This document shows positions 1 through 43,585 of a stretch of 43,585 bases of DNA, piece by piece; positions within the stretch are counted from its first letter, which is position 1, and the number at the start of each line of letters is the position of its first letter. The notes beneath the pieces were generated by a model. The model saw only the letters and a program-made list of their open reading frames with translations, was not told the DNA's origin and did no database searches. The position numbers and the translations under genes are program-made. The DNA comes from Candidatus Colenecus caballi. Its GTDB lineage: Bacteria; Bacteroidota; Bacteroidia; Bacteroidales; Bacteroidaceae. Location: positions 1-43,585 of the forward strand of contig JAGHSY010000105.1 of assembly GCA_018065615.1 (NCBI GenBank). Reading direction: 5' to 3'.

Positions 1-122
1 AACCAGACTGTATGACATAAAGAAATGGAGGGCCGACAACCTGTTGCCTAACCCCTCCATTAAAAGACTCAATCTGCTCAAAAAAGTGAGCTAAAAAGAA
101 AATGTTAACTTAACACCCTAGG
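1..122. repeat. Left copy of terminal inverted repeat of the window
   Basis: Bases 1-122 are the reverse complement of 43420-43541 with a single difference (TTG versus CTG codon in the encoded tail). The identity ends at CCTAGG, and the next bases diverge (TCAGACC versus ACAGTCC). The shared stretch holds the last 30 codons of an open reading frame and, just outside it, the near-palindrome TGTTAA-C-TTAACA at 103-115. This is how the 3' end of an insertion sequence or other repeated gene would look. The family could not be identified. Confidence 0.9.
2..94 (+). CDS. C-terminal fragment of a repeated, probably mobile-element gene
   Basis: The frame starting at base 2 reads 30 codons and ends at TAA (92-94); the encoded tail finishes ...RLNLLKKVS. 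It is lysine- and arginine-rich, as DNA-binding transposase ends often are. It is incomplete at the window edge, so no catalytic motif is visible. The same tail, with 15 more residues, is encoded on the opposite strand at the other end of the window. Presence in two nearly identical copies argues for a transposase or other repeat-borne gene. The assignment rests on copy number and position, not on a recognised domain. Confidence 0.55.
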   Translation, partial: TRLYDIKKWRADNLLPNPSIKRLNLLKKVS

Positions 123-190
123 TCAGACCCCGCTTCAACAGCAGGGTCCGGCCCAAATTTATTCCCGTTTTACACTTTTGTAATGTATTT

Positions 191-217
191 TGTGTAATTT
201 AGCGCAAAAATTACACA
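191..217. promoter_or_regulatory. Probable TetR operator over the promoter of the efflux operon
   Basis: TGTGTAATTT (191-200) and AAATTACACA (208-217) form a perfect 10-bp inverted repeat with a 7-base spacer, ending three bases before the ATG of the TetR gene. Inside the left arm, TAATTTAG (195-202) resembles the Bacteroidales -7 box TAnnTTTG. A bound regulator would therefore cover the promoter, which is the usual arrangement for an autoregulating TetR repressor of its own efflux operon. Binding is inferred, not shown. Confidence 0.7.
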
Positions 218-220
218 GGC

Positions 221-781
221 ATGACAAAGGACAAATACCTATCAGACATTATCAGAATCCTTAAGGAAGAGGGGCTGGGACTCTCCATGGATGACATTGC
301 ACAGAAAATCGGTGTCACCAAGAAAACCCTGTACAACCGCTTTGAATCAAAGGACCGTCTCATTGAGGACTGCCTGACACAGGTTTCCCGTGAATTCAAG
401 GAGAATCTGGCATGCATGGATGATGAAAGCATTCCCGTTGAGAAGCGTTTTGAAATGGGCGTCAGCACATTAAGACAGTATTTCAAGGAAATGTCACCCG
501 CGTTCATGCGCGACCTTATGAAGGACTATCCGCAGAAGGCGTCTGTTGACCATACATCGGGCTCAAGTTATTTTGAGGAAAAGATTGCGCAGAACATTGA
601 GCAGGGAAAGAAAGCTGGAGTTTACCGCAGTGAGATTGACGCGGGTCTGTTTGCCAAGTACATTTCCTTCTCAATTTTCTCATTCTTCCAGAAGGAGGTC
701 ATGATGAGAAACACATATTCCGCCGACTTCTATTTCAGTCAGGTCATTGATTTCAATATAAACGCACTATATAAAAAATGA
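221..781 (+). CDS. TetR/AcrR family transcriptional regulator
   Basis: A 186-residue protein with an N-terminal helix-turn-helix typical of TetR regulators: residues about 20-55 contain LSMDDIAQKIGVTKKTLYNRFESKDRLI. The C-terminal part would be the all-helical ligand and dimerisation domain, which is not conserved between members. It is the first gene of an operon: its TGA overlaps the ATG of the TolC-like gene (ATGA at 778-781). A perfect palindrome lies directly upstream at 191-217. The likely role is repression of its own operon until an efflux substrate binds. The inducer cannot be predicted. The ATG at 221 is taken as the start because the promoter and operator leave no room upstream. 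Confidence 0.9.
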   Translation: MTKDKYLSDIIRILKEEGLGLSMDDIAQKIGVTKKTLYNRFESKDRLIEDCLTQVSREFKENLACMDDESIPVEKRFEMGVSTLRQYFKEMSPAFMRDLMKDYPQKASVDHTSGSSYFEEKIAQNIEQGKKAGVYRSEIDAGLFAKYISFSIFSFFQKEVMMRNTYSADFYFSQVIDFNINALYKK

Positions 782-2139
782 AGAGACTTAAATTCTTGAG
801 CGTTCTTCTGCTGCTGGCATCTGGGCCAAAGACACAGGCCCAGGAACAGTTCACACTGAAGGAGTGCTTTGACTATGCCATCGAGCACAACCAAAGTCTG
901 CAGAAGGACAGACTGGGGCTGGAGACAGCCGCACAGTCCAAACGCGAACTGATTGGTTCGCTGCTGCCGCAGATCAATGCTTCGGCGGGATTCACCTACA
1001 ACATTGACAAGCCTCTGGTTACCATGCCCAACTTTATCAGTCCCATGATGGGAGCCATGGCACCGGCCGGCCTGCCCGACTACATTGCCATGACAATGAG
1101 TCTGGACATGTCAGCCAACTGGGGCGCATCACTTACCCAGCAGATAGTCAACCTGTCACTGCTGAATGCCCTGAAGGTCACCGAAGCCACCGGTGAGATG
1201 GCTCAGATCGGTATAGAGGCAACAACCAATGACATCATTGCCCAGACTGCCACCTTCTATTATAATGTTCAGGTGCTGCAGTACGCCATGACACAGTTCG
1301 ATGAGAGCATAGCCCTGATGGACACCACTCTGAACATGATGCAGGTCAACAGGGAGATAGGACTTGTACGGCAGATTGATGTGGACCGCATAACCGTTGC
1401 AAAGACCAATCTTGAAACACAGAAAAGTTCTATGCTCCAGGCGCTTGAGGTCCAGAAGAACCTGCTCAAGCTGCAGATGGGATTCCCCATGACGGAAGCC
1501 ATTATAATTCCCGAAATAAACCTTGATGAAATGGAGAACCGGCTTCAGACTGCGGCCAGTCCCGGATTTGACATAACCGTCCTGCCCGCATACAGGATAC
1601 TTGAACAGCAGAAGAACCTGGCCGGACTGCAGTACAAGTCAGCCCTTTATGAAACCCTGCCAGTTCTGGTGCTTGCCGCCAACTATTCATACAACTACAC
1701 AGGAAACGACTTCAGCGGACCGTCTTACCACAGCTTTCCGGTCTCTATGGTTTCACTCAACCTGAAGATGCCACTGTTCACCGGCATGTCCAAGAACGCA
1801 AAAATCAAGAAGGCCAAAATAGAGATGATGAAGACCGACGGTGACCGCGAAACGCTTGAACAGTCACTGACAATGGCCCACAGCAACGCACGCATGCAGC
1901 TTGAGCAGCAGATACGCACCATTGAAGCGCAGCGCAGGAACAAGGACCTTGCCCAGGAGGTGTTCAACGTGACGGAATTCAACTACGGTGAAGGCATTTC
2001 ATCACTTTCTGACGTTCTGAACGCCACATCATCGCTCATCGAAGCCCAGATGAACTACGTCAACGCCCTGAGCAGTTGCATGAGCGCATACATCGAACTC
2101 AAAAAGACCGATGGCACCATCGGAGAAATAAACCAATAA
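778..2139 (+). CDS. TolC-family outer membrane efflux protein
   Basis: A 453-residue protein with a Sec signal peptide (residues 1-21, ending around TQAQ) followed by the start usual for Bacteroidales TolC proteins (FTLKECFDYAIEHNQSL). Two OEP-type repeats with long helices follow; the second contains VFNVTEFNYGEGISSLSDVLNATSSLIEAQMNYVNA, the conserved G-x-x-S-x-x-D-V/L-x-A helix. The length is normal. The family forms a trimeric barrel and periplasmic tunnel that receives substrates from an RND pump. Translation is probably coupled to the TetR gene by the ATGA overlap, and the adaptor gene begins 13 bases downstream. Confidence 0.93.
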   Translation: MKRLKFLSVLLLLASGPKTQAQEQFTLKECFDYAIEHNQSLQKDRLGLETAAQSKRELIGSLLPQINASAGFTYNIDKPLVTMPNFISPMMGAMAPAGLPDYIAMTMSLDMSANWGASLTQQIVNLSLLNALKVTEATGEMAQIGIEATTNDIIAQTATFYYNVQVLQYAMTQFDESIALMDTTLNMMQVNREIGLVRQIDVDRITVAKTNLETQKSSMLQALEVQKNLLKLQMGFPMTEAIIIPEINLDEMENRLQTAASPGFDITVLPAYRILEQQKNLAGLQYKSALYETLPVLVLAANYSYNYTGNDFSGPSYHSFPVSMVSLNLKMPLFTGMSKNAKIKKAKIEMMKTDGDRETLEQSLTMAHSNARMQLEQQIRTIEAQRRNKDLAQEVFNVTEFNYGEGISSLSDVLNATSSLIEAQMNYVNALSSCMSAYIELKKTDGTIGEINQ

Positions 2140-2152
2140 GCGGAATAACAAT

Positions 2153-3202
2153 ATGAAAAAGATAACAGGCATAGCAATTACGGTTGTCGTAATAGGAGGT
2201 ATAGTAGCCGTTCTGGCGGCAAACAAAAAGAAAATGGAAGCTGAGACCAGTCAGGCCGCACAGACGGAAAGCGGCGTTCTGGTATCGACGGTCATGACAA
2301 AGTCCGATGAATACAGTCTGGACTTCACGGCCAACGGCGCGACAACGGCCATCAACGAACTGAATTTCGTATCGAACACACAGGGCCGCGTCATTGCCAT
2401 CTATGCGGACAACGGCAAATACGTAAGGAAGGGCGACAAGCTTCTGGAAGTGGACAGTGACCTGCTGCAGTCCGATTATGAAGCCGCCCAGGCCGCGTAT
2501 GACGACATGAAGCAGAACGTTGACCGCATGACACGCTCAAATGCCGTTGGCGGCGTCACCGACCAGCAGCTTGACGGTCTCAAGACACAGCTTAAGGCAG
2601 CCAAAAGCCGTCTGGACCGTGCGCGCAAGATGCTTGAAGACGCAGTTGTCAAGTCACCTATGGACGGCCGCATCAACATGCGTTATGTGGAACTGGGTTC
2701 GCTCATTGCCCCCAACGCCCCGCTGTTCGACATTGTCAACGACAGCCAGCTCAAGGTTACCGTGGGCGTTCCCGAATCAAGGGTCAAACTGCTTGAAAAA
2801 GGCCAGCAGGTAACCCTTACCAACAGTTCTCTGCCCGGAAGGACCTTTACAGGAAAGATAAACTACATAGGCATAAAGACCGACCGCGGTCTGAACTACC
2901 CCGTCGAGATTTACATTGACCGTGACGATGCCCTGCGCATTGGCATGTATCTGAAGGTACAGTTCAATGCCGGCACCGGCCGTAACGGCGTGCTTGTTCC
3001 GCGCAAGGCCATAGTTGGAAGCGCCAAAGCCGCCAACGTATTTGTCATAAAGGACGGAAAGGCCGTAAAGCGCCAGGTTGTCCTGGGTGAGATGATTGGT
3101 GACAACGTTGAAATTCTGGACGGCATAAGCGCCGGTGAAGAACTCATCACCGCAGGCATAATGAATGTCGCAGACGGCACAGAAGTCACAGTTGTAAAGT
3201 AA
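2153..3202 (+). CDS. RND efflux periplasmic adaptor (HlyD/AcrA family)
   Basis: A 349-residue membrane fusion protein. Residues 6-24 form one hydrophobic segment with no lipobox cysteine, so the protein is probably anchored by an uncleaved N-terminal helix rather than by lipid. Then come the first half of a lipoyl-like domain (FVSNTQGRVIAIYADNGKYVRKGDKLLEVDS), a helical hairpin (about 95-160), the second lipoyl half (VVKSPMDGRINMRYVELGSLIAPNAPLFDIV), a beta-barrel, and a membrane-proximal domain ending GISAGEELITAGIMNVADGTEVTV. It bridges the AcrB-like pump, which starts 6 bases downstream, and the TolC-like channel. Confidence 0.93.
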   Translation: MKKITGIAITVVVIGGIVAVLAANKKKMEAETSQAAQTESGVLVSTVMTKSDEYSLDFTANGATTAINELNFVSNTQGRVIAIYADNGKYVRKGDKLLEVDSDLLQSDYEAAQAAYDDMKQNVDRMTRSNAVGGVTDQQLDGLKTQLKAAKSRLDRARKMLEDAVVKSPMDGRINMRYVELGSLIAPNAPLFDIVNDSQLKVTVGVPESRVKLLEKGQQVTLTNSSLPGRTFTGKINYIGIKTDRGLNYPVEIYIDRDDALRIGMYLKVQFNAGTGRNGVLVPRKAIVGSAKAANVFVIKDGKAVKRQVVLGEMIGDNVEILDGISAGEELITAGIMNVADGTEVTVVK

Positions 3203-3208
3203 GCAGCC

Positions 3209-6200
3209 ATGAAAATTTCAGATCTGTCAGTAAGAAGACCCATAACAGTCATAGTGCTGTTCATGGTCATAGCCATACTGGGCTTCCTGGGCTACTCTTC
3301 GCTCCAGGCCGAGCTCATGCCCAAGTTCACGCCGCCTTCCATGAACGTGCAGGTGGTCTATCCCGGCGCATCGCCGTCCGAGGTCGAGAACTCCCTTACC
3401 CGCAAGCTTGAAGACGCGCTGTCCTCACTGCAGGGCGTGGAGTCCATGCGTTCCTATTCGTTTGAGAGCATGTCAATGGTTTTCGTGTCATTCACATACG
3501 GCACTGACATTGACAAGGCAATGACCGATGCCCAGAACAAGATCAGCTCCAAGAAGGCCGAACTGCCCAGTTCCATCCTGTCACCGATGATCAACAAGAT
3601 TACGGTCGATGACAAGTCCATCATCACCATGTCCGTGACATCGGACCTGGAGACAACTGAATTCAGTGACCTGGTGGAGCACCGCCTGCTGCCCGAACTG
3701 CTCAGAGTACGGGGCATGGCAAAGGTCACGTCTGTAGGCGAACTTCCCAAGGAAATTCAGATAAACCTTGACATGGAGCAGATGCGTGCCCTTGGCATGA
3801 CGCCCGTGCAGGTTCTGGGCGTGCTGCGCGGCGCCAACCTTGACTTCCCCACCGGCAGCCTGAGGAATGACCGTACCAACACCTCAATCCGCCTGTCAGG
3901 CAAGCTCCAGACCATTGACGAGATACGTTCTCTGGTCATCATGACAATGCCTAACGGCACACAGATACGCCTGTCAGACATTGCCGAGATTACTGAAAGC
4001 GCCAAGGACGCCATCAAACTGGCCCGCGTGAACGGCAAGGAGGCCGTACTGCTCAACATATTCAAGCAGTCCGATGCCAACGCCATTGACCTGAGCGACC
4101 ACGTGCGCGAAAGTATAACCCAGCTTGAACAGTACTACAGCGATGTCAACCTCAAGATGGAGATTGTGTCGGACACATCGGACTTTACACGCGAATCCAT
4201 TTCATCTGTGCTGGTTGACCTGCTGCTGGCCATTCTGCTGGTTACAATAGTCATTCTGCTGTTCCTGCACAACTGGCGCAACGCACTCATGGTCATGCTG
4301 GTCGTTCCGCTGTCACTCATAGGCGCGTTCATTGGCATGCAGCTGTTCAACTTCACGCTGAACCTGATGTCCCTGCTGGGCCTGTCTGTCGTGATTGGCG
4401 TGCTGGTCGATGACGCCATTGTGGTCATTGAGAACGTGTACCGTCACCTGGAGATGGGCAAGAATCCGCTCCAGGCCACCAAGGACGCAATGGACGAGAT
4501 TGGTTTCACCGTCATTACCGTGACCCTGGTACTTGTCATAGTATTCCTGCCCATTGCACTGACCAACAGTCTGGTATCGGACATTCTGCGCCAGTTCTGC
4601 GGTGTGATTGTGTTCGCCATACTGTTCTCTCTGCTGGCCGCACTGACACTTGTGCCACTGCTGACCTCACGTTTCGGAAAACTTGAGCAGCTTGACACAA
4701 AGAAGTTTTCCGGCCGCATGCTGCAGGGCTTTGAAAACGGAATCAGAAAGTTCGGGGACTGGGTTGCCGGCATCCTGGGCTGGTCACTGGGCCACAAGCG
4801 CTGGATTGGTATCATTGTCATAGCCGTTACCGTAGCCATCTTCAGCCTGTTCCCAATGGGATTCATCGGATTCCAGTTCATGCCCGATGTTGACCAGAGC
4901 GAATTCTCGGTCCTGATTGAGATGCCCAAGGACATTTCGATTGAAGAGTCTTCAAAGATGGTGGCCAAGGCCGAAACCTGGCTGCTTGAACAGGACGAGA
5001 TAACTGAGGTTGTCACCATGATTGGTCTGACCGGCAGCCAGAACGAAAGCACCCAGGGCACCCCGTACCTGTCAGAAATCACCGTCAAGATGGTTCCGCC
5101 GTCAGAGCGTGATGAGAACGTGATAAAGTACATTGCCCATCTGCGCCGTGAGCTGACCGACCATCTGGTTGACGCCAAGGTCAAGATGTTCGCCGCATCA
5201 CTGCACGGTTCCGGCAACAGTTCGGCAGTGGAATACGTGATCAACGGCAGCCAGGCCGATTCCGTGGCCCTGTTCGCAGAATATGCGCTTGATGTCATGC
5301 GCTCAATTCCCGGAACCGTCCAGCAGCAGATATCCACCGGCAGCGGCATGCCTGAAGTGCAGGTCACCGTTGACCGCGAAAAGATGTCGGCCCTTGGTCT
5401 GACGCTTGACAACGTAGGTCTGACCATGCAGATGGCTTTCCAGGGCAACACGTCGCTCAAGTATGTGCAGAACGACTACGAATATGACATCAACATACGC
5501 GCTGACAAATTCTACCGCGAGAACATTGATGACGTGTCAAACCTGACCTTCGTCAACGCCCAGGGCAGCCGCATTTCACTTGACCAGTTTGCCCAAGTGC
5601 GTCTGGGCACCGGTCCCAACCGCCTTGAGCGCTACAACCGCAACCCGTCCGTCACCATCGGATCAAATGTTGTGGGCATATCGGCCGGCGCCGTTTCAAG
5701 CCAGTTCCTTGAAAAGGTCGATGCAAAGGCAAAGCAGATGGGCGTGTCACTTGAAACCGTGGGCGACATGAAGTCCATGATGGATTCCATGAGCGTAATG
5801 GGCATTGCACTGCTGCTCTCCATCATCCTGATGTACCTTGCAATGGTGCTTCTGTACAACAACTGGGTGGATCCGCTGGTAGTCATGTTCTCCATACCGT
5901 TCTCAATACTTGGAGCCATTCTTGCACTGGCCATGTCCGGCACGTCACTCAACATCTACGCCATGCTGGGTCTGGTCATGCTCATCGGTCTGGTGGCCAA
6001 GAACGCAATCCTGCTGGTTGACTTTGCCAACGAACAGCTGGCAGCCGGCCAGAGCATGGACAACGCCCTGATTTCAGCAGTGAAAATGCGTACCCGTCCT
6101 ATCCTTATGACCGCCCTGTCAACCATCATCGGCATGATTCCCGTAGCTGTGGCATCGGGCTCCAGCGCCGAACTGCGCAACGGCATAGGCTGGGTCATCA

Positions 6201-6289
6201 TTGGCGGCATGACCCTGTCCACCCTGCTGACCCTGGTGGTCGTTCCGGTGGTATTCAAGATTTTCCACAGGAAACAGGCTGCGGCCTGA
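3209..6289 (+). CDS. RND multidrug efflux transporter, AcrB/HAE1-like
   Basis: A 1026-residue inner-membrane proton/drug antiporter of normal length. It begins MKISDLSVRRPITVIVLFMVIAILG (TM1) and keeps the two-fold RND layout with two large periplasmic loops. The proton-relay residues are visible: D401-D402 in GVLVDDAIVVIEN (TM4) and K931 in GLVAKNAILLVDFANEQ (TM10). The pump should therefore be functional. With the adaptor and TolC-like protein it makes a complete tripartite system under the TetR gene. Substrates cannot be inferred; antibiotics, bile salts or dyes are typical of the family. A strong hairpin terminator begins 23 bases after the stop. Confidence 0.95.
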   Translation: MKISDLSVRRPITVIVLFMVIAILGFLGYSSLQAELMPKFTPPSMNVQVVYPGASPSEVENSLTRKLEDALSSLQGVESMRSYSFESMSMVFVSFTYGTDIDKAMTDAQNKISSKKAELPSSILSPMINKITVDDKSIITMSVTSDLETTEFSDLVEHRLLPELLRVRGMAKVTSVGELPKEIQINLDMEQMRALGMTPVQVLGVLRGANLDFPTGSLRNDRTNTSIRLSGKLQTIDEIRSLVIMTMPNGTQIRLSDIAEITESAKDAIKLARVNGKEAVLLNIFKQSDANAIDLSDHVRESITQLEQYYSDVNLKMEIVSDTSDFTRESISSVLVDLLLAILLVTIVILLFLHNWRNALMVMLVVPLSLIGAFIGMQLFNFTLNLMSLLGLSVVIGVLVDDAIVVIENVYRHLEMGKNPLQATKDAMDEIGFTVITVTLVLVIVFLPIALTNSLVSDILRQFCGVIVFAILFSLLAALTLVPLLTSRFGKLEQLDTKKFSGRMLQGFENGIRKFGDWVAGILGWSLGHKRWIGIIVIAVTVAIFSLFPMGFIGFQFMPDVDQSEFSVLIEMPKDISIEESSKMVAKAETWLLEQDEITEVVTMIGLTGSQNESTQGTPYLSEITVKMVPPSERDENVIKYIAHLRRELTDHLVDAKVKMFAASLHGSGNSSAVEYVINGSQADSVALFAEYALDVMRSIPGTVQQQISTGSGMPEVQVTVDREKMSALGLTLDNVGLTMQMAFQGNTSLKYVQNDYEYDINIRADKFYRENIDDVSNLTFVNAQGSRISLDQFAQVRLGTGPNRLERYNRNPSVTIGSNVVGISAGAVSSQFLEKVDAKAKQMGVSLETVGDMKSMMDSMSVMGIALLLSIILMYLAMVLLYNNWVDPLVVMFSIPFSILGAILALAMSGTSLNIYAMLGLVMLIGLVAKNAILLVDFANEQLAAGQSMDNALISAVKMRTRPILMTALSTIIGMIPVAVASGSSAELRNGIGWVIIGGMTLSTLLTLVVVPVVFKIFHRKQAAA

Positions 6290-6311
6290 TTCCTGAACCT
6301 GGACTGATATT

Positions 6312-6352
6312 AATCCCGATGCACTTTTGCGTGGAAAGTGCATCGGGATTTT
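6312..6352 (+). terminator. Intrinsic terminator after the efflux operon
   Basis: AATCCCGATGCACTTT (6312-6327) pairs perfectly with AAAGTGCATCGGGATT (6335-6350) across a 7-base loop, followed by a short T stretch. The 16-bp stem ends the RND operon. Its GATGCAC arms recur in the hairpins around the transposase gene just downstream. Confidence 0.85.
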
Positions 6353-6441
6353 CTGTCACTTGAACTAATGCCGTTCAGAGCACCTTCTGGCTGGGAAGGC
6401 AGCGAGTGAACGTATTTTTAGATGCAAATTTCCATGCAAAG

Positions 6442-6512
6442 GTGCATCCAACTTGGCACCCCATTACATCAGCACCTGCGTAGCACCCTCCTGGCAGGGG
6501 TGGCTATGGAAG
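6442..6512 (+). repeat. Left 71-bp inverted repeat of the REP-transposase element
   Basis: Aligned without gaps to the reverse complement of 7688-7758, this stretch matches at about 54 of 71 positions. The first 16 bases (GTGCATCCAACTTGGC) are identical, as are an ACCTGCG block and the AGGGGTGGCT block. The segment 6481-6507 can itself fold (CACCC...GGGTG with a TCCTGGCAG-type loop), like a REP hairpin. The 402-base gap between the pump and transposase genes (6290-6691) otherwise holds the terminator, an 8-bp inverted repeat (AAATGTTC 6553-6560, GAACATTT 6587-6594) and no convincing gene. Confidence 0.8.
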
Positions 6513-6691
6513 AACACCATTACCAATGCACATTTTCACAAACAATGCATACAAATGTTCACAATATATGTCATTTTCGTTCAGTTGAACATTTTTGACA
6601 CATTCAGTTATATAAGCCTGTTGGAATTATACCTTTATTTGCCAAGCCAGTAATGACCTGAATCCATTCATTAACTCATATTTCTGAAACC

Positions 6692-7636
6692 ATGTCAACG
6701 AAATTCATTCATCTCTGCTTTTCGTCCTACTCCGAAGTAATGTTCCGTAATCATGAAGACTATGTTCGCGGGATTAACGATCTGATTATTGCATCTTACA
6801 AAACCGGAACTACCATTCTGGCTTATGTTTTAATGTCCAATCATGTGCACTGCTGCATTCAGACACAAAAAGATCCTCAAGAACTGCATCGGATTTTTAA
6901 AACATCATACGGCCGGTATTTCTCGGCCAAATATGGTCGGAAAGGCAACATTGGTGATTTGGACGTAAAAATTGTCAGCATTGAAGGCTATCAGCATTGC
7001 CTTACAGCTATCAGCTACTGTCTAAGGAATCCCCTTCACCATGGCGTAACAGATTCTCCATTAAACTACCCATATTCATCGGTCGCAGCATATTTCCGGG
7101 ACAGCATGGGTCTTGGTCCATTCCCAAAAACAAAAAGCCACTGTCCCAGACGGCTCACCCCTGCCAATGTTGCAAAACCTAATGGTTTACGTTTTGACCC
7201 CGATGGGCGGGCATCGCTTGACACTTCAGTTGACTACGAGCAGGTTGAAATGCTGTTTAAGACGCCCAATGAATTCATTTACAATATGATGATCAGAAAG
7301 AGCGGCAAGAAATGGCGTGACGACCAGTCAGATGACAACACAGGCAAGCCCGTAACATTGGAAATGTTGGAATCTGATTACTTTCTTGTTCAGGAAATGG
7401 AAAAGCACGAACGCTTCAAATTCAAAGTAACAGAAATATCAGACTGCTCAATTTGCAATATCATTGATAATGAACTGATTCCGAAATCAGACTTAAAGTC
7501 CGTGTATTTTCTGTCCATTGAACAGCAATTGTCTATTGGGCATTATCTTCATTCCAAGTATTCCTGCTCACTTGCGCAGATTGCCCGTTGTCTTGCCGTC
7601 AGTGATGATTCATTCTTCAGGTTATTTCATAAATAA
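6692..7636 (+). CDS. REP-associated tyrosine (Y1/HUH) transposase
   Basis: A 314-residue protein with the two signatures of Y1 transposases: the HUH metal-binding motif H51-V-H53 (LMSNHVHCCIQ) and a catalytic tyrosine, Y109, in ISYCLRNPLHHGV, followed by NYPYSSVAAY. This Y-x-x-x-NP plus YPxSS pattern is typical of RAYT (TnpA_REP) proteins, which nick single-stranded DNA at REP hairpins. The C-terminus (about 265-314) resembles a helix-turn-helix (CSLAQIARCLAVSDDSFFRLF), as in many Bacteroidetes members. The gene is AT-richer than its neighbours and is bracketed by 71-bp imperfect inverted repeats and GATGCAC hairpins. All catalytic residues are present, so it may be active. Confidence 0.88.
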   Translation: MSTKFIHLCFSSYSEVMFRNHEDYVRGINDLIIASYKTGTTILAYVLMSNHVHCCIQTQKDPQELHRIFKTSYGRYFSAKYGRKGNIGDLDVKIVSIEGYQHCLTAISYCLRNPLHHGVTDSPLNYPYSSVAAYFRDSMGLGPFPKTKSHCPRRLTPANVAKPNGLRFDPDGRASLDTSVDYEQVEMLFKTPNEFIYNMMIRKSGKKWRDDQSDDNTGKPVTLEMLESDYFLVQEMEKHERFKFKVTEISDCSICNIIDNELIPKSDLKSVYFLSIEQQLSIGHYLHSKYSCSLAQIARCLAVSDDSFFRLFHK

Positions 7637-7643
7637 TGCATTA

Positions 7644-7679
7644 TTTCGATGCACTTTTGAAGGTAAACGTTCATCGAAA
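7644..7679 (+). terminator. Hairpin after the transposase gene
   Basis: TTTCGATG (7644-7651) and CATCGAAA (7672-7679) can pair around a 20-base loop, 7 bases after the transposase stop. The arm begins with the same CGATGCACTTTT string as other hairpins nearby. It may act as a terminator or as a REP-type recognition hairpin. Only a run of A, not T, follows. Confidence 0.5.
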
Positions 7680-7687
7680 AAAACACA

Positions 7688-7758
7688 CTTACACAGCCAC
7701 CCCTACCAGAAGGCTCTCACGCAGGTGGGGCTGAATTGACACGCCAAGTTGGATGCAC
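7688..7758 (-). repeat. Right 71-bp inverted repeat of the REP-transposase element
   Basis: This is the inverted partner of 6442-6512 (about 76% identity, identical in the outer 16 bases GTGCATCCAACTTGGC read on the minus strand). The two repeats place the transposase in a symmetrical element of about 1.3 kb spanning 6442-7758. Confidence 0.8.
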
Positions 7759-7778
7759 TTCAACTGAAATAGTGCATC
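7752..7778. repeat. GATGCACT hairpin at the right border of the element
   Basis: GATGCACT (7752-7759) and AGTGCATC (7771-7778) pair perfectly over an 11-base loop. The left arm is also the outer end of the right 71-bp repeat, so the hairpin straddles the element border. The gap up to the radical SAM stop codon at 7805 holds nothing else recognisable. Confidence 0.6.
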
Positions 7779-7804
7779 GAAAAGAACACCAGTCCTCCAA
7801 GCAG

Positions 7805-8884
7805 TCAGGCATTCCTTATTTTCAGATAGTTGCAGGAGAGCATACGGTCACCGTCGCCGCGCAGGTGCATGGCGCCGCCCTGGCAGTAACGCCACACGCC
7901 GCACGCACGGCACTCGTCCTTCTTCATCCATTTGCGGTTGCGGTACAGCTGGAACCTGTTCTCCCATACGTCCCAGAAGCGGTCAGTGTGAATGTTGCCC
8001 TGATGGTAGTCGCTGCGTATGCTCAGGCAGCCCGATATTGAACCGTCACTGAGAATGGAAGCCACGCTCACGCCCGCTATACAGTTGAAATAGTGGTCAC
8101 GCGCCAGACCTTCATACGGTCCCAGGAAGCCTTCACAGGCAAAATTCAGTCCGATGCGGCCCTCCTGACGCGTCCTTGTTATGAAATCCATGAGCTGCAC
8201 GAACTGCTCATTGGAAAGCATAAGCTCCGGATCATCGACAGCACGCCCCATGGGTGCCACGGTAAATATGCGCCACATCCTGACGCCCCGGCTTATGAGA
8301 TATTCCTTGAGGCGTTCCAGCGAATCGAAATTGCGCCGGTTTACGCATGTGATAAGGTCCCAGGTAAGCACGCCATACTTGGACACCAGCCAGTCAATGG
8401 CGGCATCGGCCCTCTTGAAGCTCAAATCACTGCCGCGCATCCAGTTGTGCTCGGCCTCAAAGCCGTCAAAGCTCATGGCAAACGAATCCAGGCCGGCATC
8501 GACCAGTTCATCGACCTTTTCCTTTGTCAGGAGCATGCCGTTTGAGACCATGCCCCAAATGTATCCGCGCTTCTTGATTTCCCGACCCACCTGGACAATG
8601 TCCGGACGGACAAGCGGTTCGCCACCGGTGGTGATTACCATGACATGATGACGGTTTACGCTTTCAGGAGCTGAATCAAGCACGCCCAGCAGGTCTTCGA
8701 CTGGCGGATCAGGCAGCCCGGCTGTCTTTCGGCAGTCACTGCCGCAGTGACGGCAGCTCAGGTTGCAGCGCAGGGTGCACTCCCAGAACAGCTGGGTAAG
8801 CCTATGTTCCAGCTGTTCCGTCCTGAATGCGGCACGGTTCACTTCAAGTGCCAGTTTTCTTGGAAATGAGAGTTTGCAGTTCAT
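7805..8884 (-). CDS. Radical SAM/SPASM enzyme of an rSAM/lipoprotein system
   Basis: A 359-residue protein. The radical SAM cluster motif CX3CX2C is C40-NLS-C44-RH-C47, with extra cysteines at 36 and 51. The SAM-binding strand TTGGEPLVRPD follows. The C-terminal third has a SPASM-like auxiliary-cluster pattern: FNCIAGVSVASILSDGSISGCLSIR...GNI, then CRACGVWRYCQGG and a final cysteine near the end. Such enzymes usually modify a peptide or protein encoded next door. Its start overlaps the stop of a small YGTP lipoprotein gene (ATGA, 8881-8884). From memory it resembles the TIGR04133 type (rSAM paired with a lipoprotein), unverified. The likely role is post-translational modification of the lipoprotein; the chemistry is unknown. 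Confidence 0.88.
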   Translation of the reverse strand: MNCKLSFPRKLALEVNRAAFRTEQLEHRLTQLFWECTLRCNLSCRHCGSDCRKTAGLPDPPVEDLLGVLDSAPESVNRHHVMVITTGGEPLVRPDIVQVGREIKKRGYIWGMVSNGMLLTKEKVDELVDAGLDSFAMSFDGFEAEHNWMRGSDLSFKRADAAIDWLVSKYGVLTWDLITCVNRRNFDSLERLKEYLISRGVRMWRIFTVAPMGRAVDDPELMLSNEQFVQLMDFITRTRQEGRIGLNFACEGFLGPYEGLARDHYFNCIAGVSVASILSDGSISGCLSIRSDYHQGNIHTDRFWDVWENRFQLYRNRKWMKKDECRACGVWRYCQGGAMHLRGDGDRMLSCNYLKIRNA

Positions 8885-9177
8885 TCTTTCTTCAGTTCCG
8901 CATTGATGCTGTCAATCCTGTCCTGCATTGCCTGATTCTCCTCGGCCCGACGGCGCATGACATCGGGCGTCCCATATATGAGAGCCCGGCGGCGGCTGTC
9001 CAGTATCTGCTGCAATGAATCAGCCTCATGCTGCAGTTCCTGCATGCGCATTTCATTCTGACGGGACTCATTCTGAGCCTTACGGCTTGTCCTGCATGAC
9101 ACAGTCAGGAACATGGCAGAGACTGAACACAGAAGCAGTGCCCAACGTCTTGAAATTGAAATCTTTATCTTTTTCAT
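8881..9177 (-). CDS. Small coiled-coil lipoprotein with YGTP motif, candidate rSAM substrate
   Basis: A 98-residue protein when started at the ATG at 9177, which shares one base with the upstream TGA; a GTG one codon earlier is also possible. A basic N-terminus and hydrophobic stretch lead to the lipobox LTVSC28. The mature part is a highly charged helix (about 36-64), the motif Y68-G-T-P71, and a second charged helix (75-97), so it is probably coiled coil. Lipoproteins paired with this radical SAM type often carry a YG-x-P motif (recalled, unverified), which makes Y68-P71 the natural suspect for a modified site. Its location is predicted to be membrane-anchored facing the periplasm or the surface. 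Both flanking genes overlap it. Confidence 0.8.
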   Translation of the reverse strand: MKKIKISISRRWALLLCSVSAMFLTVSCRTSRKAQNESRQNEMRMQELQHEADSLQQILDSRRRALIYGTPDVMRRRAEENQAMQDRIDSINAELKKE

Positions 9178-10586
9178 CACTGTCTGTATCTTACATTACA
9201 AGCATCAACATTCTTATAAACTGATGCCACATCATGGGTCCCAAATGTTTCAGGAATGGGGTAAAGTTCCGGTATGTTGAATGATTTGAGCGTAGTCCTG
9301 TATAAGTCAGGATCCTTCTGTGGGAGCACAAATGGCTTGCCCAGTGTCCCATCCGGTCCGATGTATGCAATGTACGGCCGTCCGTAAACCAGATCGTCAC
9401 GCTTTGAGGCGAACACCACCCAGCGGCTGTTTGAGCTCCAGCTGTGATAAGTGTCTGCACCATAGGCATTGACCCTGCGCATGGTATCCGTCTTTCTGGT
9501 TCTCAGGTCAACAAGCACCAGTTCACTCTCTGGATGCCACACCGGGAATGTTCCGTACTGCTGGGCTGTTGCCATGAGCCAATGTCCGTCCGGTGATGCC
9601 TTCAGATGACTGAATGACAGGTTTTCACCAGCCTGAATGATTGTAATCACTCTGTCTCCCATTTTACCGGTCTCAGGGTCAAACTCTATCACAGCTATGT
9701 CATAATGCATGTCTGTGGTGCTGTCCGGCTGTTCCACGTGTCTGGCACGACAAAAGAAAATGGTCTTTCCATCGGCCGAAAAACAGGGAAATGTCTCCTG
9801 ATATTCCACGCCACGGACTGCCGGACTGTCTGTTGCTGTCAGACTGTCAAAGTCAAGCACTACAAGGTCACTCTGTGTGTCATAAACCTCCATGCGCAGG
9901 TTCCGCTGCCCGTGAATGGCAAACGCAATGTCCGCGGTAGTGAACACGCCGTAACGGCCGTCAGCCGAGATGTCTCCGTACACGGTATTTCCGGTGAACT
10001 CAGTCCTTGTATTCAGTTTCTTAATCCTGCCGTTCCTGCTCAGAACAGTTCCACCTTCAGATCCGCGCAGATGCATGAATGACGTGCCGGCACGGTTTGA
10101 CGTGTGACAGTTCATGCAGCAATCGTCTGCAATGCGGTTATCGCCAAGAAGACGTGTTCTGAAGCCCTGCATGTCACGTTCTTCAATCTGAATCCCCTTC
10201 CAGACCTCATACGCCGGTTCTATCAGCCTGTAACTGATATAGCGGTCAATTGAGTCCGATGCAACCGTCCATGTAAACTCCCTCTCAAAGCCGTCCGATT
10301 GGACCATGACTGTCAGCTTTCCGCCCTTTTCGGCCTCCAGCATCCTGTGCCAGCGGCCCTGCGGGAAACTGACCAGTCCCTTACGGCCCTTGAACCTGTA
10401 TTCCCCGTTCGCACCGTTGACAGTGACTGCCACCTTCCGGTATCCCACCCTGAAGTTGAGCGGCGCAATGTTGCAGGGGATGGTAACATCGGAATAGTCT
10501 GGAAACATTTCAGTATCCTGCTGCACAGGCTCATACTTGCAGGCGGTCAGCAGCAGGGCAAAAGCCAATAAAAACCTTGTCTTCAT
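9177..10586 (-). CDS. TolB-like beta-propeller lipoprotein with a CxxCH haem motif
   Basis: A 469-residue protein with lipobox LLTAC16, an N-terminal region of about 130 residues, then C157-M-N-C160-H161, the attachment motif of a c-type haem (preceded by another cysteine, C156). The rest contains PD40/WD40-like strands typical of TolB propellers: GDISADGRYGVFTTADI, FPCFSADGKTIFFCRAR, HLKASPDGHWLMATAQ, YHSWSSNSRWVVFASKRDD. It therefore looks like a periplasmic or surface propeller carrying one covalent haem. Its ATG overlaps the upstream TGA (10583-10586) and its own TGA overlaps the lipoprotein start. A role with the radical SAM pair is inferred from this coupling only. Confidence 0.8.
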   Translation of the reverse strand: MKTRFLLAFALLLTACKYEPVQQDTEMFPDYSDVTIPCNIAPLNFRVGYRKVAVTVNGANGEYRFKGRKGLVSFPQGRWHRMLEAEKGGKLTVMVQSDGFEREFTWTVASDSIDRYISYRLIEPAYEVWKGIQIEERDMQGFRTRLLGDNRIADDCCMNCHTSNRAGTSFMHLRGSEGGTVLSRNGRIKKLNTRTEFTGNTVYGDISADGRYGVFTTADIAFAIHGQRNLRMEVYDTQSDLVVLDFDSLTATDSPAVRGVEYQETFPCFSADGKTIFFCRARHVEQPDSTTDMHYDIAVIEFDPETGKMGDRVITIIQAGENLSFSHLKASPDGHWLMATAQQYGTFPVWHPESELVLVDLRTRKTDTMRRVNAYGADTYHSWSSNSRWVVFASKRDDLVYGRPYIAYIGPDGTLGKPFVLPQKDPDLYRTTLKSFNIPELYPIPETFGTHDVASVYKNVDACNVRYRQ

Positions 10587-12286
10587 TTGCGGAATCTGGA
10601 AAAGTCAGTTGACATCAGGTAAAACCAGTAGGTATTCATATATTCCTGCGGAATGTTTTCCCGCTCACGGGCTTTCTGGAAATCAAAATACTTCTCCACA
10701 ACAGCCTGTGACAGATGATACTTTTCAACAGTCTCACGGAACGACTCATCGGAATTGACCGGAGCCATCAATGCCTCCTGGTACAGGGCCGGGACTTCAA
10801 CCAGCTGGTCCAGGCCATTCAGATAATACCTGTCGTAGCCGGCTATGAATGAGTTCATTCTCTTTTCCAGAAGACACATGCACAGCAGGTAGTCAACGGC
10901 AACCTTGTTCAACGGATTGTCCTTCACTATTGAGTTCAGCGACCCGTTCATGTCATACTGGGAAAACATCCTGTCCGAATCCGATGCCCTGTCCCTCAAT
11001 ATCAGATACTCTAATGGAATGCTGTCACGGCCAATGCAGTTACGCATATTTTCAGCCCATGCATGATGGCCCCATGTCTGTGCCAGGATATCCAGATATT
11101 TGCCGGCAACCGCATAGTCACCTGCAATCACTGAAATCTCTGCAAGTTTGCGCAGCATTCTGGATGAGTAATGGCCCGGCAGGACGGTCTGGGCCAAGAG
11201 CGCACAGTCTGTTGCCTGTGACAGGTCACCGGCTTCAATAAGGGCATCGACATTATACATTGAAGCCAGGTACGAACTGTTCTTTGCGGTGTTAAGGAAC
11301 AGCCCTTCTGAAATTCTGTTCTGTTCCACACTAAGCAGCCTGTCAGGAAGGCGGCCCTCAATGGCATAGGACAGATTACGGTAATACAGCCAGTAGGGAT
11401 TGCCTGTTATCTCCTTATCCTTCATGCTCCTGATCTTGTCCCACTGTCCCTGGTATGCGTATGTGCCGGTCTTGACGGCATGTTCCAGACTTCTGTCATC
11501 GGCCTTACATATGAAAACTGATATTATACCATATGACAGGGCGTACCATATCCTTTCCTTTAACACCAGAGAGATGATGATGAAGACCGGCTGCAGCAGA
11601 ATAATCCTGCAATCGGGAACGATATAGTTCTGCAGGACCGGATACAGCATAGTTTGGGAGAATGTCAGGTTGTACAAGCGGCCAAGTATGACCATAGCAA
11701 GCAATCCTGCAAGAGCCAGAGAAATGCCGCGGACAGGTTTCCTGCGGTCAATGAGGCACAGCACCAGAGCCAGGAATGTGGTGTATGAACCCGCCAGGAC
11801 ATACATGACAGGTATGCTGACTGCAAATGCGACAGATCTTATCCTGTCATTTCCAACAAATGTCAGACCATAGGCAGCCCATGTGACCAGCACCAGTCCG
11901 AGAGTCTGCGCCAACGGATAGTTAGGAAATTTCAGGAACGTGAGTTCTAGAAATGCCACAAAAAGTACAAGACTCATGCTGCCTTCCAGTTGCAGCCTTT
12001 TACCAAGCTTTCGGACTCCACAGCATAAAAGGGCCAGAACCGCAACAATAATGATCATGGCAGAAATGCCTCCTGTAAAAAACTGGGTCAGCCAGTCACC
12101 GGCAATTGAAGTGAGAAATGCCGGATTGGACAGATACCAGGCAATTCTTTCAGAAGTCCAAAGGAAAATGCCTGTCTGCTCCTTGAAATCAAGTCTGAAC
12201 TGCGAGCACCTGTACACGACCACAATCAGGATTGCCGTAAAGACAGAAGACAACAACGCAGTAATTATATTCTCTTTTACTTTCAT
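10583..12286 (-). CDS. DUF6057-like polytopic membrane protein with a C-terminal helical domain
   Basis: A 567-residue protein. Residues 1 to about 275 hold roughly nine or ten hydrophobic segments. The remainder is soluble and alpha-helical, with tetratricopeptide-like pairs (SYLASMYNVDALIEAGDLSQATDCALLAQ, AEISVIAGDYAVAGKYLDILAQ). This matches my memory of the Bacteroidetes family DUF6057; no catalytic motif is visible. It is the first gene of the four-gene operon. A good -7 box (TAAGTTTG on the minus strand, 12311-12318) lies about 25 bases upstream. A plausible role is an inner-membrane scaffold or transporter for the propeller and lipoprotein products; this is inference. Confidence 0.78.
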   Translation of the reverse strand: MKVKENIITALLSSVFTAILIVVVYRCSQFRLDFKEQTGIFLWTSERIAWYLSNPAFLTSIAGDWLTQFFTGGISAMIIIVAVLALLCCGVRKLGKRLQLEGSMSLVLFVAFLELTFLKFPNYPLAQTLGLVLVTWAAYGLTFVGNDRIRSVAFAVSIPVMYVLAGSYTTFLALVLCLIDRRKPVRGISLALAGLLAMVILGRLYNLTFSQTMLYPVLQNYIVPDCRIILLQPVFIIISLVLKERIWYALSYGIISVFICKADDRSLEHAVKTGTYAYQGQWDKIRSMKDKEITGNPYWLYYRNLSYAIEGRLPDRLLSVEQNRISEGLFLNTAKNSSYLASMYNVDALIEAGDLSQATDCALLAQTVLPGHYSSRMLRKLAEISVIAGDYAVAGKYLDILAQTWGHHAWAENMRNCIGRDSIPLEYLILRDRASDSDRMFSQYDMNGSLNSIVKDNPLNKVAVDYLLCMCLLEKRMNSFIAGYDRYYLNGLDQLVEVPALYQEALMAPVNSDESFRETVEKYHLSQAVVEKYFDFQKARERENIPQEYMNTYWFYLMSTDFSRFRK

Positions 12287-12304
12287 TCCATATTATGAAT
12301 TTGC

Positions 12305-12358
12305 AGTACGCAAACTTAGCGAAAAAAAGGGCAGGTACATTTTTTTTGCGTACTTTTG
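12305..12358. promoter_or_regulatory. Divergent promoter region with a 10-bp inverted repeat
   Basis: The gap between the DUF6057-like gene and rsmI holds two -7 boxes fitting TAnnTTTG: TAAGTTTG on the minus strand (12311-12318) and TACTTTTG on the plus strand (12351-12358). AGTACGCAAA (12305-12314) and TTTGCGTACT (12345-12354) form a perfect inverted repeat 30 bases apart, overlapping both boxes. No clear -33 TTTG is seen at the usual distance on either strand. Confidence 0.6.
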
Positions 12359-12383
12359 TCACTTACACACGTGCACGCGTAAA

Positions 12384-13079
12384 ATGGCAGGCAGACTTTA
12401 TCTCATTCCCACACCGGTCGGCAATCTTGAGGACATAACCTTAAGGGCATTACGCATCCTCAAGGAAGTGGACCTGATTCTGTGTGAGGACACAAGAACC
12501 AGTTCAGTTCTGCTGAACCACTTTGAGATAAAGAAACCGCTCCTGTCACACCACAAGTTCAACGAGCACGAGACATCGGCCGGCATGGCAAAACGCATTG
12601 AAGCGGGCCAGTCTGTAGCTCTGATAAGCGATGCCGGCACACCGGGCATATCGGACCCGGGATTCATGCTGGTGCGCGAATGCGTGGCACAGGGCATTGA
12701 AGTTGAGTGTCTGCCAGGCCCAACGGCTTTCGTTCCGGCCCTGATTGATTCAGGACTGCCCTGTGACAGGTTCCTGTTTGAAGGTTTCCTGCCCCAGAAG
12801 AAAGGCCGCCAGACCAGGATAAACGCACTGAAGGACGAACCCCGCACAATAATCTTCTACGAATCGCCCTACCGCCTGGTCAAGGCCCTGCAGCAGTTCG
12901 TTGAAGCGTACGGTCCCGAACGTCCCGTTGCCGTATGCCGTGAAATATCAAAAGTGCATGAGGAGTGCGTACGCGGCACTCTGGCAGAAGTGCTTGGCCA
13001 TTTCCAGCAGACCGAACCAAAGGGTGAAATTGTCATTGTACTTGGCGGAGCACCGGAAAAGAACCGTAAGGAAGAATGA
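12384..13079 (+). CDS. rsmI: 16S rRNA (cytidine(1402)-2'-O)-methyltransferase RsmI
   Basis: A 231-residue protein of normal length. The open frame extends further upstream, but the ATG at 12384 begins MAGRLYLIPTPVGNLEDITLRALRILKEVDLILCEDTR, the conserved N-terminus of RsmI, and lies just after a -7 box. Other family motifs are SDAGTPGISDPGF (SAM binding), CLPGPTAFVPALIDSGLP and FEGFLPQKKGRQTR. The enzyme methylates C1402 of 16S rRNA in the decoding centre. Its stop overlaps the hflX start (ATGA, 13076-13079), so the two are co-translated. Confidence 0.95.
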   Translation: MAGRLYLIPTPVGNLEDITLRALRILKEVDLILCEDTRTSSVLLNHFEIKKPLLSHHKFNEHETSAGMAKRIEAGQSVALISDAGTPGISDPGFMLVRECVAQGIEVECLPGPTAFVPALIDSGLPCDRFLFEGFLPQKKGRQTRINALKDEPRTIIFYESPYRLVKALQQFVEAYGPERPVAVCREISKVHEECVRGTLAEVLGHFQQTEPKGEIVIVLGGAPEKNRKEE

Positions 13080-14338
13080 AGGAGGAATTTCAGGTAATAC
13101 ACGAAAATAAGGCCGAAACCGCCATCCTGGTGGGTATCATAACCCAGAACCAGGACGAGCGCAAGACCACCGAATATCTTGACGAGCTTGAGTTTCTGGC
13201 CCGGACGGCCGGAGTCAGCGTCATGCGCCGCTTCACGCAGAAGATTCCGCAGGCCCTGAGCGCCACCTATGTTGGCAAGGGCAAGCTTGAAGAGATGCGT
13301 GAATACATTGACCGCATGGATGACATGGAGAACCCCGTGGGCATGGCCATTTTCGATGACGAACTCACCGCAAAGCAGATATCGGCCATTGAACAGGCCC
13401 TGGGTGTGAAGGTGCTTGACCGCACGTCGCTCATTCTGGACATCTTTGCCATGCGCGCACAGACGGCCCACGCCAAGACGCAGGTCGAGCTGGCACAGTA
13501 CCGATACCTGCTGCCCCGTCTGCAGCGCATGTGGACACATCTGGAACGTCAGGGCGGCGGCTCGGGTGCCGGCGGCGGCAAGGGATCTGTAGGTCTGCGT
13601 GGCCCCGGTGAGACCCAGCTGGAAATGGACCGCCGCATAATCACGCAGCGCATAAGCTGGCTCAAGCAGCAGCTCGCTGACATAGACCGCCAGAAGGCCA
13701 CCATGCGCCAGAACCGCGGCCGCCTTATTCGCGTGGCCCTGGTAGGCTACACCAACGTAGGCAAATCGACCCTCATGAACGTGCTGTCCAAGAGCGACGT
13801 CTTTGCCGAAAACAAGCTGTTCGCCACCCTTGACACCACAGTGCGCAAGGTTGTGGTGGGCAATCTGCCGTTCCTGCTGTCCGACACCGTAGGATTCATC
13901 CGCAAGCTGCCCACTGACCTGATTGAATCGTTCAAATCGACCCTTGACGAAGTCCGTGAGGCCGACCTGCTCATTCACGTGGTCGACATATCGCACCCCG
14001 ACTTCGAGGACCAGATGAAGACCGTTGAAAAGACGTTGGCTGACCTTGGTGCAGGTGACAAGCCCATGATAGTGCTCTTCAACAAGACCGATGCCTACAC
14101 CTGGATTGAAAAGGAGGCCGATGACCTTACGCCCATGACGCGTGAGAACATCACCATGGAAGAGCTTCAGCGCACCTGGATGGGCCGCCTGAACGGCGAA
14201 TGCCTGTTCGTATCGGCCTTGAAGAAGACCGGGCTGGAGGAGATGCGCAAGACCCTGTACGACCGCGTCAAGCAGCTGCACGTCCAGAAATACCCCTACA
14301 ACGACTTCCTGTATCCCGATTTGGAAACTACGGAATAA
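13076..14338 (+). CDS. hflX: Ribosome-associated GTPase HflX
   Basis: A 420-residue protein with the HflX N-terminal domain, the glycine-rich linker (RQGGGSGAGGGKGSVGLRGPGETQLEMDRR) and a G domain: P-loop GYTNVGKST, DTVGF (G3) and NKTD (G4). HflX splits stalled or stressed ribosomes. The overlap with rsmI by 4 bases groups two ribosome-related genes. A long antisense frame opposite it is a shadow of the strong codon bias. The stop is followed by 54 bases up to a small ORF with no obvious terminator. Confidence 0.95.
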   Translation: MKEEFQVIHENKAETAILVGIITQNQDERKTTEYLDELEFLARTAGVSVMRRFTQKIPQALSATYVGKGKLEEMREYIDRMDDMENPVGMAIFDDELTAKQISAIEQALGVKVLDRTSLILDIFAMRAQTAHAKTQVELAQYRYLLPRLQRMWTHLERQGGGSGAGGGKGSVGLRGPGETQLEMDRRIITQRISWLKQQLADIDRQKATMRQNRGRLIRVALVGYTNVGKSTLMNVLSKSDVFAENKLFATLDTTVRKVVVGNLPFLLSDTVGFIRKLPTDLIESFKSTLDEVREADLLIHVVDISHPDFEDQMKTVEKTLADLGAGDKPMIVLFNKTDAYTWIEKEADDLTPMTRENITMEELQRTWMGRLNGECLFVSALKKTGLEEMRKTLYDRVKQLHVQKYPYNDFLYPDLETTE

Positions 14339-14392
14339 CGGCGGAGAATTGTTGAAAACAGATGACCATAACTATAAATAACTTAATCAAAA

Positions 14393-14533
14393 ATGGACAA
14401 GGTAAAGAAAAATTACTTCACACCTTCAGTGAAGGTAGTAAATATTGTAGAAGCACAGCGGATACTTTTCGGCAGCGGAACAGAGAAATACTCAGTATAT
14501 GAATATTCTTTTGGTGATGACGATTTTGAGTAA
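14393..14533 (+). CDS. Small ORF (46 aa) before the FISUMP lipoprotein gene
   Basis: The ATG at 14393 opens 46 codons ending in TAA (14531-14533). It begins MDKVKKNYFTPSVKVVNIVEAQ and continues with an LFGSG segment and an acidic end, FGDDDFE. Bacteroidales genomes contain many short ORFs of this shape (KK-x-Y-x-TP, then V-x-x-V/I-E, then a GS-rich tail) near lipoprotein or fimbrillin-like genes; most are unnamed. There is no signal peptide. It ends 26 bases before the lipoprotein start and is probably transcribed with it. A function cannot be assigned. Confidence 0.6.
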   Translation: MDKVKKNYFTPSVKVVNIVEAQRILFGSGTEKYSVYEYSFGDDDFE

Positions 14534-14559
14534 ACAACATTAAACACACAAGAACAAGT

Positions 14560-16002
14560 ATGAAGAAGATATTATATTCTATTCTCAGTGCTGTGGCACT
14601 GCTGGGCATCGCAGCATGTTCCAATAACGATGACGAACTTGACATGGGCGTCACCCCTAGACCTGTTGCATCAACAACAATCGTTGCAACAACCGAGTCT
14701 TCTGCTACTACACGTACTGCTCTGCAGGGTGATGATGCAAATGGCTACAATGTGGTGTGGAGCGAAGGCGATAAGATTACGCTGCAGGGAAGTGATTCAC
14801 CCACGGAGTATCCTCCTGTTGAATATGCTCTTAAGGAAGGTGCCGGTACAACCAAAGGTAAGTTTGAACCAGTAAAGGATGCCATCGACTGGGAAAAATG
14901 CAAAGAAATAAAAGCTTTCTATGCTGTGAAGGACATGAAGTGGCCTGCTGAGCAGACATACAGTGGCGAGGATGTCATCAGTAATGCACCTATGTACTGT
15001 TCAGTTTATAATCAGTATGCCGAACCAAACCTTGTGTTCAAGAATATGGGCGGCATCCTGCGACTTAAACTGAAAGGCCTTTGCGCAATCAAGAGAATAG
15101 TAATTACAACCCCTTACAATGCCATCAGCGGACAGATTAGCCAAATCTCAAGCCTAGGAACTGCTCAAATCAGTGATGACGGTGGCCATACAATTACACT
15201 GCAGATGAGCGAGAACGTTCAACTTGATATGGAAGGAAAAACATTTAATATCGCCATGCCATCAAGCGGAAAAGATGGTTATGCCAACGTCCAGATTAAG
15301 ATTATTGACGAATGTGACAATGAGATTGTGAAGACAATGGCATCGGGTAAGAAACTTGTTATACTTCGCTCGCAAATTACCAATGTATCTATTTCTGCTC
15401 ATGGAAAAACTGGCAAAGCCAAGAGATCTGACGGTAGTTTCGTTGATTGGGTACAGCTTTGGAAGAATGGCCCAAGATTCGCAACAATCAATGTGGGTTC
15501 AGGTGAGGTTGGAGGATATTATTGTTGGGGTGGCTACACAGGTATAAAAAATTTTGAAGAAGAACACCCTGAACAACGTTATTACAATACGGGTGCTTCT
15601 AAACTAACAGGAGATGATGATACCGCCACCAAGCTCTGGGGCAAAAACTGGCGTATGCCAACACGTGATGAATTTTATAATCTCATGACTAATTGTGATT
15701 GTACTTTCGAAAAATACAACGGACTAAATGGGGTCAGATGCACTGGTAAAGGAGATTATAAAGACTGTTCGATCTTCCTTCAGGCTGCAGGTTGGGATTA
15801 CTCATCCTTTCATAAACTTTGGCAATATAACGAATTGGGTGAATACTGGACTTCCTCACCAACACCACATGATGAGATACACGTATATGACAACCTATCA
15901 CAGTACCTACTTTTTTGTGATAAAAATGGATTATATTGGACGTGCGAGTACAATGGTTGGAGGTATGAAGGTAAATCTGTCCGTGCCGTGCTTAACGAAT
16001 AA
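14560..16002 (+). CDS. Fimbrillin-like/FISUMP-domain lipoprotein
   Basis: A 480-residue protein with a lipobox at LLGIAAC20 and an acidic +2 region (SNNDDE) compatible with surface export in Bacteroidetes. The N-terminal half (about 35-285) has the fimbrillin/Mfa-like pattern: RTALQGDDANGYNVVWSEGDKI, then beta strands and NMGGILRLKLKG. The C-terminal part (about 290-480) resembles a FISUMP domain: VDWVQLWKNGPRFATINVG, ATKLWGKNWRMPTRDEFYNLM, LNGVRCTGKGDY, GEYWTSSP and a terminal SVRAVLNE. It is probably a surface lipoprotein, adhesin-like or of unknown ligand. Codon use is AT-richer than hflX. A perfect terminator follows at 16069. Confidence 0.82.
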   Translation: MKKILYSILSAVALLGIAACSNNDDELDMGVTPRPVASTTIVATTESSATTRTALQGDDANGYNVVWSEGDKITLQGSDSPTEYPPVEYALKEGAGTTKGKFEPVKDAIDWEKCKEIKAFYAVKDMKWPAEQTYSGEDVISNAPMYCSVYNQYAEPNLVFKNMGGILRLKLKGLCAIKRIVITTPYNAISGQISQISSLGTAQISDDGGHTITLQMSENVQLDMEGKTFNIAMPSSGKDGYANVQIKIIDECDNEIVKTMASGKKLVILRSQITNVSISAHGKTGKAKRSDGSFVDWVQLWKNGPRFATINVGSGEVGGYYCWGGYTGIKNFEEEHPEQRYYNTGASKLTGDDDTATKLWGKNWRMPTRDEFYNLMTNCDCTFEKYNGLNGVRCTGKGDYKDCSIFLQAAGWDYSSFHKLWQYNELGEYWTSSPTPHDEIHVYDNLSQYLLFCDKNGLYWTCEYNGWRYEGKSVRAVLNE

Positions 16003-16068
16003 TCAGAGAACCAATAGTGTTTTTTCGCCCAAGCCTGTGCACAGGAGCACGTACGGAAATACATTGGG

Positions 16069-16098
16069 ACTGGAGACGGAAGTCTCCAGTTTTTTTTT
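16069..16098 (+). terminator. Intrinsic terminator after the FISUMP lipoprotein gene
   Basis: ACTGGAGAC (16069-16077) and GTCTCCAGT (16082-16090) form a perfect 9-bp stem with a GGAA tetraloop, followed directly by eight or nine T. This is a textbook rho-independent terminator. Confidence 0.95.
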
Positions 16099-16099
16099 A

Positions 16100-16107
16100 T
16101 AACTTTG
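16100..16107 (+). promoter_or_regulatory. -7 box of the fumarase-holB-ricT operon
   Basis: TAACTTTG matches the Bacteroidales -7 consensus TAnnTTTG and lies 52 bases before the fumarase ATG, just behind the terminator. No good -33 element is visible because the terminator occupies that position. Confidence 0.6.
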
Positions 16108-16159
16108 CAAGTTATCAAGTAGCTGTTTTCCGATTCTAATAGATATAAAATATATAGAA

Positions 16160-17806
16160 ATGGGTACCGAATTCAAGTATGCACCGATGTTTCAGCTCGG
16201 CAAGGACGAGACTGAGTATTATCTGCTTACAAAGGACTATGTCAGCGTAAGCGAGTTTGAAGGCAAACAGATCCTTAAGGTTCAGCCCGAGGCACTGACC
16301 ATGATGGCAAATGCGGCTTTCCGTGACGTGAGCTTCCTGCTCCGCCGCAGCCACAACGAGCAGGTTGCCAAGATACTGCGCGACCCCGAGGCAAGTGAGA
16401 ACGACAAGTACGTGGCTCTGACTTTCCTGCGCAACGCCGAAGTTGCAGCCAAGGGCAAACTCCCTCTGTGCCAGGATACCGGCACCGCAATCATTCACGG
16501 AGAGAAGGGCCAGCAGGTATGGACCGGTTTCTGAGACGAGGAGGCTCTGGCAAAGGGCGTATTCAAGACATACACCGAGGAGAACCTGCGCTACTCGCAG
16601 AACGCTCCGCTTGACATGTACAACGAGGTGAACACAAAATGTAACCTGCCCGCACAGATTGACCTTGAGGCCACCGAGGGCATGGAATACCGTTTCCTCA
16701 TGGTAACGAAGGGCGGCGGATCGGCCAACAAGTCATACCTGTACCAGGAGACCAAGGCACGCATCCAGAACCCCGGCACACTGATTCCTTTCCTGGTGGA
16801 GAAGATGAAGAGCCTGGGCACCGCAGCATGTCCACCCTACCACATTGCATTCGTAATTGGCGGCACAAGCGCCGAAAAGAACCTGCTTACCGTAAAGCTT
16901 GCATCGACCCACTACTATGACAGCCTGCCCACCACCGGTGACGAGACCGGCCGCGCTTTCCGTGACGTGGAGCTTGAAGAGCAGCTCCTCAAGGAAGCAT
17001 ACAAGATAGGTCTTGGCGCACAGTTCGGCGGCAAGTACCTGGCTCATGACGTGCGCGTGATACGTCTGCCGCGCCACGGAGCAAGCTGCCCCATCGGACT
17101 TGGTGTAAGCTGCAGCGCTGACCGCAACATCAAGGCCAAGATCAACAAGGACGGCATATGGATTGAGAAGATGGATGACAAACCATACGAACTGATTCCC
17201 GAAGAACTGCGTCAGGCAGGTGAGGGCGATGCCGTAAAGGTCGATCTGAACCGTCCCATGAGTGATGTCTGCAAGCAGTTGTCACAGTACCCCGTAAGCA
17301 CCCGCCTGTCACTGAACGGCACCATCATTGTAGGCCGTGACATTGCCCATGCCAAGATCAAGGCCCGCCTGGATGCAGGTGAAGGTATGCCCCAGTATCT
17401 CAAGGAGCACCCCATCTACTACGCAGGTCCGGCAAAGACACCTTGCGGCATGGCCTGCGGCTCGATGGGCCCCACAACAGCCGGCCGCATGGACCCGTAC
17501 GTTGACGAATTCCAGGCAGGCGGCGGTTCAATGATCATGCTCGCCAAGGGCAACCGTTCACAGGCCGTCACTGACGCCTGCAAGAAGCACGGCGGCTTCT
17601 ACCTGGGTTCAATAGGCGGCCCCGCTGCCATCCTGGCCCAGAACAACATCAAGTCTATTGAATGTGTTGAATATCCGGAGCTGGGTATGGAAGCCATCTG
17701 GAAGATTGAAGTCGAGGACTTCCCCGCATTCATTCTGGTCGATGACAAGGGCAACGACTTCTTCAAACAACTGAAACCCTGTGAGGGCTGCAGCATACTG
17801 AAGTAA
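16160..17806 (+). pseudogene. fum: Class I fumarate hydratase interrupted by one in-frame TGA
   Basis: The full frame gives about 548 codons, normal for iron-sulfur (class I) fumarase, which converts fumarate and malate. Codon 125 is TGA (16532-16534), inside VWTGF[12 protein letters not shown]. Both sides are in the same frame and well conserved: [14 protein letters not shown] before it; [61 protein letters not shown] after it. C104 (LPLCQD), a probable cluster ligand, is in the first fragment and the other cysteines are in the second, so neither half should work alone. TGA is used as a normal stop elsewhere in the window. The cause may be a real nonsense mutation (for example from CGA) or a base error. 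holB starts 1 base after the final stop. Confidence 0.85.
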
Positions 17807-17807
17807 T

Positions 17808-18935
17808 ATGTATTTCAAGGACATAGTAGGTCAGCAGGATGTTATTGCGCGCCTGGTGCAGGACGCCCGTCAGGGCACTGTGCCCCACGCCCTGCTGCTT
17901 GCTGGTCCTGAAGGCACCGGAAAACTGCAGACCGCTATAGCCTTTGCGCGCTATCTGCTGTGTGCACAGCCGGGTCAGGATGCATGCGGTCACTGCCCGT
18001 CATGCGTCAAGATGGACAAACTCATCCACCCTGACCTGCACTTTGTGTTTCCGGTAATAAACAAGGGTTCATCGGACAACCCCACAAAGTCCGATGACGA
18101 GATAGCCACATGGCGCCAGTTCATTCTGGACAACCGCTATTTCGGATTTGAAGACTGGCTGCAGGAACTGGACGCCGGCAACAAGCAGGCCCAGATCTGC
18201 ACTAAGGAAAGTGAGTCCATCCAGTCCAAGCTGGCACTCAAGTCAGTTGAGGGAGGCTACAAGATCATGATAATATGGCATCCTGAAAAGATGCATCAGA
18301 ACTGCGCCAACGCCCTGCTCAAACTGCTTGAGGAACCGCCTGCCAGGACGGTGTTCATGCTTGTGACCGACACGCCTGAAAATGTGCTGGAGACCATAGT
18401 CAGCCGCACACAGCGCATTGATTTCAAGCGCATTCCGGAACAGGCAATTCAGGAACAGCTCATGGGCCCCGGCTACGGACTTGAAGAAAACCAGGCCCGT
18501 CAGATAGCCCACCTGAGTTCAGGCAGTTGGCTCAAGGCCATGAACGCGCTTCGCATAAACGCTGAAAGTGAAGAGTTCCTTGACTATTTCATGCAGCTTA
18601 TGCGCATGGCGTACGCACGCCGCATCAAGGACCTGAAAGTCTGGTCCGATGCCATGGCAGGCGGCGGACGCGAATGGCAGAAACGCTTCCTGGGTTACTG
18701 CCAGCGTATGATTCGTGAGAATTTTATCTGCAATTTCCATCTGCCGCAGCTGAACTACATGACTGAGCGGGAAATGCAGTTTTCACAGAAGTTCGCACCG
18801 TTCGTCAACGAAGGCAACATCATCGGACTGATGGACGAACTGTCCACAGCCCAGCGTGACATAGAACAGAACGTTAACTCAAAGATGGTTTTCTTTGACC
18901 TGTCACTGAAGACCATCATGCTAATGAAACAATAA
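17808..18935 (+). CDS. holB: DNA polymerase III delta' subunit
   Basis: A 375-residue clamp-loader AAA+ protein. It begins MYFKDIVGQQDVIARLVQDARQGTVPHALLLAGPEGTGKLQTA, with a P-loop-like GPEGTGK. Next is the zinc-binding set CAQPGQDACGHCPSC. The region KIMIIWHPEKMHQNCANALLKLLEEPPARTVFMLVTD and then SRTQRIDF is the usual motor core with its sensor motif. It is placed 1 base after the fumarase stop and 1 base before ricT. The holB-ricT pair is a conserved neighbourhood in many bacteria. Confidence 0.93.
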   Translation: MYFKDIVGQQDVIARLVQDARQGTVPHALLLAGPEGTGKLQTAIAFARYLLCAQPGQDACGHCPSCVKMDKLIHPDLHFVFPVINKGSSDNPTKSDDEIATWRQFILDNRYFGFEDWLQELDAGNKQAQICTKESESIQSKLALKSVEGGYKIMIIWHPEKMHQNCANALLKLLEEPPARTVFMLVTDTPENVLETIVSRTQRIDFKRIPEQAIQEQLMGPGYGLEENQARQIAHLSSGSWLKAMNALRINAESEEFLDYFMQLMRMAYARRIKDLKVWSDAMAGGGREWQKRFLGYCQRMIRENFICNFHLPQLNYMTEREMQFSQKFAPFVNEGNIIGLMDELSTAQRDIEQNVNSKMVFFDLSLKTIMLMKQ

Positions 18936-18936
18936 T

Positions 18937-20235
18937 ATGGAAGAGGATTTCATTCTCAATAACGGAAGCGGAGGAATCTGCTACAAGGGTTGCGGTAAAG
19001 GCATGGGCCAGCTTCACTCCTTTGACTATCTGGCCGGCGTTCCCGGTTCGGAAAATGAAGAAGGCTATGTCGAGGTCCAGTTCAAGAACACCCGCAAGGG
19101 ATTCTTCATCAACTCAAACAACCTGCCGCTTGAAAAAGGTGACATAGTCGCCGTTGAAGCCACTCCCGGCCATGACATTGGAACCGTCACCATGACCGGC
19201 CGTCTGGTAACGCTCCAGATGAAGAAGGCCAATCTGCGCCCCGACGTTGAAATAAAGCGCGTCTATCGCAAGGCACGTGAAGTCGATATGGAAAAGTACG
19301 CAGAAGCCAAGGCCCGCGAACATGACACCATGATACGCTCACGCCAGATTGCCAAGGACCTTGGGCTGGAGATGAAGATAGGTGACGTCGAATATCAGGG
19401 TGACGGCGGCAAGGCCATATTCTACTACATTGCAGACGGACGTGTCGATTTCCGCCAGCTCATCAAGGTGCTGGCCGATGCCTTCCACGTGCGCATTGAA
19501 ATGAAGCAGATAGGTGCCCGTCAGGAGGCCGGTCGCATTGGCGGCATCGGACCATGCGGAAGGGAACTTTGCTGCACCACCTGGATGACCAGTTTCGTGT
19601 CAGTGTCAACCGGCGCCGCCCGTTTCCAGGACCTTTCCATGAACCCCCAGAAACTGGCCGGCCAGTGTGCCAAGCTGAAATGCTGCCTGAACTATGAGGT
19701 CGATGCCTATGTCGAGGCCCAGAAGCGTTTCCCGTCACGCGACATACAGCTTGAAACACTTGACAGCACATACTATTTCTTCAAGGCCGATATCCTTAAC
19801 GGACTGCTGTCATATTCAACTGACAAGGTCTTTGCAGCCAACGTTGAGACCATCACCCCGGACAGGGCTCTGGAAATAATAGCAATGAACCGCAAGGGAC
19901 AGAAGCCCGCCAGCCTTGACGAGACACTTGACCGCACAGACTCACGCATCAAGTCCGACATTCTTGATGAAGGTGACCTGTCACGCTTTGACAAGAAGAA
20001 AAAGAAGAAAAAGAACCGTCACGGAAACGGTGCAGGCAGCCAGCGTCCTGAAGGTCAGCAGCAGCCCCAAGGTGAGGGCCAGAACAATCAGCCCAAGTCC
20101 GAAGGCCAGCAGCAAAGACCGGAAGGCCAGCAGCACCATAGCCGCCATCATGGTCACGGACGCGGTCCACGTCGTGATTCAGGCGCCAATGGCGAGGGTG
20201 GCAGCACTGCAGGCAGCCAGACAGCCAACAATTGA
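18937..20235 (+). CDS. ricT: RicT-like PSP1-domain protein with a low-complexity tail
   Basis: A 432-residue protein. The PSP1 core (about 90-265) includes VEYQGDGGKAIFYYIADGRVDFRQLIKVLADAFHVRIEMKQIGARQEAG and the cysteine pattern CGRELCC...CAKLKCCLNYE, the iron-sulfur ligand region of RicT (YaaT) proteins. In Firmicutes, RicT works with RicA and RicF on RNA maturation; the role in Bacteroidales is not settled. From about residue 350 the protein is disordered: a lysine run, then repeats of EGQQQ and histidine/glycine-rich sequence, absent from the usual RicT length. A stem-loop follows the stop. Confidence 0.88.
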   Translation: MEEDFILNNGSGGICYKGCGKGMGQLHSFDYLAGVPGSENEEGYVEVQFKNTRKGFFINSNNLPLEKGDIVAVEATPGHDIGTVTMTGRLVTLQMKKANLRPDVEIKRVYRKAREVDMEKYAEAKAREHDTMIRSRQIAKDLGLEMKIGDVEYQGDGGKAIFYYIADGRVDFRQLIKVLADAFHVRIEMKQIGARQEAGRIGGIGPCGRELCCTTWMTSFVSVSTGAARFQDLSMNPQKLAGQCAKLKCCLNYEVDAYVEAQKRFPSRDIQLETLDSTYYFFKADILNGLLSYSTDKVFAANVETITPDRALEIIAMNRKGQKPASLDETLDRTDSRIKSDILDEGDLSRFDKKKKKKKNRHGNGAGSQRPEGQQQPQGEGQNNQPKSEGQQQRPEGQQHHSRHHGHGRGPRRDSGANGEGGSTAGSQTANN

Positions 20236-20253
20236 ATTCCCAATTTTACTGTT

Positions 20254-20295
20254 AATCCCGGTCCGCAAATGCTTGATATGTGGACCGGGATTTCA
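20254..20295 (+). terminator. Stem-loop between ricT and rodA (convergent)
   Basis: AATCCCGGTCC (20254-20264) and GGACCGGGATT (20282-20292) form a perfect 11-bp stem over a 17-base loop, followed by TTT. It sits between convergent genes, so it may end both transcripts. It resembles the 6312 terminator in starting with TTAATCCCG and ending CGGGATTT. Confidence 0.75.
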
Positions 20296-20318
20296 AATAT
20301 AAAACAACCTGAATAACG

Positions 20319-21776
20319 TCAATAGCTGACCTGACGTTCGCAGTCAATTCTCAGAAAGACTGAAAGCAGTATGGTGAATCCCCAAAGTGAGGAACCGCCA
20401 TAGCTGAAGAATGGTAGCGGAATACCTATGACAGGCGTTATTCCAAGTACCATACCTATATTTATAAATAGGTGGAAAAACAGTATGCACACTACCGAAT
20501 AGCCGTAAACACGTCCGAATACCGATGACTGGCGTTCGGCCAGAAACAGCAGCCGCAATAAAAGCGAAGCATAGAGCAACAGCACGAACACTGACCCCTT
20601 GAAGCCCTGCTCTTCACCTACAGTACAGAAAATGAAGTCTGTATCCTGTTCCGGAACGTACTTGAGTTTTGTCTGTGTTCCCTTCATAAACCCTTTACCG
20701 GTCAGACCGCCTGAGCCAATGGCAATCTTTGACTGATTCACATTGTATCCGGCACCATGAGGGTCATCTTCAAGTCCCAGAATTACATTTATCCTGGTAC
20801 GCTGGTGGTCACGCAGAATGTCATTGAAAACATAGTCAACTGAGAACAGATATCCGACTGAACATATGGAAAAGGCAGCCACAAGGATATATGGTCTGAT
20901 CATGTCCTTCAAAGCACGGAATATCAGAAATATGCCGGTAGCCACTATCAGAACTATCTGAAGCCATGTTACTTTAAATGGAATCACTGCAATGGAGAAT
21001 GCAAGACCTAACAGCATGCCACCAACACCTGCACATAGCAGAATCCGTTGCAGTATTCTGTCACGCTTCACCATACCTGCAAGGATTGCCGTCATTATCT
21101 GAATGATGGTCAGTACAAGCCATGTACCTACAGAGAACGGCTGGGATCCGAAAGGCACCTGACCGAACTTTATTCCCAATATGAAGAAAAGTATTGCACA
21201 AAAAGCCAGAAACAGCACAAAACCAGACATGCCTTCACGGTAAAGCACCAGAAGAAACGCCACATAGACCAATGCCGAACCGGTTTCATTCTGGCAGATT
21301 ATGAGCAGACAGGGAATCATGAAGAACGCGGCAGCCTTGATCAGGTCACCCATTCTCTGCGAATTGAACTCATATCGGTCCATATACTTGGCAAGCGCCA
21401 AAGCTGTGGCAAACTTTGCAAATTCGGCCGGCTGCAGACTTACCGGTCCCAAGTGCAGCCATGAACGTGAGCCTTTGGTTTCCTCTGCAACGAAAATGGT
21501 AACCAGCAGCAGAAGAAGGAAGGCAAAATAAAAGATATAGGAATATGAGTTATAAAAATTAGCCGTTAAGGAAAGCATTACGGCTCCAATTACAAACGTA
21601 CAGATTATCCATACCATCTGCTTGCCAGGACGCGTGGCAAATGACAGCAGGTCCGTACTGTCAACATCGGCGCTGGCACCGCAAATGCTGAACCAGCCGC
21701 AGACCATAAGGGCAAAACACAGAAGCACTGTAAGCCAGTCCAACTTGGCAAGAATGTTAACGTTCCTCCTCTCCAT
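20319..21776 (-). CDS. rodA: Rod shape-determining SEDS glycosyltransferase RodA
   Basis: A 485-residue polytopic protein when started at the ATG at 21776 (a TTG two codons earlier is less likely). SEDS hallmarks are DWLTVLLCFALMVCGW at the start, LGPVSLQPAEFAKFATALALAKYM, GSGGLTGKGFMKGTQTKLKYVPEQDTDFIFCTVGEEQGFKGS, and PVIGIPLPFFSYGGSS near the end. RodA polymerises lipid II glycan strands during elongation, in partnership with PBP2, whose gene overlaps it by 20 bases. It is the last gene of the mre/mrd/rod cluster. Confidence 0.95.
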   Translation of the reverse strand: MERRNVNILAKLDWLTVLLCFALMVCGWFSICGASADVDSTDLLSFATRPGKQMVWIICTFVIGAVMLSLTANFYNSYSYIFYFAFLLLLLVTIFVAEETKGSRSWLHLGPVSLQPAEFAKFATALALAKYMDRYEFNSQRMGDLIKAAAFFMIPCLLIICQNETGSALVYVAFLLVLYREGMSGFVLFLAFCAILFFILGIKFGQVPFGSQPFSVGTWLVLTIIQIMTAILAGMVKRDRILQRILLCAGVGGMLLGLAFSIAVIPFKVTWLQIVLIVATGIFLIFRALKDMIRPYILVAAFSICSVGYLFSVDYVFNDILRDHQRTRINVILGLEDDPHGAGYNVNQSKIAIGSGGLTGKGFMKGTQTKLKYVPEQDTDFIFCTVGEEQGFKGSVFVLLLYASLLLRLLFLAERQSSVFGRVYGYSVVCILFFHLFINIGMVLGITPVIGIPLPFFSYGGSSLWGFTILLSVFLRIDCERQVSY

Positions 21777-23601
21777 AATCAATTACACGTTCTGAATACA
21801 TTCTGGCCTTGGCCTCACTCTCCGGTGACAAACCGCCTGTTATATACTGTTCCATCATAAGCGCCCCTATCGGGACTCCATATACCGCACCGAAACCGCC
21901 GTTCTCCACATAGACGGCAATTGCAATCTGAGGATTGTCCATTGGGGCAAAACCCATAAACACTGAATGGTCATTGCCACGGTTCTGGGCCGTTCCGGTC
22001 TTTCCACACACAAGATAGTTTTTGTTGTTGGCCGCCTTGCAGGTTCCGTCAATCACAGACTGGCGCATACCCTGCACCACAATCTCATAATTTTCCCTGT
22101 CAACCCGGACCTGATGCTTCTCTGAATATATGGAATCAATTTCCTGACCCTCAATGGACTTGACCACATGAGGTCTGATATACCAGCCACGGTTGGCAAT
22201 GGTAGCTCCAAGATTGGCAATCTGAAGCGGTGTAAGTGTGACTTCACCCTGTCCGATGGCGTTACTGATGGTGGTCAGACCGTTCCATGAACCGTTGTAG
22301 TGGCGGTCGTAATAATCGGAATTGGGAATCATGCCTCGGGCCTCACCCGGAAGGTCAATGCCCAAAGTATAACCGAAACCCATATCGACCATATAGTCCT
22401 TCCAGACTGTCAGGGCATTCTGGGGCCGTCCGTATTTTGCGTCGCCTATCATATAGTAATAGCCCCAGCAGAAATAGCCGTTACATGATGTAGCAATGGC
22501 GAAATTAAGGCTCAAGGGCGATGAATGCTGATGACAGCCCACATGCAGGCCACGGAATGAGAAACCGCCTGAGCACGGATATTGGGTTCTTGTATTTATG
22601 ATACCCTCCTGCAGAAATGTCAGGGCCTGTGAAGTCTTGAATGTGGATCCCGGCGGATATGTGCCCTGAATGGTTCTGTTGAGCAAAGGCTTGTCATTAC
22701 GTGAAGCCAGGACCTGATAATTCTCGCCGCGATGTCGGCCGGACAGTTCAGAAGGAGCGAATGAAGGCGATGAAACCATGCAGAGGACCTCGCCGGTTGA
22801 CGGTTCTATTGCAACAATGCTGCCAATCTTGTTCTGCATGAGCCTTTCACCCAACTGCTGCAGTTCAATGTCCAAGGACAATGTCAGATTCTTGCCTGAA
22901 ACCGGCAGTTCATCAAATTCTCCGTCACGGTAACTGCCCTGGATACGCCCATAGGCATCTTTCAGCAGTACCTCAACACCTTTTTCACCACGAAGCAGAG
23001 GCTCGTAATACTTCTCCACACCCTGCTTGCCAATGAAATCACCCTGCCTGTAGTACTCATCGGCCTCAATATCGGACTTGGAGACCTCGCCCAGGTCACC
23101 CAGCAGGTGTGCTCCGGCATCATAATTGTACTTTCTTATTGAACGGCGGTCAATGTCAAAACCGGCAAAGCGGTACAGATTTTCCTTGAAGTCCGATACC
23201 TCACTTACCGAAAGCTGCGCAAGAAAGATCTGACGGGTATAGGGTGAGTAACCGGGATTCTTGCGGCGGTCACGGATATCGGCCATGCGGCTTTCAAAGA
23301 ATTCCCGGGTTATGTCCAAGGAACTGCACAAGGCCAGGGTATCCAGATCCTTGACGTTACGCATTGTGACAACCACATCAAATGACGGCTGGTTGCTGAC
23401 TATCATCTGACCTTTCCGGTCATAAATTACGCCACGCATCGGATATACAGTACGGTAATAGAGCGCGTTGTTGTCAGCGGAATTACGGTAACGCGTATCA
23501 AGAATCTGAATCTGGAACAGACGTACAATGAAAATCAGCACCACTGCAACTATCATGATGCCAATGACATACTTCCTGTTGTCAAACTTATGGTTCTTCA
23601 C
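21757..23601 (-). CDS. mrdA: Penicillin-binding protein 2 (elongasome transpeptidase)
   Basis: A 614-residue class B PBP. It has one N-terminal transmembrane helix (YVIGIMIVAVVLIFIVRLFQIQIL), a pedestal domain and a transpeptidase domain with all motifs: S-T-F-K in GTYPPGSTFKTSQAL, SCN in ATSCNGYF and KTGTAQ in CGKTGTAQNRG. The start at 23601 is GTG, 3 bases after the mreD stop; no ATG fits the conserved N-terminus better. It cross-links peptidoglycan made by RodA. Confidence 0.95.
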   Translation of the reverse strand: MKNHKFDNRKYVIGIMIVAVVLIFIVRLFQIQILDTRYRNSADNNALYYRTVYPMRGVIYDRKGQMIVSNQPSFDVVVTMRNVKDLDTLALCSSLDITREFFESRMADIRDRRKNPGYSPYTRQIFLAQLSVSEVSDFKENLYRFAGFDIDRRSIRKYNYDAGAHLLGDLGEVSKSDIEADEYYRQGDFIGKQGVEKYYEPLLRGEKGVEVLLKDAYGRIQGSYRDGEFDELPVSGKNLTLSLDIELQQLGERLMQNKIGSIVAIEPSTGEVLCMVSSPSFAPSELSGRHRGENYQVLASRNDKPLLNRTIQGTYPPGSTFKTSQALTFLQEGIINTRTQYPCSGGFSFRGLHVGCHQHSSPLSLNFAIATSCNGYFCWGYYYMIGDAKYGRPQNALTVWKDYMVDMGFGYTLGIDLPGEARGMIPNSDYYDRHYNGSWNGLTTISNAIGQGEVTLTPLQIANLGATIANRGWYIRPHVVKSIEGQEIDSIYSEKHQVRVDRENYEIVVQGMRQSVIDGTCKAANNKNYLVCGKTGTAQNRGNDHSVFMGFAPMDNPQIAIAVYVENGGFGAVYGVPIGALMMEQYITGGLSPESEAKARMYSERVIDYGEEER

Positions 23602-23604
23602 TGT

Positions 23605-24129
23605 TCAAGAGCGTCTGGCAGCAGCATTCTTTGATGATGAAATGCCAAAGACCAGCATGAACACAAAGGTCAGGAGTGCACTGAACACGACCTTTGCAAC
23701 CAGTACAGACCAGTCACCAAGTGGAATGCTTCGCAAAAGGAAATATACGGAATGATGTATGAGCGTAGCCAGAATCAGGTAACCGGCAAACTGGCGCACA
23801 CCCATTGACTGGACACCGGGCAACAGAACGTCATGACGGTCATGGGTGACGAACAGTTTCACCAGCCCAGGCTGAATCATGCCAAGCAGTGTGGCCGAAG
23901 CGGCATTAAGTCCGGGAGTTGCAGAAAAAATGTCAACAGCCAGACCCATGAAGAACGACCACAGCAGTATTCCGGTTCTGGACATTGATGAATCAAAGCG
24001 CAGAATCATCCAGATATAAAGCAGTGGGGTAACATATCCGAACAGAGATATCCTGTTCAGGAAAAGCACCTGAACAGCCGCCAGTCCCAGCAGGAGACCC
24101 AACTTCCTGAAGAATGAAACAGTCTCCAT
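23605..24129 (-). CDS. mreD: Rod shape-determining protein MreD
   Basis: A 174-residue, highly hydrophobic protein with about five predicted membrane helices, typical of MreD in Bacteroidetes (METVSFFRKLGLLLGLAAVQVLFLNRISLFGYVTPLLYIW). It is recognised mainly by position between mreC (4 bases upstream) and mrdA (3 bases downstream). It belongs to the elongasome membrane complex. Confidence 0.92.
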   Translation of the reverse strand: METVSFFRKLGLLLGLAAVQVLFLNRISLFGYVTPLLYIWMILRFDSSMSRTGILLWSFFMGLAVDIFSATPGLNAASATLLGMIQPGLVKLFVTHDRHDVLLPGVQSMGVRQFAGYLILATLIHHSVYFLLRSIPLGDWSVLVAKVVFSALLTFVFMLVFGISSSKNAAARRS

Positions 24130-24133
24130 AGCG

Positions 24134-24943
24134 CTATCTGATTTGAGATTTCAATTCGCCGATTTCAGGATCCGGCGTCTTTGAATGGACATACACCCAA
24201 CCCAGGTTACCCATGTCAACAGCCAGATCAACTGCAATCCTGAGTGAATAGCCGGATTTCATCTGTTCCACATCGGACACAATACCCACCATAATCCCTT
24301 CTGGAAAGACCGATGAATAGCCGGTAGTGACAATCGTATCACCAACCCTGACATCGGAATGATACGGCATGTCGTTCAGCTGCACCTTATACGGGTCACC
24401 CCCGTTCCATTCAACAAAACCGAAATTGTCCGATCCCATGACCTTGCAGCTGACACTTGTCTTTGCGTTGAGAAGCGGCAGAACAATTGAATAATGTCTG
24501 CCGGACAAAAGGACAACGCCTACAACCCCTGAGGAGTTATAGACGCCCATACCTTTTTCAAGACCGTCTGACTGACCTTTGTCTATCGTAATGTAATTGT
24601 CATCCCTGCGGACCGAGTTGTCAATCACCCTGGCAACAACGACCTGCCCTGTCGAAAGCGAATCTTCAAACCTGATGGCAGCGCTGTCTGCAAGAGAGAA
24701 CAGACGCTGTCTGAGTATGGCATTCTCTTCCACCAGCTGTTCATTCTCCTTTTTAAGGCCGAAATACTGTCCCACTTCCGAACGCAATTCATAGATTGAG
24801 CCTGACAGTCCTCCCGCCGATGTCAAGAATGCCTCCTTCTGCCGGTCATTGAAGCCGAACAGCAGCACAAGCGACAAGGTCTCCAGCAGGATGAACAGGA
24901 AAACGTAGCTGTGCTTGACTATGAAGTCCAGTAGGGAACGCAC
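24134..24943 (-). CDS. mreC: Rod shape-determining protein MreC
   Basis: A 269-residue protein with one N-terminal membrane helix (about 12-30), a coiled-coil segment (about 52-85, VGQYFGLKKENEQLVEENAILRQRL) and the two-barrel periplasmic MreC domain (VVARVIDNSVRRDDNYITIDKGQSDGLEKGMGVYNSSGVVGVV). The start is GTG at 24943, preceded by AGGA about 10 bases upstream. MreC links MreB to PBP2 and RodA. Confidence 0.94.
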   Translation of the reverse strand: MRSLLDFIVKHSYVFLFILLETLSLVLLFGFNDRQKEAFLTSAGGLSGSIYELRSEVGQYFGLKKENEQLVEENAILRQRLFSLADSAAIRFEDSLSTGQVVVARVIDNSVRRDDNYITIDKGQSDGLEKGMGVYNSSGVVGVVLLSGRHYSIVLPLLNAKTSVSCKVMGSDNFGFVEWNGGDPYKVQLNDMPYHSDVRVGDTIVTTGYSSVFPEGIMVGIVSDVEQMKSGYSLRIAVDLAVDMGNLGWVYVHSKTPDPEIGELKSQIR

Positions 24944-24956
24944 GGCCTGTCCTTTA

Positions 24957-25979
24957 TTATCTCATCATGCATGAGAAACGGTCAACATTCTTAAGTGCCA
25001 CACCTGTACCCTTAGCCACGCTGAGCAGAGGTTCAGTAGCAACATGGAATTCAATGCCTATCTTGTCAGCAAGACGTTTGCTTATGCCGCGAAGCATCGA
25101 ACCGCCACCGGACAGATAGATGCCGTTCTTGAGAATATCGGCATACAGTTCTGGCGGTGTGTTCTCAAGTGCGTTCAGTACAGCCGATTCAATCTTTGCA
25201 ATTGAACGGTCCAGACAGTGTGCAATTTCCTGATAGCATACCGGAATTGACATTGGCAGAGCTGTAATCTTGTTGGGACCGTTGACAATGTAATCTTCTG
25301 GAGCCTCATCACCAAGGTCTGTCAGGGCTGCACCTACGTTTATCTTGATACGTTCTGCCATACGTTCCGATACCTTGACGTTATGCTGACGGCCCATGTA
25401 GTCCTGAATGTCAATCGTGAAATCGTCACCTGCAACTTTGACTGACTGGTTCGATACCAGACCGCCCAGTGAGATGACTGCAATTTCTGTGGTACCGCCA
25501 CCTATATCGACAATCATGTTGCCTTCCGGGGCCAGGACATCAATTCCGATACCGATTGCTGCAGCCATAGGTTCGAACAGCATATATACTTCACGGCCGC
25601 CTGCATGCTCGGCGCTGTCACGTACGGCACGCAGTTCGACTTCAGTACTTCCTGAGGGGACGCCAATCACCATCTTCAGTGACGGAGAAAACAGGCGGCG
25701 GCCGGTGTCAACCATACCAATCAGTCCGCGCATCATCTGTTCGCAGGCATCAAAGTCGGCAATCACACCGTTTCTCAAAGGTCTGACTACGCGAAGGTCC
25801 TTGTTGACCTTCTCGTACATCAACTTGGCCTGGTTTCCCACTGCCACCATCTTGTCTGTCCTGTTGTCCAAAGCAACGATGGAGGGCTCATTGACCACAA
25901 TCTTGTCGTTGTGCATGATGATGGTATTGGCAGTGCCAAGATCCATCGACAATTCCTGTGTTAATGAAAAAAGACCCAC
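24957..25979 (-). CDS. mreB: Actin-like cell shape protein MreB
   Basis: A 340-residue actin-family ATPase with phosphate and adenosine motifs: MDLGTANTIIMHNDKIVVNEPSIVAL, GNMIVDIGGGTTEIAVISLGG and GIYLSGGGSMLRGI. It starts with GTG at 25979 (GLFSLTQELSMDLG), 26 bases after the purH stop. MreB filaments guide lateral wall synthesis. It heads the mreBCD-mrdA-rodA set and is probably read from the purH promoter. Confidence 0.96.
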   Translation of the reverse strand: MGLFSLTQELSMDLGTANTIIMHNDKIVVNEPSIVALDNRTDKMVAVGNQAKLMYEKVNKDLRVVRPLRNGVIADFDACEQMMRGLIGMVDTGRRLFSPSLKMVIGVPSGSTEVELRAVRDSAEHAGGREVYMLFEPMAAAIGIGIDVLAPEGNMIVDIGGGTTEIAVISLGGLVSNQSVKVAGDDFTIDIQDYMGRQHNVKVSERMAERIKINVGAALTDLGDEAPEDYIVNGPNKITALPMSIPVCYQEIAHCLDRSIAKIESAVLNALENTPPELYADILKNGIYLSGGGSMLRGISKRLADKIGIEFHVATEPLLSVAKGTGVALKNVDRFSCMMR

Positions 25980-26005
25980 TGTATTCTGAATAATAAGTTA
26001 ATGAA

Positions 26006-27532
26006 TCAATGCTTGAAATGACGGAAGCCTGTCATGACCATTGTCATGTCATGCTGCTCGCAGTAGTCAACTGACTCCTGGTCGCGGACCGAGCCACCCG
26101 GATGGATTACATTCTTCACACCGGCCTTGTCTGCCAGTTCAACGCAGTCGGGGAACGGGAAGAATGCGTCACTTGCCATGGCTGCGCCTTCAAGTGAGAA
26201 TCCGAATCCGTGCGCCTTCTCGACAGCCTGCTTCAGGGCATCGACTCTTGATGTCTGGCCCACACCGCTTGCCAGCAGCTGCTTGCCGCGTGCAAACACT
26301 ATTGAGTTGCTCTTGCTGTTCTTGACCAGTTTGTTGGCAAAGAGCATGTCTTCAATCTCTTCCTGGCTGGGCTTGCGTGATGTGACAAGCTTCAGATCTT
26401 CAGGAGTCTCGTTCTTTGTATCCTTTTCCTGAACCAGAACACCGTTCAGAGCGGTGCGTACTAAAGTCTTTGGCAGTTCCTGTTCCTTGCGGATAAGGAT
26501 AATGCGGTTCTTCTTCTGACCCAGAATCTCAAGAGCGTCACAGTCATAGTCCGGAGCAATTATGACTTCAAAGAATATCTTGTTGATTTCCTCGGCAGTC
26601 TCCTTGTCAATGGGAGCGTTGGCAATCAGCACGCCGCCGAAAGCGGAAACGGGGTCACCTGCCAGAGCATCCTTCCAGGCCTGCAGAAGTGTGGGACGTG
26701 AAGCTACGCCGCATGCGTTGTTGTGCTTGAGGATTGCGAATGTGGTCTCATCGAACTCATCAATAAGGTCGATGGCTGCGTTTATGTCAAGAAGGTTGTT
26801 GTATGATATCTCCTTGCCGTGGACCTGGTCGAACATTGCGCCCAGATCACCGCGGAAAGTACCTTTCTGATGGGGGTTCTCGCCGTAGCGCATTGGGGTG
26901 CGGCCTTCAAGTGCCAGACGGAAATGGTCGTCATCCTCATCCTTGGCGAACCAGTTGTATATGCAGCTGTCATAGTACGATGAAACGGCAAAGGCCTCCT
27001 TGGCAAACCAGCGGCGCTCTTCAAGAGTTGTCTCGGCACCGCGTTCATTCAATATGTCAAGCAAAGGCTTGTACTGGTCCTTGCTTGCAACGATGACTGC
27101 GTCCTTGTAGTTCTTGGCGCCGGCGCGGATAAGTGAAATGCCGCCTATATCGATCTTTTCAATGATGTCGGCATCCTGGGCACCTGACTTCACGGTCTGC
27201 TCAAAGGGATACAGGTCAACAATTACCAGGTCAATTTCCGGAATGTCATAGCTGACCATCTGGGCCATGTCATTCTCCTCTTCACGACGCGCAAGAATGC
27301 CGCCAAATACTTTTGGATGCAGGGTCTTTACGCGGCCACCCAGGATTGAAGGGTATCCGGTAAGTTCCTCAACCGGCTGGCAGGGGACGCCGAGAGACTC
27401 GATGAAACGCTGGGTTCCACCCGTAGAAATAAGTTTTACACCCTCCTGATGGAGTTTGTTGATAATCTCGTCAAGGCCGTCCTTGTAGAAGACCGAAATC
27501 AGTGCGGAAGAGATTCTTTTCGTTTCAGACAT
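26006..27532 (-). CDS. purH: Bifunctional AICAR formyltransferase/IMP cyclohydrolase
   Basis: A 508-residue protein when started at the ATG at 27532 (MSETKRISSALISVFYKDGLDEI). The open frame continues 22 codons upstream, but those run through the promoter. The N-terminal MGS domain (IMP cyclohydrolase) includes STGGTQRFIESLGV and GGRVKTLHPKVFGGIL. The AICAR transformylase part includes RYGENPHQKGTF, the catalytic KHNNACGVASR and HPGGSVRDQESVDYC. It catalyses the last two steps of purine synthesis. Adjacency to mreB is usual in Bacteroidales. Confidence 0.96.
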   Translation of the reverse strand: MSETKRISSALISVFYKDGLDEIINKLHQEGVKLISTGGTQRFIESLGVPCQPVEELTGYPSILGGRVKTLHPKVFGGILARREEENDMAQMVSYDIPEIDLVIVDLYPFEQTVKSGAQDADIIEKIDIGGISLIRAGAKNYKDAVIVASKDQYKPLLDILNERGAETTLEERRWFAKEAFAVSSYYDSCIYNWFAKDEDDDHFRLALEGRTPMRYGENPHQKGTFRGDLGAMFDQVHGKEISYNNLLDINAAIDLIDEFDETTFAILKHNNACGVASRPTLLQAWKDALAGDPVSAFGGVLIANAPIDKETAEEINKIFFEVIIAPDYDCDALEILGQKKNRIILIRKEQELPKTLVRTALNGVLVQEKDTKNETPEDLKLVTSRKPSQEEIEDMLFANKLVKNSKSNSIVFARGKQLLASGVGQTSRVDALKQAVEKAHGFGFSLEGAAMASDAFFPFPDCVELADKAGVKNVIHPGGSVRDQESVDYCEQHDMTMVMTGFRHFKH

Positions 27533-27555
27533 GGTTGAAAATATGCTATTTGAAA

Positions 27556-27577
27556 TATTGTGCGAAATTACACAATA
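27556..27577 (-). promoter_or_regulatory. Probable purH promoter with a palindrome around the -7 box
   Basis: On the minus strand, TATTGTG and CACAATA form a perfect 7-bp inverted repeat whose 8-base spacer is TAATTTCG (27563-27570), a near-match to TAnnTTTG. It lies 24 bases or more upstream of the chosen purH start. The string TTGTGTAATTT is shared with the TetR promoter at 190-200, so it may be a promoter element rather than an operator. Confidence 0.5.
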
Positions 27578-27665
27578 ATGCTCTTCAACACAAGCCATTA
27601 TCGGCTAACTTTTCAACAAAAGGAAGGAAGACGGAAGCCGGGATGCATCACGACCGGATGACGGG

Positions 27666-28484
27666 TCAGTGACCGTTGAACCGGACAAACGCGAACTCTA
27701 TCTGAGCCACATCGGACACGTCTTTGAGAATAACACGTTTGTTTCTGTCCAGAAGATAGAGTGACGGAATGGCTTCAAGATTGTACAGTCCCTTTTCCCT
27801 TATCCGGCATCCTCTGTCATAGCATCTTATCCAGGATGAGGGCTGCTCGTCGTAGTGTCGGGTCCACTCTCCGATATCCTCATCAGGATAAACCGAAAGA
27901 ACAGTCAGCATGCCATTCTCCACAAGGCCTGAAATGATTTCGGAACTTTTCAGGTCCGATGACACCTGACCGCACATTTCACAGCCCGGATTGTTGAAAT
28001 AAAGCAATGTGAATTCAGATTGTATACTGTTCAAGTAACCGGTAGTGCCGTCTTTTTCAGTATAGACAATCTCATTGGCCCTATGGCCCGGCCTGTTTTG
28101 CAGCAGAAGGCCCAACTGATACTTGTATCTTATTACCGACGCTTCATCATAGAATCCGCTTCCTATCATGGTGCGGAGCACAGGAATGAAGAACTCGTCA
28201 TTCCTCAAAGGCGAGTTCGGATTGATCCAAACCTGTCTTGCCAGCTCTGAAAACTCATCCAGCGCCGCCCTGGTGTTCCTGACACTGTCCAGGAGACTGA
28301 TAATGGGGAGAGTATCATAAACTGAAACCAGTGAGGCCGAGAACAGGGCCATTTCATTCAGGTTTTGCGGAACAGCAGTCTGCATAGCCGGCCTCACCGG
28401 CCCGGCATCGGCCTTACCGGCATTGCGCCTGCAACCGCAGAATACCGTCAGCAGAAGTATCAATGACAAATGGAAGCGTCTCAT
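27666..28484 (-). CDS. DUF5106/thioredoxin-like lipoprotein
   Basis: A 272-residue protein from the ATG at 28484, which begins a good lipoprotein signal (MRRFHLSLILLLTVFCGC, lipobox at CGC18). The open frame extends 21 codons upstream through a terminator and is not used. The middle is helical as in DUF5106 proteins. The C-terminal third is thioredoxin-like: FTLLYFNNPGCEMCGQV with a C-E-M-C redox pair, and IPSLYLLDRNKRVILKD with a cis-proline position. The likely role is thiol-disulfide exchange in the envelope. A terminator lies between it and the upstream lipoprotein gene, so it may be only partly co-transcribed. The 133 bases before the purH start hold only the purH promoter. Confidence 0.8.
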   Translation of the reverse strand: MRRFHLSLILLLTVFCGCRRNAGKADAGPVRPAMQTAVPQNLNEMALFSASLVSVYDTLPIISLLDSVRNTRAALDEFSELARQVWINPNSPLRNDEFFIPVLRTMIGSGFYDEASVIRYKYQLGLLLQNRPGHRANEIVYTEKDGTTGYLNSIQSEFTLLYFNNPGCEMCGQVSSDLKSSEIISGLVENGMLTVLSVYPDEDIGEWTRHYDEQPSSWIRCYDRGCRIREKGLYNLEAIPSLYLLDRNKRVILKDVSDVAQIEFAFVRFNGH

Positions 28485-28499
28485 ATCAAATACAAAAAC

Positions 28500-28530
28500 A
28501 AGCCTCGGGGTATTATCGGCCCCGGGGCTT
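28500..28530 (-). terminator. Terminator or attenuator hairpin after the broken FISUMP gene
   Basis: On the minus strand, AAGCCCCGGGG (28530-28520) pairs with CCCCGAGGCTT (28510-28500), 10 of 11 pairs plus one wobble, with a 9-base loop, followed by GTTTTTG. It ends the long operon or attenuates reading into the DUF5106 gene. Confidence 0.8.
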
Positions 28531-28553
28531 GGAAACAGGTTATTCAAAAGAAT

Positions 28554-29633
28554 TTATTTGGCATCACGGACGCAGCGCACCTGGTTTGCCCCCTTGTTGA
28601 CGTCTGCATACGCCAGTGTGACCCTTCCTTCCGGATAAGTCGTCTTGTTGAAAGTTGTCATGGCAGCAAAGAACTGCGTGGCGGTGTGCGGTGATGAAGT
28701 CCACACATAGGTCAATGAAGGATTGCCCAAATATGACTGAACACTGCAGTTTGAATCGGACAGTATCATTTTCTGATAACTATTGTTTGCAATCGTACCG
28801 CTCAGAACGAAATTGAATCCGGCTTCATTGAGAATTCTGACGCTTGAACCATTGTAATTCTTGTCATAGTAGCAGGCGGTGGTGTCAACTATTGCAGCAG
28901 TTTCCTGTGCGTATGTGCTTTTGTTCGAATAGCCCAGCAATGCAATATATTCGGCACGGGTAGGAATGTGCCAGCCGGCGGGGCAGATTCCCTGTGCACC
29001 TTCAAACTTGCCAATGTTTCCCTCCTTGATAGAGTCTCCGAATACTGCAAGAGCCTTATAGAGATAGCCTTTTGCCTTGATGCTTGCGGCATCCTTCAAT
29101 GCTGTACATGTAGTGCCGTCCGAACTGTACGGATAGAATACTATATCCTTTGAGTCAGCCGATGGTGCATCGGATGCTTCAACTCCCTGAGGAAGATATG
29201 CCAGAGGTTCTGCCATCCAGAATTTTCCATCATTAAGATAAACGACCTTGTAAGTGTCACCGCCATAAGTGAGTGAAGGTTCAGGAACAAGGATTGACTC
29301 ATGGATTTCCTTGCTTTCTCCATTGGCTCCCTTTAGGATTACACTGAACGGAATATTCAGAGCTTCATTCGTGGTGTTGGGGGCAATAGTGACCTTTACC
29401 TGCTTTGTTTCAGCATTACCTTCGGCCGGACTGAATGTGGCAAACTTGCTGTCACATCTGATAGACCAGTCACAGTTGGCGTTGATCAGGACTGATGTCT
29501 GCATTCCGTCCCATGCAATCTGTTCATTGGGAAGTTACACCGAACCTTCTGGACCGCCAAGAGTCTCTCCAACCTTGTCACATGCCACAAGTGCAAATGC
29601 AGCCAGGGCAACAAAAAATAAGTTTTTCTTCAT
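28554..29633 (-). pseudogene. FISUMP-domain lipoprotein gene interrupted by an in-frame TAA
   Basis: The natural start is the ATG at 29633, giving a lipoprotein signal (MKKNLFFVALAAFALVAC18). Codon 33 is TAA (29535-29537), in GGPEGSV-stop-LPNEQIAWDGM. The same frame then runs open for over 300 codons: BACON-like strands (CDWSIRCDSKFATFSPAEGNAETKQVKV), then a FISUMP domain (YKVVYLNDGKFWMAEPLAYLPQG, GICPAGWHIPTRAEYIALLGY, VWTSSP, NQVRCVRDAK). An internal start at 29504 would lack a signal peptide. The product would be a surface lipoprotein of the receptor operon; its upstream neighbour ends 8 bases before it. A nonsense mutation or a base error is possible. Confidence 0.82.
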
Positions 29634-29641
29634 AATTAAAA

Positions 29642-31129
29642 TTAAAAAATGTAAGTTATTGATAACGTAATGATATTCCTCATATTTGACGAGCCATTGA
29701 ATTCCGGAGCGATCAATCCGTTACCGCACAGAACAGCATGCAGATGCTGCGAAAAACGCCAGTCGGCGAATGCATCCAGAACAATACGCCCGGCAGTTTC
29801 CATCTGACAGGCATCATCATAGACATCGGACTTCCTTACCGGAGCCGACATGCCGTCCGAACTTGAAACAATCCTTTCAGAGTCAGTCCCCACAGCAGTC
29901 TGATAGCCGGCACAAAGTCCGTACTCCCAACGGCCACGGCGGTAACAGAGACCGGCTTTTGCACTCACAGTCTTCAGATCACGGGAAAAGACATAAGGAT
30001 AAACCGGAGTGGCAAGCCGCTGCAAGTCACAGAATGATACGTCAAGACCGGCATCCCAATCCTGTGAACTGTATTCATAGTCAAGTCCTATGGACATGGT
30101 GTTTGAATTCAGAATCTGATTGGAGCCGTACTCCCTTACCAGTGATATTCCGCCCTCCGTCACCTTGTCCTGAACCGTCTCACGGTTTGTAAGGCGTTCC
30201 CACTGGAACAAGCCACGAAGGGTGTGTTCCCCGCTTCTTGCCGAAAGACGGGCTTCAAACTTGGGAGCGCAGTAGCGGTACCATATTGTCTGGCGTTCGC
30301 CTACAGAACCCGTCAGATACAATGCCGTTACATGAGCGTAAAGGTTATCCATTGCAAACTGGACGGAGCCTCCAAGCGCATCCTCACGTACAGGGAGTCC
30401 GGTCACACCGCTCTCCTTAAGGCGGCTGCCGTTACCTGTCCAGACCTGCCAGTTGCCCAGTCCGAGACCTTCATTGAAGAAGGCGAACGGCGCAGTCTGG
30501 GCAGAGCCCTTCTGCTCGGCCGAAACCGTCTCGGTATTGCGCATGAAAATAAAATCCGCACCTGCCGATGACCTGTCACCGACATATATGACAGACGGCG
30601 TGAACTGCATGTCAAGACGGTATGAACTGTACCTGAGGTCCTTGCGCTTGGCAGCATTTCCCGCTCTGAAATCAAGGCCGAGACCAACCTTCCACCGGCT
30701 GTCCAGATCAACAGCCACAGCGCCTGTCATGCCGTATGACTGGAATGTCTTGCGGCCCGGAGTAAACTCCATGACATCAATCGGATAGAAATTCCTGTCC
30801 ATGAACATTGAGCCGGACATGCCCGTGGCCTCAGTATTGGAAAAATCAAAGCTTCCCTTCAAGGAAAACCTTTCCTGATGTTTCAGAGACCTTGCAGAGG
30901 CTATGACTGTCCATTCGCTTTCACTCTGACTCATATCCTTGAAATCACCGGATTCATATGCGCCACATATCTGCGCTGCAGACATTTCCTGACGCTCCAT
31001 GCGGATTGAGGCGGCGTTTGTTCCGTCATTCCACAGATTCCTGCGCATGAATCTGTCATACTGATGCTGTCCGCTTGCGGTCACTGAGGCAAGTACTGCC
31101 ATTGCCATTGTCAGAAAAAACCTATTCAT
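29642..31129 (-). CDS. DUF6850-like outer-membrane beta-barrel protein
   Basis: A 495-residue protein from the ATG at 31129, which begins a Sec signal (MNRFFLTMAMAVLASVTASGQ). The frame extends 18 codons upstream inside the preceding gene. The mature part is made of alternating amphipathic strands and ends in aromatic F (IITLSITYIF), the usual outer-membrane barrel signature. I recall it as the DUF6850 type seen after DUF4876 genes, unverified. The ATG overlaps the DUF4876 stop by 8 bases. It is probably the barrel partner of the TonB receptor system; no ligand motif was recognised. Confidence 0.78.
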   Translation of the reverse strand: MNRFFLTMAMAVLASVTASGQHQYDRFMRRNLWNDGTNAASIRMERQEMSAAQICGAYESGDFKDMSQSESEWTVIASARSLKHQERFSLKGSFDFSNTEATGMSGSMFMDRNFYPIDVMEFTPGRKTFQSYGMTGAVAVDLDSRWKVGLGLDFRAGNAAKRKDLRYSSYRLDMQFTPSVIYVGDRSSAGADFIFMRNTETVSAEQKGSAQTAPFAFFNEGLGLGNWQVWTGNGSRLKESGVTGLPVREDALGGSVQFAMDNLYAHVTALYLTGSVGERQTIWYRYCAPKFEARLSARSGEHTLRGLFQWERLTNRETVQDKVTEGGISLVREYGSNQILNSNTMSIGLDYEYSSQDWDAGLDVSFCDLQRLATPVYPYVFSRDLKTVSAKAGLCYRRGRWEYGLCAGYQTAVGTDSERIVSSSDGMSAPVRKSDVYDDACQMETAGRIVLDAFADWRFSQHLHAVLCGNGLIAPEFNGSSNMRNIITLSITYIF

Positions 31130-32324
31130 GAAGCGACTGTGTCTGACGTTCATAAAAATCAGTACTGCTGTTGTTGGTATCAATCAGCACCTCATATCCA
31201 AGGGCTTCGGACCTTGGAGCATTGACCTTGCGCATCAGAGTCTTTGACTCATGCACGTTTGTCAGTGTGACGTATCCGGCATCAACGCTTGCACTCATAC
31301 GTTTCTTGTTGTTCGTCTGCTGTCCGTTAAAGACCTCGACGCCGTCCATTATCCAGTCATTTGGCAGACATACTATACGGTCATCACTGCCGGGTTTCTG
31401 TATGACATTTTCGGACTTTGAAATGAATTCGGACAATGGGCAGCCCTGAGTCCTGAAAATTACGACAGCGGGTGAATTCATTGAGAAGGTGAATGCGTTT
31501 GCCTTGCCCATCTTGATTGGCAAATCCAGTATATGATCCTGACGTATGCTGTCTCCGGGAGCGGGATGATAGGACGTATTGGTGAACAGTGTCGGGTTGT
31601 AGCATACAAAATAGTCCGGCCTGTTCAGATTGACCGACAGCGGGTACTGCGCTGAATGGTCTATGGCCCCGTATATGGAAATGACGGCATCTTTTCCGCT
31701 TTCCAGAGGATACTGCGTACCGTTTCCGGGGAACTGCCATATTGCCTGGATGAGCGGAGCGAACTGTGAAATCTGATTGGCCGTCCAAACAGTCGATGCA
31801 TTGGAATTATAGGGGTCAAGCGTAGCGAAGCACAGGCTGTCCAGATACACGGTATGGTCCGTATTGTTATGAAGCATGACATACGAGTCCTGGTTATAGG
31901 TACCTTGAGCGGGCAGCTTCATGCAACCGCCGCAATAAATCTCCTTTATGAGGATATCGCCCGTACGGCTGTGCAGCAGATTGATGTCGGCACAGCAGTC
32001 CTTTCCGTCAACCACAATGCCGCCGGCCGATCCGTTGAAGCGTTCATAGTCAATCATTGCCGCCAGCGTAGCCGAATAAATGCCGTTTGGCAGAAGAATC
32101 TCAATAACCCCTTCCGGGTCCGATATCCCGTTGAACACAGCTCCGTTGGCATTGTCCTTGAATTCAACGGCTATGCTGTCCAGCGGCAGGGAACTGAAAT
32201 CATCGGGCAGCAGCAGCCTGACCTTGAGTGTGTGAAGGTCGCTGCTGTAGGGATTCTCATTTTCCAGATCCAGGCAGGCACACATCAGCAGGATGGGCAA
32301 TATGAACAGTATCAGTCTTCTCAT
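31122..32324 (-). CDS. DUF4876-like surface lipoprotein
   Basis: A 400-residue protein with lipobox LLMCAC17 followed by LDLENENP. An N-terminal beta-sandwich, carboxypeptidase-regulatory-like (LKVRLLLPDDFSSLPLDSIAVEFKDNANGAVFNGISDPEGVIEILLPNGIYSATL), precedes a domain with DILIKEIYCGGCMKLPAQGTYNQDSYVMLHNNTDHTVYLDSLCFA, the DUF4876 type. It contains a CGGC pair that could bind metal or form a disulfide. It overlaps the receptor gene by ATGA (32321-32324) and the barrel gene by 8 bases, so the three products are probably made together. The likely role is a surface ligand-binding partner of the TonB receptor. Confidence 0.8.
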   Translation of the reverse strand: MRRLILFILPILLMCACLDLENENPYSSDLHTLKVRLLLPDDFSSLPLDSIAVEFKDNANGAVFNGISDPEGVIEILLPNGIYSATLAAMIDYERFNGSAGGIVVDGKDCCADINLLHSRTGDILIKEIYCGGCMKLPAQGTYNQDSYVMLHNNTDHTVYLDSLCFATLDPYNSNASTVWTANQISQFAPLIQAIWQFPGNGTQYPLESGKDAVISIYGAIDHSAQYPLSVNLNRPDYFVCYNPTLFTNTSYHPAPGDSIRQDHILDLPIKMGKANAFTFSMNSPAVVIFRTQGCPLSEFISKSENVIQKPGSDDRIVCLPNDWIMDGVEVFNGQQTNNKKRMSASVDAGYVTLTNVHESKTLMRKVNAPRSEALGYEVLIDTNNSSTDFYERQTQSLHE

Positions 32325-34936
32325 AATTCAATTCTGCAGCTTAGACCATAGTAGAATGACGGTGTGAAGATGGCGCCCACACCGGTTGCCATTGATTTGA
32401 CGTATGGTCTTGAATTGGTGAAATTGTTGGCAAAGAATGAAAGGCTTATTCTGTCACCTATTTCTTTGGTCACACTAAGATTGGCGCTTGCATAGGCACC
32501 GTATCCGTCCTCAGAGAAAAGATACGAATTGCTGGGGGTACGGACAAGTCCCTTGAAATCATCATTCCCGGAGTCGGCCTGAGTGAACTCATGCTCCACC
32601 GGCACATCATCTTCAACATCAAGGTAGGCAACAGGATAAAGCACATCCGTCCCCTCTGTGGGAATGTTTCTGGAACGTTTCAGCAATGAAGCCTCAACCT
32701 TGCAGGTTATGATGAGACGGGCCTCAGGAATATGCGTTATTGCCGTAATGTTGGCATCAAGAGATCTTGCAGTACTTCCCTTTATCATCAGATTGCTGTT
32801 GCCTCCGTTTGGATAAATGCCCACATACTGGTATGAGCGGTCAGGCAATGAAGTGTGTGACCACCCGGTGTTGTAATAATAGTTCAATGATGCGTCATCG
32901 GTCCTGGTCCAGGTATATGAGGCATCGGCCCTTAGCGAAGTTCTTATCGGTTTTATTTCCGGGAAATCGACCGTAAGTTCGGCACCTGCCCTGTACACCG
33001 GTTCGCCGTTGTCCTGACGCTTGTTTGCCACAAACGTGCGGTCTGTGCCCGTAGGACGGTTCACAGAAACCACTGAATAGGTATATGTGTACCTGTAAGG
33101 GTTCTTTGTCAGATTGTAGAAACCGACCAGTGACACCTCTGTGCCCGCAAATGCCGTCTCAATGCCAAGTTCCGCATTCTCATGACGCTGCCATTTCAGG
33201 TCCGGATTGAACACCATTGTGTACGGCTTTGTATAATAGGTGTAGTCCGATGAAACCAGAATGTCCCTGTATTCCTGCTGGGGGAACAGTATGTAGAATG
33301 ATGGAAGCTTTTCCGATACGCCCCATCCGCCGCGCACTGTCAGCCTGTCACTGATCTTCCATTTTGCATTCAGTCTGGGCGACAGGGAACTGGGATTGTC
33401 ATACTGCGACCCCTTTATGAATATGTTGTCCATTCTCAGGCCGGCAATGATCTGCAGTCCGAACGGCAGTGTGAAGTCCTCCTCAAAATAGCCCGATACG
33501 GTATGCATGAACGGATAGTCCGTATATGGACGCGGACGGTAGCCGTTTGCTGCCAGCGCGGGATCCTCATAGTATTCACCCTTGCCCACATTGCCGTTTG
33601 CCTTCCACTGCAGTCCGGCCTTAAGATTGCTCTTCATTCCATTCCAGCGCTTGTCCCAGGTATATTTGAATGAAGCGGCCAGGTCCATCTCCCTGGAATC
33701 AACCACCCTGTCGCTGAAATATTCGCCCGCAGGCAGAAGCGTAGCCGGAAAATAGCCTTCCGATTCCGCATGCACAGCCGGCAGGGCCGAAGCGGACGAA
33801 TTGAACTTGTGGTTCTTTGTCCTGTTGTCCTCATAGTTCATGCTTGCATCGAACTTGAGGTTGGTGACCCAGGATCTGTTAAGGAGCCAGGTGACTGAAG
33901 CGTTGGACCTTACGCCACTGGCGTTCTCCTTTGAATACTCGCCGGTAAAGGCATCGGGGTCATCTTCAGTATTCATGCCGCCTAAAGTTCCGGTCACGCC
34001 GGCTTCAAGCCTGAGGTTCTTCTTCAGCGTATTGGAATACACAGCGCCAACTGAACGGCGTGTATATGATTCATATGGCGAAACAAGATTCTTCACTGCC
34101 CTGGCCCATTCAGCGCTGACATTCAGCACGCCTGCGGTGCCCGGCAGGTTGTATCCCTTTGAGACCGATGCCTGATAGGTGCGCGGGTTGACTGAACAGC
34201 TGAAGCGGTATGGAGTGTATCCCCTCTTGGTATGGATCTTGACCATTCCGTTGCCCAGATCGCCGTATTCGGCTGACGGCACACCTGTCAGCACCTCCAC
34301 ATAATCGACATTGTCAACGGAAATGCTGCGGGTATCAACTCCGCTCATGGAGCCGAAACCGGCATTGCCGCCCAACCGGACCCCATCAACTTCAACAGCC
34401 GTAGAGAAAGCGGCATTACCGGCCGATGAATTGCCGGAACGGAGCGAGAAGCTGTTGGAAGATGTCAGATCCGGGTTGACCGTCTTTCCGCCCGGCATGA
34501 GCGCGCTCATATCGGACATGTTGCTTATCTGCATATGGTTCAGTGCGTCACGTCCTATGTTGTACGTCGTGCCGGAACCGTCCTTGGGTCTCTGTGCGGT
34601 AACCGTTACCTCATCAAGAGCCAGAGATGTGGCTGACAGCCTGATTACCAGCTTGTCAATGTTCCCCTTGACCTCAAGATCCATCTCCTTTGTCACATAG
34701 CCCAGCAGAATGACCTTTGCGCTGTATGTGCCGGGCTGAACGCCGTCAATCCGGAACTCGCCGCCGTCAAAGGCCATTGCCCACAGATTGTCAAGATTGA
34801 TGACTGCACCCTCAAGGGCCTCGCCGGTCTTTGCATCGACAATGCGCCCGCTGACAGTGTACAGACCGGCTGCCAGGCTCTGCAACGGATACAGGACCAG
34901 CAGTGCCAGCACTATTGTCACCAACCTTTTCAGCAT
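32321..34936 (-). CDS. TonB-dependent receptor with carboxypeptidase-like N-terminal domain
   Basis: An 871-residue protein: signal peptide (about 1-22), then a carboxypeptidase-regulatory-like domain (YTVSGRIVDAKTGEALEGAVINLDN...VQPGTYSAKVILLGYVTKEMDL), a plug domain (LDEVTVTAQRPKDGSGTTYNIGRDALNHMQISNMSDMSALMPGG...VEVDGVRLG...VDYVEVLTGVPSAEYGDLGNGMVKIHTKRG) and a 22-strand-type barrel ending in YGLSCRIEL. It is shorter than SusC proteins and no SusD partner is adjacent, so it is of the metal, vitamin or peptide class rather than the glycan class; this is inference. It starts 3 bases after the FeS-HMA gene. Confidence 0.92.
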   Translation of the reverse strand: MLKRLVTIVLALLVLYPLQSLAAGLYTVSGRIVDAKTGEALEGAVINLDNLWAMAFDGGEFRIDGVQPGTYSAKVILLGYVTKEMDLEVKGNIDKLVIRLSATSLALDEVTVTAQRPKDGSGTTYNIGRDALNHMQISNMSDMSALMPGGKTVNPDLTSSNSFSLRSGNSSAGNAAFSTAVEVDGVRLGGNAGFGSMSGVDTRSISVDNVDYVEVLTGVPSAEYGDLGNGMVKIHTKRGYTPYRFSCSVNPRTYQASVSKGYNLPGTAGVLNVSAEWARAVKNLVSPYESYTRRSVGAVYSNTLKKNLRLEAGVTGTLGGMNTEDDPDAFTGEYSKENASGVRSNASVTWLLNRSWVTNLKFDASMNYEDNRTKNHKFNSSASALPAVHAESEGYFPATLLPAGEYFSDRVVDSREMDLAASFKYTWDKRWNGMKSNLKAGLQWKANGNVGKGEYYEDPALAANGYRPRPYTDYPFMHTVSGYFEEDFTLPFGLQIIAGLRMDNIFIKGSQYDNPSSLSPRLNAKWKISDRLTVRGGWGVSEKLPSFYILFPQQEYRDILVSSDYTYYTKPYTMVFNPDLKWQRHENAELGIETAFAGTEVSLVGFYNLTKNPYRYTYTYSVVSVNRPTGTDRTFVANKRQDNGEPVYRAGAELTVDFPEIKPIRTSLRADASYTWTRTDDASLNYYYNTGWSHTSLPDRSYQYVGIYPNGGNSNLMIKGSTARSLDANITAITHIPEARLIITCKVEASLLKRSRNIPTEGTDVLYPVAYLDVEDDVPVEHEFTQADSGNDDFKGLVRTPSNSYLFSEDGYGAYASANLSVTKEIGDRISLSFFANNFTNSRPYVKSMATGVGAIFTPSFYYGLSCRIEL

Positions 34937-34939
34937 AGC

Positions 34940-36946
34940 TTATTCAGCAGGATATGAAATTCCCGGATTCTTGAACTTCATGCGTGCGGACTCCTCACGC
35001 ACATCACCTGACGTATATGTGATAGTCCATGTATCCATGCTCATGAGTTCCCATATGCGCTCTGCTGTTGCCGGAGCGGCAAAACGGAACTGGATGCTTG
35101 GAACATAATCCTTATTGAGCTTCAGGTCCATGCTTATAACACCCTCTTCCCTTGAAACATGATTGCTCAGGTAAGGCAGGGCCTTTGTCACCACGGTCTT
35201 TTCAAAAGTCTGGTCTGCAACCTCGTAAATGAACTGCGGAGCATTCTCATACTCAATCTTTCTCTTGCGTACAACGGTTGTGTCACCTGACGGATAACGG
35301 CCGTTATAGTCAGCATGGAAACCGTCAAACATCATCTCCAGATATTCGCCTACAGGCATTGTAGTGAAACCCTTCTCAAGACGTACAAATTCAAAGTCCA
35401 CCGGTGTTGACTTGATGCCGCCGCTTGCAACAGGCATGTCAAGGGACTTGTCCTCAACAACCTCGCGGTAGAATTCCTCATCAAGATCCTCGGACGGATC
35501 CATATATACATGAACCACCAGAGGGCAGTCATATTCCGAATCAAGGCCGAAAATCTTCTTTTCCCTAAGCTTGAACTGAAGTCCCAGATAACTGAGATCC
35601 GTCTTGTCATGCATGTGTTCGGTCCTTATGGTAACAACCTTGACCTCTGACACTTCAGCGGGATCAGGACTGTAAGAACGGAAATGTGAAGGTGTGAATA
35701 CTGCCTCCTGAATCTTTTCGGCAGTTGTGGTCTTGGGGTCATAGGAGACGACTACGGTATGGCTGCCTACATAGGTCTTGACACCGTGAACGCCGTTTAC
35801 CTTCTCCATACGTGCCTTGAATGCCATGGAACTGCTGTAGCACTTGACTGTGCGCAGATTCTCAATCCTGACATCCTCAAGTTCCATTCCGTCTTCAATG
35901 TCCCATGTCACGCTGATGGTAGGAAGTTCAAAGCTCTTGCCAATTATGAAGGCTATGACTGCGACAGCCAGTGTAATGATGGCCGGCAGATACTTCATAC
36001 CCTTCTTTCTGCCAATTGTAAGAGAACCGGTGGTACAGGAAGCCACACATTCGCCGCAGAGCGTGCAGTCAACAGACGTGACCTTGCCGCCCAGTGAGGT
36101 TATGTCAATATTGTAAGGACATGCCTTTCTGCAGGCCTGACAATTCGTACACTTGTCTTCATCGTTTATGACATAAAGTATCTGTGCCTTGGGCTTGCCG
36201 CAAAGGATCTCGAGCAGATAGCCAAGCAGGCAGAATGCCGCCAGAACCCACACCCAGCCCACAGTCAGGCCTACAAGATCCAGAACAATGAACAGCACAG
36301 CAAGACCTGCCACCCAGATCCAGAACTTGAGTGAGTTCGATATGGCACCCATCGGACATATGTACTTGCACCAGAAACGGTCAATGAACAGTCCGAGAAG
36401 AATCACAATGGAAACGGTGACTACTGACATCCAAAGAGTGATTTCACCCTTGAAGCCTGTTGCCACAGCATAATATGGATCCAGATTCTTGCAGAACAGC
36501 TCACTTGACGATATTGTCATATAGAAGAGCCAGAACAGAAGAGCGTATTTCACTATACGCAGCAGCTTGTCTGCCACACTGCCGTTCCTTATGCCCAGTC
36601 CCTTGAACTTCAGGGCCTTGCGCAGTTTGATGAGCAGGTCTTCAATAGTTCCTACCGGGCAGACATATGCACAGAACAGCTTGCTGAACAGAATGACGGC
36701 AGCTGCTGCGGCAATACCCAGAAGAATCTGGAGTGAGGTCATGGAACACGGCAGCGAACCGCGCTGGATGTATGTAGCCAGAGCCTCAAGACCGCCGTAG
36801 GGGCAGTACTTTTCAGGATCGGGAGCGGTTATGCCGGGGAACAGTTTCACTGCAAGACCGCTAACGAAGAATATGATTGCGGCCAGTACGCCAAGCTGGA
36901 GCACGAACTTTGGCCAGTTGGTACGGAATGTTGATTTCTTTGCCAT
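34940..36946 (-). CDS. NapH/CcoG-like membrane ferredoxin fused to an HMA-like domain
   Basis: A 668-residue protein. Residues 1 to about 250 have several membrane helices with two CxxxCP motifs (FCAYVCPVG, WCKYICPMG) typical of NapH/NosR/CcoG electron carriers. Two [4Fe-4S] ferredoxin motifs follow (CTNCQACRKACP, CTLCGECVASCT), then more membrane helix, then an HMA-like fold (about 355-415: LRTVKCYSSSMAFKARMEKVNGVHGVKTYVGSHTVVVSYDPKTTTAEKIQEAV). In that domain the usual CxxC is reduced to CYSS. A long periplasm-type region follows. CcoG proteins reduce copper in other bacteria, so a metal-reducing role is one idea. It lies 5 bases after the S46 peptidase gene. Confidence 0.83.
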   Translation of the reverse strand: MAKKSTFRTNWPKFVLQLGVLAAIIFFVSGLAVKLFPGITAPDPEKYCPYGGLEALATYIQRGSLPCSMTSLQILLGIAAAAAVILFSKLFCAYVCPVGTIEDLLIKLRKALKFKGLGIRNGSVADKLLRIVKYALLFWLFYMTISSSELFCKNLDPYYAVATGFKGEITLWMSVVTVSIVILLGLFIDRFWCKYICPMGAISNSLKFWIWVAGLAVLFIVLDLVGLTVGWVWVLAAFCLLGYLLEILCGKPKAQILYVINDEDKCTNCQACRKACPYNIDITSLGGKVTSVDCTLCGECVASCTTGSLTIGRKKGMKYLPAIITLAVAVIAFIIGKSFELPTISVTWDIEDGMELEDVRIENLRTVKCYSSSMAFKARMEKVNGVHGVKTYVGSHTVVVSYDPKTTTAEKIQEAVFTPSHFRSYSPDPAEVSEVKVVTIRTEHMHDKTDLSYLGLQFKLREKKIFGLDSEYDCPLVVHVYMDPSEDLDEEFYREVVEDKSLDMPVASGGIKSTPVDFEFVRLEKGFTTMPVGEYLEMMFDGFHADYNGRYPSGDTTVVRKRKIEYENAPQFIYEVADQTFEKTVVTKALPYLSNHVSREEGVISMDLKLNKDYVPSIQFRFAAPATAERIWELMSMDTWTITYTSGDVREESARMKFKNPGISYPAE

Positions 36947-36951
36947 ATTGA

Positions 36952-38931
36952 TTATCTGTTAATTTCCTTAATTATGTCTTTTGCCTTCATGTATTTCTTC
37001 AAGGTCCACATGACAAACCTTATGTCAACGTTCACACAGCGGTTATAGCCCGGGGTCCACGAAACGTCACCTGCAAGAGACTCCTTGTTGCCGTCAAATG
37101 CAAGTCCGATGATTTCGCCCCTGGCGTTAAGGACCGGACTGCCGGAATTGCCTCCGGTAATGTCATTGTTGGAAATGAAATTGACTCCTGTGCCCGGATT
37201 GCGTTTCTTGAGAAGCTTGCGCCATTCCGGTTTCAGTGTGAAATCATACTCGTCAGGATTCTCCTTTTCAAGAATCTCCTTTGGCAGTGTCCGCCACGGC
37301 AGCATCTGGCCGTCACGCTCAAATGAACCAATCTGTCCGAAAGTCAGACGCAGTGAAGAGTTTGCATCGGGATACTGCAGAATGTCATGGTCATTGCGCC
37401 AGTCATAAAGCATGTGGGTATACTCCTTGTTTAAAGTGAGCAGGGAACGGTCTCCTTCAATTGAATCTATGCGGTCATTGAAATCCTTGACGGTCACCTC
37501 GGTAAAGAATCTGAATATCGGATCCTCCTTGGTCATGTGGCGGTCTACCCACAGAAAGTCGGCCAGAGCCTTCCAGTCGCCCTTGTATTCCTGCGCAAGC
37601 TGAGTCTGGTATTCCCCCCAGCATTCCGGATTGACATTGTCATAGTATTCCCTTACAGCCAGATCAAAGAGATCCTTCTCGACACGCATGTCCATGCCCT
37701 CGTACTCCTTGTCCATGTCAAGGTTCTTTATGTTTCTCAGCCTGGTTGCCGTCAGAGCAAGACTTGAACCGCGCACAAAAGTCTCACGGTAGTAGATAAT
37801 GTCCTTTTCCGCATCGGCCACAGCCTTGTACTTGGCTGCCAGCTCTTCAAACAGGGCAGATCCGGTTTCAGGCTCCATCAGCTTTTCATTGGCCTGCTTT
37901 TCAGACACCACGTCAAAGCGCTCGCAGCACTGCACGAAACCTTCATTGTTCTCCTGGGTATTGCTCAAGGAGAAGTACTTGTCAGAATACTTCAGACGTA
38001 TTTCAGGATCGGCGTTCATCCATTTCATGATGATCTTCATCTCCTCGGCGCGCAGACGGTTCGATATGGGATACGAAACGTTCACGGTATAATCGACCTT
38101 GGCCGATGAGGCATAACGGTCGGTCTTGCCGGGGAATCCCATCACCATTGCAAAATCGCCCGGCTTGTAGCCCCTGGTGCTTATCTTGAGATATTTCTCC
38201 GGATGAAGGGGCACATTGTCCTCGCTGTATTCGGCCGGTTTTCCGTCCGGGCCCGTATATATGCGGTAAAGGGCAAAGTCACACTTGTGCTGGGGCCATT
38301 CCCAGTTGTCCACGTCTCCGCCAAAAGCAGCGACACTGACAGGCGGGGCAAGAACCAGTCTGACATCGGGATAGACCTCATAAAGCGCCATATAGTAGCG
38401 CGAACCCTGCCACATGGAATACAGAGATGCCTCCAGTCCGGTCTTTTCACTGTACCTGGTCTCCATCAGATGGCTTATGCGGCGTGAGCCGGCAACACGT
38501 CCGGCCGCGATTTCATCTTCAATGAGTTCAAGGACCTCATCGGTCACATCGGTCATGCTCTTCATGAAATATGCATTCCTGCCTTCAATATGGACCTCCT
38601 GTGACCGGTCAGCCGCCATGAAGCCGTCTTCCAGGTAGTTGTGTTCCGATGTGCTCAGTGCGTGGACATCGGAATAGGCCACATGATGGTTGGTGATAAG
38701 CAGACCGTCTTTTGAAATCACGCTGCCTGTTCCCATGAAGTCTATGGACACTATGGCGTCATTGACTGAAAGTCCGTCAGGATTGTAGATATCCAGAGCG
38801 GAAAGCTCCAGACCTTCCTCATGCATCTTCTCCACAAGGGCTTCTGTCATGGAATTGACCATCCACATGCCCTCATCTGCTACAGCCGGAGTGCACAGAA
38901 GCACCAGCGGCAATAAAAAATGTCCTTTCAT
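36952..38931 (-). CDS. S46 family dipeptidyl-peptidase, probably DPP7-like
   Basis: A 659-residue protein from the ATG at 38931 (MKGHFLLPLVLLCTPAVADEG, a signal peptide); the frame extends 16 codons upstream, through non-coding DNA. The serine-protease triad is visible: His in LLITNHHVAYSDVHAL, Asp in FGGDVDNWEWPQHKCDFALYRIY and Ser in TGGNSGSPVLNARGEIIGLAFDGN. S46 peptidases remove dipeptides from peptide N-termini in the periplasm of asaccharolytic Bacteroidales. From memory, the residue 18 after Ser is Arg in DPP11 (acidic substrates) and Gly in DPP7; here it is Gly (FDGN), so hydrophobic specificity is expected. First gene of the long minus-strand operon. Confidence 0.92.
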   Translation of the reverse strand: MKGHFLLPLVLLCTPAVADEGMWMVNSMTEALVEKMHEEGLELSALDIYNPDGLSVNDAIVSIDFMGTGSVISKDGLLITNHHVAYSDVHALSTSEHNYLEDGFMAADRSQEVHIEGRNAYFMKSMTDVTDEVLELIEDEIAAGRVAGSRRISHLMETRYSEKTGLEASLYSMWQGSRYYMALYEVYPDVRLVLAPPVSVAAFGGDVDNWEWPQHKCDFALYRIYTGPDGKPAEYSEDNVPLHPEKYLKISTRGYKPGDFAMVMGFPGKTDRYASSAKVDYTVNVSYPISNRLRAEEMKIIMKWMNADPEIRLKYSDKYFSLSNTQENNEGFVQCCERFDVVSEKQANEKLMEPETGSALFEELAAKYKAVADAEKDIIYYRETFVRGSSLALTATRLRNIKNLDMDKEYEGMDMRVEKDLFDLAVREYYDNVNPECWGEYQTQLAQEYKGDWKALADFLWVDRHMTKEDPIFRFFTEVTVKDFNDRIDSIEGDRSLLTLNKEYTHMLYDWRNDHDILQYPDANSSLRLTFGQIGSFERDGQMLPWRTLPKEILEKENPDEYDFTLKPEWRKLLKKRNPGTGVNFISNNDITGGNSGSPVLNARGEIIGLAFDGNKESLAGDVSWTPGYNRCVNVDIRFVMWTLKKYMKAKDIIKEINR

Positions 38932-39080
38932 CTTATTGTACAAGAAAGCGGTAAAGTTAAGCAAAAAGTTCAACAACAATGATTCGTCAAGTATAAATCA
39001 CACATTATTTGCTTTATGTCATGCCTTTTCATATATTAGCGGCTCAAATAAAGAACAACAATTCTAACCTTACCGATAAA

Positions 39081-40028
39081 ATGGACAGACGGGATTTTCT
39101 CAAGACTCTTGCAGCTGCAGGAGCACTCGTTACAGTGAAAAGCAGTGGAATGATGGACGTCATGGCATCGACTGTGCCTTCAACGTCGGCAGCCGCTGCA
39201 AGTGACACGGCAGACCTTGCCGCTATCATGAACGGTGAACCCGTGCAGATGCTTCAGGCTGCCCTGAAGGAACTGGGCGGCATAGAGCGTTTTGTAAAGA
39301 AGGGCAACAAGGTAGTCATCAAGCCCAACATCGGCTGGGACCGCACCCCAGAACTGGCCGGCAACACCAATCCCGAAATAGTTGCAGAACTTGTACGCCT
39401 GTGTCTTGGCGCCGGTGCAAGTGAAGTCAAGGTGTTTGACCACACCTGTGACCGCCAGCAGAACTGCTATCCGCACAGCGGCATTGAAGACGCCGTCAAG
39501 AAGGCAGGCGGCATCATGGTTCCCGCAGACCAGCAGTCCGAATATGTGCAGGTCGATGTCCCCAAGGGCAAGTCCCTGAAGAAGGCACAGGTCCACAAGG
39601 CAATAGTTGACTGTGACGTATGGTTCAATGTTCCCATACTGAAGAACCACGGCGGCGCACTGATGACCGCTGCAATGAAGAACCACATGGGCATTGTCTG
39701 GGACCGCCGCGCAATCCATTCGGGCGGTCTGCACCAGTGCATTGCTGACATCTGCACCTACAAGCCCGCAGCCCTGCACATTGTTGACGCATACCGCACC
39801 CTTGCCACCAACGGCCCTCAGGGACGCAGTGCGGCAGACGTCGTACTGACCAAAGCCCTGTTCGCTTCAACGGACATAGTTGCCGTTGACACCGCAGCCG
39901 GCAAGTTCTTCACCCAGGTGAACAAGAACATCAGGTTCGAAGACATTGAGCACATTCCCGATGCCCAGGCTCTCGGACTTGGCACAATGGATCTTGACAA
40001 ACTGAACATAAAGAGAATCAAACTCTAA
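39081..40028 (+). CDS. Tat-exported DUF362 protein
   Basis: A 315-residue protein from the ATG at 39081 (MDRRDFLKTLAAAGALVTV), a twin-arginine signal of the RRDFLK type. The upstream part of the open frame is non-coding. The rest matches DUF362: KKGNKVVIKPNIGWDRTPELAGNTNPEIVAELVRLCLGAGASEVKVFDHT, VWFNVPILKNHGGALMTAAMKNHMGIVWDRRAIHSGG and DIVAVDTAAGKFF. The function of DUF362 is not established; it often lies beside ferredoxins. Tat export suggests a cofactor-loaded protein. It ends 4 bases before the polyferredoxin gene. The 149 bases between it and the divergent peptidase gene hold no -7 box I trust. Confidence 0.87.
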   Translation: MDRRDFLKTLAAAGALVTVKSSGMMDVMASTVPSTSAAAASDTADLAAIMNGEPVQMLQAALKELGGIERFVKKGNKVVIKPNIGWDRTPELAGNTNPEIVAELVRLCLGAGASEVKVFDHTCDRQQNCYPHSGIEDAVKKAGGIMVPADQQSEYVQVDVPKGKSLKKAQVHKAIVDCDVWFNVPILKNHGGALMTAAMKNHMGIVWDRRAIHSGGLHQCIADICTYKPAALHIVDAYRTLATNGPQGRSAADVVLTKALFASTDIVAVDTAAGKFFTQVNKNIRFEDIEHIPDAQALGLGTMDLDKLNIKRIKL

Positions 40029-40032
40029 TTTC

Positions 40033-41517
40033 ATGCTCAAGAAAATCAGAACAGCGGTGGCCGTCATGGTCATCGCTTTCCTTACCTTCGGATTCATAGA
40101 CTTTTCAGGTCTGATTGAGAATCCGCTGCTCCAGAAAATCCAGTTCGGCCCTGCCCTGCTGTCACTGAGCATTGTGACTCTGGTCTGTCTCATAGCAGCC
40201 ACACTGCTGCTGGGACGTCTGTACTGCTCGGTCATCTGCCCGCTGGGTATCTTCCAGGACTTGTTCAACTGGCTTGCAAAAAAGTTCAACAAAAAGAAAA
40301 AGTATGAGTTCCGTCAGGAAAGACCATGGCTGCGCTGGGGCGTGCTCATCGGACTTGTCATTGCATGGCTGCTTGGATTCACATTCCTTGTGGGTCTTGT
40401 CGAACCCTACAGCGCATACGGACGCATGGCCGACGAACTGTTCAAGCCCGTTTACCTTTTCGGCAACAACATCCTTGCATGGTTCTCGGAAAAGTCCGGC
40501 AGCTACAGGTTCTTCAAGATGGCCATTTCAATGAAGTCAGTCACCGCATTCGTGGTGGCCGTACTGACCCTGCTCATCATCGGTCACATTTCATACCATC
40601 ACGGCCGTACATGGTGCAACACCGTCTGCCCGGTAGGCACGCTGCTGGGTTTCCTGTCACGCTTTTCACTGCTCAAGATCCGCATTGACACTGACAAGTG
40701 CAACCACTGCGGAGCATGCGGAAAGAAATGCAAGGCATTCTGCATAGATTCAAAGAATCAGGCAATAGACTACTCCCGCTGCGTTGACTGCTTTGACTGC
40801 ATAGGCGCATGCAGGCAGAAGGCCATTTCATTCGGACCCGCTCCACGCAAGGCCGTCAAGTCCGATGCACCCGTCGATGAGTCCAAGCGCGACTTTCTGA
40901 AGTCAGCCCTTGTTCTGGCCGCCGCTGTTCCGGCTGCCGCCCAGGCAAAGGTCACCGGCAGCAAGGACGGACGCGTTCCCATGTCGCCTCCAGGTTCTGT
41001 CAGCCACAACAACCTTCTGCAGCACTGCACCGCCTGCCATCTGTGCGTGAGCAAGTGCCCGTCACATGTGCTCAAGCCCGCAGGCCTTGAATACGGTCTT
41101 GGCGGCATAATGCAGCCGGTCATGAAGTTTGACCAGGGCTACTGCAACTATGACTGCAACATATGCAGCCAGGTCTGCCCCAACGGCGCCATAAAGCCCC
41201 TGAGCGTAGAGCAGAAGCACAAGACCCAGCCTGGCCGCGTGGTATTTGACATTACCCGCTGCATTGTCAACCTGCAGCGCACAAGCTGTGGTGCCTGTGC
41301 CGAACACTGCCCCGTCCAGGCCATCCACATGGTTCCGTTTGAAGGCGGTCTGACAATCCCTGAAACCACGCCTGACATGTGCGTAGGCTGTGGCGGCTGC
41401 GAATTCATCTGCCCCGCCCACGCCGTCCGCATTGAAGGCAATCCGGTCCATCTGGAAGCCCGTCTCCCGGAACAGGACCAGAACATTCAGACAGAAGATC
41501 TGGACTTCGGGTTCTGA
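40033..41517 (+). CDS. Membrane polyferredoxin (NapH-like) with an internal Tat-like segment
   Basis: A 494-residue protein. Four or five membrane helices (1-210) carry two CxxxCP motifs (LYCSVICPLG, TWCNTVCPVG). Two ferredoxin clusters follow (CNHCGACGKKC, CVDCFDCIGAC). Around residue 278 comes SKRDFLKSALVLAAAVPAAAQA, which looks like a Tat signal (KR in place of RR) in the middle of the chain. Four more cysteine motifs follow (CTACHLCVSKCP, CNICSQVCP, CGACAEHCP, CVGCGGCEFICP). The whole looks like a NapH-type membrane ferredoxin fused to a NapG-type periplasmic ferredoxin. It should pass electrons across the inner membrane, probably to or from the DUF362 partner. Confidence 0.87.
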   Translation: MLKKIRTAVAVMVIAFLTFGFIDFSGLIENPLLQKIQFGPALLSLSIVTLVCLIAATLLLGRLYCSVICPLGIFQDLFNWLAKKFNKKKKYEFRQERPWLRWGVLIGLVIAWLLGFTFLVGLVEPYSAYGRMADELFKPVYLFGNNILAWFSEKSGSYRFFKMAISMKSVTAFVVAVLTLLIIGHISYHHGRTWCNTVCPVGTLLGFLSRFSLLKIRIDTDKCNHCGACGKKCKAFCIDSKNQAIDYSRCVDCFDCIGACRQKAISFGPAPRKAVKSDAPVDESKRDFLKSALVLAAAVPAAAQAKVTGSKDGRVPMSPPGSVSHNNLLQHCTACHLCVSKCPSHVLKPAGLEYGLGGIMQPVMKFDQGYCNYDCNICSQVCPNGAIKPLSVEQKHKTQPGRVVFDITRCIVNLQRTSCGACAEHCPVQAIHMVPFEGGLTIPETTPDMCVGCGGCEFICPAHAVRIEGNPVHLEARLPEQDQNIQTEDLDFGF

Positions 41518-41526
41518 GACACAAAA

Positions 41527-41546
41527 ACAGTGGGGAAAAGCACTGT
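41527..41546 (+). repeat. Short hairpin after the polyferredoxin gene
   Basis: ACAGTG (41527-41532) and CACTGT (41541-41546) pair over an 8-base loop, 10 bases after the stop. There is no T-run, so it is a weak terminator at best. Confidence 0.45.
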
Positions 41547-41583
41547 CTCGAATGTTCTTCCGGTACGCCTTCTGCACCGGATT

Positions 41584-41636
41584 TGCCAAGGTTGCAGGAA
41601 ATCGGCCCCACAGGCATTCCGATTGCAACCTTGGCA
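41584..41636. repeat. Long imperfect hairpin in the non-coding gap
   Basis: TGCCAAGGTTGC (41584-41595) pairs with GCAACCTTGGCA (41625-41636), and the inner AATCGG pairs with CCGATT after a 4-base bulge: 18 base pairs in all with a 13-base loop. No poly-T follows. The 418-base gap 41518-41935 holds this and other hairpins and no supported gene. Confidence 0.7.
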
Positions 41637-41746
41637 CTCTTATTACGTGTGTGTTCCCATCGGACTGCCTTGCAGTAGTGCCTGTGTTGCAGCCCGCCAA
41701 ACTGTGACTCACTGACCAGCGTCACATGATCTGTATGTCACTTCGT

Positions 41747-41783
41747 TGAGTCTGTAGTGCCTGAAAAAGGCTTGTCAGACTCA
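41747..41783. repeat. Two-tier hairpin in the non-coding gap
   Basis: TGAGTCTG (41747-41754) and CAGACTCA (41776-41783) form a perfect 8-bp outer stem. Inside a symmetrical 4-base internal loop, GCCT (41759-41762) pairs with AGGC (41768-41771). A smaller hairpin follows (AAGCCT 41798-41803, AGGCTT 41811-41816). The structure is compatible with a structured RNA or protein-binding site. Confidence 0.65.
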
Positions 41784-41879
41784 TCACACCCTTTCTCAAG
41801 CCTTGTTGGCAGGCTTTGTGTGTCACTCTTTGGCAGAACCAGCCATTCCATCCGACCACGGTTCCTGCGCACAGACCAT

Positions 41880-41910
41880 AAAAAAACGGCCCCCGAAGGA
41901 GCCGCTTTTC
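41880..41910 (-). terminator. Intrinsic terminator of the symporter gene
   Basis: On the minus strand, GCGGCTCC-TTCG-GGGGCCGT gives a GC-rich stem with a TTCG tetraloop followed by a run of T (41886-41880). It begins 31 bases after the symporter stop. Confidence 0.88.
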
Positions 41911-41935
41911 TTTTATTACAGAAACCGGAATGTTC

Positions 41936-43333
41936 TTACTTGGCTGCGTTCTTGGCTTCGATAGCCTTGTTCATTTCGTCAAGCTTCTCATCGGTGAGAG
42001 GATACTTGTAAATAAGGTAGCCTACAATTACGAGAAGAACTGCCGGAATGATTGTGGTGAACCACAGGATAGCATTCTGGACGGTAGGATTGTAATCGCT
42101 CAGGTGTGTGTAATAAGCATTGACAGGTGCGCTGATGAATGATGCCAGGAACACTACGATGAAGATGCCCAGAACCAGCTGCAGGCACTTGTTGGCCTTG
42201 AACTCCTGCCACATTTCACCGAATGTCACGGGCTTTTCAGGTGTGGTGGTGATATTCTCCTTGCTGCTCAGGAAGCAGTATGTCAGAAGAATGAAACCTA
42301 CGATGGCAAAAATGCATGTAACTGTAAACCAAGCCTTGGGATCTGTCGGCAGTGCTGACTCCTCGCTGGCCAGGTTGAAACCGATTGCAGCCATGACCCA
42401 AGGGGTAATGAAACCTGCAAGTGAGAAACCGGCCTTGAAGGCGACACCTGCAAGAGCGTTGACTGTAGCGGCAGGTCTGTTGCCTGTACGGTATTCGGCC
42501 TCGGTGATGACTTCAGGAACCAGAGCCCACATGAGTGAACCTACAAGCAGACCTACACCGGTCATGATCTTGGCAATCTGGACAAGAGTCATGCACTTGT
42601 CAATATCAAAGAACTTGCCAATGATGAACAGAGCGGCAAAACCTACAAGGCCCACAGAGAGAAGCAGATAATACAGTCCCTTCTTGCCGAACCACTTCTT
42701 CAGAATTGGAAGAGAAGGCAGGATGATGAATGCGGGAATTGTTCCAATGGCCATGAACACAGCCTGATTCCAGTCGACGGCAATGCCGACAACCATTGCA
42801 AGTCCGATTGGGAAACCGGCCTGAACGATAATCTGACCGATGTTGGCGCATACCATACGGGTTGAGGTAAGGATAAGAACCTCGTCATTGTCACGAGTCA
42901 TGCTGGCCATGATTGAGCCGTAAGGTATGTTCACGTCTGAATAGATCATGCTGAGCAGTGTGTAACTGACTGTAGCGTAAATGATCTTACCTGTCATGCC
43001 CCAGGTTGCGGCTGCAGGAAGCATGAGAAGACATGCTGCAACAGTAAGAGGAATACCACCGTAAAGCAGATATGTGCGGTACTTGCCCAGTTTGGGGTTG
43101 TGGTTGTCAATGTATTTTCCAACTACAGGACTCCAGAAACAGTCAAGGAGTCTGACTGAAAGGATAAGTCTGCTGACAAAACCGGGGTTGATTTTCAATA
43201 CTGTAGTCAGGTACAGCATCAGGAAACATGCAACCGTCTGGAAAATCAGGTTCTGGGCAAGGTCACCTGAACCGAAACCGATTCTCTGGCCCCAACTCAG
43301 CTTGTAATAGCCGTTGTTTACTTCGTTTGCCAT
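41936..43333 (-). CDS. GPH-family (MFS) sugar:cation symporter
   Basis: A 465-residue protein with about 12 membrane helices. GPH features are LSWGQRIGFGSGDLAQNLIFQTVACFLMLYLT at the start, LLDCFWSPVVGKYIDNHNPKLGKYRTYLLYGGIPL (loop 2-3) and IYSDVNIPYGSIMASMTRDNDEVLILTSTRM. These transporters bring in glycosides such as xylosides, melibiose or glucuronides with a cation. No glycoside hydrolase is adjacent inside the window, so the substrate is open. It has its own -7 box and terminator, so it is a single-gene unit. Confidence 0.92.
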   Translation of the reverse strand: MANEVNNGYYKLSWGQRIGFGSGDLAQNLIFQTVACFLMLYLTTVLKINPGFVSRLILSVRLLDCFWSPVVGKYIDNHNPKLGKYRTYLLYGGIPLTVAACLLMLPAAATWGMTGKIIYATVSYTLLSMIYSDVNIPYGSIMASMTRDNDEVLILTSTRMVCANIGQIIVQAGFPIGLAMVVGIAVDWNQAVFMAIGTIPAFIILPSLPILKKWFGKKGLYYLLLSVGLVGFAALFIIGKFFDIDKCMTLVQIAKIMTGVGLLVGSLMWALVPEVITEAEYRTGNRPAATVNALAGVAFKAGFSLAGFITPWVMAAIGFNLASEESALPTDPKAWFTVTCIFAIVGFILLTYCFLSSKENITTTPEKPVTFGEMWQEFKANKCLQLVLGIFIVVFLASFISAPVNAYYTHLSDYNPTVQNAILWFTTIIPAVLLVIVGYLIYKYPLTDEKLDEMNKAIEAKNAAK

Positions 43334-43376
43334 AAATAGTAATTATAGATTAATAATGTTGTTAGTTTCTGAACCG

Positions 43377-43384
43377 CAAACATA
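43377..43384 (-). promoter_or_regulatory. -7 box of the symporter gene
   Basis: Read on the minus strand, TATGTTTG fits TAnnTTTG and lies 43 bases upstream of the symporter ATG, between the gene and the inverted repeat. The stretch upstream is a run of T and no clear -33 TTTG is present. Confidence 0.6.
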
Positions 43385-43419
43385 CAAAAAAAAATCAGAT
43401 ACTGCACAACAGGGACTGT

Positions 43420-43541
43420 CCTAGGGTGTTAAGTTAACATTTTCTTTTTAGCTCACTTTTTTGAGCAGATTGAGTCTTTTAATGGAGGGGTTAGGCAGCA
43501 GGTTGTCGGCCCTCCATTTCTTTATGTCATACAGTCTGGTT
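43420..43541. repeat. Right copy of terminal inverted repeat of the window
   Basis: Reverse complement of 1-122 with one mismatch; the match begins at CCTAGG (43420). The coding tail continues to the window end, where the left copy has no counterpart because the window starts there. Confidence 0.9.
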
Positions 43542-43585
43542 TTACCGATGGTTCTTGCTGCATTAAAACTCCTGCAATCCTCAAT
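43448..43585 (-). CDS. C-terminal fragment of the same repeated, probably mobile-element gene
   Basis: The minus-strand frame ending at TAA (43450-43448) is open to the window end (45 codons). It reads IEDCRSFNAARTIGKTRLYD and continues into the same tail as the left copy. NAARTIGKTRLYDIKKW could be part of a DNA-binding or phage/plasmid-type domain, but it is too short to name. Its 3' end faces the symporter promoter. Confidence 0.55.
   Translation of the reverse strand: MEDCRSFNAARTIGKTRLYDIKKWRADNLLPNPSIKRLNLLKKVS

Follow-up and report, generated by a model that had tools for sequence, protein, structure and literature searches.

A TIGR04133 radical SAM/SPASM enzyme that probably alters a Tyr-Gly site in several exported proteins of a gut bacterium

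Tyramine-excising spliceases of the PlpX type act at X-Y-G sites, where the reaction causes a loss of C8H9NO. We take PlpX to be a member of TIGR04103, in line with IPR026482 and with a Nostoc locus in which the TIGR04103 enzyme adjoins a Nif11 precursor with the C-terminal end IALYGLPPELF. A second system pairs TIGR03913 enzymes with DUF1843 peptides (the GDL motif system), and to our knowledge no reaction has been described for it. In the portion of the PlpXY study considered here (PMC10533398), PlpXY naturally takes MYG and LYG and accepts whole proteins with no need of a RiPP leader. According to the same portion, two RPGYGLPI tags, that is YGxP sites, were accepted in FtsZ, and most tags in the FtsZ table failed, including both RPLYGLPI kinds.

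No mention of TIGR04133 or DUF6057 was found in the limited literature collection searched. There, the matches for YGxP lipoproteins, TIGR04134 and DUF6057 were unrelated by title, and the match for radical SAM, lipoprotein and SPASM in Bacteroides concerned graspetides. The terms 'lipoprotein' and 'TIGR04' are absent from the accessible main text of a survey of RiPP clusters in Bacteroidales (PMC10352776), and 'lipoprotein' is absent from the accessible part of a review of radical SAM enzymes in RiPPs (PMC8326336). Searches on spliceases yielded no title on TIGR04133 among the matches listed (the best 20-25 of 1,637, 66 and 11,577).

Here we analyzed a locus in a 43,585-nucleotide stretch of DNA (the window) from Candidatus Colenecus caballi. 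Our results suggest that its TIGR04133 enzyme probably alters a Tyr-Gly site in several exported proteins; by analogy with the spliceases, part of the tyrosine is perhaps cut out of the protein chain.

Gene arrangement and family assignments

The initial annotation described four overlapping genes. All four frames were present on the minus strand (Table 1), and the overlaps were exactly as described: ATGA at 10586-10583, TGATG at 9179-9175 and ATGA at 8884-8881. Overlaps alone do not imply the fixed product proportions that it further proposed as probable. The 4-nt overlap between the DUF6057 and propeller genes recurred in six of the 11 relatives in which this pair is linked to the enzyme (loci L036, L037, L038, L040, L046, and L047). 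It was absent from L035 and L048, and in L043, L044, and L045 the mechanically called frame at this junction starts further upstream. The overlaps of the lipoprotein gene with the propeller and enzyme genes were absent from some relatives, e.g. L035 and L040.

Table 1. Positions of the genes and predicted sites at the locus (gene coordinates include the stop codons)
Feature	Position	Strand	Basis or remark
DUF6057 membrane protein, 567 aa	10583..12286	-	PF19529 346 bits, cut-off 29.8
PD40 beta-propeller lipoprotein with CxxCH, 469 aa	9177..10586	-	PD40 39.4 bits; DUF6057 partner, probably outside the YG system
CxxCH motif C157-M-N-C160-H161, candidate c-type haem site	10104..10118	-	codon count
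Lipoprotein, 98 aa, predicted enzyme substrate	8881..9177	-	lipobox Cys28 and Y68/G69/P71 invariant in 12/12 rows
Common leader of the YG proteins of the clade, 36 residues, signal-peptide-like	9070..9177	-	alignment A2
Predicted modification site I67-Y68-G69-T70-P71 (X-Y-G-x-P)	8965..8979	-	codon count
TIGR04133 radical SAM/SPASM enzyme, 359 aa	7805..8884	-	508.6 bits, cut-off 425

The initial annotation had placed the enzyme in TIGR04133, and this proved correct. Pfam Radical_SAM (73.8 bits) and SPASM (31.6 bits against 21.5) also matched it. The CX3CX2C motif (C40/C44/C47) was present in 102/102 aligned enzyme rows, as were C51, C180, C250, C268, C286, C325, C328, C334, and C351; fragments such as L002, L095, and L098 are left out of this alignment. 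Of the 295 Bacteroidales genomes sampled, 66 encode a TIGR04133 enzyme.

Besides TIGR04133, the best NCBIfam matches of the enzyme were TIGR04103 (122.3 bits, far below its cut-off of 725) and TIGR03913 (114.3 bits), and NirJ2 (113.9 bits) and other SPASM families scored near TIGR04103. In the enzyme tree, a 99/98 branch set the TIGR04133, TIGR04103, and TIGR03913 enzymes together apart from the remaining rows, of which there are only three; two rows of the tree have long branches. A Tropicibacter enzyme within this group lacks a clear XYG peptide, so that the XYG label requires two changes on this tree.

The assignment of the lipoprotein to TIGR04134 was rejected: even at E 10, the model matched nothing at the locus. 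The 98-residue protein matched no NCBIfam family at 0.01. In the genome of the window, TIGR04134 had no match at 0.001 and none over its cut-off; a single weak match was located on C114 (18.4 bits, cut-off 39.8).

The YG motif and the shared leader

Upstream of the enzyme gene, YGxP ranked at the top of all gapped tetrapeptides (a-b-x-c), occurring in 71 of 97 regions compared with 11 of 284 distal windows, and in 68 of 97 once three loci with a propeller-only match were removed. The relaxed motif YG-x(0,3)-P was found in 84/97 and 40/284, respectively. Of the 13 loci where it was not found in the 700 nt upstream, eight carry a copy elsewhere, be it farther upstream, downstream, on the opposite strand or at the very end of a frame (L017, L066, L067, L068, L092, L093, L094, and L103), and five have no convincing copy (L031, L034, L086, L087, and L091). 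The motif is kept in unlike proteins, among them small lipoproteins, CarboxypepD_reg-like lipoproteins and tandem gene copies, and also in short peptides and in proteins that lack a lipobox. In the family at large, the usual X residues are V, E, M, L, and I, and the residue after YG varies, including Pro and Gly (YGGP in L088, L095, L106, and L107).

Seventeen genomes of the clade of the window encode proteins with one common signal-peptide-like leader, mostly apart from the enzyme; examples of those encoded apart are a C54 protein with YGSP and YGVP and the L181 type with YGVQSP. The leader was detected in all 17, with one to seven matches per genome, and in none of 28 other genomes tested. 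YG-x(0,3)-P was present in 60 of 66 collected leader proteins, compared with a shuffle expectation of 4.0, and in 35 of the 39 whose leader differs from every model seed. In the 69 motif copies of the leader proteins, X was M in 29, A in 25, I in 9, V in 5, and L in 1, and the first P lay two, three, four or five residues after Y in 40, 17, 6, and 6 copies, respectively. In sequence, the motif agrees with the X-Y-G sites at which the tyramine-excising spliceases act. A YG site and substrates in trans are well supported, and the leader proteins are the predicted substrates. The initial annotation had proposed the adjoining lipoprotein as the substrate, with YGTP as the site. On the motif this proposal was right, YGxP being common to the neighbours of the enzyme, but it was incomplete: there are several likely substrates besides the lipoprotein, and most are encoded elsewhere.

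The DUF6057/propeller pair and the alternative explanations

The propeller and the membrane protein had been cast as maturation partners. This role is unsupported: the two form a conserved pair of their own that usually has no TIGR04133-type enzyme nearby. A propeller homologue adjoins DUF6057 at 29 of 30 DUF6057 loci, and a TIGR04133 homologue was found in 0 of 38 longer DUF6057 stretches. In the gene-neighbourhood check that the initial annotation had set as its own test of refutation, the four families were not seen together outside the clade of the window among 74 named TIGR04133-type loci. The pair is joined to the enzyme at 11 of the 74, all within this clade, and neither gene lies in the stretch examined at the other 63. 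Among the 16 closest loci, the enzyme stands alone, with no pair next to it, at five (L034, L039, L041, L042, and L049), and four have the pair and the enzyme with no lipoprotein between them (L036, L037, L038, and L047). The genomes of L034 and L049 carry orthologous propellers apart from the enzyme, and those of L039, L041, and L042 carry distant propellers only (32-34% identity). The operon is a composite, in which a widespread DUF6057/propeller module was joined to an unrelated YG system within the clade.

CxxCH was conserved in 60/60 aligned propeller rows, and the genome of the window encodes a cytochrome c assembly protein (PF01578, 116.3 bits). Both features, the conserved motif and a protein for haem attachment, are expected of a c-type cytochrome, and CxxCH is a candidate haem site. 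The neighbours of DUF6057 pairs were, on our reading of the sequences, mainly SusD-like and SusC-like (10 of 38 stretches each) and pointed to no additional function.

A single machine, in which all four genes act together and the haem propeller and membrane protein aid maturation or read the modified lipoprotein, would fit the overlapping frames, the joining of the genes in the window and at the 11 linked loci, and the cytochrome c assembly protein. We rejected it as improbable on the gene neighbourhoods, namely pairs with no enzyme, propellers that are distant or apart from the enzyme, and the 63 loci with neither gene. It is very improbable that the propeller itself is the substrate. The propeller of the window does read VYGRP, and those of the 11 linked loci likewise have YGRP (L036 and L037 are alike and were aligned once), whereas YTRP or similar is found here in most unlinked propellers. 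However, the tree gives YG in this position one origin only, which predates the linkage, and the site lies within a conserved propeller stretch; YGKP also occurs in two genomes (G205 and G029) with no TIGR04133 match at 1e-10. This candidate was rejected on the single old origin and on these two genomes.

Two other explanations concern the motif. The enzyme may act at YG by a different chemistry, such as a Tyr C-C or ether cross-link of the cyclophane type, epimerisation, or oxidation of Tyr or Gly. SPASM enzymes as a class carry out many peptide reactions, families with such functions score on the enzyme (MftC, 101.2 bits; PqqE, 75.8 bits), and the conserved proline might indicate where a cross-link forms. 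Because the residue after YG varies, however, a three-residue Y-x-x cross-link would have no fixed partner, and the distance of P from Y also ranges from two to five; Y and G alone are constant, as in splicease sites. A different chemistry is accordingly possible but unlikely. It is quite improbable that YG is a structural or sorting signal and that the enzyme modifies something else. The link between motif and enzyme comes from sequence, and many motif proteins are lipoproteins or have signal-like leaders, but the motif lies in very different proteins and at different chain positions, also in short peptides and where a lipobox is lacking, and it is shared by the TIGR04103-type precursor. Furthermore, TIGR04134 exceeded its cut-off in 39 genomes out of 295, and all but one of the 39 also have TIGR04133, although the model was probably built from this pairing.

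Proposed pathway and comparison with described systems

Taken as a whole, the explanation that we favour, and hold somewhat probable, is that the TIGR04133 enzyme serves as maturase for the several substrates of an X-Y-G system and that DUF6057 and the propeller are separate. The enzyme would act in the cytoplasm, before export, on the adjacent lipoprotein and, in trans, on other leader-tagged proteins. Its targets would be X-Y-G sites, usually followed by proline, with I67-Y68-G69 as the site in the window lipoprotein. The modified proteins would then pass through Sec, lose the leader and be lipidated if a lipobox is present. A more far-reaching proposal, which we regard as rather doubtful, is a protein-splicing regulon of the clade: one or two spliceases, guided by leader recognition, would rewrite X-Y-G in a set of surface proteins that display backbone alpha-keto-beta-amino acids (ketoamide warheads), with X in the P1 position of protease traps on the cell surface.

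If the favoured explanation is right, the TIGR04133 family, which has no known function, gains a concrete and easily tested reaction, and for dozens of proteins the modified residue and its mass change can be predicted exactly from the X-Y-G-x-P rule. Dispersed exported proteins would be marked by a signal-peptide leader as targets of a radical enzyme acting in trans. Ribosomal beta-amino acids would then be common in surface proteins of gut and rumen Bacteroidales, and not only in small natural products.

Anaerobic sulfatase maturases and QhpD are SPASM enzymes acting on proteins that are later exported, as proposed here, but each serves one protein family, and their chemistry and motif differ from those of the YG system. 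The locus resembles the TIGR04133/TIGR04134 system in that its enzyme exceeds the TIGR04133 cut-off and adjoins a lipoprotein with a YGxP site. It differs in the lipoprotein, which TIGR04134 does not match, in the dispersal and common leader of the likely substrates, and in the added DUF6057 and propeller genes. The TIGR03913 enzyme is related (33.0% identity), whereas its system has short peptides of another substrate family. Among the Azospirillum DUF1843 peptides beside TIGR03913, two of three have XYG near the N-terminus (LYGGA and PYGVA); YG is absent at that place from the third and from two of three Aureibacter peptides.

No PlpY/RRE-like gene recurs beside TIGR04133 at 68 loci, among frames of at least 50 residues, a search that shorter or diverged genes could escape. 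The window enzyme also differs from PlpX in scoring below the TIGR04103 cut-off, and its predicted substrates are exported proteins with signal-type leaders rather than Nif11/NHLP peptides. Nevertheless, like PlpX it is a SPASM radical SAM enzyme with CX3CX2C, and the lipoprotein, its putative substrate, carries X-Y-G. The YG proteins resemble the PlpXY sites described in the portion of the study considered here both in their X residues, which match, and in having a Pro downstream (YGLP in the accepted tags).

Make-up of the four-gene operon

The four frames of the operon, their three overlaps, the CxxCH of the propeller, and the lipobox and YGTP of the lipoprotein were all found where the initial annotation had placed them. 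The enzyme was confirmed as TIGR04133 (508.6 bits vs a cut-off of 425). The lipoprotein was not detected by TIGR04134, even when the window's own genome was searched at E 10. No NCBIfam family matched the lipoprotein at 0.01, and Pfam gave DUF4094 alone, under its cut-off. The membrane protein is DUF6057 and the propeller has PD40 repeats (Pfam). Gene calls throughout are mechanical open frames, and the majority of loci come from draft metagenome assemblies.

Positions of the operon genes and of related or neighbouring features
Location	Positions	Feature
Window, minus strand	12286-10583	DUF6057 membrane protein
Window, minus strand	10586-9177	Propeller
Window, minus strand	9177-8881	Lipoprotein
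Window, minus strand	8884-7805	TIGR04133 enzyme
Window, plus strand	6692-7636	Frame just downstream of the operon, presumably IS200-type transposase-like
Own genome, G000:C45 (L158)	39531-42911	Second, distant DUF6057 and CxxCH propeller pair
Own genome, G000:C2 (L159)	1-1210	Second TIGR04133 gene, 80% identical, cut by contig start
Same-family genome, G165:C3	222912-223904	Distant frame resembling TIGR04133, with an internal stop codon; 181.2 bits, below the cut-off
Clade relative, L182	1-306	Weak leader match, cut by stretch end
Agathobacter rectalis plasmid, L295	upstream of 3025	Unassigned radical SAM enzyme related to XYG enzymes

The operon is composite. TIGR04133 was present in 66 of 295 genomes of the order (E 1e-80) and DUF6057 in 36 (E 1e-10). 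A propeller homologue adjoined DUF6057 in 29 of the 30 loci first fetched, which represent 30 of the 36 DUF6057 genomes, the window's included (exception, L130; in L128 the propeller is divergent). Of 38 longer stretches (6 to 18 kb), taken for the most part around DUF6057 genes of that set, 34 contained a propeller (all but L142, L148, L152, and L155) and none contained a TIGR04133 homologue. DUF6057 and the propeller adjoined the enzyme in 11 of 74 named TIGR04133-type loci, all of them within the 16 closest (identity of at least 65%). In the remaining five of the 16, the pair was not adjacent to the enzyme (only 3.3 kb upstream was available for L042). The L034 and L049 genomes have the orthologous propeller at another place (73 and 64% identity), and those of L039, L041, and L042 had distant propellers only. 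The lipoprotein is missing between propeller and enzyme in L036, L037, L038, and L047, where the two genes are directly adjacent. No TIGR04133 homologue was found in the 14 kb read near the second DUF6057/propeller pair of the own genome.

CxxCH was kept in all 60 rows of a propeller alignment (the window and 59 distinct sequences of 77 long homologues, from 83 hits), and a gene for a cytochrome c assembly protein is present in the own genome. Haem on the propeller is therefore plausible; nothing links it to the enzyme.

The Tyr-Gly motif upstream of the enzyme

Of 105 loci with an enzyme frame, 97 were retained after removal of five with less than 750 nt upstream and three with near-identical upstream DNA. 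With no motif assumed beforehand, all gapped a-b-x-c patterns found in open frames within 700 nt upstream of the enzyme were tabulated and compared with 284 distal windows taken from 66 loci with long flanks. YGxP was the top pattern, occurring in 71 of 97 upstream regions vs 11 of 284 distal windows (z 34.6; runner-up, 17.5); in three of the 71 loci (L036, L038, and L047), the sole match was the propeller's YGRP. Many loci without YGxP had the near forms YGPx or YGVxP (L065, L067, L077, L079, L089, L090, and L101), and YG-x(0,3)-P was found in 84 of 97 upstream regions vs 40 of 284 distal windows. In eight of the other 13 loci, the site was located further up, downstream, on the opposite strand, or at the extreme end of the upstream frame; no convincing YG-x(0,3)-P site was found in L031, L034, L086, L087, and L091.

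The proteins carrying the motif at TIGR04133 loci are widely different in type. They include small lipoproteins of coiled-coil look with one to three YG sites (L019, L022, L050, and L053) and longer YG lipoproteins of CarboxypepD_reg look (both folds assigned by reading), lipoproteins encoded by three or four genes in tandem (L029, L080, and L102), proteins with several YG sites and no lipobox (L071 and L075), proteins with the site immediately at the lipid-bearing cysteine (L066 and L096), and opposite-strand peptides of about 50 residues (L067, L068, L093, and L103). In the window lipoprotein family, Y68, G69, and P71 were invariant (12/12). The opposite-strand peptides, from Prevotella-like genomes, have a K-x-Y-x-x-P-x-T-K-V-L-S-type start, YGPP or YGPAP towards the C-terminus, and the look of RiPP precursors.

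Dispersed proteins sharing the lipoprotein leader

Nine genomes of the clade, the own genome among them, were scanned with a lipoprotein-family model (A1). The model matched the true neighbours and many proteins aligned mostly over its first part only; four of the extra matches span nearly the whole model. The lipoprotein and the dispersed proteins share a leader, M-K-I-R-R-I-[RK]-I-x-L-S-[RK]-x-W..., and the bodies of the latter are mostly unlike the lipoprotein, with YG sites such as LMYGVQPP, TAYGPPE, and VVYGPPT. A leader-only model (A2; 23 rows, 36 positions) matched 71 times across the 17 genomes of the clade, with 1 to 7 matches in each, and had no match at 0.01 in 28 non-clade genomes (three of the same family without full TIGR04133, 15 without a 1e-80 match, and 10 with TIGR04133 of other clades).

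Sixty-six distinct leader proteins whose mature part is 20 residues or longer were collected, orthologues of related genomes being counted apart. YG-x(0,3)-P was present in the mature part of 60, compared with 4.0 after composition shuffles, and in 35 of the 39 whose leader was not identical to any seed; these counts are not independent because the clade genomes are related. Two of the six misses have YGA (L283 and L287), one is the weak match in L182, one changes past the leader (L217), and two are longer proteins of different make-up (L214 and L249). The four leader matches in the own genome were the window lipoprotein and proteins on C2 (LYGPAA, directly after the second TIGR04133 gene), C54 (YGSP and YGVP), and C88 (YGAY, counted as a miss).

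Over 25 within-genome pairs without detectable body similarity, from 20 hand-picked leaders of four genomes, mean pS was 0.78 and mean pN 0.38. The leader is therefore old and under constraint, although constraint is usual for signal peptides. CarboxypepD_reg matched weakly in seven of ten leader-protein bodies tested, once above the Pfam cut-off. In other clades, TIGR04134 proteins were found on contigs different from the enzyme's (G129 and G147). Genes that read as ECF sigma factor-like and membrane anti-sigma-like precede the leader YG proteins of L182 and L184.

Proposed kinship with spliceases

The best non-TIGR04133 families for the window enzyme were TIGR04103 (122.3 bits), TIGR03913 (114.3), and NirJ2 (113.9). 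In an unrooted 17-enzyme tree with rows picked from BLAST hits, a small outgroup, and two long-branch rows, nine TIGR04133 enzymes and five others (four XYG-associated and one from Tropicibacter without a clear XYG peptide) split from TIGR04053, MftC, and a Paenibacillus enzyme with support of 99/98. Two of these enzymes have DUF1843 peptides beside them, six in all, and in three of the peptides XYG was at the expected place. The nearest solved structure by sequence, PqqE (47.6 bits), informs little on the reaction.

Tyr and Gly were the sole constant residues among 69 motif copies in leader proteins. The first proline followed Tyr by two (40), three (17), four (6), or five (6) residues, and X before Tyr was M (29), A (25), I (9), V (5), or L (1). 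Across TIGR04133 loci, propeller and chance frames included, X was V (47), E (27), M (17), L (11), I (10), and others. In sequence, the motif is the X-Y-G site of spliceases. As described in PMC10533398, PlpXY excises C8H9NO at X-Y-G, with MYG and LYG as natural sites, and the RiPP leader is dispensable. In that study, a PlpA2 core of ten residues served as a tag after GYG had been engineered into it; among the FtsZ tags, the two listed with RPGYGLPI were accepted and the others, RPLYGLPI ones included, were not.

According to a review (PMC10373908), β-residues of this origin confer protease inhibition. It could be speculated that X would, if so, be the P1 residue of a surface-held protease inhibitor, which agrees with the small X residues. 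Alternatively, reactive ketones might serve in protein tethering.

The Agathobacter rectalis plasmid locus L295 has a 71-residue frame ending in VMYGTGVRM upstream and an MFS transporter downstream, and is a candidate spliceotide locus. On a Nostoc plasmid, a TIGR04103 enzyme lies between a Nif11 precursor ending in IALYGLPPELF and a 71-residue gene, which fits the equivalence of IPR026482 and TIGR04103. PlpX is assigned to IPR026482, with PlpY as its RRE partner (PMC11002830), and PMC10533398 cites a further 27 splicease systems that have been characterised and 939 that are predicted.
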